Below are positions 1-37,194 of a stretch of DNA of 37,194 bases, in pieces. The position numbers were made by a program, and so were the translations under genes. The notes below the pieces were generated by a model. That model was not told the origin of the DNA and made no database searches. It was given only the letters and a program-made list of their open reading frames with translations. The stretch is from the NCBI GenBank assembly GCA_017411805.1, contig JAFQPI010000065.1, forward strand, positions 1 through 37,194, read 5' to 3'. Origin of the DNA: Clostridia bacterium. GTDB lineage: Bacteria; Bacillota; Clostridia; Oscillospirales; CAG-272. The first letter of the stretch is position 1. Each line of letters begins with the position of its first letter.

Positions 1-369
1 GCGTTTACACAATCTGCTTCAGCTCCGGGTGTGTGGCCCTTTGCTGTTTCAAGTACTTCGCCGCATACCGTACAGGTCTGAGCGTTTACACAATCTGCTT
101 CAGCTCCGGGTGTGTGGCCCTTTGCTGCTTCAAGTACTTCGCCGCATACCGTACAGGTCTGTGCGTTTACACAATCTGCTTCAGCTCCGGGTGTGTGACC
201 CTTTGCTGTTTCAAGTACTTCGCCGCATACCGTACAGGTCTGTGCGTTTACACAATCTGCTTCAGCTCCGGGTGTGTGGCCCTTTGCTGTTTCAAGTACT
301 TCGCCGCATACCGTACAGGTCTGAGCGTTTACACAATCTGCTTCAGCTCCGGGTGTGTGGCCCTTTGCT
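1..369 (-). repeat. 81-base tandem repeat, four full copies plus a partial one
   Basis: Copies begin at 1, 82, 163, 244 and 325, an exact 81-base period, and the fifth copy loses identity near 369. Copies differ at only a few positions. On the minus strand they are in frame and encode a 27-residue unit containing HTPGAEADC, then QTCTVCGEV, with Cys at a C-x5-C-x2-C spacing and one His. The array continues past the window edge, so copy number is unknown. The near identity suggests recent slippage or unequal recombination. Confidence 0.95.
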
Positions 370-2813
370 TCGCCATAGCGCTGGCCACATTCGGTACATA
401 CCTTTGCTTCAGTACAGGTAGCTGTGCCGCCGGTATGTCCGGTTACATTTGCTTCCTTACAGGTATCACAATCGTGATCGCCGTCACCGTCTGCATCGGT
501 GTGACCGGTTGCATCAACCTCTTCGGTCTTAGTTGTACCACATACGGTACAAGTAAGAAGTTTTTCCCCCTTTTCGGTACAAGTCGGGGGGGTTGTTATC
601 ACGCCTTCGTCATAGGCATGATCGTATGTATCATCATCCAAACAAATCCATACGCCTTTTTCATTATCATAGACATATGCCTTTGTTGCAGAACCGCCTT
701 TAGATGTCTCAAAATACGAGCCGTCCGCGTTTTTCAGCTTTACGGGAGTAATGGGAATTTCTACATAAGTGCTTGTCTTTTGAAGAAGCTGATATGTTAC
801 GGTTTGTGTACCGGGTTTTACGATCACCTTGCCGGTACCTTCGCTACTGTAAATGTTAGCACCGCCGGCAGTAGTGTAAACATTTCCCGAGCTGGCATCC
901 ATCGTGCCGTTGACGTTGATCATAGCGTCAACAATATCTGCCGATGTGCGAGTATACGTTCTTCCGGGGGCATAAATAACCGATATGATCGGAAGATCTG
1001 TCGCGCCACAGTAATTTCCCCACTGATCCTTATCATAAATATAAACATTTATATTCGTGTCCAATTTACATGTGGCGCCTTCTGCAACATTCACTTGACA
1101 GCCCGGCAAAAAAGCGACGTCTTGCTTGATTGTTACATTAGATCCGGAGTTTATATTAAGAGTAATATTACCATTGATACCAAGATCATAGTCTTTCGAG
1201 TTTATACTGGAAGTACCAACCTTCATCTCGACAGGTGACATTGTCATGGTACCATTGAGATCAACAATCAAACGGTCTGTCGAACCATCATAGCGCTTTG
1301 TAACATATCCGTCGGTAAGATTGAACATCGCATTTTTTGATGCAATAAACGCTACGGCAGAACCGAAGTCCGTACTCGACATATAAATGGTTGTATAAGC
1401 ATATTCTATTGCTCCGGCATAAAGAGTCAGAGGAACCTCAATATTCTGAACATAATACTGAGAAAGCGGAAATACGCCGTTATCCATCTTGGTAGACTGT
1501 GTACCGCCGCGAAAATCGGCTATCTGGAACATTTCGTATACAGATGCGCCGCTATTCGCAGTAACGCTGCCCGATCCGGTAATAAAGCCGTAGGCATACA
1601 GTGCACCGCCGTTATTTACGGTAATGCTGCTATTGCCCTGCATTTTTACAAATCCAACGCTACCGGTAGGAGCACCGCCATCCACCTTACTTCCCGCAGC
1701 ATATTTCTGCTTCGCGGAAACACTCATAGAACCATTAAGAATAATGTTTGCACCGTCCGCCATAGTTAACGTACGATACGCGGTAGGCGTTGTATAGGTT
1801 CCCGTGTTCTGAACCTGCGTTGTATACATCGTGTTAGTGCTGTCAAACGGAATCAGCAAAGTAACACCGGCGGGAATGGTATAATCTCCGGCGGGCAATG
1901 TACCATTGTTCATAAGAACCACAGCCTTGGTACTGGATCCTGCTGCATAAGTTGCAGCTTCGTTAAGATCATCGAACAAATACGACGTTCCAACTTCGTA
2001 ATAGTAAATCTTACTCATTCCCATAAGGCCGGATGAAACGGATTTCTGAGTAGCGCCACCAACGCCGAACCAAGGTGTTCCGCCATCTTTTGCAAATGCC
2101 GCCTTAATAGCCGCATCTTCCGGCATTAGCGAGCAAACCATATCGGTTGATAAAACCTTACCACTGCTTGTGTTCACCCATCCAAGAAATGTTGATCCAC
2201 TAGCAGGAGTCGCCGAAAGCTGATATACTTCCGAGGGTTTTTTTGAAAGAATAGTATCTGCTGTAATTGCTTTTCCGTCTACAGAATAACTACCATATTC
2301 TGGCGTAAGAAACGTGGTATCGACACTTCCAGAAGATTCTCGTGTTATTTTCAAAATCAATGTTGCTTCGCCATCAGTGGTACAAGTAACACTAATTTCA
2401 ATGCTAGTTTCGCTTGGAACAATCATTGTATATGACTTATCCGCAGAAATGCTTTCTTCATTAATAAATGCAGTGGCCTTGGATCCTGAAAGGGTCTGTA
2501 CTTCAAATGTCCATTTCGAATCCTCTTTTGAAGTATCAGTCAATTTTAATTTTGTTGTATATCCACTAGCTCCACAGCCTGTCGAAGGCGCAGCCTTTAG
2601 TGTTAGCGTATTTGTATTATCATCCACTCCCGTTCCTGCTGATTTTGTATCGTCATAATTAACGGAACTGACAGAAATCTGAAGATCTGTGAAACTAGTT
2701 GCATTAAACGCAGCATACACCTCAACCGTCCACCACGGGAAAAGCGCGAAAACCATAACAAATGCCAACATAAGCGCAAGCATTCGTTTTGATACATTTT
2801 TAATAATTATCAC
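1..2813 (-). CDS. Large secreted surface protein with InlB-like, solenoid and Cys-rich repeats (C-terminus beyond window)
   Basis: The reading frame stays open from a GTG at 2813 to the window edge, giving 937 complete codons with the C-terminus missing. The GTG is chosen because AGGAGG (2823-2828) lies 9 bases upstream and the next residues form a signal peptide: a Lys/Arg start, a hydrophobic run MLALMLAFVMVFALF, and a likely cut after VYA (residue 34). Residues about 175-250 resemble a divergent InlB B-repeat (YQLSATPASGSTFLGW). Residues about 350-430 and 540-660 are Gly/Asn/Ser-rich strands typical of parallel beta-helix or adhesin repeats. From about residue 745 come Cys-rich motifs (TCTVCG, HTDADGDGDHDC, VCTECG) that merge into 27-residue tandem repeats. 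It is most likely a cell-surface or wall-associated protein, but its ligand is unknown. It follows the Lgt-like gene by 52 bases and is probably cotranscribed with it. The assignment to a surface protein is firm; the function is not. Confidence 0.85.
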   Translation of the reverse strand, partial: MIIIKNVSKRMLALMLAFVMVFALFPWWTVEVYAAFNATSFTDLQISVSSVNYDDTKSAGTGVDDNTNTLTLKAAPSTGCGASGYTTKLKLTDTSKEDSKWTFEVQTLSGSKATAFINEESISADKSYTMIVPSETSIEISVTCTTDGEATLILKITRESSGSVDTTFLTPEYGSYSVDGKAITADTILSKKPSEVYQLSATPASGSTFLGWVNTSSGKVLSTDMVCSLMPEDAAIKAAFAKDGGTPWFGVGGATQKSVSSGLMGMSKIYYYEVGTSYLFDDLNEAATYAAGSSTKAVVLMNNGTLPAGDYTIPAGVTLLIPFDSTNTMYTTQVQNTGTYTTPTAYRTLTMADGANIILNGSMSVSAKQKYAAGSKVDGGAPTGSVGFVKMQGNSSITVNNGGALYAYGFITGSGSVTANSGASVYEMFQIADFRGGTQSTKMDNGVFPLSQYYVQNIEVPLTLYAGAIEYAYTTIYMSSTDFGSAVAFIASKNAMFNLTDGYVTKRYDGSTDRLIVDLNGTMTMSPVEMKVGTSSINSKDYDLGINGNITLNINSGSNVTIKQDVAFLPGCQVNVAEGATCKLDTNINVYIYDKDQWGNYCGATDLPIISVIYAPGRTYTRTSADIVDAMINVNGTMDASSGNVYTTAGGANIYSSEGTGKVIVKPGTQTVTYQLLQKTSTYVEIPITPVKLKNADGSYFETSKGGSATKAYVYDNEKGVWICLDDDTYDHAYDEGVITTPPTCTEKGEKLLTCTVCGTTKTEEVDATGHTDADGDGDHDCDTCKEANVTGHTGGTATCTEAKVCTECGQRYGEAKGHTPGAEADCVNAQTCTVCGEVLETAKGHTPGAEADCVNAQTCTVCGEVLETAKGHTPGAEADCVNAQTCTVCGEVLEAAKGHTPGAEADCVNAQTCTVCGEVLETAKGHTPGAEADCVN

Positions 2814-2865
2814 TGCTATATACCTCCTTTTAACAGAGTATAGAATTTGAAGCTATAATTTTGTG

Positions 2866-3609
2866 TCAGTGATATTTTTTTCTTTGTTTTAATTCTTTTT
2901 GTTTATCCTTTTCATACAGCACCATAAGCCATATGGTTCCAACAAAAACCATAAAAAGTGCATGAAGTGCCAAGTTTGATACTCCAAGAAGGAGTTTATC
3001 GTTATCTCGCAGGAACTCTAATAGGAAGCGTGTACCTCCAAATGTCACCAGGAAAATGGCATATATCTTTCCGGTGCCTGCATACTTTTCACGTCTTGCC
3101 AAGCGGTACAAATACAAGAAAATGACCAACGCAACAAGGCATTCTAACCATTGATTAGGGAAAACACGCTCATCCAATACAGGATTCCAAATACCCCACG
3201 AGCAGGCATAGCCTTGGCAACATCCTGCAAACGGGCACACAAAATGTCCGATTGTCTGATTCAAAGCCTGGCTGGGAGCTGCAAAGTCAATTACTTTTCC
3301 TACCGGTACTTTTGCTACTTTTGCCGCAAGGGCAAAAAACAGCGGAAAATACACAAAGGATCGAACAATATTGTTTGCACCCCAATTTTGGAATCCGTTT
3401 TCAACCCACGCTAGAAAAAACATCGAGAAATACTGCAAAGGAGTTGATATGGAAAACATGATAACGAATTGTTTTAAGGAAAAATCATATTTCTTTCTGT
3501 AGAAAACAAGAAAGAAAAACTGAAATACTATGGCAGCCATAGCGCCGCCCGTATATATGGCATCGCTCCATCCCTGCTCATAGCAATATCTCAAAAAGTC
3601 GTTTATCAT
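2866..3609 (-). CDS. Divergent Lgt-family (prolipoprotein diacylglyceryl transferase-like) membrane protein
   Basis: This 247-residue protein is strongly hydrophobic with about six or seven membrane segments. The family is suggested by a central GHFVCPFAGCCQG (residues 121-133), which sits where true Lgt has its G-R-I-G-N-F-I-N-G-E loop, followed by PNQWLE and a C-terminal RFLLEFLRDND, which matches the conserved RF-x2-EF-x-R end of Lgt. The His-Gly loop expected around residue 85-95 is not present; YFPLFFALAA is there instead. Lgt adds diacylglycerol to the lipobox cysteine of lipoproteins; whether this paralogue does the same is doubtful given the altered loop. The start is supported by GGAGGTG upstream. 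It lies between two secreted-protein genes on the same strand, 91 bases after the glycosidase and 52 bases before the surface protein. This suggests a role in modifying or anchoring one of them, which is inference. Confidence 0.7.
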   Translation of the reverse strand: MINDFLRYCYEQGWSDAIYTGGAMAAIVFQFFFLVFYRKKYDFSLKQFVIMFSISTPLQYFSMFFLAWVENGFQNWGANNIVRSFVYFPLFFALAAKVAKVPVGKVIDFAAPSQALNQTIGHFVCPFAGCCQGYACSWGIWNPVLDERVFPNQWLECLVALVIFLYLYRLARREKYAGTGKIYAIFLVTFGGTRFLLEFLRDNDKLLLGVSNLALHALFMVFVGTIWLMVLYEKDKQKELKQRKKYH

Positions 3610-3644
3610 ATATGTCGCTCACCTCCGTGAATTGCTGATTTCTT

Positions 3645-3677
3645 CGGATACAGGCACATTACTTGTGCCTATATCCG
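3645..3677 (-). other. Intercistronic hairpin between glycosidase and Lgt-like genes
   Basis: CGGATACAGGCAC (3645-3657) and GTGCCTATATCCG (3665-3677) are nearly perfect inverted arms around a 7-base loop, with one mismatch. On the transcribed minus strand no T tract follows, so it is unlikely to be a strong intrinsic terminator. It may stabilise the upstream message, set differential expression, or allow only partial termination. Confidence 0.6.
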
Positions 3678-3700
3678 ATCAATTTTGTTTTTCCTCGATC

Positions 3701-6700
3701 TTACCACTCAAGGGGGAGATAGAGGGGATGATCCTTGGGAAGCTTGCTGCGCGCGATAAGGATCTTATCCGCGGAGTTGAGCTTGCCGTTGTCGTTTACG
3801 TCGGCTGCCCACTTTTCTGCTTCGTCAAGAACATCCGTGCTTCCGGGAAGCAGGGATTCAGCAAGAGCCTTGCTGTCCGCGTCGTTTACAGTTCCGTCGC
3901 CGTTAATATCGCCGGAGAGGATGATAACGATCTCCAGATTGTTCTCGGGAGCGGCAAAGTTATAGGAGCCGTTTGCGTTCTCGGTGGCTTCGATGGTAAA
4001 GTACTCGCCGTTCTTAACGTATCCGACCTTGCAGGTGAAGTCTTCCTTTGCGGATTCTCCCTCGCCTGTCGTGGTTACGGTTACGGTTACTACCTTACCG
4101 ATAGTTTCGGTTGTAACTTTATCCTTAATGCTTGCATCGGGCTTGGGAGTTGCTAAGGAATTGGTAAGTCTGCCCTGAGCGTCGAAGATATAGGGAGATC
4201 CAACAGGAACCAAACCATTTGCCAGATCGTCCGACGTAATCCACCTGGTGGTATTCTTAAGTATTTCACCTTCCCAAGTGTCTACGTAGTAATAATAACC
4301 GTCGCTACCCTCATGCAAGCCCTTCGGATTTCTTTTTTCGATACTACTACCGCCATCGTCCCACTGTTCTCCATTCTTGAAGAAGATTGTCTTTGTCACA
4401 CCGCCTATTACTACATCGGCAGGACCCGAATAATCCTTCTGCAGAACGCCGTTTTCGTCGAAGAGATAGTTTCTGAGGTCGCTCTCATTCGGATAGTTCT
4501 TAATATAGCGTGCATATCCCTTGGTAATGAACCAAGGCTCATCCTTTGTAACGTAATAGGTGTCACCGTCTACCTCAAACCAGCATGCCTTCATCCAATT
4601 GCCTGCCCATCTATATCGAGTTCCCCACTTATAGCCTTCTTTTGACCAGTCATATTCGTAGCAGAACTCTCCCTTGGTGAGAATGTAATCGGTAAAGGTA
4701 TAGGTATACGTAGCGGTTTTGGTTTCCGTTTTGTCGGGACGAACCAATTCCTTGATCTTCTGTACTCCGTCAAGAGCCTTACAGGTATCGAGATGGAAAT
4801 AGTAATTATTGCCGTCGATCACCTGCCAACCTGTCTGAGCTTCGCCCTTAATTGCATAGTAAAGATCTCCCTTGAAGGTAACGAGACCTGTTACTCCTTC
4901 TGCAGACTCATTGATGAGCTTACCGGTCTCATCAAACTCATAGAAGCGGTCCTTGGTTGCGTCGTGGCGGTCGGGAACGAGCTGTACGCCGGTAAGCGGC
5001 TCGTTATCCTTATAGTAATAATAATCGTTGCCTTCCTCTTGCCAGCCCTGACGGATCTCATTGTTGAGAAGGTAGGTGTCGGCGAAGTCGATATACTGGC
5101 TTGAGAAGTGAGCTCCCTTGTCATTGTTTACCAAGGTCTCATCGTCGCCAAAGTCGCTGCTGAAATCTCCACGGCAGTCATCCTCGTGAATATAGGGGTA
5201 GAGGCCATACTGAGCCTGATTTTCCGCCTTTTCTGCGAATGAATAGAGCGAGCTTGCGGCAAGATAGACATCATAGGATACGTATCCGTTGTTTGCAATA
5301 AGGATCTCGTTGTTGTAATATGCCGCGGTATCCTTTACGGTAGCGGTTATACCCGCAAGTATGCAGAGGGGGTTTGCAGTTGCAGCATCGATCGGCTGGC
5401 TCTGGTTTACCCAATTACAAACGAGAGTAAGAACGTTGTTCTCATCAAGATCCGCGCTTGTGAGCGTGAAATACTCGTTAATGATCTTAAGTCCGGAGAT
5501 ATCAACCTCAAGGTCAGGGCTGAACTCGGCTCTGATAGTTACGTTTGTCTGCGTGCAGACACGCTCTGCAAGCTGGAGCATGTATGTCCATGCTGTTGCA
5601 TTCTCCTGATATGTGGGAAGCATCGACTTCAAAGACTCGAGCTGAACCGGGAAGTCTATTGCTGTTATGTCAAGAGCGAAGGTGTAATCGATCTTAACGG
5701 GAGAATTCGGGTCGGAGATCCTATAGAGCATATTATCCGTGGACTTTGCGTTTTCGATCTCACGGTACCATGCAAGCTTGCGGTTACCCTGAGTTGCATT
5801 CTCGAAATCGAAGGTTGCTTCGTCTTTATAGTAAAGATTAACCGTAGCCATCGTAGCTATAATATTTCTTCCTATCAACAAAGCGGCATAAATCGTGGTG
5901 TTACGGATACCCTTTGAATCGTTTCCTACAAAATCCAATCCGTTGATATATCCAACGTCGGAGGTAAAGTACAGATTTGGGTTACCGTATTGGTCAAACT
6001 CATAATCGAAGAATACGAACGCATCCTTCAGAGGAGTAAAGGCAACGGGATAGCCGTGATACCATACGGTAACGTCGATCTTCTTCGGCTCTCCGTAAAT
6101 TGCCGTAATTCTGTCCTCTACGAACTTAATATCGTCGGGGATGATGATATGAACGATCTTCTCACCCACAACCTCACCGTTTACTATATATTGAACGGTT
6201 ACGTCTCCGTTTGCTGCAGCGGTAAAGAGACCGTTTGCATCAATAGAAGCGAGAGAAGAATCCGAAACCTTCCAATATGAACCTTCGGGGATAACTGCGG
6301 CATTACCCGTGTTACTTACACCGGTTACGCTGAACTGCATAGAGGTGCCTGCAGTGATATATTCGTAATCAGAGGAAATAACCGCATGGTCAAACGCAGT
6401 GGAGGGGGGCGCTGTGGAAACAGCTACGAGAGATACCGAAACCTGTCTTTCATAACCGTCGGAAGGTACGTTTACAAGCTGGATATCGTCCTTGCCCGCG
6501 GGCTTGGAAAGATATGTGGTCGATCCGCCGCCGTCGAGGTTGATAGCGTGTACACAGCCTGCCTCAAGCATGATGGTTGCGATCTCTTCCATAGCACCGC
6601 CTGCGGAACGGGGCAGCTGACGTCCGTCAAGAACCATCATTACTACAGAACCGTCTGCCTTGATACCGATCGCGGTGCGGCTCGCACGGCTGGAGGTGTA

Positions 6701-8170
6701 GTTTGCGTTCTTGGTTACGTTGATCTTGCCGTCCTTGACAAGAACCGCGCCAAAACCACCTATAGCTTCCTGTATCTTATCCTTATTTGCGGCGTAATCA
6801 TCCTTAGTACCGATCATAGCGGTTCCGTCCTTGAGGATAGCGAAGAATCCATCCTTGTCTACGGGATAGTACTCAACGCCGCCCATAACAAGCAGACCGC
6901 CGGGGGTACCGTTAGTGATATTATATCCGTCACCGTTGGTTGCAACGATCGGATTGAAGTATTCATACTTGTCCTTATTGTTCTTGATGAGCGCGCCGAC
7001 CTGGTCTCTTACACTCTGAAGACCCCAACCCTTGGAAGGATCGTTGTCCTTATAGTTTGCCATGATGGTTACGTCCTCGCGGGTAACGTCAACCGTAGCA
7101 ACGTAGTAGACGATCTGCTTGCCGTCTGCAGTCTGAGCATAGTTTATATCCTGTGTGATACCGGGAGCGAGGATGGAGTGCTCGTTCGAGAAAACGGTGT
7201 AGTAACCGTTCTCGGGTCCGGTGCTTCCGCCGCCGGTGCCTTCAATAAGCTTACCCTTAGCCTGGCTGTAAATATAGTCAGCTAAAGCGTAGCAGCACGC
7301 CTGACGGAGATTGTTATAGCTCGAAAGACCGCGCTTCGATTCAAGAATCTTGATTCCTACGTCAGCGGAATAAGACTCGTAAATAGCCTTGCGAACCGCT
7401 TCATTGCTGTCCTCAACGCCAAAACGGTTGTTCATGAAGTATACCGAACGTTCAACGTCGCTGAGTTCATCGGTAAAGTATGCCTTCATGAGCGCGCTGA
7501 AGGAACCTGTTCCCTTCTTGTACTCGGAAACAAGATAGTATGCGTCCATATCGCCGTAGAAGTCATCCCAACCAAATGCGTCGGATGCATCAACGCCGAA
7601 GCAATTCTCGCCTATGTACGCAGTCATGCCTTCAACAGTGCCGTCGGTGTTCGCATTGATATCGCTGATCATTCTGACGCTGTAATCAAGCAGGTCACAA
7701 AGGTCGCCTGCCCAGCCCGAAAGATCTGCAGATCCCTTAGCTACATAAGAAATATTCATGCAGCCGAACATATGACCGAAATCAACGGCGTTTCCGTTCG
7801 GAAGAGTGAATGCTTTTATATCGCGGAGATACATAGCGGTAGTATTATTATCCGTATCCTGAGCCGCAACATAATTTACAAATCCCGTAAGCTCTTGACC
7901 CGCGAGAGTGGTCCAGTTATCGTCACGGTATCTTTCAACACCGGTACGAATAAAATTCAGAACCAGTTCGCCGGGGTCCTTGCTGCCCGGAACGCTTTCA
8001 TGATACTCATTCGCATATCCTTCAAGCACTTCGAGATATTTAACGAAGTCGTTTAAAGATGTTACGCTGCCGGTGGCACCTGTAGCAACAACGGATACAG
8101 GCATGATTCCGATAACCATGATTATTGCCAAAAGCAATGATAACAGTCTCTTAGAGTTGTTTCTCAACAT
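3701..8170 (-). CDS. Secreted phosphodiester glycosidase with Ig-like domain, cell-wall-binding repeats and dockerin
   Basis: This is a 1489-residue exported multidomain protein. Residues 1-29 are a signal peptide with a hydrophobic core and a VVA cleavage region. Residues about 325-585 match the NAGPA/phosphodiester glycosidase family: RTAIGIKADGSVVMMVLDGR, then the diagnostic INLDGGGSTTYL at 543-554. That family removes sugar-1-phosphate diester caps. Residues about 595-680 look like a bacterial Ig-like (Big2) domain. Residues about 1040-1340 hold aromatic GW..YYY and YYF..G repeats of the choline/glucan-binding type, some degenerate. Residues 1418-1475 are a type I dockerin with two calcium loops, DINGDGTVNDAD and DVNDNGKLNSAD. 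Residues 30-320 and 690-1030 have no domain I can name. AGAGAGG precedes the ATG. It has its own consensus promoter and leads the surface block. No cohesin partner is visible in the window. Confidence 0.88.
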   Translation of the reverse strand: MLRNNSKRLLSLLLAIIMVIGIMPVSVVATGATGSVTSLNDFVKYLEVLEGYANEYHESVPGSKDPGELVLNFIRTGVERYRDDNWTTLAGQELTGFVNYVAAQDTDNNTTAMYLRDIKAFTLPNGNAVDFGHMFGCMNISYVAKGSADLSGWAGDLCDLLDYSVRMISDINANTDGTVEGMTAYIGENCFGVDASDAFGWDDFYGDMDAYYLVSEYKKGTGSFSALMKAYFTDELSDVERSVYFMNNRFGVEDSNEAVRKAIYESYSADVGIKILESKRGLSSYNNLRQACCYALADYIYSQAKGKLIEGTGGGSTGPENGYYTVFSNEHSILAPGITQDINYAQTADGKQIVYYVATVDVTREDVTIMANYKDNDPSKGWGLQSVRDQVGALIKNNKDKYEYFNPIVATNGDGYNITNGTPGGLLVMGGVEYYPVDKDGFFAILKDGTAMIGTKDDYAANKDKIQEAIGGFGAVLVKDGKINVTKNANYTSSRASRTAIGIKADGSVVMMVLDGRQLPRSAGGAMEEIATIMLEAGCVHAINLDGGGSTTYLSKPAGKDDIQLVNVPSDGYERQVSVSLVAVSTAPPSTAFDHAVISSDYEYITAGTSMQFSVTGVSNTGNAAVIPEGSYWKVSDSSLASIDANGLFTAAANGDVTVQYIVNGEVVGEKIVHIIIPDDIKFVEDRITAIYGEPKKIDVTVWYHGYPVAFTPLKDAFVFFDYEFDQYGNPNLYFTSDVGYINGLDFVGNDSKGIRNTTIYAALLIGRNIIATMATVNLYYKDEATFDFENATQGNRKLAWYREIENAKSTDNMLYRISDPNSPVKIDYTFALDITAIDFPVQLESLKSMLPTYQENATAWTYMLQLAERVCTQTNVTIRAEFSPDLEVDISGLKIINEYFTLTSADLDENNVLTLVCNWVNQSQPIDAATANPLCILAGITATVKDTAAYYNNEILIANNGYVSYDVYLAASSLYSFAEKAENQAQYGLYPYIHEDDCRGDFSSDFGDDETLVNNDKGAHFSSQYIDFADTYLLNNEIRQGWQEEGNDYYYYKDNEPLTGVQLVPDRHDATKDRFYEFDETGKLINESAEGVTGLVTFKGDLYYAIKGEAQTGWQVIDGNNYYFHLDTCKALDGVQKIKELVRPDKTETKTATYTYTFTDYILTKGEFCYEYDWSKEGYKWGTRYRWAGNWMKACWFEVDGDTYYVTKDEPWFITKGYARYIKNYPNESDLRNYLFDENGVLQKDYSGPADVVIGGVTKTIFFKNGEQWDDGGSSIEKRNPKGLHEGSDGYYYYVDTWEGEILKNTTRWITSDDLANGLVPVGSPYIFDAQGRLTNSLATPKPDASIKDKVTTETIGKVVTVTVTTTGEGESAKEDFTCKVGYVKNGEYFTIEATENANGSYNFAAPENNLEIVIILSGDINGDGTVNDADSKALAESLLPGSTDVLDEAEKWAADVNDNGKLNSADKILIARSKLPKDHPLYLPLEW

Positions 8171-8305
8171 TTTTACCTCTCTTTATGAAAAATATTTGCA
8201 ACAAACACCCACGTGCGGTATTTGAAAAGCACTCTTTTTAGATGGAGTCAAATTAATTTGCACTTGATCTTTTCGTTGATTCCATCAGACAATAATACGT
8301 ATATC

Positions 8306-8334
8306 ATTATAACATTTTTTAAGCTTTTTGTCAA
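8306..8334 (-). promoter_or_regulatory. Consensus sigma-A promoter for the surface block
   Basis: On the minus strand TTGACA (8329-8334), a 17-base spacer and TATAAT (8306-8311) are a perfect match, with TGT before the -10 giving an extended -10. Long A/T tracts lie upstream (8340-8380) and could act as an UP element. The leader is about 130 bases. It contains imperfect arms GATGGAATCA and TGACTCCATC that could fold, but I do not recognise a riboswitch. Confidence 0.9.
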
Positions 8335-8380
8335 TAATATTTATCGATTTTTAAGAAACAAGTTTTTTTCTATTTTTTTC

Positions 8381-8427
8381 AAAAAACAAAACACATGCTT
8401 CCGACAATCAGCGAAACATGTGTTTTG
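8381..8427 (-). terminator. Terminator of the polysaccharide operon
   Basis: CAAAACACATG (8387-8397) pairs perfectly with CATGTGTTTTG (8417-8427) around a 19-base loop. On the minus strand the stem is followed directly by T6. It sits 19 bases past the GT4 stop codon and separates the polysaccharide operon from the surface-block promoter. Confidence 0.85.
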
Positions 8428-8445
8428 GTTTATTATTAATTACTA

Positions 8446-9606
8446 TTATAATAGGCTTCGAAACTGTTCAAGAGCAACCGAGTTATCCGCGCTTTTGCTC
8501 TTCAATCTGCCTTTCACGGATTCAAGCCCGTCTTTGTCCGATATCACCCGAATAAAGGTATCCGTGAGCGCGGATTGTGTGTTTTCACAAACCCAACCGC
8601 ATTCCATATCGGTTACCATATCATACGACGATGTAGTTTCGGTCGTAAGTATCGGAACGCCGAGACAACGAGCCTCGTCTATCACCATGGGTGCAGCCTC
8701 GTGATAAGAGCAAAGGAGCAACATGTCGGCATTTTTCATATATCTGTACGGGTTAGCCTGCTCACCGTAAAAGAATACCGAATCCGAAATATTCAGACCT
8801 TCCGCAAGTGTAACTAAAGAGGAGCGCTCTCCTCCCCCACCTACAATATGAAGTCTTGCGGCGATTCCGAGATCTATCGCCGACTTCAAGGCATAAAGCG
8901 CGCGGTCTATTCCCTTTTCGTGCGAAAGACGCGCCACCATTACAATATTTACATAGTTTTGATCATATGTAACAGGCTCCTCGTCTGCCATGGAGCATAT
9001 CTCATCAAATCTATGGAAATTTCGGACTGTAATACATTTGTCCTTCAAATGAGTCAAAACAGACTCAAACGCCCTACGGCATCCGTCCGAACAGGCTGCG
9101 ATCAGATCAAAACGTGTCATATCCGAGTTGTTTTCGGGATTATCAGCACCGCAATTCCGATAATCGCCATGAAGAAACGCTACCTTTTTATCGGCATTTA
9201 CGCAATCGAGCACGAAATCCTGAGTGCCACCGTAAAAAGCCTTTGGTCTGCCGTTATGAAGGAATGATATAGCGCAATCGTATTTTTCATCAAGAGTCGG
9301 CTGAAAGTATCGCATCCATGAAAGCGTCTTTTTTCTGCCAAACACTCGGCAAAGCGCGGCAAGAAAACCTCTCTTTATGATATCCGCGCCCTTGCACTCG
9401 CCCTGGCTTATTCCAAGATAGCGAAATGCACCTCTTGCCTCGACCACCTTGACAGAGGAAGGGAGCTTATCCGCATACTCACCCGTTTTTTTGAAGAGGC
9501 AGAGCGTAACGTCGAATTCACCATCTGTTTCCCAAAGCAGATTATACAAACTCTTCTGCACTCCGCCAACCTTCATGTTATTATTTACTATAAGGATTTT
9601 TTTCAT
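8446..9606 (-). CDS. GT4-family glycosyltransferase
   Basis: This 386-residue protein has the GT-B fold signature of family 4 retaining glycosyltransferases. The N-terminus NNNMKVGGVQKSL is the usual donor-loop start. VARLSHEKGIDRAL (224-237) begins the C-terminal Rossmann half. EAAPMVIDE gives the catalytic E-x7-E pair (E303, E311), followed by GVPILTT. It is probably cytoplasmic or membrane-peripheral and adds a sugar to the lipid-linked repeat unit; the donor and linkage cannot be told. It is the last gene of the operon and overlaps the preceding GT2 by 4 bases (ATGA), implying translational coupling. The operon terminator lies just downstream. Confidence 0.9.
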   Translation of the reverse strand: MKKILIVNNNMKVGGVQKSLYNLLWETDGEFDVTLCLFKKTGEYADKLPSSVKVVEARGAFRYLGISQGECKGADIIKRGFLAALCRVFGRKKTLSWMRYFQPTLDEKYDCAISFLHNGRPKAFYGGTQDFVLDCVNADKKVAFLHGDYRNCGADNPENNSDMTRFDLIAACSDGCRRAFESVLTHLKDKCITVRNFHRFDEICSMADEEPVTYDQNYVNIVMVARLSHEKGIDRALYALKSAIDLGIAARLHIVGGGGERSSLVTLAEGLNISDSVFFYGEQANPYRYMKNADMLLLCSYHEAAPMVIDEARCLGVPILTTETTSSYDMVTDMECGWVCENTQSALTDTFIRVISDKDGLESVKGRLKSKSADNSVALEQFRSLL

Positions 9607-10409
9607 TTTCTGTCACTGTACGGAATCATTTTCTTGCCGCCGCGAACACCGCGATAAATATACTTCAACCTTTTCATCACACCGAGTTTGGTTTCTCTTT
9701 TGAATCGTATACCAAAATACAGCGCCATGATATAAGCAGTCTTTGGGAATAGATTCCTTACCAATACGCCACGGTCATAAAAATACTTTTCATTATATCC
9801 GACAAACCAGGATGAGGTATCCTTACAGCAAGTTCCGAGCACGTAATCATAAGAATATACCTTGAGACCCGCATCAAAGCATGCCTTTAGAAACAAGCTG
9901 TCTTCTCCTGAGCTGAAAGGACATCCCCCGCCGAAACATTGGTTAAAAGTAATATTCTTTGAGATAATAGCACTGCGGCGTACCGCTAAGCGTACCGTGC
10001 CGTATTTCATGGAATTCCAAACGTGCAACCGTGCATTTTTGCAACGCCTTTTCTCAGTAACAACGCCATCCTTAACTATATCTATTCCGAAAACCATAAC
10101 GTCAGCCTGCGGAACACGCTCAAATGCCAACTCAAGCGCATTTGCGAGACCGTCATAATAGACCATATCATCATCAGCAAAAAGCAGAATGTCTGCATCT
10201 GATGCCATGAGGGCGATATTTCTGTTCAAGCCTACCCCTCTGGTGGCAGTCGTTATCATTTTAACACTACCGTATTGGGTTTCTGTATTTGTAATCTCGT
10301 CTCGATCGGCTTGATTGGCTATGATCGCAGAGCAACGAATATTCATTTTATCTGCAAGCGACATATCCTTCTGATGCATCGTGGCAACAAGTATTTGAAG
10401 GTTATTCAT
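9603..10409 (-). CDS. GT2-like glycosyltransferase
   Basis: This 268-residue GT-A type transferase carries RGVGLNRNIALMAS followed by ADILLFADDDM, whose DDD (79-81) fills the DxD metal/nucleotide-sugar site. A later FGGGCPFSSGEDSLF carries the ED typical of the acceptor/catalytic region of GT2 enzymes. The N-terminus (LQILVATMHQKDM) is less canonical than in the other GT2 of this operon, so it belongs to a different subfamily. No membrane segment is obvious. AAAGG lies about 15 bases and AAGGAC a few bases before the ATG. It is coupled to the GT4 gene by an ATGA overlap and follows the polymerase gene after 77 bases. Its substrate is not predictable. Confidence 0.85.
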   Translation of the reverse strand: MNNLQILVATMHQKDMSLADKMNIRCSAIIANQADRDEITNTETQYGSVKMITTATRGVGLNRNIALMASDADILLFADDDMVYYDGLANALELAFERVPQADVMVFGIDIVKDGVVTEKRRCKNARLHVWNSMKYGTVRLAVRRSAIISKNITFNQCFGGGCPFSSGEDSLFLKACFDAGLKVYSYDYVLGTCCKDTSSWFVGYNEKYFYDRGVLVRNLFPKTAYIMALYFGIRFKRETKLGVMKRLKYIYRGVRGGKKMIPYSDRK

Positions 10410-10486
10410 AGTCCTTTTACCTTTCTATGTCAATTATCCAAACGACGGATTAAGTTTTGAATACCCGAGAAGTCTTCTTGCAGCAA

Positions 10487-11857
10487 TTAGTGCACATTAA
10501 ATCGTGTATCCAACTCATTGCTCTCGCAGTCATATCCCATAGACAAACCGCAGATTACATATGCTTGCAATAGAAAGAAATCATCAAACCACAAAACGTC
10601 TATCGCCAACCAAGACACGAAGACTCCGCTCATAAGCATCAACGCAGCAAGTAGCTGTTTGCTACGAAACAAACCAGATACGCCCTCTTTCAAAAAACCA
10701 ATCACCCACCAAATTAATACGGGAGCACCTATAAAACCAAACTGCCAGATACATTGAATAAGCGTATTATGAGAACCAACATCATTTAATTTGATATTAG
10801 TAAAACCGTTTCCTAAAAGAAGTACCTTAATATTTGAAAAAATAGCATCAATGTAATCCATCCAAATATCAGTCCTATGCGTTGTAAAATCCGACCAGTT
10901 GTTTGCATTTGAAAGTCGTGACAATACGATATCAAACAAATCTCCAAAAAAAGCGGAGCTCGCAATATACACCACCACCAATGCAGAAATAATGATCAAA
11001 AGCACTTTCTGCTCCACTTTGCCTCTCTGAATCAACAATTGCCCAAACCACATCAACAGCAATACTACTGACACTAATAGAAAGCTCTTCGAAGCAGACA
11101 TAAGGCCACAGTATAACAAGCAAACTATCAATACGCAAAACAGAGCAATATGTCGTTTCGAAGCTGTTTTCAGGATAAGAACAAGGCACCCGCACAAGGC
11201 TGCCGAAACTTGAGCCGCATAAAAGTTAGGATCTCCGTAAAAACCGCTGTAACGCGTAATATTTGAATAGGAGTCCACGCGGATAAACCGTGCAATATTG
11301 TCAAAAAACGCAAAATAACGTGCACAAAATGCCGCAATGATAATTCCCAAAGAGAAAAAAACCACCGCGTGAAAAAAAGAATATCGATGTTCACGCATTT
11401 CCCCCATCAGCGTAGGAAACAGCAGTATCATCATCAAAAATGCAATATAGGCAAAAGAAAAAGAGTAGCCGTGCATCATCTTTGCTATTAGTGTAACAAT
11501 GCTCAAGGATAAGACACCCAAGATTTGATAATACTTAACGTGCAAGCCGCTTTTCAGGACACCAATGATACACCCCAATAACAAACCGAACGTAAAGAAA
11601 GAAAAGGATTGTGGCGTTGCGCGCATCAATGCCATCCACGGCAGGAAAAACAAAAGCATGGGAAGTGCCATGTTTCTGATGAAAGCAATCGCTAAGCATG
11701 CCAAAATCCCAAATAAAGCTGCGAAAACAAGCAACTTTGAGCCGATTATATGAGCCATGCATAAGGTCAACACCAATACAATGCCAATCGAAAGAAGGAT
11801 ATAAATTGCCCTCTGAAAATTATTTTGTTTATTTATACCTTGTTCTCGGTATTCCAT
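10487..11857 (-). CDS. Wzy-like O-antigen/capsule polymerase or ligase
   Basis: This polytopic membrane protein of about 456 residues has 10-12 hydrophobic segments. A large loop contains RYSGFYGDPNFYA, followed near the C-terminus by LLGNGFTNIK and HNTLIQCIWQFGFIG. These two signatures are typical of the O-antigen ligase/polymerase (Wzy/WaaL) superfamily, which joins lipid-linked repeat units on the outer face of the membrane. An ATG at 11875 has no ribosome binding site. The in-frame ATG at 11857 (MEYREQ) is preceded by AGAAG at suitable spacing, so I chose it. It sits between LicD and a GT2 in the polysaccharide operon. Which of polymerase or ligase it is cannot be settled from sequence. 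Confidence 0.85.
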   Translation of the reverse strand: MEYREQGINKQNNFQRAIYILLSIGIVLVLTLCMAHIIGSKLLVFAALFGILACLAIAFIRNMALPMLLFFLPWMALMRATPQSFSFFTFGLLLGCIIGVLKSGLHVKYYQILGVLSLSIVTLIAKMMHGYSFSFAYIAFLMMILLFPTLMGEMREHRYSFFHAVVFFSLGIIIAAFCARYFAFFDNIARFIRVDSYSNITRYSGFYGDPNFYAAQVSAALCGCLVLILKTASKRHIALFCVLIVCLLYCGLMSASKSFLLVSVVLLLMWFGQLLIQRGKVEQKVLLIIISALVVVYIASSAFFGDLFDIVLSRLSNANNWSDFTTHRTDIWMDYIDAIFSNIKVLLLGNGFTNIKLNDVGSHNTLIQCIWQFGFIGAPVLIWWVIGFLKEGVSGLFRSKQLLAALMLMSGVFVSWLAIDVLWFDDFFLLQAYVICGLSMGYDCESNELDTRFNVH

Positions 11858-11941
11858 AATCACACTTCTTTCCATATATACAATACATACAATGACCGGT
11901 TGCTAAAGAATGTTTATTATGCAAATAATTGCGCTGCTTCT

Positions 11942-12829
11942 TTACCGGATGCTTCGCGTTGAATGTTCAATACGCATATTTTCTCTATATTCTGCATACT
12001 TGTCATAAGAATTCTTCAAATCCACCAAAACAGCATGCTTTTTGCACTTTCTCTCTTCTGGTGCCGGAATCTTCATATAATCTCCATACAAGGTTTCCAA
12101 GAGCAGATCATATCTTTGCGGACACCTAAAACTGCCGCCTTCGAAGGGAAGCTCAATCGATTCACTAAAAATCTCTGACGGATAAACAGACCGTTTTATT
12201 CGTGATGAACCGCCTAAAAAGCTATGCACAAATTCGTTTTGTTTTTTCGGTCCCCTTACTATTCTTTGGAACGGCACCCTCGGTAAGCATCTTGATACAC
12301 GCATAACAATCTTTTTCAGCTTGCTGTTTGTTACATATCCCTCTGCATCCAATGCCTTCGCAATAACTACCTTAGATGCCGCAAATTGAAGCCATCTTCC
12401 AATTTTACTATTGTACGCATTGTCACAGGGAAAAATATCCATATAAACTCCCTGGTGCATCATATTATCCTTTGGGTAATATGGTTCCAGACAGGTTGTT
12501 CCATTAATACGTAACTTCGAGAAGAACATAGGAAAATGCTCGGAATGTTCCTGTTGAAGAAAGAGGTTTTCTTTTTCAAAAATCGCCGGTGCTTCTCGCA
12601 ACAATTGCTCGTAATCCTGTCTTAACATCAACACATCCAGATCATCATCCCACGGGATGAAACCTTTGTGCCTTACTGCGCCTAAAAGCGTGCCTGCAAA
12701 CAAAAAATACTGTATGTTAAGTTTTCGACACACCTCATCAAAGGCTACCAATAAACGGTACATTGCCTTTTGGTGTTCTTCTAAAGTAGCAACTGTTCCT
12801 TCTTGTTCAAGCTCCAACATTTTCACCAT
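11942..12829 (-). CDS. LicD-family phosphotransferase
   Basis: This 295-residue protein has the LicD core FAGTLLGAVRHKGFIPWDDD (residues 44-63), the nucleotidyltransferase-like site with clustered Asp residues that continues into LDV. YMDIFPCD and the C-terminal YGDYMKIP also fit the family. LicD proteins transfer phosphocholine or other phospho-substituents onto cell-surface glycans, and some transfer other sugar phosphates. AAGGAG lies about 11 bases before the ATG. The gene starts 4 bases past the end of the upstream GT2 gene, so coupling is likely. The neighbouring glycosidase has cell-wall-binding repeats of the choline-binding type, which makes a phosphocholine product attractive but unproven. 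Confidence 0.9.
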   Translation of the reverse strand: MVKMLELEQEGTVATLEEHQKAMYRLLVAFDEVCRKLNIQYFLFAGTLLGAVRHKGFIPWDDDLDVLMLRQDYEQLLREAPAIFEKENLFLQQEHSEHFPMFFSKLRINGTTCLEPYYPKDNMMHQGVYMDIFPCDNAYNSKIGRWLQFAASKVVIAKALDAEGYVTNSKLKKIVMRVSRCLPRVPFQRIVRGPKKQNEFVHSFLGGSSRIKRSVYPSEIFSESIELPFEGGSFRCPQRYDLLLETLYGDYMKIPAPEERKCKKHAVLVDLKNSYDKYAEYRENMRIEHSTRSIR

Positions 12830-12833
12830 TCAG

Positions 12834-13616
12834 TTATTCGCTCCTTGACGCCGAAACTCTTCCATACTTGATAATGCCATAATACGCATAACCAATTATA
12901 TAGCCAAGACATTTATAAATAGGCAACTTCAAATGTTTTCGATAAACATTCCATCGCCTGATCGCACTTTTTAGTTTATTTGCAGATTTCGAGTTTGTTC
13001 TTTGACGGTAGGCAGCCAAAATCTCTGTCACGCCGCATGCTTTAACACCATCCCGTAATAACCGAAACCAAAGCGCGATATCCTCGTGATAAAGATCCGT
13101 AGGGAATCTGTTATTCTTGGCAATTTCACTAGAAATTAAGACGCTGGAACAGGTAATAACACTACGCACCAGCGATCGTTCAAAATCAGTCTGTTCCGGA
13201 ACAATAAAATCATTACAAACCTTCTTTCCCTGTTCGTCCACCAATTCATATGAACAGTAAACGATATCTGCCTTTGTTCTTTTGGAACAATCCACCATTT
13301 TTTGAAGCATGTCCGGTTTATAATAATCATCGCTGTCCAACAAGGCTACATATTGACCGCGGCAAAGATCCAAGCCCCTGTTTCTGGTTTTTGCCACACC
13401 CATATTGACTTCGTTTACAAGAAGTTGAATTCTGCTGTCCTCTTCTGCAAATTCAGCAACAATTCGTTGCGTATCGTCCGTGGAGCAATCATCAATCACC
13501 AGCAACTCCCAGTCCGTTAAGGTTTGGGCAATCACAGAGTTGATCGCTTCTCCGACAAACCTTTCCGCATTATACGCAGGCATAATAACCGAAACAAGAG
13601 GGTTTTTATTCATCAT
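12834..13616 (-). CDS. GT2-family glycosyltransferase
   Basis: This 260-residue classical family 2 inverting transferase has VSVIMPAYNAERFVGEAINS (residues 8-27), then WELLVIDDCSTDDT and ALLDSDDYYKP, with the DSDD metal site at 94-97. The C-terminal LYHEDIALWFRLL supplies the ED/W..R acceptor signature. AAGGAG precedes paired ATG codons. It is the second gene of the operon, 21 bases after the initiating sugar transferase and immediately before LicD, so it probably adds the second or third sugar. Donor specificity is unknown. Confidence 0.92.
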   Translation of the reverse strand: MMNKNPLVSVIMPAYNAERFVGEAINSVIAQTLTDWELLVIDDCSTDDTQRIVAEFAEEDSRIQLLVNEVNMGVAKTRNRGLDLCRGQYVALLDSDDYYKPDMLQKMVDCSKRTKADIVYCSYELVDEQGKKVCNDFIVPEQTDFERSLVRSVITCSSVLISSEIAKNNRFPTDLYHEDIALWFRLLRDGVKACGVTEILAAYRQRTNSKSANKLKSAIRRWNVYRKHLKLPIYKCLGYIIGYAYYGIIKYGRVSASRSE

Positions 13617-13637
13617 TCTTCAAGTAACTCCTTGGAT

Positions 13638-14420
13638 TTATTTTGCACCGTGTCTGCGAAGCACTGCTCCAACCGTTGCAAACATAATCTTTATATCCCA
13701 CCAAAAATTGGCATTATCCACATAATAAAGCTCCATTTCCATGCGTTGCTCATATGTACAATTACTACGAGCATATGCCTGCCAATATCCCGTCAATCCG
13801 GGCGTAACACTAAGAAACTTCTCCTTATTTTCGCCATATCGCTCTAACTCTTCAGCAACGACGGGACGCGGACCAACAATTGACAATTCGCCCTTCAGGA
13901 TATTCAAAAGCTGCGGAAGTTCATCTAAACTGGAACGGCGAAGAAACTTGCCTATCCGAGTAATACGAGGATCACCCTCTATTTTGAAATTCTCCCGCCA
14001 TTCAGCCATCTGTTCCGGCGTAAATTTTCCCATCATATCGTACGCGTCTCTATACATAGTACGGAACTTTAACAGATAAAGAGGCTTTCCGTTTTTACCA
14101 ATTCGGCGATGAATATAAATCGGAGCCCCGGGAGAGTCTATCACAATTAGCAACATTATAATGATCGCCGGAATAATGCATATGGCAATGCCAATAATGG
14201 AAAGTACGATATCCCAAACTCTCTTAGCAACTATATATCCTCGATTTTGCTTGACTCCATTCTTCCCAAGATCAGTAGAAGCCTTCTTTTTAGTCTTCTC
14301 ATGGACTAACTGCGATCCACGTTTTTTATATGTCAAAGCCTTTTCCTTTCCTTGGTACAGAGTATCCTCACACATATATGCGCGACCTACAGTATCAATT
14401 TCACTTTTAGCATTCGCCAC
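13638..14420 (-). CDS. Initiating undecaprenyl-phosphate sugar-phosphate transferase (WcaJ/WbaP-type)
   Basis: The family is clear from a membrane helix (about residues 70-95), then PIYIHRRIGKNGKPLYLLKF, RRSSLDELPQLLNILKGELS, IVGPRPVVAEE and TPGLTGYWQA. Such enzymes move a sugar-1-phosphate to the lipid carrier and start repeat-unit assembly. The frame is open from an ATG at 14477, but that codon overlaps the -35 box. A GTG at 14420 has GAGG about 11 bases upstream and gives 260 residues; an ATG at 14375 is a further option. The N-terminal 50 residues are charged and poorly conserved in type. It is the promoter-proximal gene of the operon. Whether it transfers glucose, galactose or N-acetyl sugars is not visible. 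Confidence 0.9.
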   Translation of the reverse strand: MANAKSEIDTVGRAYMCEDTLYQGKEKALTYKKRGSQLVHEKTKKKASTDLGKNGVKQNRGYIVAKRVWDIVLSIIGIAICIIPAIIIMLLIVIDSPGAPIYIHRRIGKNGKPLYLLKFRTMYRDAYDMMGKFTPEQMAEWRENFKIEGDPRITRIGKFLRRSSLDELPQLLNILKGELSIVGPRPVVAEELERYGENKEKFLSVTPGLTGYWQAYARSNCTYEQRMEMELYYVDNANFWWDIKIMFATVGAVLRRHGAK

Positions 14421-14445
14421 AAGGCATAATACCTCTATTTTATTA

Positions 14446-14474
14446 ATTATATCACACTTACTGAAAAAATGCAA
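14446..14474 (-). promoter_or_regulatory. Promoter of the polysaccharide operon
   Basis: On the minus strand TTGCAT (14469-14474), 17 bases and TATAAT (14446-14451) are present, with TGTGA before the -10 giving an extended -10. It lies 25 bases upstream of the GTG start chosen for the sugar transferase, and excludes the earlier ATG at 14477. Confidence 0.8.
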
Positions 14475-14485
14475 CATATTACGTC

Positions 14486-14534
14486 AAAAAAACGCCTATG
14501 CCAAATCAAAATTGTTGGCATTAGGCGTTTTTTC
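14486..14534. terminator. Bidirectional hairpin terminator after the YitT gene
   Basis: ACGCCTATGCCAA (14492-14504) pairs with TTGGCATTAGGCGT (14515-14528), leaving a single bulged T. Both sides carry A/T tracts, so T runs follow the stem on either strand. It ends the minus-strand YitT transcript just upstream of the polysaccharide promoter. Confidence 0.85.
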
Positions 14535-14552
14535 TGCCGTGGAAGGCAATAT

Positions 14553-15407
14553 TTATTTAACCTTGGGCTGATAACGGAGCTCGTTTACCGAATATACGGT
14601 GACGAAAGCCTTCGGGTCGGTCTTTTTGACAAAATCCATCAGCTTGCGGTATTCGTTTTTATCGACGATCGTTACGATCTCGATGCGCTTGGTTCCGTCA
14701 TACGCGCCAAAGCTCTCGTAGAGAGTCGCGCCGCTGTGGAGATCGTGGAGCAGGTAGGAAACGATCTCGTCGTTGTGCGTCTGCGAAATGATGCAGACGC
14801 GGCGCTTGATATTGAGCCCGAAGATGAATTTATCGACGATCATTCCGCCGAAATACGTACCGAGAACGCTGAGAACGACGGTCTTCGTATCATAGCAGAA
14901 CGCCGCGGAAAAGGCAACGACGAGTCCCGAAACCGAGATCGCGGTTCCGAGCTCCATCTTCAGGTGCTTATTCATGATCTTGGCGATTATATCGAGTCCG
15001 CCCGATGAAGCATTGCACGAAAAGAGGATCGCCATCGCCATACCTACGACGAGTATGTAGCAAATCATATCGAGCAGAGGGTCTTGCGTAAGCGACTGAA
15101 AATTCGGAAAAAGTATCTCGAAAACGCCGAGCGAGGCGGGCACGAGGATCGTGGTATACACCGTCTTTGCTCCGAATTCGGGTCCGACGAGGATGAATCC
15201 CATTATCAGAAAGATGATATTCAGCGCAAGCGAGATCGCCGAGATCGGCAGGGGGATGAAATTCGATAATACCATCGCAAGTGCCGAGCCGCTTCCGATC
15301 GCAAGATGCGAGGGGAGCATAAAGAAGTATATTGCCGCAGCGGCAAGCACGGCTCCGAACGTGATTATGGAATATTCTTTTATAAATTTTCCAACTTTTC
15401 CGCGCAT
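14553..15407 (-). CDS. YitT family membrane protein (DUF161 plus DUF2179)
   Basis: This 284-residue protein has five or six membrane segments in the N-terminal two thirds, including GSGSALAMVLSNF and CNASSGGLDIIAKI, which are characteristic of the YitT family. It ends in a soluble DUF2179 domain starting near RRVCIISQTHNDEI and running to DPKAFVTVYSVNEL. The family is widespread in Firmicutes and its transported substrate is not established. The frame extends 12 codons upstream to a TTG, but that extension overlaps a TATAAT sequence. The ATG at 15407 has AAGG 8 bases upstream and is preferred. The gene follows the DUF3592-like gene by 22 bases and may share its promoter. Confidence 0.88.
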   Translation of the reverse strand: MRGKVGKFIKEYSIITFGAVLAAAAIYFFMLPSHLAIGSGSALAMVLSNFIPLPISAISLALNIIFLIMGFILVGPEFGAKTVYTTILVPASLGVFEILFPNFQSLTQDPLLDMICYILVVGMAMAILFSCNASSGGLDIIAKIMNKHLKMELGTAISVSGLVVAFSAAFCYDTKTVVLSVLGTYFGGMIVDKFIFGLNIKRRVCIISQTHNDEIVSYLLHDLHSGATLYESFGAYDGTKRIEIVTIVDKNEYRKLMDFVKKTDPKAFVTVYSVNELRYQPKVK

Positions 15408-15429
15408 TTTTTGCACCTTTTCTTCCTTA

Positions 15430-15861
15430 TTATAATATAGCAAGTCCGAGTATAATATATAACGCAGCCATAACGAGGGGAAAGATCGAATATAAAATAT
15501 ATTTTACTTTTCCCAGATCATTTTCTTGATTAATATAATAGAATCGTGGGAATCGCTTGAGATACACTATCGGCAGACTGTAAGCCGCCTGCTTCGGCGT
15601 CCCGAAGAGCGAGTCCTTGCATTTGTATGCCTTTTTATCGACAACGTAAATATATGTACCCATCGTATAATGCTTCTCAAGCCTTCGACGCCTACTTCCG
15701 GAATCGCGCACGATCATATTCTTTTTGTATTTTGTCTTACGCAATATCGCACAAGCTTTTGCGGTTTGCCCGGGGCAATATTTAAATATAAAAAACGCCG
15801 TAAGAGGAATAATACCCGATATAAGAAAAATAAAGCCAATTATCAATACCAAATATACCAT
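15430..15861 (-). CDS. Small two-helix membrane protein, DUF3592-like
   Basis: This 143-residue protein has a hydrophobic helix at 3-26 and another at about 122-142, framing a basic soluble domain. That domain includes RRRRLEKHYTMGTYIYVVDK, then KAYKCKDS and YSLPIVYLKRFP. The arrangement of two terminal helices around a Y-x-Y-x-V strand and a V-Y-L-x3-P segment resembles DUF3592 membrane proteins, but I am not certain. The function is unknown. AAGG lies before the ATG, and a strong promoter is 27 bases upstream. It is probably cotranscribed with the YitT gene. Confidence 0.7.
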   Translation of the reverse strand: MVYLVLIIGFIFLISGIIPLTAFFIFKYCPGQTAKACAILRKTKYKKNMIVRDSGSRRRRLEKHYTMGTYIYVVDKKAYKCKDSLFGTPKQAAYSLPIVYLKRFPRFYYINQENDLGKVKYILYSIFPLVMAALYIILGLAIL

Positions 15862-15887
15862 TTTTTATCCTTCTCTTTCGATTTTTA

Positions 15888-15916
15888 ATTATATCACATA
15901 ATGAATTGAAAAGCAA
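15888..15916 (-). promoter_or_regulatory. Promoter for the DUF3592-like and YitT genes
   Basis: On the minus strand TTGCTT (15911-15916), 17 bases and TATAAT (15888-15893) are preceded by TGTGA, an extended -10. The distance to the ATG at 15861 is 27 bases. Confidence 0.8.
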
Positions 15917-16005
15917 TAGAAAAATTGAGTTATTGTTTCATAATGATAATGTAAACTCTGTTTGATTCTTCTGAATTATATACGGTACAAACGGTGCTCT
16001 CCTCA

Positions 16006-16082
16006 TTCACCGCTCCTCGCGGTCCCCACATTTGCTTGCAAATACGCCCGCATGGGGAAAGGGGACCGCGAGGAGCGGTGAA
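16006..16082. repeat. Palindromic intergenic repeat, two head-to-head copies
   Basis: The 22-base arms at 16006-16027 and 16061-16082 are perfect inverted copies around a 33-base centre. Each arm holds an ACCGC..GCGGT hairpin and a GGGGA flank like the repeats at 24084-24387. No gene was seen in the 325-base gap from 15862 to 16186 that contains it. The rest of the gap holds only the promoter at 15888-15916 and the terminator at 16146-16179. Confidence 0.85.
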
Positions 16083-16145
16083 CGAGAAGGAAATTATTCC
16101 GCCCAACAATTAACAGAAAGCTATAAATCAATAAAAATTACTAAA

Positions 16146-16179
16146 GGGACCGAATCATCGAAATCAACAATTCAGTCCC
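16146..16179 (-). terminator. Terminator after the aminotransferase gene
   Basis: On the minus strand GGGACTGAAT and ATTCGGTCCC form a 10-pair stem with one G-U wobble, followed by a T-rich stretch. It lies 7 bases past the aminotransferase stop codon. It resembles the hairpins at 23950-23980 and 30104-30137. Confidence 0.7.
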
Positions 16180-16186
16180 GGAAAAA

Positions 16187-17434
16187 TCAATGTCTCTTTT
16201 TAACGACCGCAAACGCCTCGTCGGCGATATCGACGGTCTCGGCGATATCGGCGTCGGTGAGCGCGGCATTGATGAAGTGATTATGGTGATTGGTGAAGAA
16301 GACTCCTCTCTTGACGCACTCCGCGATCCATTCCTGATGGAGCATCAGCGAGGGATCATCGGCTATGCGCAGATAGAAGAGGGATGGAACACCCGTGACG
16401 CGCAGATCGAATCCGTGCTTCTGTCCCGCAGCTATCAGACCTTCCTTGAGTTTGGTACCCTTCTCGATAAGGATCCGGGGCATATCGAGCCTCTTCATCT
16501 TATTGATACAAGCGATTCCGGCGGCGAAGGGCACAGCGGAGAGCCAGTAGCTACCCGTGTACGACATGCCCGAGACGGTATTCTTGAGGAAATTCTTTCC
16601 GCAGAGTGCCGAGACGTTATAACCGTTTGCAAGCGCCTTGCAGAAGCAGATAAGGTCAGCCTCGAAGCCGAAATAATGGTCCGAGCCCGCGATATCGAGT
16701 CTGAATCCCGCGCGGACGTCGTCAACAACGAGAACTGTGCCGTTTTCGGTACAGAGACGGCGGACTTCTTGCCAAAAACCGTCTGCCGGAAGGACGTTGT
16801 CCATAAAGTTACCGTGCATATAGGGTTGCGAGATGACAGCCGCGATTTCGCCCTTGTATTTTTTGAATACTGCTTCGAGCGCATCGAGGTCGTTCCAATC
16901 AACGTAGATATTGTGCATTACGTCCTCGGGGATAACGCCCGCGTAATCGATCTTCTGTGTCCAGGGCGCAACGCCGTGGTAATATCCCTTGAAAAAGACG
17001 ATCTTCTTGCGGTGGGTGTGCGCTCTCGCGGTCATGATCGCCATAGTCGTCACGTCGTTTCCGTTCTTTGCGAAAAACGCCCAATCGGCGCACGCAACGG
17101 TGTCGACGAGGAGCTCGGCAAACTCGATCATCTTGGTCGAGGGGAGAGTGGTGCAGTCACCGATAGCTCTCTGCTCTGCCGCGGCGGCATCGACGTCGGG
17201 ATCGTTGTAGCCGAGAATATTCGGACCGTACGCGCACATATAGTCAATGAAACGGTTGCCGTCAAGATCCCAAAGATACGCGCCCTCTGCTCTCGAGGAG
17301 AAGAAGGGGAACGCCTCAACGGGGGTATAGCATCCCTCCGCGGGGCCCTGATGACCGTAGATACCCGAGGGGATGACCTTCATTGCGTGTGCAAACGCCT
17401 CGCGACTCTTATCATAATTATTGATATTTCTCAT
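16187..17434 (-). CDS. Class III (glutamate-1-semialdehyde-type) PLP-dependent aminotransferase
   Basis: This 415-residue fold-type I PLP enzyme has YLWDLDGNRFIDYMCAYG near residue 53, WAFFAKNGNDVTTMAIMTAR, VVDDVRAGFR with the cofactor Asp at 238, and CFCKALANGYNVSALCG with the Schiff-base Lys at 266. The layout matches glutamate-1-semialdehyde aminomutase relatives, but the active-site sequence differs from HemL and no tetrapyrrole gene is near. It is therefore probably an aminotransferase or aminomutase of another pathway. GAGGTGA before the ATG overlaps the stop codon of the upstream SCP2-like gene, 9 bases away, so the two are translationally coupled. The substrate is unknown. Confidence 0.85.
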   Translation of the reverse strand: MRNINNYDKSREAFAHAMKVIPSGIYGHQGPAEGCYTPVEAFPFFSSRAEGAYLWDLDGNRFIDYMCAYGPNILGYNDPDVDAAAAEQRAIGDCTTLPSTKMIEFAELLVDTVACADWAFFAKNGNDVTTMAIMTARAHTHRKKIVFFKGYYHGVAPWTQKIDYAGVIPEDVMHNIYVDWNDLDALEAVFKKYKGEIAAVISQPYMHGNFMDNVLPADGFWQEVRRLCTENGTVLVVDDVRAGFRLDIAGSDHYFGFEADLICFCKALANGYNVSALCGKNFLKNTVSGMSYTGSYWLSAVPFAAGIACINKMKRLDMPRILIEKGTKLKEGLIAAGQKHGFDLRVTGVPSLFYLRIADDPSLMLHQEWIAECVKRGVFFTNHHNHFINAALTDADIAETVDIADEAFAVVKKRH

Positions 17435-17443
17435 AATTTCACC

Positions 17444-18199
17444 TCACGCAAGATAGAGTGCAACGCGGTCGAGGATACGGTTTACGTTATCGACCTGCGA
17501 GATCATTCCGCCGATGCGGACCTTCCCCTCACCAACGGCGGCAACGGCATTAACCTCGCCGTCAAAGAGAGCACGCGCGAGGCGGATATCCTCAAAGCGC
17601 ATAAAGGACATAACGCTTTCGGGCGCGGAGTGGACCGCGGTAAGCACGTGATCCTTCGCTCTGATAGTAAGCGCGAGATCGTCGCCGATAGCAAGTTTTA
17701 TATCTCCGTCAACGATATAGGACGCGCTTGCCTGCCCGATCGGATCGACGTTTCCGATCTGCGCAATCGCGGAAGTGATCAGATGGAACATCAGGATCGT
17801 GCTCTTCTCGAAGAAAATGGGATCCTCGAGTGCTTTTTTATCCGCGCGGAGATAGGATGAAAGGATATCTGTCAGCGGAAGGAATTTTTTGAGTAGGAAT
17901 CCGATCCTCGTGAATCCCTTCGAGGGGATGGGCGTAACCGTTCCGTCGATCATTCCGTTGAATTTCTCGGGGGATGAGAAAGGAAGGATGATATTACAGG
18001 AGTCACACACCTCTGCAAACCAAGCTCTGCCGTCCGCAAAGCATAACGCTCCCGAGGGTCCGCCCTTAACGCGGAAACCGATCGAGACCTTTTCGTTTTT
18101 TATGAGCTCGCGAGCCTTTTCGTCAAGCTCGCAGAGATAGGGGATCGTACCGAGAATGGCGTGGAGATTGATATACGCCAAAGTTTTTGCGTCTGTCAT
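17444..18199 (-). CDS. SCP2-like protein of unknown function
   Basis: This 251-residue soluble protein has no signal peptide or membrane helix. The C-terminal third (FMRFEDIRLARALFDGEVNA, then a GEGKVRIGGM strand and NVNRILDRVALYL) resembles sterol-carrier-protein-2 type lipid-binding domains, where a small-molecule or acyl ligand sits in a hydrophobic cavity. The middle carries CFADGRAWFAEVCDSCNI and a Pro/Gly-rich GFTRIGFLLKKFLPL. I do not recognise the N-terminal half. It is the first gene of a two-gene operon with the aminotransferase and could present a hydrophobic substrate to it, which is inference. AAGGCGGTG precedes the ATG. Confidence 0.65.
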   Translation of the reverse strand: MTDAKTLAYINLHAILGTIPYLCELDEKARELIKNEKVSIGFRVKGGPSGALCFADGRAWFAEVCDSCNIILPFSSPEKFNGMIDGTVTPIPSKGFTRIGFLLKKFLPLTDILSSYLRADKKALEDPIFFEKSTILMFHLITSAIAQIGNVDPIGQASASYIVDGDIKLAIGDDLALTIRAKDHVLTAVHSAPESVMSFMRFEDIRLARALFDGEVNAVAAVGEGKVRIGGMISQVDNVNRILDRVALYLA

Positions 18200-18229
18200 T
18201 TTTGCACCGCCTTAATTTTGTTAAATTTA

Positions 18230-18258
18230 ATTATATCATAGATTGCGTTGAAATGCAA
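18230..18258 (-). promoter_or_regulatory. Promoter of the SCP2-like/aminotransferase operon
   Basis: On the minus strand TTGCAT (18253-18258), 17 bases and TATAAT (18230-18235) are preceded by ATGA, an extended -10. It is back to back with the plus-strand promoter at 18276-18304. Confidence 0.8.
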
Positions 18259-18275
18259 CAATTAATAAAAAAATA

Positions 18276-18304
18276 TTGAATAAAGACGCACTTCGTGGTA
18301 TAAT
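18276..18304 (+). promoter_or_regulatory. Promoter of the PAP2/M20 operon
   Basis: TTGAAT (18276-18281), a 17-base spacer ending GTGG, and TATAAT (18299-18304) lie 22 bases upstream of the ATG. TGG before the -10 gives an extended -10. The spacer shares AAGACGC and GTGG with the promoter at 23105-23133. Confidence 0.8.
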
Positions 18305-18325
18305 AAGAAAAAACGGAGGCGAAAA

Positions 18326-19258
18326 ATGTCTTTTCTGTATTTTCTTGAAGATCTAAGAAATCCCGTGCTCGACGCCGTATTCTCCTTCATCACGCTCTTC
18401 GGCGAAGAGACGCTTTTCATGGCTGTCGGACTTATCGTATATTGGTGCGTCAACAAGTACCACGGCTACTACCTGCTCAGCGTAGGTTTTGTCGGCACCG
18501 TTATCAATCAGTTTCTGAAAATATGCTTCCGTATCCCGCGCCCGTGGGTCAAGGATCCGAATTTTACGATAGTTGAATCGGCTCGCGAGGCGGCAAGCGG
18601 CTACTCCTTCCCGAGCGGACACACGCAGACCTCGGTTGGACTCTTCGGAGGCGTAGCTCTGAGATTCAAAAACCGCGCCGTTCGCATAACCTCTATCGCT
18701 CTCTGTGTCCTCGTGCCCCTCTCGAGAATGTACCTCGGAGTTCATACGCCCGCTGACGTCGGCGTTTCGGTCGTCATCGCGCTAATTCTGATCTTTGCGC
18801 TCTCCCCTCTCTTCAAAAAAGCCGAAGATTCGCCGAGGACTATGTACGCCATCCTCCTCTCGTTGACCGCAATAATGCTCGCTTACCTCTGCTTTATTCA
18901 TTTTTGGAGCTTTCCAAAAGAGGTCTACCTGCCCGAAAACCACAATTACACCTCCGCCGTCAAAAACGCCTACACTCTGACGGGCTGTATGCTCGGATTC
19001 CTCGTCGTTTACACCCTCGACCTCCGCTTCATCAAGTTTGAAACCGAGGCGGTATGGTGGGCGCAGCTGATCAAGATCGTCGGCGGACTTATCATAGTCC
19101 TTGCTGTCAAAGAGCTTTTCAAGATACCGCTCAATGCCATTTTGCCCGAAAACACCTGGGCAAGACTCATTCGCTATTTCACAATTGTCGTAGTCGCCGG
19201 CGCGCTTTGGCCGATGACATTCAAATATTTCTCAAAGCTCGGAGGTAAAAAGAAATGA
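18326..19258 (+). CDS. PAP2-family membrane phosphatase
   Basis: This 310-residue polytopic membrane protein has the three phosphatidic-acid-phosphatase 2 motifs: KICFRIPRP, YSFPSGHTQ (PSGH), and SRMYLGVHTPADV (SR-x5-H). These residues form the phosphohistidine active site on the outer membrane face. Such enzymes act on undecaprenyl pyrophosphate, phosphatidic acid or related lipid phosphates. About 120 residues with four further helices follow the catalytic core, longer than a minimal PAP2 enzyme. GGAGG is 6 bases before the ATG. It overlaps the M20 peptidase gene by ATGA. A link to carrier recycling for the surface polysaccharide is possible but not shown by context. Confidence 0.92.
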   Translation: MSFLYFLEDLRNPVLDAVFSFITLFGEETLFMAVGLIVYWCVNKYHGYYLLSVGFVGTVINQFLKICFRIPRPWVKDPNFTIVESAREAASGYSFPSGHTQTSVGLFGGVALRFKNRAVRITSIALCVLVPLSRMYLGVHTPADVGVSVVIALILIFALSPLFKKAEDSPRTMYAILLSLTAIMLAYLCFIHFWSFPKEVYLPENHNYTSAVKNAYTLTGCMLGFLVVYTLDLRFIKFETEAVWWAQLIKIVGGLIIVLAVKELFKIPLNAILPENTWARLIRYFTIVVVAGALWPMTFKYFSKLGGKKK

Positions 19259-20691
19259 TAATTGACGCAATAATCCTCTGCCTCGTCGCCGCCTGTCTCG
19301 CGGTCATCATCGTCCGCGCCTACCGCTTCACTCCGAAGGAGCAGCCGAGGGTCGATGACGAGACGATAGATTTCGACAAAGAAAAAGCAGCCGAGGCTCT
19401 GCGCGAGCTCGTCCGCTGCAAAACTGTATCATACCGCGACGCCTCTCTCGAGGATGACGCGGAATTCGAGAAGCTGATTTCTCTTCTTCCCACGCTCTTC
19501 CCTCACGTCCACGCGACCTGCGACTTCGAGTGTCTGCCCGACCGCGGTCTTCTTTACCGTTGGCGCGGCAAAAACCAAGGCGCGCCCGCGGTTCTGATGG
19601 CACATTACGACGTTGTTCCCGTCAACGAGGAGCTGTGGGACGTTCCGGCATTTGAGGCTGTCATCCGCGAGGGTTGCATCTGGGGGCGTGGCACGCTTGA
19701 CACGAAAGTGACCTTTTCCTCCATCCTTTTTGCCGCCGATCACCTCATTTCCGAGGGATTTGTGCCCGAGAACGACATTTTCTTCGCATTTTCGGGAGGC
19801 GAGGAGGTCAACGGACGGGGTGCCGTCAACATCGTCGACCTCTTTGAGGAATGCGGCACCACGCCTGCTTTCGTCCTCGACGAGGGCGGCGCAGTCGTTG
19901 AAAACGTCTTCCCCGGTGTTACTGCGCCTTGCGGTTTGATCGGCATCGCAGAAAAAGGTATGATGGACGTCAAATATACTGTCCACTCACAGGGCGGTCA
20001 CGCGTCCGCTCCCAAGCCGGGTGCGCCGATCGACAGACTCGCATCGGCTTGCAACAAAATTCTGAAAAAACCCTTCAAGGTCCACCTTACCGAGCCCGCT
20101 GCGCAGATGTTCGACACTCTCGGCAGGCATTCATCCTTCCTTTACCGCACGATCTTTGCGAATATCAAGATCTTTCTCCCTCTGCTCGACCTCATCTGCA
20201 GAAAAAACGGCGGCGAGCTTAACGCCCTGATGCGCACGACTGTGGCTTTTACACAGGCCAAAGGCTCTGCGGCATCGAACGTCATCCCGCCCGAGGCTTC
20301 TCTCGTCTCGAATATACGTCTGAGCCCCGCCGACGATATGGAGGTCGTGCTTGATTATCTGAACAAAACGATCGCCGACGACCGCGTTGAGGTCGAATGT
20401 CTCCACGGAATGAACCCATCGCGCATCTCGCGCACCGATTGCGATGGCTATGAGAAGGTTTCCTCCGCCGTGGCATCGACTTGGAAGGGCTGCATCGTCG
20501 CGCCCTACCTGATGGTTCAGTGCTCCGACTCGCGCCATTGGGGTCGCATCTCCGACCGCGTTTACCGCTTCTCGGCAATGGACCTCACCGCCGAAGAGCG
20601 CGCAACCATCCACGGAAACAACGAAAAGATCCGCCTCGACGCACTTGCAAGATCGAATGAGTTTTATATCAGACTTATGAAGAAGTGTTGA
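19255..20691 (+). CDS. M20-family zinc metallopeptidase, membrane-anchored
   Basis: This 478-residue protein begins with a hydrophobic helix (about residues 3-22) that may anchor it, then the M20 catalytic domain. VLMAHYDVVP supplies the first metal His, GRGTLDTK the bridging Asp, GGEEVNGRGA the catalytic and metal Glu pair, VLDEGG a metal Asp, and IHGNNEKI the last His. An inserted dimerisation domain begins near MMDVKYTVHSQGGHASAP. The length and long lid match the carboxypeptidase S/PM20D1 branch better than short dipeptidases. It would cleave small peptides or N-acyl amino acids. GGAGG precedes the start and the gene overlaps PAP2 by 4 bases. A strong terminator follows at once. Confidence 0.9.
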   Translation: MIIDAIILCLVAACLAVIIVRAYRFTPKEQPRVDDETIDFDKEKAAEALRELVRCKTVSYRDASLEDDAEFEKLISLLPTLFPHVHATCDFECLPDRGLLYRWRGKNQGAPAVLMAHYDVVPVNEELWDVPAFEAVIREGCIWGRGTLDTKVTFSSILFAADHLISEGFVPENDIFFAFSGGEEVNGRGAVNIVDLFEECGTTPAFVLDEGGAVVENVFPGVTAPCGLIGIAEKGMMDVKYTVHSQGGHASAPKPGAPIDRLASACNKILKKPFKVHLTEPAAQMFDTLGRHSSFLYRTIFANIKIFLPLLDLICRKNGGELNALMRTTVAFTQAKGSAASNVIPPEASLVSNIRLSPADDMEVVLDYLNKTIADDRVEVECLHGMNPSRISRTDCDGYEKVSSAVASTWKGCIVAPYLMVQCSDSRHWGRISDRVYRFSAMDLTAEERATIHGNNEKIRLDALARSNEFYIRLMKKC

Positions 20692-20729
20692 AAAAATCCA
20701 CAGACAGGCTGACCTGTCTGTGGATTTTT
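20692..20729. terminator. Strong bidirectional terminator
   Basis: AAAAATCCACAGACAGG (20692-20708) pairs perfectly with CCTGTCTGTGGATTTTT (20713-20729) around a CTGA loop. A and T tracts on both sides let it stop the plus-strand M20 transcript and the minus-strand PII-like transcript that ends at 20734. Confidence 0.95.
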
Positions 20730-20733
20730 GTAT

Positions 20734-21408
20734 TTATTCGTTTGTCTCGAGGTTATCGAGCAAGCCAAAGCCTGCGACGGCGCTGACGGGGAGCGACATT
20801 ACGACTGCGCCCGCGTCGGTTCCGTTGCCTGCCTTATTGATGATGGACTTCATGATCGCCGCCTTTTCGGACGAGCGGGCAACTATCATGATGACTTCCT
20901 TTTCGGTCGCGATCGAAACGCCGAAGAACTTTGCGGCGTCGGTCGATCCCGTGCCCTTGCCGTGGAGAACTGTTCCTCCGCGCGCCCCCGCCTCTCTTGC
21001 GGCGTCCATAACAGCGTCGGTATAACCCTCGTTCGCAATGGCAAGAATAATTTCGTAATTATAATTGATCTCGGGCGCGCCCTCTGTGGGCTTACCTCCA
21101 TTCAGATGTGACAAGGTCTTCCCTCCTCCTACGCTTTTGATGGGTGTTGCCGCGATGATTCCATGGCCAGGAGCATCGATATAGAGCTGTCTGCGCGCCT
21201 CGTCAATGAGTGCGGCGGTGCGCTCGCGGTCGGCAACCGTCATAATTATATGGTACTCTCGCGCGCTCAGACCGAGAAGGTCGAGCATATTCTTTGTCGC
21301 GGTTCCTCTGCCGATAAGTTCGATCCTCAGCGGAAGCTCGAGCTTTTCACAAATATCATTCATCCGCGCCGACATTCCGGGATTAACTATTGAAAATACG
21401 TAATTCAT
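20734..21408 (-). CDS. Tandem PII-like (GlnB-superfamily) protein
   Basis: This 224-residue protein looks like two fused PII-like ferredoxin folds. The first is about residues 1-110: MNYVFSIVNPG, then MLDLLGLSAREYHIIMTV. The second is about 112-215: YNYEIILAIANEGYTDAVMD, then REAGARGGTVLHGKGTG, EKEVIMIVAR and NKAGNGTDAGAVVMSLPV. The GARGGTVLHG block and the following loop occupy the position of the PII T-loop region. There is no signal peptide. PII proteins sense nucleotides or small metabolites and bind membrane transporters. This gene starts 4 bases past the DUF1538 gene, with GGGGGTGA overlapping that stop codon, so regulation of the membrane partner is the natural inference. Confidence 0.75.
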   Translation of the reverse strand: MNYVFSIVNPGMSARMNDICEKLELPLRIELIGRGTATKNMLDLLGLSAREYHIIMTVADRERTAALIDEARRQLYIDAPGHGIIAATPIKSVGGGKTLSHLNGGKPTEGAPEINYNYEIILAIANEGYTDAVMDAAREAGARGGTVLHGKGTGSTDAAKFFGVSIATEKEVIMIVARSSEKAAIMKSIINKAGNGTDAGAVVMSLPVSAVAGFGLLDNLETNE

Positions 21409-21412
21409 ACTG

Positions 21413-22909
21413 TCACCCCCAAAGCTCGATGATCTCGTCGTCGATAAGAGACTCCTCGACCTTCGCAGTCTTCGCCTTGCGTCCGTAGATGAATCCGACG
21501 ATCTGGATCGAGATCAGCGGCATCATAGCGACCGTTGCGACGATTCCGAACGCATCGGTCAGAATATTTCCTCCCGCCTCCGAACAAACGCCGATCAGAA
21601 GCTGGAGCATAAAGGTTGCTGTCATGGGTCCCGATGCAACTCCGCCCGAGTCAAACGCGATCGCGGTATAGATATCGGGAACGAAGAAGGTCAAAATCAG
21701 CGCGATGGCGTATCCGGGGATCAAAAACCACATAAGCGAGATTCCCGTTACAACTCTGAGCATCGCAATTCCCATTGCGATCGCTATTGCGATCGAAAGG
21801 CTGTACTTGATCGCCTTGCCGGGGATCGCGCCGGAGCTGACCGTTTCGATCTGCTTTTCAAGCACGTATACAGCAGGCTCTGCCGAAATGATGAACCATC
21901 CGAGGCACATCGCGATCGGGATCAGAAGATACTTGACCTTGTGATAAAGCATTCCGCCGAGCATCGTTCCAAGCGAGGAAAATCCTACGTTTACTCCCGT
22001 AAGGAAGAGGACGAGTCCGACGTATGTAAAAAGAATACCCCAGCAGATCTTGAAGAAGGGGCGCGCGCCCATTCTGAATGAAAAGATCTGGAACAAGAGG
22101 AAGATCGCACCAATCGGCAGAAGTGCCACTGCGGTCTCGAGCATATAATGCGGGATCGCGGAGATATACGAGCCTCCGAGCTCGACGGTATTCGCCCAGT
22201 CGACGAAGGTGATCTCGGTCACCGCATCGGCATTCGGATAGAGGAAGCCGAGGATGAGCACGAAGAGGATCGGGCCGATCGAGCAAAGCGCGACAAGTCC
22301 GAAGCTATCCGCACCCGCGTCACGGTCGGAACGCATATTAGCAACACCGACGCCGAGCGCGAGGATGAAGGGAACCGTCATCGGCCCCGTTGTTACTCCG
22401 CCCGAGTCAAACGCAATGGCGAGATAATCGGGATCGGAAAATGCCGTCAGCAGGAATACCAGACCGTAAAATCCGAGAAGCAGCCAGCGAAGCTTGATTC
22501 CGAGAAAGATTCTGAGCATGCAGACCATAAGGAAAAAGCCGACTCCGACTCCTACCGTGAGGATCAGCACCATATTGTCGATATGCGGAACCGTCTCGGC
22601 GAGGACCTGCAGGTCGGGCTCCGAGATCGTTACCGCGAGTCCGAGAGCAAAGCTGACAATAAGGATCAGCCAGAGCTTTTTGGACTTTGTAAGCGAGGCA
22701 CCTATCCTGTTACCGATGACGGTCATCGAAGTCTCCGCCCCGAGAGTGAAGATACCCATACCGACGATTATCATCAGCGCGCCTAAGAGAAACGCCAGGA
22801 GAAGTCCGGTAGATACCGGCGTCACAAAAAAGCAAAGTATAGCAACTATCACAAGTATCGGCAAAACCGATATTGCAGATTCCTTGATCTTTTCGTTGAG
22901 GGCGTTCAT
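21413..22909 (-). CDS. DUF1538 membrane protein with internal duplication
   Basis: This 498-residue protein has about 14 hydrophobic segments in two similar halves. Half one has SEPDLQVL (96-103) and AIAFDSGGVTTGPMT (164-178). Half two has AEPAVYVL (343-350) and AIAFDSGGVASGPMT (416-430). The repeated DSGG loops between helices look like a substrate or ion site of a transporter-like fold. DUF1538 proteins have no established function that I can state. The start at 22909 is preceded by GGGAC; a perfect AGGAGG sits 35 bases upstream, too far to serve this ATG. The PII-like gene follows directly in the same operon. Confidence 0.8.
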   Translation of the reverse strand: MNALNEKIKESAISVLPILVIVAILCFFVTPVSTGLLLAFLLGALMIIVGMGIFTLGAETSMTVIGNRIGASLTKSKKLWLILIVSFALGLAVTISEPDLQVLAETVPHIDNMVLILTVGVGVGFFLMVCMLRIFLGIKLRWLLLGFYGLVFLLTAFSDPDYLAIAFDSGGVTTGPMTVPFILALGVGVANMRSDRDAGADSFGLVALCSIGPILFVLILGFLYPNADAVTEITFVDWANTVELGGSYISAIPHYMLETAVALLPIGAIFLLFQIFSFRMGARPFFKICWGILFTYVGLVLFLTGVNVGFSSLGTMLGGMLYHKVKYLLIPIAMCLGWFIISAEPAVYVLEKQIETVSSGAIPGKAIKYSLSIAIAIAMGIAMLRVVTGISLMWFLIPGYAIALILTFFVPDIYTAIAFDSGGVASGPMTATFMLQLLIGVCSEAGGNILTDAFGIVATVAMMPLISIQIVGFIYGRKAKTAKVEESLIDDEIIELWG

Positions 22910-23004
22910 ATTGTCCCTGTTTCTTGCTTTTTTTATTTGTCTTTCCTCCTGTTTTCGCAGGGCGTTTTCACGCCCGGACGTTAAGTTTCCTTCCTATTAT
23001 ATTA

Positions 23005-23033
23005 ATTATACCATTTAAGCATTCCAAAGTCAA
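23005..23033 (-). promoter_or_regulatory. Promoter of the DUF1538/PII-like operon
   Basis: On the minus strand TTGACT (23028-23033), 17 bases and TATAAT (23005-23010) are preceded by TGG, an extended -10. The leader of about 90 bases contains a GGGCGT-GAAA-ACGCCC hairpin (22960-22975) with a GNRA tetraloop just upstream of AGGAGG. Confidence 0.85.
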
Positions 23034-23104
23034 CCTCAAAAAAGGGCAAACTGTGATATGTCTGAAAACTCGGTGTAAATTTTGATTTCACACATCAAAA
23101 GGGG

Positions 23105-23133
23105 TGGACAAAGACGCGATTTTGTGGTAAAAT
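23105..23133 (+). promoter_or_regulatory. Promoter of the tyrosine phosphatase gene
   Basis: TGGACA (23105-23110), 17 bases and TAAAAT (23128-23133) are preceded by TGG, an extended -10. The ATG is at 23168, with AAAGGAGG upstream. Confidence 0.7.
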
Positions 23134-23167
23134 AATAAGGTACGATTCTATTTAAAGGAGGTTTCAT

Positions 23168-23941
23168 ATGGCAAAAAAGATAAAGAATTTCCGCGACCTT
23201 GGCGGCATTCCCGCAGCGGACGGCAAAAAGATCCGTTACGGCATGCTTTACCGCAGCGGCCATCTCGGAAAGATCAAGCCTGAAACGGCTGAAAAGCTGC
23301 GCGACAAGAAGGGCTTGCGTACCGTCATCGACCTCCGCGCTCCCGCAGAGCTTGCGCACAAGCGTGACGTTGTTCCGGAGGGTGTCGATTATCTCCATAT
23401 CCCGCCTCTGACCGACGAACAGAATCCCGCAGTAACCCGACATACCGGACCCACGATCCTTAAGAAGATCATGCAGGTTGATGGCGGTGCGCGCACCTAC
23501 CTTTCCGACACCTACCGCACGATGATCTCCTCCGAGCCATCACTCGAGGCTCTCCGCAAGCTGATGCGTACTCTTATCGATGAGGACGACGGCGCGGTGC
23601 TTTGGCATTGCACGCAGGGCAAGGACCGCACGGGTGTAGTTGCGGCAACGATCCTTCTCGCTCTCGGAGTAGACCGCGACGCGATCATGCGCGATTATAT
23701 GAAATCGAACCGCTCATGCAGATTCAAGAATTTCTGGATCTACCTTGGAGTCGTGCTCGCCACCTTCAGCGTTCGCAAGGCGCACAACCTCAATCTCCTT
23801 CTCTCCTCCCGCCGCGATTTTATGCGCGCGGCATTCGACGAGATCGACAAGTTCTGGGGCGGCACCGAGGGCTTTCTCCGCAACGGACTCAAGCTCACCG
23901 ACGAAGACCTCTGCGACCTCCGCGAGGCTTATCTTGTATAA
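23168..23941 (+). CDS. Tyrosine-protein phosphatase family protein (Y_phosphatase3 type)
   Basis: This 257-residue cytoplasmic protein begins NFRDLGGIPAADGKKIRYGM and LYRSGHL, the N-terminal signature of bacterial PtpB-like enzymes. It carries the P-loop WHCTQGKDRTGV, with nucleophile Cys148 and Arg154. The lysine in CxxGKDRTG is typical of bacterial enzymes that also accept phosphoinositides or phosphoserine. TVIDLRAPAE holds a conserved Asp upstream. It is a single-gene unit with its own promoter and a hairpin terminator. The in vivo substrate is unknown. Confidence 0.92.
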   Translation: MAKKIKNFRDLGGIPAADGKKIRYGMLYRSGHLGKIKPETAEKLRDKKGLRTVIDLRAPAELAHKRDVVPEGVDYLHIPPLTDEQNPAVTRHTGPTILKKIMQVDGGARTYLSDTYRTMISSEPSLEALRKLMRTLIDEDDGAVLWHCTQGKDRTGVVAATILLALGVDRDAIMRDYMKSNRSCRFKNFWIYLGVVLATFSVRKAHNLNLLLSSRRDFMRAAFDEIDKFWGGTEGFLRNGLKLTDEDLCDLREAYLV

Positions 23942-23944
23942 TAG

Positions 23945-23985
23945 AAAAGGACTGATTCATTATAATACAATGGATCAGTCTTTTT
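23945..23985 (+). terminator. Terminator of the tyrosine phosphatase gene
   Basis: GACTGATTCATT (23950-23961) pairs with AATGGATCAGTC (23969-23980) through 12 pairs including one U-G wobble. It is flanked by AAAA on the left and T5 on the right. The arms resemble those at 16146-16179 and 30104-30137. Confidence 0.85.
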
Positions 23986-24083
23986 GAATAACGCATTTAT
24001 CGTTGCTAAAAGTGGACGAAGATTATTGATCAAAGTTGAACTCGAAAATTCTTTTGTGCAAACATAGCATCTCCGTCTCTTCC

Positions 24084-24387
24084 CCTCATCCACCGACCTG
24101 CGTCGGTCCCCCTTCCCCACCGGGGAAGGTAAAGTGGATAGCGATCTGACTACGTTTGTACAGCGAATATCATTCTGTCATATAATTTTGCATAGCAAAA
24201 AGGAATATTTTATTGAAATAGTTAGCAAATACTCAACCAAGAGTGCAAATTAATTCAAATAAAATATTCCTTATTGCTATTTATAGGTTAAATCCAAACG
24301 ATGTTCGCTGAAATGCTAAGAAGCATAAGCTTAACATTTTGCCTTCCCCAGCGGGGAAGGGGGACCGCCGTAGGGCGGTGGATGAGG
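24084..24387. repeat. ~300-base imperfect palindromic element (MITE-like)
   Basis: Two 46-base modules in opposite orientation form the ends: 24084-24129 reversed and 24342-24387 forward, differing at 5 positions. Each holds a CCTTCCCC/GGGGAAGG hairpin and an ACCGNC/GNCGGT hairpin. Two longer arms, 24192-24217 and 24254-24280, are inverted copies inside, and scattered similarity (CAGCGAAYATC) links the rest of the two halves. It fills most of the 515-base gap from 23942 to 24455 between two convergent genes. No coding frame or transposase was seen in it. Confidence 0.85.
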
Positions 24388-24455
24388 AGGACATTATTGC
24401 ACAATTATCACCGAGAATGGTAAAATATGTCTTAATGAGCCAGCCCCATTTTTTA

Positions 24456-25412
24456 TTATTCAAAAGCCCCAGAGTAGGGCGTGATATCCGGCTCGCCGTA
24501 GAGGGCTTCGTAGTCGTCGCCGAGGAAGCAGGCGAAGGTGGTGATTCGGTCGAAGCCGATCTCCCTGTAGTCGCGGATGTCCCCGATCATGGGCTTTTCA
24601 TTCAATTCAAAGCGCGCGGGCGGCTTTTTCCAGCGCGAGTAGAGCGAATTATCGTACCAATATTCAAGCACCTTTGCGTCATCCCTCCCGAAATAATCGA
24701 GGAGTGGCGCAAGCATTCCGCGTTCGCGCTCGATCCGCGCGGCGGAGTCCTCTCCCTTTGCGGTGTATTTCTCAAAAGGAGCGTACTCGAGGAAGAGCCC
24801 GCGGTTACTGTGGGCAAGAGTCGGCGGCGCGATCGTATCGATGTAGGCGAGATACGCCATCCGCGCATCGGGAATATGCCGTCTGATCTCGTCAAGTGCG
24901 GCGCTGAGCGCGATATACTGCTGATCCGACGGAGACAGCCGGCGACATTTCGAGCATTGGCAATGGATAGACCGTCCATCATCCATCCAGAAATAGAAAT
25001 TCTTGCCGCTTCCGTAGAGCTTGAGCGCAAGAGAAGCGGCGCGTTTTGCGAAAAGCGAGAGAGCTTCGGCGTTTGAAACGCAGAAATTCCAATCGGGAAC
25101 CCTCTCGCCCGACTCGTTCATTCTGAAATACTCGGGATGCTCAGCGAAAAGCGATCGGTCCATAAGATATCCCGCCGCGTGGCACTCATACTCGATCTCG
25201 AGCCCTCTCGAGCGCGCGTAGTCGATAAGCGTGCGGTATTCGGGCGTTTCAAGTAATGAAAGCAGACGTTCAAGCGACCTCGGCGCATCTTTACCTCCCT
25301 CGGGATGGATTCCGAGCGTATTTATCCCCGCGTCAGCGAGGCGGTCGATCCACTTCCGAGAAAGCTCACCCGGATGTATTATCATTCCGTTTCGGTACTT
25401 TTTTAAATCCAT
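24456..25412 (-). CDS. DUF4838-type protein
   Basis: This 318-residue protein has no signal peptide and so is probably cytoplasmic. The order of motifs GIHPEGGKDAPRSLERLLSL, EIEYECHAAGYLMDR, RMNESGERVPDWNFCVSN, FYFWMDDGR and CQCSKCRRLSPSDQQ, then LAYIDTIAPP and LEYWYDNS, matches the DUF4838 domain found near carbohydrate-active enzymes. The CQCSKC cluster could bind a metal. The fold region resembles a glycoside-hydrolase-like barrel, but no catalytic pair can be assigned here. GGGAGG precedes the ATG and lies inside an inverted repeat with upstream sequence (25420-25463). It sits 73 bases after the BlaR1-like gene and has its own probable promoter. Confidence 0.8.
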   Translation of the reverse strand: MDLKKYRNGMIIHPGELSRKWIDRLADAGINTLGIHPEGGKDAPRSLERLLSLLETPEYRTLIDYARSRGLEIEYECHAAGYLMDRSLFAEHPEYFRMNESGERVPDWNFCVSNAEALSLFAKRAASLALKLYGSGKNFYFWMDDGRSIHCQCSKCRRLSPSDQQYIALSAALDEIRRHIPDARMAYLAYIDTIAPPTLAHSNRGLFLEYAPFEKYTAKGEDSAARIERERGMLAPLLDYFGRDDAKVLEYWYDNSLYSRWKKPPARFELNEKPMIGDIRDYREIGFDRITTFACFLGDDYEALYGEPDITPYSGAFE

Positions 25413-25419
25413 AAAAATA

Positions 25420-25463
25420 TCCTCCCGACTTCGATACTAAAATTTTAGCACAAATCGGGAGGA
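25420..25463 (-). promoter_or_regulatory. Inverted repeat that can hide the DUF4838 ribosome binding site
   Basis: On the minus strand TCCTCCCGA (25455-25463) pairs perfectly with TCGGGAGGA (25420-25428). The second arm contains the Shine-Dalgarno GGGAGG of the DUF4838 gene. The loop holds a 12-base palindrome CTAAAATTTTAG (25437-25448). The first arm lies within the -35/-10 spacer of the promoter at 25442-25470, so only transcripts starting upstream contain both arms. The stem followed by ATATTTTTA could also act as a terminator for the BlaR1-like gene. Confidence 0.65.
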
Positions 25464-25470
25464 AAATCAA
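25442..25470 (-). promoter_or_regulatory. Probable promoter for the DUF4838 gene
   Basis: On the minus strand TTGATT (25465-25470), 17 bases and TAAAAT (25442-25447) are preceded by TGC, an extended -10. Predicted transcripts start about 22 bases upstream of the ATG. Confidence 0.6.
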
Positions 25471-25485
25471 TATATTTTCGTTGTA

Positions 25486-28200
25486 TTAATCAAGCTCTGT
25501 CAGCTTGATCTGCCCGTTTTTGACCGAAACCGAATAATGACATACGCTGCCATCCTCTTTGGTTCCTACCAAGCGGAAAGTCTTGTCACTTCCTCCGTCA
25601 AATTCAATAAGCATCGGAACGCTACCGAACCTTTGGAAGAGCTCTTTTTCGTCGCTTTTTAGATATCTGATCCTTACTGTAAAGAAGAACTGTCCGTCAT
25701 CAAGACCAATTCCGACAGAGCACGCATCGGTCATTCCGTCGCCGTTCATATCAAAATACTCGGTTTCATTCAAAAGGGGATACTTTTCACGAAGGGTATC
25801 GCCGAGAAGCATATCACGAACTATCGCCATATACATCGCCCGCTTTGCCTCCAAGTCCTCGCCCTCGTGGATAATCCAATAATCGCCTGTATAGCTTGAG
25901 ATCGGATTCTGCCACGGAACGATATATATGTCATCGTCGTCAATATCGTAAGCGGCAAGGATCTCGCGCATTCCCGCGGCATTGACGCCCGGCATTCCAA
26001 ACAGATACCTGTTAAGCTCCCGATCTTCTTCATGCGGCATCACGGAGAAGCTATAGCTTCCCTGTGCCATCTGCCATACGTAAACGTCGAGTCCGTTCGA
26101 CGCATCAAAGCTCGTATAAATATCGTACAAGGGTTTTACCTCGAAGACTACCCACGCGCCGTTCGATTCAAAGCGGTATTTTCCCTCCGCCGAAATATCA
26201 TAGTGATCGGTGACCATATAGCTATACGAGGTTTCAAAATTCGATTCGATCACCACCTCGCCGCTTTCGTGCGCGAGCTTGTTTTCAAGCGGGATCAGCT
26301 TGCTTCCTTCATAGCGGTAGATCTCAAACGCGGGTCCGATCACGTGCGCGCGGTCGGTATCGTTCGCCCATTCGATAAGGAAGCTTCTGCCGGAGCCGCT
26401 CTGATACTGAATCGCTCTGAAATCGACCCCAAGACCCTCGGCATCGCAACCGAAATCAATGATCGCGGCAAAAAGTCCGTTACCGATAGATTTGATATCA
26501 TACGGGAAACTCAAGCCAAGCGAATCGGTGACCTCGAACTCCACCCACGCGTCGCCCGCGACAAGGCGGTATTTTCCGAACGCGGAAATATCAAAATGCT
26601 CGGTGATATTAAAAGAGGGATAGGTCATTGAAAACGAACCGACGCCCATAGCTCTTTCTTTCCAATAACCGATGAACTCAAGCGGGATCAGCTCGTCGCC
26701 CTCGTAGCGGTAGACCTCAAAAGATTCACCGTAGATCTGCGTTTTGAAGCTCTTATTCTTCCATTTCAACGTGAAAATGACGTCTCCGCCCTCGATCTTT
26801 GCCTGAATGAAGGAGATATCGGCTCCGCGATTATCGCTTCCGCAGTCGGTGACCTTGACGTAGATCTCCTCCGATGGGAGCTTGACGGCTCTGTTGCCCG
26901 AATCCTTCGTCTTCTTGAAAACGAGCTCCTTTTTACCAATTCCGAGGAGATCCTCCTCGATCTTCAGCACAAAATCGTCGCCGCGAGCCTTGATGGGTCC
27001 CGCAAGGATCAGATGCTCTGTTGAGGCATCCGAATATTCATCGGGAGAAACCAAGCCGTCCTCGTTGACGTCATAATCGGTATCGTCGATGCCCGAGCGG
27101 AAGACCTCGGCATAACCGTCCCCATAGCGGATCACAACGTCGTCATACCGATTATCAAACAAGAGCATCCCCGACATTCTGACACTATTATCAACGGTAA
27201 CGCTGATCCTTGCGCCGTCCTTGCAGAGCCATTCGCTTCCCGGCTCGAGAAGCTCACGAACGTCATTTTTCGGGTTGGTCAGGAAGCAGACCGAGACGAT
27301 CACGGTCGCAACGAGCGCAATTATGATTATCCAGAACGCGGGCTTTTTGTAACTCAGCACCGACTTTATCCTCTGTTTGACCCCGACCTCGCCGAACGCG
27401 AGCGGGCACGCCATTATCCTCTTGCGGTGCATACTGCAGGCGAGAAGCGTGCGCGAATAGTCCTTTTTCGCCTCGTCGTCCATCATTCCGATGACACGTT
27501 CGTCGCAAGCCGCCTCGATATCGCGGCAAAGCAGCACGTACGCGATCCAAAGAAGCGGATTGAACCAATAGACCGACAAAAGCAAGAATCCGAGCGGCTT
27601 CCATATGTGGTCGCCGCGGCGCAGATGCGCTCTTTCGTGCGCGAGCACGTGCTCGAGTGTCTCACCGCTCATTCCCGAAGGAAGATAGATGCGCGGAAAC
27701 AGCACGCCGAGGATGAAGGGAGAGTCAACGTCATCGCAGAAATAGAGCTTTCCATCACCCTTGACCGAGGCTCTGACCTTCCGTCTGAGCAAAATATATG
27801 AAAAAATGCCGTAGCCAAGCATCAGCGCAACGCCGACAAGCCAGATATATGCCGCAACCTCAATTACGATCTGCATCGGATTGACGCTTGCGCCGACCTG
27901 CGGCGCGAGTGAATCTGATATCACGGGGTTGACGAAATCGTTCATCACGCCGATCCCGCTGTGGATCTCGGGCGCGGTCGTCACCGTGATATTTTGCGGA
28001 AGCGGCTCAGCCGAGGGGATCAGGCTGAAAACACTTTCGAGCGAAAACGGGAAGATCAAGCGCAAGCCGACAATGCCCCAAAGGAGACAACTTATCCATT
28101 TCGGTGCCTTTCTCATCAAGGGACGCAGAAGGAGAACGGCAAGCACTATCCACCCCGCCGTTGAGGCGAGATTGAATACTTTAATGAATAGCTCGCTCAT
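25486..28200 (-). CDS. BlaR1/MecR1-like M56 sensor protease with Ig-like repeats
   Basis: This 904-residue protein starts with about four membrane helices in an M56 peptidase domain (1-310). It has HVLAHERAHLRRGD, with the zinc HExxH at 188-192, and EAACDE (229-234) giving the third ligand. In BlaR1 the extracellular part is a penicillin-binding domain; here no SxxK transpeptidase motifs are seen. Instead DVNEDGLVSPDE (377-388) fits an EF-hand calcium loop. Two similar Ig-like repeats follow (FEVYRYEGDELIPL ... GKYRL and FEIYRYEGSKLIPL ... GKYRF). The C-terminal domain, of unknown type, contains DMNGDGMTDA. It overlaps the BlaI-like repressor by ATGA, the standard pairing, so signal-triggered proteolysis of that repressor is inferred. 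The signal is unlikely to be a simple beta-lactam. Confidence 0.88.
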   Translation of the reverse strand: MSELFIKVFNLASTAGWIVLAVLLLRPLMRKAPKWISCLLWGIVGLRLIFPFSLESVFSLIPSAEPLPQNITVTTAPEIHSGIGVMNDFVNPVISDSLAPQVGASVNPMQIVIEVAAYIWLVGVALMLGYGIFSYILLRRKVRASVKGDGKLYFCDDVDSPFILGVLFPRIYLPSGMSGETLEHVLAHERAHLRRGDHIWKPLGFLLLSVYWFNPLLWIAYVLLCRDIEAACDERVIGMMDDEAKKDYSRTLLACSMHRKRIMACPLAFGEVGVKQRIKSVLSYKKPAFWIIIIALVATVIVSVCFLTNPKNDVRELLEPGSEWLCKDGARISVTVDNSVRMSGMLLFDNRYDDVVIRYGDGYAEVFRSGIDDTDYDVNEDGLVSPDEYSDASTEHLILAGPIKARGDDFVLKIEEDLLGIGKKELVFKKTKDSGNRAVKLPSEEIYVKVTDCGSDNRGADISFIQAKIEGGDVIFTLKWKNKSFKTQIYGESFEVYRYEGDELIPLEFIGYWKERAMGVGSFSMTYPSFNITEHFDISAFGKYRLVAGDAWVEFEVTDSLGLSFPYDIKSIGNGLFAAIIDFGCDAEGLGVDFRAIQYQSGSGRSFLIEWANDTDRAHVIGPAFEIYRYEGSKLIPLENKLAHESGEVVIESNFETSYSYMVTDHYDISAEGKYRFESNGAWVVFEVKPLYDIYTSFDASNGLDVYVWQMAQGSYSFSVMPHEEDRELNRYLFGMPGVNAAGMREILAAYDIDDDDIYIVPWQNPISSYTGDYWIIHEGEDLEAKRAMYMAIVRDMLLGDTLREKYPLLNETEYFDMNGDGMTDACSVGIGLDDGQFFFTVRIRYLKSDEKELFQRFGSVPMLIEFDGGSDKTFRLVGTKEDGSVCHYSVSVKNGQIKLTELD

Positions 28201-28565
28201 TCCTGCCCCTTTCCGAATCCGTCGATCATACGTCTGATCTCCTCAAGTTCCTTCTCCGTCGGTCTCTTTCTCGAAGCAAACGCCGCGATAAAGGCGGGAA
28301 GTGAGCCGTCAAAAGTGTCCTCGACAAATTTCTCGCTCTGCATCGCGTAAAAATCATCTCTTGCGATCAGCACGCTGACCATGCTTTGCTCGGTCAGAAA
28401 AAGTCCGCGCTCGCAAAGCTTCTTGAGTACCGTGTAGGTCGTTGTTCTCTTCCAGTTCAGCTCCTTCTCGCAAAGCACGACAAGATCCTTTGTCGAAAGC
28501 GGAGCATTCTTCCATACGATATCAGCAAAACGCGCTTCAACCGCGCCAAGTCTCAATTTTTCCAT
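28197..28565 (-). CDS. BlaI/MecI-family transcriptional repressor
   Basis: This 122-residue winged-helix protein has EARFADIVWKNAPLSTKDLV, then NWKRTTTYTVLKKLCERGLF, the recognition helix and wing region of the BlaI family, and a C-terminal helical dimerisation part ending in RRMIDGFGKG. The frame runs back to a TTG at 28577, but that TTG lies inside the operator and GGAGG is 5 bases before the ATG at 28565, so the ATG is the start. It is the first gene of a two-gene operon with the BlaR1-like sensor and overlaps it by 4 bases. A nested palindrome over its promoter implies autorepression. Confidence 0.92.
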   Translation of the reverse strand: MEKLRLGAVEARFADIVWKNAPLSTKDLVVLCEKELNWKRTTTYTVLKKLCERGLFLTEQSMVSVLIARDDFYAMQSEKFVEDTFDGSLPAFIAAFASRKRPTEKELEEIRRMIDGFGKGQE

Positions 28566-28575
28566 CTTGACCTCC

Positions 28576-28636
28576 AAATCTGTCTATCGTCAATAGACTA
28601 CGTGCATAGTCTATCACAAATAGACAGATTTGTCAA
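28576..28636 (-). promoter_or_regulatory. Autoregulated promoter with nested palindromic operator
   Basis: On the minus strand TTGACA (28631-28636), 17 bases and TAGACT (28608-28613), with TGA before it, form the promoter. Outer arms AAATCTGTCTAT (28576-28587) and ATAGACAGATTT (28620-28631) are perfect. Inner arms ATAGACTA (28593-28600) and TAGTCTAT (28607-28614) are also perfect around 6 bases. This gives four ATAGAC half-sites covering the spacer, -10 and transcript start. Confidence 0.88.
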
Positions 28637-28644
28637 TAGGTTTT

Positions 28645-28674
28645 TAAAAAAATCCCGCCGAAATGGCGGGATTT
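28645..28674 (-). terminator. Terminator of the MATE transporter gene
   Basis: AAATCCCGCC (28650-28659) and GGCGGGATTT (28665-28674) pair perfectly around a 5-base loop, and a T run follows on the minus strand. It begins 1 base past the MATE stop codon and ends about 10 bases before the BlaI promoter -35. Confidence 0.92.
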
Positions 28675-28675
28675 C

Positions 28676-30037
28676 TTATTTTTCAATCTTCCTTATTGCG
28701 CGCTTGAAGTGGAAAGCAAATAGGATGATGGTGAAGGTCACGGCGATGATATCCGCGATCGGCTCCGCGGTGTAAACGCCGAGAGTCTTATTTGCCATAA
28801 AATGCGGAACGATATAGATGAGTGGCAGAAGGAGGACGAATTTTCTCACGACAGCAACCGTGACCGAGCACGCCGCCTCTCCAAGCGAAACAAAGGTCAT
28901 CTGACACGCGATCTGCGCGCCGAAAATTATCAGTCCGCCGAAATAAATCCTTATAACGTCTGCCGTGTACGCGATCAGATCGGCGTCGGGAGTAAAGATC
29001 GAGGGAAAAAGACGCGGGAAAAGCATAATGACCGACCAAAGCGACACCGAATAGATCAGACAAGAGACAAGAAGCAGGCGGAAGGTCTTTTTGACTCTGT
29101 CGGCGTTTTTCGCGCCGTAATTATAGCTGAGTATCGGCTGCGAGCCCTGCGCAATTCCCTGCAGGGGGAGCATCGCAAACTGCATAACGCTCGTCAGTAT
29201 CGTCATCGCTCCGACGGCAATATCTCCGCCGTATTCAAGAAGCGAGGAATTGAAGCAGACCGAGATCACGCTCTCGCTTGCCTGCATCATAAAGGTCGCA
29301 AGACCGAGCGCGAGACAAGGAAGGATGATCCTCGGCGAAACCACGAGATTTTCGCGCTTGATGCGGAGCATCGTCTTCTTTCCGAGAAGAAATGAGACGA
29401 CCCAGACTGCAGAAAGTGCCTGCGAAATGATCGTCGCAAGTGCCGCGCCCTTGACTCCCATTCCGAATCCGTAGATAAAGAGCGGGTCGAGCGCGATGTT
29501 TGCGGCGGCTCCGATAACGACCGAGAACATCGAGATCTTCGTAAATCCCTGCGCCGTGACAAATGCGTTCATACCAAGGGTGAGCTGGACGAAGATCGTT
29601 CCGAGCGCATAGATGTTCATATAATCCGAGGCGTATTCGATGGTATTCTCACTCGCACCGAAGGCAAGAAGGAGCGGGCGATTCCATATCAGCAGAACGG
29701 CGGTCAGTATCATGGATATGACGATCTGCAATCCGAAGCATCCGCCGAGAGTTTTCTCCGCCTTTTCCTGCTCACGCTGACCCATAAAGATCGATGCGCG
29801 CGGTGCACCGCCAGAGCTTACGAGCGCGGCAAACGCCGAAACTATCATGATAAGCGGCATACAAACACCAACGCCCGTCAGCGCAAGATCACCGATCTCT
29901 GGAATATGTCCGATAAAAATTCTATCGACGATATTATAAAGCATATTGATCAGCTGGGCTATGACGGTTGGCAGAGCCAATTTAAAAAGCAATCTGCCGA
30001 CGGGTGCCTGCCCGAGCATTTCCTTATTATTGTTCAT
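28676..30037 (-). CDS. MATE-family efflux transporter
   Basis: This 453-residue protein has about 12 membrane helices. The N-terminus GRLLFKLALPTVIAQLINML and YNIVDRIFIGHI, then GVCMPLIMIVSAFAALVSSG and GAPRASIFMGQREQEKA, are classic for the MATE family (NorM/DinF-like), which exports drugs or metabolites using Na+ or H+. The second half repeats the pattern (LPLQGIAQGSQPILSYNYGA). GGAGGTG precedes the ATG. It is a single-gene unit with a perfect promoter and its own terminator. The substrate cannot be predicted. It is not adjacent to the polysaccharide operon and is not the Wzx-type flippase missing there. Confidence 0.94.
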   Translation of the reverse strand: MNNNKEMLGQAPVGRLLFKLALPTVIAQLINMLYNIVDRIFIGHIPEIGDLALTGVGVCMPLIMIVSAFAALVSSGGAPRASIFMGQREQEKAEKTLGGCFGLQIVISMILTAVLLIWNRPLLLAFGASENTIEYASDYMNIYALGTIFVQLTLGMNAFVTAQGFTKISMFSVVIGAAANIALDPLFIYGFGMGVKGAALATIISQALSAVWVVSFLLGKKTMLRIKRENLVVSPRIILPCLALGLATFMMQASESVISVCFNSSLLEYGGDIAVGAMTILTSVMQFAMLPLQGIAQGSQPILSYNYGAKNADRVKKTFRLLLVSCLIYSVSLWSVIMLFPRLFPSIFTPDADLIAYTADVIRIYFGGLIIFGAQIACQMTFVSLGEAACSVTVAVVRKFVLLLPLIYIVPHFMANKTLGVYTAEPIADIIAVTFTIILFAFHFKRAIRKIEK

Positions 30038-30064
30038 TACAAAAACACCTCCATGTAATAAACA

Positions 30065-30093
30065 ATTATACCACTCAAATTAATGTTTGTCAA
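30065..30093 (-). promoter_or_regulatory. Promoter of the MATE gene
   Basis: On the minus strand TTGACA (30088-30093), 17 bases and TATAAT (30065-30070) are preceded by GTGG, an extended -10. The -35 lies 10 bases downstream of the esterase terminator stem. Confidence 0.9.
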
Positions 30094-30103
30094 TAAAAGA
30101 ATT

Positions 30104-30137
30104 GGGACTGAATCATTAGGGTCAATGATCCAGTCCC
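30104..30137 (-). terminator. Terminator of the esterase lipoprotein gene
   Basis: GGGACTGAATCATT (30104-30117) pairs with AATGATCCAGTCCC (30124-30137). The one imperfect pair becomes a G-U wobble only on the minus-strand RNA, which fits use by the esterase gene. The tail AATTCTTTTATT is a weak T tract. Confidence 0.75.
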
Positions 30138-30148
30138 CTCGGTTATTA

Positions 30149-32437
30149 TTAATTTGCGGTATTAATTCTGATAAAGTCGAGCTGATTGATCAAAAGGAAG
30201 GATCCTGAGGAGTTGGAGCAGCCGAGATAACGGAAGACAAAATCGGCAGTTACTTCGTAGGGAGTGAGATCAATGACTGTGCTTCCGTTGAAGTCGCCTG
30301 TTACGTTCTGCATATTCTCGATAACGAGAACGCCGTCCTTATACATGCTCATAATGCTCTTGCCCGAGATGGGATCATAGGTGTTGACGAGCTTCATAAC
30401 ACAGCCCGAGGTAAGGCGGGAGCCCTCTGCGGAATAGTTGTAGTAGCCTGCCTTATCGGTATAGGACTTGACATCGTAATCCGAGATGTTCAGTTTGCCG
30501 CCTCTGTACGAGAGAGCCTTATTGCCCTTGACGTTGTCCTTTTCCGTCGCAATGATAAATCCGTTCGCGCCCGAAATATCGCCAAATCCGATCTCAATGC
30601 TCCAGTTCTTTGTGCTCTCAAACTTGATCTCCTTCATGATCTCAAGCTGAAGCTTGGAGCATACAAGGATTCCGTTCTCAATGCTGTAGGAACCGTTCAG
30701 CGCTTTTGCGTTAAAGGCGTTAACGACGTTGCCGTCCTTATCGCGAGCGAGAAGATCCTTCTCGAACTCCCAGCTGTACTCGGAGGGAGTATTATCGGGG
30801 AGATCAACGCTGTTATCGGTAATATTGTACGTAACTGCGCTCGTCGCGCCCGAAGCGGTGACGTACTCAACGGTTATAACGACTCCTTCATAGCTCTTAA
30901 GCTTCTTGATATTTACGCAACCGTAGCTTGCGCCCGCGACATTGACAGCTTCAGCGGTAACGTCGGTATTCATCGACATAACCTTGATATTGAAAGTACC
31001 CGCGGTGCTTCCGGGTGTCGCGCGGAATGCAAGGTCATACATCATTTCGGTAATATCGAGCTCAACGACGTCACCCGACTTCGATACGATCTGAGCAGCG
31101 GGGCTGCCCGATGCATCTGCCTTTACAAAGCCGTACTCGCTGCCTGTCAGCGCATGGTACATATTGTAAGCCGCATCTGCCGCGATAAGGGCGTATCCGA
31201 ACTTACCGTAATGGTTCTTGTTGTTCGAGCCGAAGAGTGTCTTCATCGGCATAGTCAGCTTGCCGTCCTTGTATGTAGCGGTATTGCCGTAAGAGTCCTT
31301 ATGAGACGCCTCGCCCGAATACTTATTCATAAGAGTGATGTACTTCGAGATATCAACAGTTTTGTTGACGGTGGGCGCACCCGTGAAATTCTCGGTCAGA
31401 GTGGTTGCAATAAAGATATCAGGATACTTGTTTGCAAGCGCGAACTGAGATGCAACTGTGGTCGAGTAATCGATATCGGCATTCTGGGTATTGCCGTCAC
31501 CGCCCTTACGTACACGCATGATAGCCATGTACTCAAGTCCCGCCTCTGCCTTCAGCTTGTTCCACATAGCCATGAAGCATCCCATATACTCGGTAGGATC
31601 GATTCCGCGAACGCCGTCGCCCTCGCCCTGAAGCCAATATACACCGCGGCGGACGATCTCGTACTTATCGCTCATTCCCTCATAATACTTAACGCAATTC
31701 TGTACCATCTTTACGGTATAATCGGTACCGGATGCATCGGTCGCGCTCTTTGCCCAACCGTAGATGGAGGAACCGTTCTTACTTGTTCCGTTGCCGTCCT
31801 GATTTCCGCCCTCGTGCCAGATAAGGACGTTCTTTTCGGGCGAGCCTGCAGCTACGCTCTGCGCGTAAAGCTCTGCAAGAAGGGGGCTATGGAAGCCCTT
31901 GGTAGAATGTGTGAAATCCTCGGGCTTGCGAGCGGCAATACCCTTGCCGTTACCCCACCAATATGCTGTGCCGAGCGGGCATCTGATATCGGAGGTCGCA
32001 TTGTCAAAATGGTTACCCGAGTTGCTCTGTCCCATGATAACGATAAGATTGAGCTTCGCCTTCTCTACGGTTACCGTCACGGTAGAATCGCCGTCAACGA
32101 TCTCGGACACGCCGATTCCAATTGCATGGAAATACTTAACGCCGTCCTTCTCGATCAGCTCAACAGATTCTCCGCTGCCGACCTTTGCGGTCTCGGAGGA
32201 AGCCGAAACGCCCGCAATCTCGGTCAGATAATCGTCATAATATGCCGTTACCTGCTTCGGTCCGTCGTCCGGCTCGGTCTCGTTTCCGCCCTCTGTTGTG
32301 TTGGGCGCTGCAGTGGTAACTTCCGATGTGGAGCCCGGCTCAGCCGAGGTCTCGCTTCCGCCGCCCGAATTGCAAGCGCAAAGGAAGGTCAGAAGCAGAC
32401 ACATCAATACGATAATAATTCTTTGAATAGATTTCAT
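30149..32437 (-). CDS. SGNH/sialate O-acetylesterase-like lipoprotein with C-terminal lectin-like domain
   Basis: This 762-residue exported protein has a signal helix and lipobox LCAC with Cys22, followed by a Ser/Thr/Glu-rich linker (23-60). Residues about 129-330 match the sialate O-acetylesterase (SASA/CE6) type SGNH fold: IMGQSNSGNHF with nucleophile Ser138, WHEGGNQDG, and YWLQGEGDGV (267-276), the block III-like W-x-Q-G-E-x-D. ADAAYNMYHA may close the domain. Residues about 585-760 (WSIEIGFGDI, RGGKLNISDY) resemble a LamG/concanavalin-like carbohydrate-binding fold. It is likely to deacetylate glycans at the cell surface. It needs Lgt-type lipidation. AAAGGAG precedes the ATG and it is a single-gene unit. 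Confidence 0.85.
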   Translation of the reverse strand: MKSIQRIIIVLMCLLLTFLCACNSGGGSETSAEPGSTSEVTTAAPNTTEGGNETEPDDGPKQVTAYYDDYLTEIAGVSASSETAKVGSGESVELIEKDGVKYFHAIGIGVSEIVDGDSTVTVTVEKAKLNLIVIMGQSNSGNHFDNATSDIRCPLGTAYWWGNGKGIAARKPEDFTHSTKGFHSPLLAELYAQSVAAGSPEKNVLIWHEGGNQDGNGTSKNGSSIYGWAKSATDASGTDYTVKMVQNCVKYYEGMSDKYEIVRRGVYWLQGEGDGVRGIDPTEYMGCFMAMWNKLKAEAGLEYMAIMRVRKGGDGNTQNADIDYSTTVASQFALANKYPDIFIATTLTENFTGAPTVNKTVDISKYITLMNKYSGEASHKDSYGNTATYKDGKLTMPMKTLFGSNNKNHYGKFGYALIAADAAYNMYHALTGSEYGFVKADASGSPAAQIVSKSGDVVELDITEMMYDLAFRATPGSTAGTFNIKVMSMNTDVTAEAVNVAGASYGCVNIKKLKSYEGVVITVEYVTASGATSAVTYNITDNSVDLPDNTPSEYSWEFEKDLLARDKDGNVVNAFNAKALNGSYSIENGILVCSKLQLEIMKEIKFESTKNWSIEIGFGDISGANGFIIATEKDNVKGNKALSYRGGKLNISDYDVKSYTDKAGYYNYSAEGSRLTSGCVMKLVNTYDPISGKSIMSMYKDGVLVIENMQNVTGDFNGSTVIDLTPYEVTADFVFRYLGCSNSSGSFLLINQLDFIRINTAN

Positions 32438-32474
32438 AACGGTTCTCCTTTACGTTAAAAATGTCTTTGACTAT

Positions 32475-32503
32475 ATTATATCGTAGTTACGGCATTTTGT
32501 CAA
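32475..32503 (-). promoter_or_regulatory. Promoter of the esterase lipoprotein gene
   Basis: On the minus strand TTGACA (32498-32503), 17 bases and TATAAT (32475-32480) are a perfect match. It is the only promoter I called here without TG before the -10. It lies 38 bases upstream of the ATG. Confidence 0.9.
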
Positions 32504-32548
32504 TAAGCAAATCCGTTTTTCCAAGCCATTTATCCCGCGAATCAATGT

Positions 32549-35176
32549 TTAATTCAAATGAGACACTCTGTATTTCTTGCCCATAGCCTTTTCATTGAAA
32601 GTTATATAAGAATGCTTACGGCATTTGAGAATTAGTCTTCTGCCATCCTCGCGATGTGTGTAGACCGGCTCAAAATTTCCTGTGGTTGCCTTCAATTTTT
32701 CGGCAAGGGTCTCAACGTACTCCTTCTTTTTTCCGATTATCGAGGGGCACGCGAAGGAAAGCTCGTAATTATAATTCTTAAATATCGTTTTAGCAATAAG
32801 AATATATCGCGGGTTTTCAATTGGCGACAGCATCTCCGCCATGGCGGTATTGAAGATATTCTGATCGTGGATCGAAGCATTTCTCAAATGCAGGGCAACA
32901 ACGTATATTTGCTTATACGCCGTTGTTTCCACCTTTGCTGAGGGGGAGATCAGCTCGCATTCACAAAGTGTCTTATATACAGCGACTCCAAGCGTCTTGA
33001 TGGAATTTGCCGGATTGAAGTGAAAGATCATCTTTTTTATGCCGTGGTACAAAACGACAAGCAATCCCGCCATCACTGCAAGAGTTCCCAAGGTCATCGG
33101 AATATTATTATTCAGCATAAGCGTCATAAGAGGACGCAGCAAAGATATCTCTGCCGCTACAATAATCGGATTCAAAGCAAAATTCCAAAAAGTAAATATC
33201 GGAATACGCTTTTCCCGCGGAATATCCGTCTCAACGCTTACAGCAAAGCTTCCGTCCGAAATCTCGCCGCGCCACGCGTTTTTCACCTCGCCGCGCGCCG
33301 CAGAAAGCTTCAGCATTTCTCCATTGATCCGTTCGATACCTTTTTTATCATAGGGCGGACGGATCGCCGTTATACGCTCGATTCCGCTTTCTATCACTCC
33401 GCTTGTATAATTCGGACCCATAAAGGAATCAAAACGACGCTTCAGCACGTCGTAATCGTAAGAATGAAGCTCTTTATGATCTTCGTTAACGTAAGCTGCG
33501 ATCCTTTCTGCCGCTTTATCCTTGAACAAATACTCGGGCTCAATCGTCACAAGATGCCAAATGTTCGACGACTTATTCGGATCATTTTTATCAATTCGAA
33601 TAGCGCGACCGCGCATCTGATTGGACAATACAAAGCTGCCCACAAAACTTGCCAGGATCAAGGAATTGATGCAAGGGGAATCCCAACCTTCGCCGAGAAG
33701 AGATTTTGTTCCGATAAGAATTTGGATCTTCCCTTCCTCAAATAACCTTCCAACGTAATCCACACCCCGATGGATAGCTCCGGAAAATTCAACGGTACAG
33801 TAATCCGTGCCTTCGATATCTTCCTTCTTATGCTTGACGTCGGAAAGATCTATCGATTTCGGCAGTATCACAAGCGTCCCCGAAAGTACGCCTATATTTA
33901 CGTCCGCGTTTGAACGCCGCAAGGTTTCAAATATACTGACGATATTAATCGAATTGAATTCTCCCGTCGATGCAACCTTCGCGAGATTTTCCTTCTTTAT
34001 GTAATCGGTAAGAACAAGCATTCGAAGTCTCTCGCCCATAACGGATACCTCGTGCTCTGCTATCCTCTTTATGCTGTCAAGCTTTCCCACGGAGGATATC
34101 AGCGTTCTCTTCAAGCGTTCGTTAAGATCAAGCGTGACCTTCTTCTTTTCAAAAACCGAATTATTCCTTAAAATAGAAACTATCTCAGCTTTCCGATCGT
34201 CGTCAATCAATTCTCCGTCAAGCAGGAATTGAATTGCTGTTTCGGCATACTTCATTTTGAAAAGCGGAAGGCCTCTTTTAGCGGTCAGCTCACGAACAAG
34301 CTTCTTATCAACTTCAAAGCCGTAATGTTTAATGAGCGTTACAAGCGCAATATATTTTGCCGCGTCGGAGAAGAGCTTTTCATAATCCTTCCCGTCATTT
34401 AGCCTGCTGCAAAGTCCGGAGAGGAAATCCAGCTTGCCGATCTCCTCGACAGCAATTACGGCGCGTTCCTTGTGAGTTCGAAAGCTTGCGATTTCAGATT
34501 CGGTAGGATAATTGAAATACACGTAATCCTGATGCGGACAGAGCGTATTCTGACCGACGAGCTCGGGAACGAAAATCTCTTCGTCGATCTCTCCGCAGAT
34601 ATTCATATATCTGTTCCATTCTGAGCCTTCAGAATCATACGGCGGTGTTGCCGTGAGAGAAATGATCTTTACGTCATTATCAAGCGCGGCAATAAATTTT
34701 TCAAGCGCGCGTTGCCATTCATTTTTGAGATGATGTGCTTCGTCAAGACATACCGTTTTGATTCCAAAATCCCTCATCGCGGCAAAAATATCAACGTCTG
34801 AACAGTCAACGTCCCCGTCATCCGCGGCAGAAACCTTATCTATTGCGGTATAAAGAGCCTGATAAGTCACCGAATTTAACAGCTTTATGCTGTGAAGGTC
34901 GTTCGAAAAAAGTGACGAAAAATCCTCGGGATTATCAAGGAAGAGACCATTAAATCGCTCGCCCCATTGCTGACGTATTGCCGATGTTGGCGAAAGAATA
35001 ATGCAGGGAGAACCTAACCTTCTGATCAATTCAAGACCGAGGACCGTCTTTCCGCTGCCCGGCGCGGCCACAATATTTATTTTTCCGTCTTTAAGATACT
35101 TATCAGCATTGTCAAGCACCCGTCTCTGATAGTCACGGAAATCCCCTCTAAAATGAATCTTTTCAAAGCCGATCAT
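32549..35176 (-). CDS. DEAD/DEAH-type SF2 helicase with a C-terminal membrane hairpin
   Basis: This 875-residue protein has the SF2 motifs in order: Walker A VAAPGSGKT (36-44), LDEAHHL with DEAH at 145-148, SLTATPP (173-179), LIGTKSLLGEGWDSP (487-501), and motif VI NQMRGRAIRIDK (519-530). The spacing between motifs III and V is long, with an inserted helical region (about 220-420). Two hydrophobic stretches at about 663-685 and 693-713, separated by NNNIP, look like a membrane hairpin. An unrecognised 160-residue C-terminal domain follows. Helicases of this class act in repair, restriction or phage defence; a membrane anchor is unusual. GGAGAAG precedes the ATG. It follows the methyltransferase gene by 43 bases and is probably cotranscribed. 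No terminator was seen downstream. Confidence 0.85.
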   Translation of the reverse strand: MIGFEKIHFRGDFRDYQRRVLDNADKYLKDGKINIVAAPGSGKTVLGLELIRRLGSPCIILSPTSAIRQQWGERFNGLFLDNPEDFSSLFSNDLHSIKLLNSVTYQALYTAIDKVSAADDGDVDCSDVDIFAAMRDFGIKTVCLDEAHHLKNEWQRALEKFIAALDNDVKIISLTATPPYDSEGSEWNRYMNICGEIDEEIFVPELVGQNTLCPHQDYVYFNYPTESEIASFRTHKERAVIAVEEIGKLDFLSGLCSRLNDGKDYEKLFSDAAKYIALVTLIKHYGFEVDKKLVRELTAKRGLPLFKMKYAETAIQFLLDGELIDDDRKAEIVSILRNNSVFEKKKVTLDLNERLKRTLISSVGKLDSIKRIAEHEVSVMGERLRMLVLTDYIKKENLAKVASTGEFNSINIVSIFETLRRSNADVNIGVLSGTLVILPKSIDLSDVKHKKEDIEGTDYCTVEFSGAIHRGVDYVGRLFEEGKIQILIGTKSLLGEGWDSPCINSLILASFVGSFVLSNQMRGRAIRIDKNDPNKSSNIWHLVTIEPEYLFKDKAAERIAAYVNEDHKELHSYDYDVLKRRFDSFMGPNYTSGVIESGIERITAIRPPYDKKGIERINGEMLKLSAARGEVKNAWRGEISDGSFAVSVETDIPREKRIPIFTFWNFALNPIIVAAEISLLRPLMTLMLNNNIPMTLGTLAVMAGLLVVLYHGIKKMIFHFNPANSIKTLGVAVYKTLCECELISPSAKVETTAYKQIYVVALHLRNASIHDQNIFNTAMAEMLSPIENPRYILIAKTIFKNYNYELSFACPSIIGKKKEYVETLAEKLKATTGNFEPVYTHREDGRRLILKCRKHSYITFNEKAMGKKYRVSHLN

Positions 35177-35219
35177 AATATCTTCTCCTTCATGAATGTG
35201 TTCAACATATATTACTTTT

Positions 35220-36158
35220 TTATTTGATACCGGTTACAATAAAGTTGAAACCTCCGGTCCACTCAAAGCTGTTGTCATTTTCAAAATTATTCCTTACGTA
35301 TTCAAGCTTGCGGTTCATCAGAGCTATCAGACGACTCAATTTGACGTCATCGAAACCGTGCTCGATATATATTTCTCGTTTTTCTTCGTAGCGTGACTCG
35401 ATCCATCCGATATCTCCCTCGATCTCTTTAATCAAAAGCTGTTTGCGGTATTCGATCGGATAACTTGTGTCGTTGTAATTGAACGTATAACCGAACGGAT
35501 GAATTTTTATATCTTTCAATCCGCACAGATCAAACATCTTCGGGTAACGAAGTGCATGCCATTCTTCGCTTTGATTGAAATCTGTGTTCTGTCTTGCGTA
35601 TTTTGCAAAAATACCCGCTTCCTCGTTCGACAGCCGCTGAAGTTCATCGGCGCCGTCAAACGGATAGTCGCCCTGCCAGACAATACGCGGAATCGCAGTC
35701 GTAGCGACAACACAGGAAACAACTCCGCCGGGTTTACACACTCGGATCATTTCTCTCAGCCCCGCAACCGGATCTGAAAGCACGCCGATGTAAGTATAAT
35801 TCGTCACCGCATCATACGTATTGTCATTGAAAGAAAGATTAAATCCGTCGTCAAGTGTCAGTGTAACCTTATCTGTAAGCGACAATTCATCAAGCTTATT
35901 CTTGCCATATTCAATGAATCTCTCATTGATATCAAAACCGTCGATATGTCCGCCCTTCAAATCTGATGCGAGGTAACGCGCAAACACTCCTGTACCGCAT
36001 CCGGCATCCAAAACGTAACTTTCGGGCGTAATTCCGAGCCATTTGTAAAAAAGGGGACGCATATCATCGGTAAATCTGAAGGATCGGTTTTCAAATCCCG
36101 AAAAATTTTGCCAAGATTTCCAAATATCGTTGCTGCTCTTATTTATTTCTTGCATCAT
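35220..36158 (-). CDS. Class I SAM-dependent methyltransferase
   Basis: This 312-residue soluble protein has SAM motif I YVLDAGCGTGVFARYL (48-63), the acidic end of strand 2 in IDGFDINERFI, and a motif IV-like AVTNYTYIGVLSDPVAGLRE, then MIRVCKPGGVVSCVVATTAI. This is the Methyltransf_11/25 layout, which mostly acts on small molecules rather than DNA; the DNA-methylase motifs DPPY or NPPY are absent. A long C-terminal part (200-312) of unknown type may bind the substrate. GAGG lies 6 bases before the first of two ATG codons. It is the first gene of a likely operon with the membrane helicase. Its substrate is unknown. Confidence 0.88.
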   Translation of the reverse strand: MMQEINKSSNDIWKSWQNFSGFENRSFRFTDDMRPLFYKWLGITPESYVLDAGCGTGVFARYLASDLKGGHIDGFDINERFIEYGKNKLDELSLTDKVTLTLDDGFNLSFNDNTYDAVTNYTYIGVLSDPVAGLREMIRVCKPGGVVSCVVATTAIPRIVWQGDYPFDGADELQRLSNEEAGIFAKYARQNTDFNQSEEWHALRYPKMFDLCGLKDIKIHPFGYTFNYNDTSYPIEYRKQLLIKEIEGDIGWIESRYEEKREIYIEHGFDDVKLSRLIALMNRKLEYVRNNFENDNSFEWTGGFNFIVTGIK

Positions 36159-36190
36159 ATCGCGCCTCGTTTATACAATAATATGAAATT

Positions 36191-36219
36191 ATTATAACAC
36201 AGTTTGGTTTTCTTGTCAA
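36191..36219 (-). promoter_or_regulatory. Promoter of the methyltransferase/helicase operon
   Basis: On the minus strand TTGACA (36214-36219), 17 bases and TATAAT (36191-36196) are a perfect match, with TGT before the -10. It lies 33 bases upstream of the ATG. Confidence 0.9.
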
Positions 36220-36256
36220 CAATGTTTTGCTTAGCATCAGTCAACTTATAGTTGCA

Positions 36257-36391
36257 CCCTCGGGGGACGGCGAGAGTAGCGAAGCGGCGCGAGCGTAATG
36301 AATGACACCACGGCGTGGTGTCAGAACGCGAGCGTGACCGAGATGCAGCGAGAATACTGCGAAGAAGTCGGGGGAGTGGGTGGGGGATGCG
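36257..36391 (+). repeat. GC-rich intergenic repeat, long copy
   Basis: The ends CCCTCGGGGGACGGCGAG and GTCGGGGGAGTGGG...ATGCG match the copy at 37126-37185 in the same orientation. About 90 bases of unrelated sequence lie between them here, including a perfect hairpin GACACCAC-GGC-GTGGTGTC near its centre and two CGCGAGCGT copies. No coding frame or gene is apparent. Confidence 0.8.
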
Positions 36392-36420
36392 TAATAAAAT
36401 AAGATTAATAGTATTGTTAG

Positions 36421-36447
36421 AAAAAGAAAAGCCCCAAACTTGGGGCT
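36421..36447 (-). terminator. Terminator of the XRE regulator gene
   Basis: AGCCCCAA and TTGGGGCT (36430-36447) pair perfectly around 2 bases (realistically a 4-base loop). On the minus strand TTTTCTTTTT follows. It starts 5 bases past the stop codon. Confidence 0.9.
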
Positions 36448-36452
36448 GAAAA

Positions 36453-37013
36453 TTATTTCTTTTTTATAAATTCATTACAACTCATTTTTCCACAACTGTT
36501 GATCTGATACGCACTCACATCTCCACTTGCCGTAATATCGCCGTTGATTTCATGGCAGTCGATCCTGCCGTGGCAAACAACGTCACCATTTATGCAACCG
36601 TCCGACACAATGCTACCGAAGACCTCAACCTTAAAATACTGTTTTGTGGTTTCATTGCAATCACGCGGAAAAAACACATCGATTGAATTATTGCCCTCTT
36701 GCTTCTTGATGATTTTCTTACCAATAGTTTGAAACACTCTCACAACGTTATCATCCGGCCAAGGAAATTCCGCGCAATGGTCAAAATGTATCTCCGTCTT
36801 CACCTCTCTTGAGAATAATTCGTCAATGTGACAGCCAAAGAGATCAGCCATCATTGGCAAAAGTGCAATATCCGGGGCACATTTAGCTGTCTCCCATTTG
36901 GAAACTGCCTGATATGACACACCAATCTTTTCTGCAAGCGCAACTTGACTCAGCCCACTTCTCTTTCTGTATTTAGTGATATTGTGAGCCAAGATTTCAT
37001 TAATTCGATCCAT
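36453..37013 (-). CDS. XRE-family regulator with C-terminal solenoid-like domain
   Basis: This 186-residue protein has an N-terminal Cro/CI-type helix-turn-helix (about 8-66): LSQVALAEKIGVSYQAVSKW with ALLPMMADLFGCHIDELF completing the fold. The C-terminal part (about 125-180) consists of short strands with regularly spaced Gly-Asp and Cys: VEVFGSIVSDGCINGDVVC, then HGRIDCHEINGDITASGDV. This resembles the short beta-solenoid of polymer-forming/bactofilin-like proteins. At least six Cys fall in the C-terminal half, so redox or metal sensing is possible. AAGGAG is 9 bases before the ATG. A palindrome over the -10 suggests autoregulation. Its targets are unknown; the nearest operon encodes the methyltransferase and helicase. 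Confidence 0.85.
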   Translation of the reverse strand: MDRINEILAHNITKYRKRSGLSQVALAEKIGVSYQAVSKWETAKCAPDIALLPMMADLFGCHIDELFSREVKTEIHFDHCAEFPWPDDNVVRVFQTIGKKIIKKQEGNNSIDVFFPRDCNETTKQYFKVEVFGSIVSDGCINGDVVCHGRIDCHEINGDITASGDVSAYQINSCGKMSCNEFIKKK

Positions 37014-37035
37014 TTAGCATATCTCCTTATGATTG

Positions 37036-37072
37036 TTAGTTATATTATATCACAACTAAAACATAAAAACAA
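37036..37072 (-). promoter_or_regulatory. Promoter and likely operator of the XRE gene
   Basis: On the minus strand TTGTTT (37067-37072), 17 bases and TATAAT (37044-37049), with TGA before it, form the promoter. TTAGTT and AACTAA (37036-37041 and 37054-37059) are perfect 6-base arms spaced by 12 bases and centred on the -10, a plausible autorepressor site. Confidence 0.7.
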
Positions 37073-37125
37073 TATACCAAGTGTCGAGTTGATTCAACCA
37101 AAGGTTGAAGAATTGAGAATTCTCC

Positions 37126-37185
37126 CCCTCGGGGGACGGCGAGGGGGTGACTGCGGAGCAGTCGGGGGAGTGGGTGGGGGATGCG
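37126..37185 (+). repeat. GC-rich intergenic repeat, short copy
   Basis: It has the same ends and orientation as 36257-36391, but the middle is only about 17 bases (GACTGC-GGA-GCAGTC hairpin). CCCCCTCG and CGAGGGGG also pair around 8 bases. Just upstream, TTCAACC-AAA-GGTTGAA is another hairpin. No gene is seen from 37073 to the window end. Confidence 0.8.
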
Positions 37186-37194
37186 GGATGGATA

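Follow-up and report, generated by a model that had tools for sequence, protein, structure and literature searches.

A sporadically distributed SF2 helicase family with a hydrophobic hairpin, probably a membrane anchor, between its motor and an unrecognised C-terminal domain

Helicases are, to our knowledge, normally soluble proteins. The solved motors nearest to the helicase described here are repair ATPases: RAD25/XPB (RAD25 and the DNA-dependent ATPase XPBII; PDB 2fz4 and 6p4f) gives the best PDB match, and UvrB a weaker one. The RAD25/XPB match runs over residues 13-115 with motifs I and Ia, that is, about 100 of 875 residues, and leaves a hydrophobic hairpin and the C-terminal domain outside it. 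The N-terminal motor also scores as ResIII, like the motors of type I and type III restriction enzymes; unlike those systems, however, no nuclease domain is recognised here (REase_I reaches only E 0.008), and neither a DNA methylase motif nor a specificity subunit is found beside the helicase. Phage-type helicases of PHROG phrog_16 match 15 of 15 family members (residues 14-241 of the window protein), but this match is confined to the motor, and four pattern-based scans of viral_contigs, three of which used single proteins and so detect close relatives only, found no relative of the whole protein. The defence systems Hachiman, Druantia, Zorya, DISARM and Gabija, tabulated in PMC10952713, likewise include a helicase of accessory and sporadic occurrence, whereas the helicase here is a single gene, with no significant match to a PADLOC 2.0 model (best E 0.0067). 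A helicase with a membrane hairpin is not mentioned in the parts of PMC10952713 and PMC12948488 accessible to us. The NCBI entry WP_152404286.1, from a Paenibacillus cellulositrophicus plasmid, belongs to the same family over its full length, hairpin included and with no adjoining methyltransferase, and bears the generic name 'DEAD/DEAH box helicase family protein'. No description of such a membrane-tethered bacterial SF2 family was recognisable among the openly licensed papers that our searches listed.

We analysed a stretch of 37,194 nucleotides, hereafter the window, from a Clostridia bacterium (contig JAFQPI010000065.1), in which an earlier note made from the letters alone had proposed a membrane-anchored SF2 helicase cotranscribed with a methyltransferase. 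The features discussed are collected in Table 1. The N-terminal motor matches Pfam ResIII (E 9e-16, residues 12-179), and Helicase_C is matched over residues 478-528 below the Pfam cut-off only. The core motifs I, Ia, II, III, V and VI that the note had claimed are all present and in order: APGSGKT, SPTSAIRQQW (62-71), DEAH (145-148), TAT (175-177), GTKSLLGEGWDSP (489-501, motif V, read by eye) and QMRGRAIR (520-527). Their catalytic residues, with P39, G40, G42, K43 and T44 of motif I, are invariant across the 15 members of alignment A1. By its sequence the protein is an SF2 helicase with intact motor motifs, and we infer that members of the family are ATPases.

Table 1. Features of the window, by position.
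Feature	Position	Strand	Size or residues	Basis
Promoter-like TTGACA-N17-TATAAT for the next gene, probable unit end	32475..32503	-		pattern only
SF2 helicase with putative membrane hairpin (P0001)	32549..35176	-	875 aa	ORF, domain search and relatives
C-terminal domain, unrecognised	32552..33025	-	residues 718-875	Pfam, PDB and class-genome searches
Hydrophobic hairpin	33053..33166	-	residues 671-708 (671-687 and 692-708, loop LNNN)	Kyte-Doolittle
Walker A / motif I APGSGKT	35045..35065	-	residues 38-44	pattern match
AAGGAGAAGA, like a ribosome-binding site, before the helicase start codon ATG	35181..35190	-		read from the sequence
SAM-dependent methyltransferase (P0002), local neighbour and not conserved partner	35220..36158	-	312 aa	
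Promoter-like TTGACA-N17-TATAAT upstream of the methyltransferase	36191..36219	-		pattern only
HTH (Cro/CI-type) regulator (P0003)	36453..37013	-	186 aa	

The hairpin had been placed at about residues 663-713, and the best segments lie close to that position, with values of 1.72 (671-687) and 2.11 (692-708) on the Kyte-Doolittle scale, the only scale used, over 17 residues. We compared the window protein with its relatives in a set of 47 members that includes it and omits one gene in two pieces (L024), three fragments (L037, L038 and L039) and L161, G1320, G1328 and G1221; L062 and L145 are N-terminally incomplete, and the many close kin make for fewer than 47 independent cases. A hydrophobic stretch occurs at the aligned position in 44 of the 47 members and is a trait of the family, and 35 have two segments of at least 1.49 each. 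Among seven other Helicase_C proteins of the same genome, some of them from ORFs possibly cut by locus ends, none has a comparable pair (best 1.21 vs 1.72), and their single stretches reach up to 1.69 vs 2.02 in the window helicase. When the window helicase was shuffled, 19 of 1000 shuffles matched its best single stretch at that segment length; for the 44 members with a stretch the figure ranged from 0 to 66 per 1000. In the 38 members in which both segments exceed 1.0, lysine and arginine make up fractions of 0.195 and 0.232 of the 15-residue flanks vs 0.081 of the loop, and these positive flanks would place the motor and the C-terminal domain both in the cytoplasm.

Could the hairpin be buried, or serve oligomerisation, in a helicase that is soluble, rather than act as an anchor? 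The first segment of the window protein is marginal and contains one glutamate and one arginine, the segments are short and glycine/alanine-rich in a branch of proteins of about 1000 residues, six further members have one clear segment only, and three of the 47 have no hydrophobic stretch, with at least two losses within the family, so that some members do without the anchor and it varies among the others. However, the hairpin-less members miss it as a block, the segments reach 3.5 in some members, the flanks are positive around a charge-poor loop, and the sequence of the hairpin drifts while its hydrophobicity stays, and we consider a soluble protein unlikely. The helicase is probably membrane-anchored, as the earlier note had suggested, with insertion into the membrane predicted from the aligned stretch and its flanks.

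The C-terminal domain was said to be unrecognised and so it proved, with no Pfam hit at E ≤ 0.001 among the domains of 30 members (best 0.003) and no PDB sequence match below E 0.1. Profile searches of the helicase and C-terminal domains found no nuclease domain at E ≤ 0.001, nor was any known effector domain recognised; Hjc gave a weak match (E 0.13) to one of 30 C-terminal domains. A search of 291 genomes of the class returned 17 matches at E ≤ 0.01, of which 14 were strong, every one in a frame of 833-1028 aa and only on this helicase. The three weak ones (E 0.003-0.005; a solute-binding lipoprotein twice and NusA once) were taken as chance. Across the family the domain is divergent, with a mean column identity of 36% and 15-29% identity to the window in most of the distant members. 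Among five close members, pN is lowest in the C-terminal domain in 10 of 10 pairs (0.07-0.13, against 0.11-0.18 in the motor, 0.12-0.36 in the hairpin and 0.16-0.30 in the linker 601-660), which shows constraint on the domain among close relatives.

In the window the methyltransferase and the helicase lie on the same strand with 43 bases between them, and a consensus-perfect promoter pattern stands upstream of the methyltransferase, while the one near the helicase start matches at 9 of 12 positions only; promoter-like sites, all pattern matches, numbered 18 against a shuffle mean of 8.8. Both genes have a similarly lowered GC content, 0.41-0.44 vs 0.51-0.57 in the ten preceding genes of the contig. 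Co-transcription is plausible here, and that much of the cotranscribed pair stands. The methyltransferase is Methyltransf_25/UbiE-like, contains LDAGCGTG and, in a pattern search, has no NPPY-type DNA-methylase motif, so that it looks like a small-molecule enzyme and not a DNA methylase, again in line with what had been claimed. A two-gene defence or modification system, in which the methyltransferase would mark a small molecule or protein, is nevertheless extremely unlikely. None of 47 other helicase neighbourhoods contains the methyltransferase, a weaker test at two with little upstream DNA (L028, 1000 bases; L063, 370 bases), and no helicase was detectable in two genomes, 84% and 80% complete, whose methyltransferase is 73-76% identical. 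Furthermore, an HTH regulator precedes the methyltransferase in two of three loci, the homologue at L111 being 33% identical to P0003. We rejected the methyltransferase as a partner of the helicase. Of the two findings that the earlier note had named as jointly refuting, homologues without the hairpin and the lack of a conserved partner gene, only the second was made, since 44 of 47 members have the hydrophobic stretch.

Nor did other neighbours qualify as partners. A small gene of 145, 145 and 121 aa lies upstream of the alphaproteobacterial members L025, L026 and L024, and one of 159, 178 and 178 aa upstream of L074, L143 and L144; the two sets show no homology with one another (hhalign probability 0.3, tiny alignments), and no further homologue was found among the adjacent genes of the 34 loci compared all against all, 14 later loci standing outside this comparison. 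On these comparisons the family has no general partner gene. Defence genes were sought with PADLOC among ORFs of 110-900 aa called mechanically. Family hits numbered 16 among 147 near genes of 29 loci (A2, without the window, L026, L073, L075 and L076), 4 among 61 near genes of 11 loci (A6, without L137, L146 and L147) and 6 among 89 genes further off (A7, a random draw from the 204 genes that lie four or more ORFs off at the same 29 loci), the last a weak control since it comes from the same contigs. Compared in this way, defence hits show no enrichment by the helicase and are about as frequent near as far, one Qat locus apart (L035), where homologues of QatB, QatC and QatD end about 430 bases upstream on the same strand. 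The helicase is also carried by two scaffolds of faecal origin whose records name 'Bacteriophage sp.' and bear the mark UNVERIFIED; its neighbours there look bacterial by eye (a NUDIX-like ORF in L028), and we do not count them as proof of a phage gene.

ComFA, the motor of DNA uptake, has an N-terminal zinc-binding domain, and com genes are widespread in Firmicutes. A membrane-held uptake or competence motor, a functional counterpart of ComFA, would agree with a hairpin and an SF2 motor facing inside, and with an ORF 15 bases downstream of the helicase at L067 whose N terminus looks pilin-like by eye. However, this single pilin-like neighbour recurs at no other locus whose adjacent genes were compared by eye, the helicase is sporadic where com genes are widespread, and motor homology from residue 12 of the window protein leaves no room for a zinc domain of the ComFA type. 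The uptake role offered in the earlier note thus finds little support, and we regard it as very unlikely.

The helicase is found at E ≤ 1e-10 in 12 of 394 genomes of the order, including three that have just fragments, and at E ≤ 1e-60 in 19 of 391 genomes of the class, in 2 of 398 of the phylum, and in 7 of 58 and 14 of 148 genomes of the orders of G710 and G1050; these genome samples overlap. RpoB was compared between the window genome and 21 other helicase genomes, the ORF of G037 giving no RpoB alignment. In three draft genomes from other orders of the class, RpoB and helicase are 62% and 76% (G442), 61% and 76% (G705) and 59% and 74% (G401) identical to those of the window, as against 70% and 43% (G144) and 72% and 42% (G020) in genomes of its own taxonomic family. 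The helicase tree agrees with horizontal transfer. Furthermore, G356 carries a 124-aa helicase fragment 94% identical to the window, on a contig where seven genes shared with the window are only 35-68% identical. Nucleotide similarity among helicase loci ends near the ORF ends, but synonymous sites are near saturation, so that this says nothing firm on the ends of a cassette. Judged by these identities, the helicase gene is transferred horizontally, on its own, among bacteria that are only distantly related. Such sporadic distribution and transfer fit a defence gene, and other accessory roles as well.

One such role would be physiological: a membrane-tethered RNA or DNA helicase of stress, repair or RNA turnover, accessory and non-immune. 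This is a serious possibility, given that no enrichment of defence genes was seen, that the nearest solved motors (RAD25/XPB and, by a weaker match, UvrB) are repair ATPases, and that two lineages show conserved synteny around housekeeping genes. In L071, L073, L075 and L076 the helicase lies beside an MFS transporter and pgk, and in L070 and L072 beside rpmE; with neighbours kept across species the gene looks resident in these lineages, not transient. Against a physiological role stand the scattered occurrence of the gene, its transfer between different orders of the class, and the in-frame stops in the copies of G217 and G401, which mark the gene as dispensable. We tentatively favour a horizontally transferred, stand-alone SF2 ATPase that is membrane-tethered and works at that site on nucleic acid, probably mobile DNA entering the cell. 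Both the C-terminal domain and the RecA-like motor (residues about 1-600) would be cytoplasmic, and the helical hairpin between them would insert into the cytoplasmic membrane and keep a translocating or unwinding motor there, where it would act on its target, probably phage or plasmid DNA on entry, while target recognition or output would fall to the C-terminal domain. The best PDB match, to a DNA-dependent ATPase, the lowered GC content and the Qat locus at L035 also count in favour of this reading. That the substrate is DNA rather than RNA, and the role directed against mobile DNA, is what we infer from this picture. A narrower version, a single-gene, membrane-resident immune translocase that engages entering DNA to block or pull it, recognises it by a new C-terminal domain and spreads between distant bacteria without a partner gene, is doubtful.

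A hairpin that sits between the motor and the C-terminal domain and stays hydrophobic despite sequence drift suggests that these helicases work at the membrane. The membrane is the site where foreign DNA enters the cell, and hence the interest of a helicase family that is probably tethered to it.

The window helicase has a motor of ResIII/DEAD type, an SF2 domain whose motifs are intact (motif V was read by eye) and whose catalytic residues are invariant in all 15 members of an aligned set (A1). The motor is followed by a pair of hydrophobic segments, here called the hairpin, scoring 1.72 against a best of 1.21 among 7 further Helicase_C proteins from this genome, none of which has a comparable pair; single hydrophobic stretches in these controls reach 1.69. 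The remaining residues, 718-875, gave no Pfam match at E ≤ 0.001 and nothing convincing in a PDB search, so that this domain is unrecognised, as the earlier note had claimed. The anatomy proposed there was confirmed in its motifs, its segment pair and its unmatched C-terminal part, and, as read from sequence, it extends to the family.

Features of the helicase and methyltransferase genes
Feature	Position	Strand	Basis
Helicase ORF	32549-35176	(-)	as earlier described
Methyltransferase ORF	35220-36158	(-)	as earlier described
Hydrophobic segment pair of helicase	residues 671-687 + 692-708		Kyte-Doolittle

Helicase relatives were gathered from whole genomes, genome contigs, and plasmid and phage records, and an alignment was made of 47 members, the window's among them, that are complete or almost so. 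A 19-residue stretch with a Kyte-Doolittle value of at least 1.5 recurs at the aligned place in 44 of the 47, which makes the hairpin a trait of the family; many members are closely akin, so hairpin counts are not independent. The stretch is missing from two Tritonibacter plasmid members, nearly identical to each other, and from one further locus (L142), and on a tree built without the hairpin columns (a quick method, long branches flagged) hairpin presence changed a minimum of two times. Both segments reach at least 1.49 in 35 of the 47 and at least 1.0 in 38, and in six members, all from the order of genome G1050, one segment is strong and the other weak. In those 38 with both segments at 1.0 or more the K/R fraction is 0.195 and 0.232 in the hairpin flanks versus 0.081 in the loop, as would be expected if the loop were outside and both soluble parts inside.

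Among five close members the C-terminal domain had the lowest pN in 10 of 10 pairs (0.07-0.13; motor 0.11-0.18, linker 0.16-0.30, hairpin 0.12-0.36), and family-wide it is divergent, with a mean column identity of 36%. All 14 strong matches to it in 291 genomes of the class lay within frames of 833-1028 aa; 13 were helicases already collected and the fourteenth reads as one. Searches of openly licensed papers, and passages of PMC10952713 and PMC12948488, yielded no account of a bacterial family of SF2 helicases bearing a membrane hairpin; as evidence of absence this is weak.

The methyltransferase had been proposed as a co-transcribed partner. A paired system is unsupported: none of the 47 other helicase neighbourhoods examined (two with little upstream DNA) contains the methyltransferase, and it was found in 3 of 98 genomes of the family, namely the window genome, G1163 and G1178, the last two of which (84% and 80% complete) gave no helicase at E ≤ 1e-5. 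In G1190, of the same genus, neither gene was found. Co-transcription in the window is likely, because the local pattern resembles a single transcription unit, and is apparently incidental. An HTH regulator precedes the methyltransferase in two of its three loci (window:35220-37013; L111:4878-6618, from G1163) and may be its real partner.

No general partner gene of the helicase emerged from these neighbourhoods. Genes beside the helicase recur among closely related species with shared synteny, and many of the neighbours, pgk, rpmE and queA among them, read as housekeeping (some by Pfam, others by eye). Upstream, two unrelated kinds of small gene recur, one in an alphaproteobacterial and the other in a clostridial branch. 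A conserved gene of 121-145 aa precedes the hairpin-less alphaproteobacterial members with a 4-base overlap (L025:11534-11968; the same gene in L026; L024:8486-8848), and one of its two scanned copies matched Halogen_Hydrol, an XpaC-type family, weakly (E 0.054). Just upstream of three members of a branch of about 1000 aa lies a small gene whose N terminus is hydrophobic/basic (L074:8322-8798, L143:10814-11350, L144:3118-3654). At L067:4386-5471 an ORF whose N terminus looks pilin-like starts 15 bases downstream of a helicase relative. Elsewhere, window:25486-28577 holds a 904-aa protein with HExxH (by eye) after a BlaI/MecI-type repressor (Penicillinase_R, E 4.5e-19; 4-base overlap), which reads as a BlaR1/BlaI-like pair.

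The helicase gene has spread horizontally. RpoB/helicase identities (%) to the window were 62/76 (G442), 61/76 (G705) and 59/74 (G401) in other orders of the class, with which the tree groups the window helicase, 68/74 in G285, and 70/43 (G144) and 72/42 (G020) within the family. In G356 a helicase fragment at a contig end is 94% identical, with seven other shared genes at 35-68%, and misassembly is a possible source of it; the G442, G705 and G401 copies, all from draft genomes, are full and free of this weakness, that of G401 having an in-frame stop. GC is 0.41-0.44 in the window block versus 0.51-0.57 in the ten preceding contig genes, and is also low in other parts of the window. A decayed copy (L039, G217:C40) retains nothing but the C-terminal part and has an in-frame stop. 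The helicase is also carried by two scaffolds from faeces that are filed as 'Bacteriophage sp.' (UNVERIFIED; L027, MT838455.1; L028, MT836806.1), but the genes next to it there look bacterial by eye.

The best PADLOC match of the window helicase had E 0.0067. Two sets of genes near the helicase, of 147 and 61, gave 16 and 4 PADLOC family-hits, and 89 genes further off on the same contigs gave 6, with no overall defence-gene enrichment in near versus far genes. What speaks for an immune role, which we infer, is that the gene is sporadic, mobile and self-contained and that its product probably sits at the membrane. A single case is suggestive of defence: at L035:5386-8159 (G194), QatB, QatC and QatD homologues (E 5e-7, 3e-103 and 3e-53), preceded by a 621-aa ORF, lie on the same strand as a helicase relative and end about 430 bases upstream of it, with a 79-aa ORF between. 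The explanation that we tentatively rate best, at somewhat under even confidence and with an accessory role outside immunity nearly as likely, is that the helicase would be a membrane-tethered motor working on nucleic acid, probably incoming DNA.
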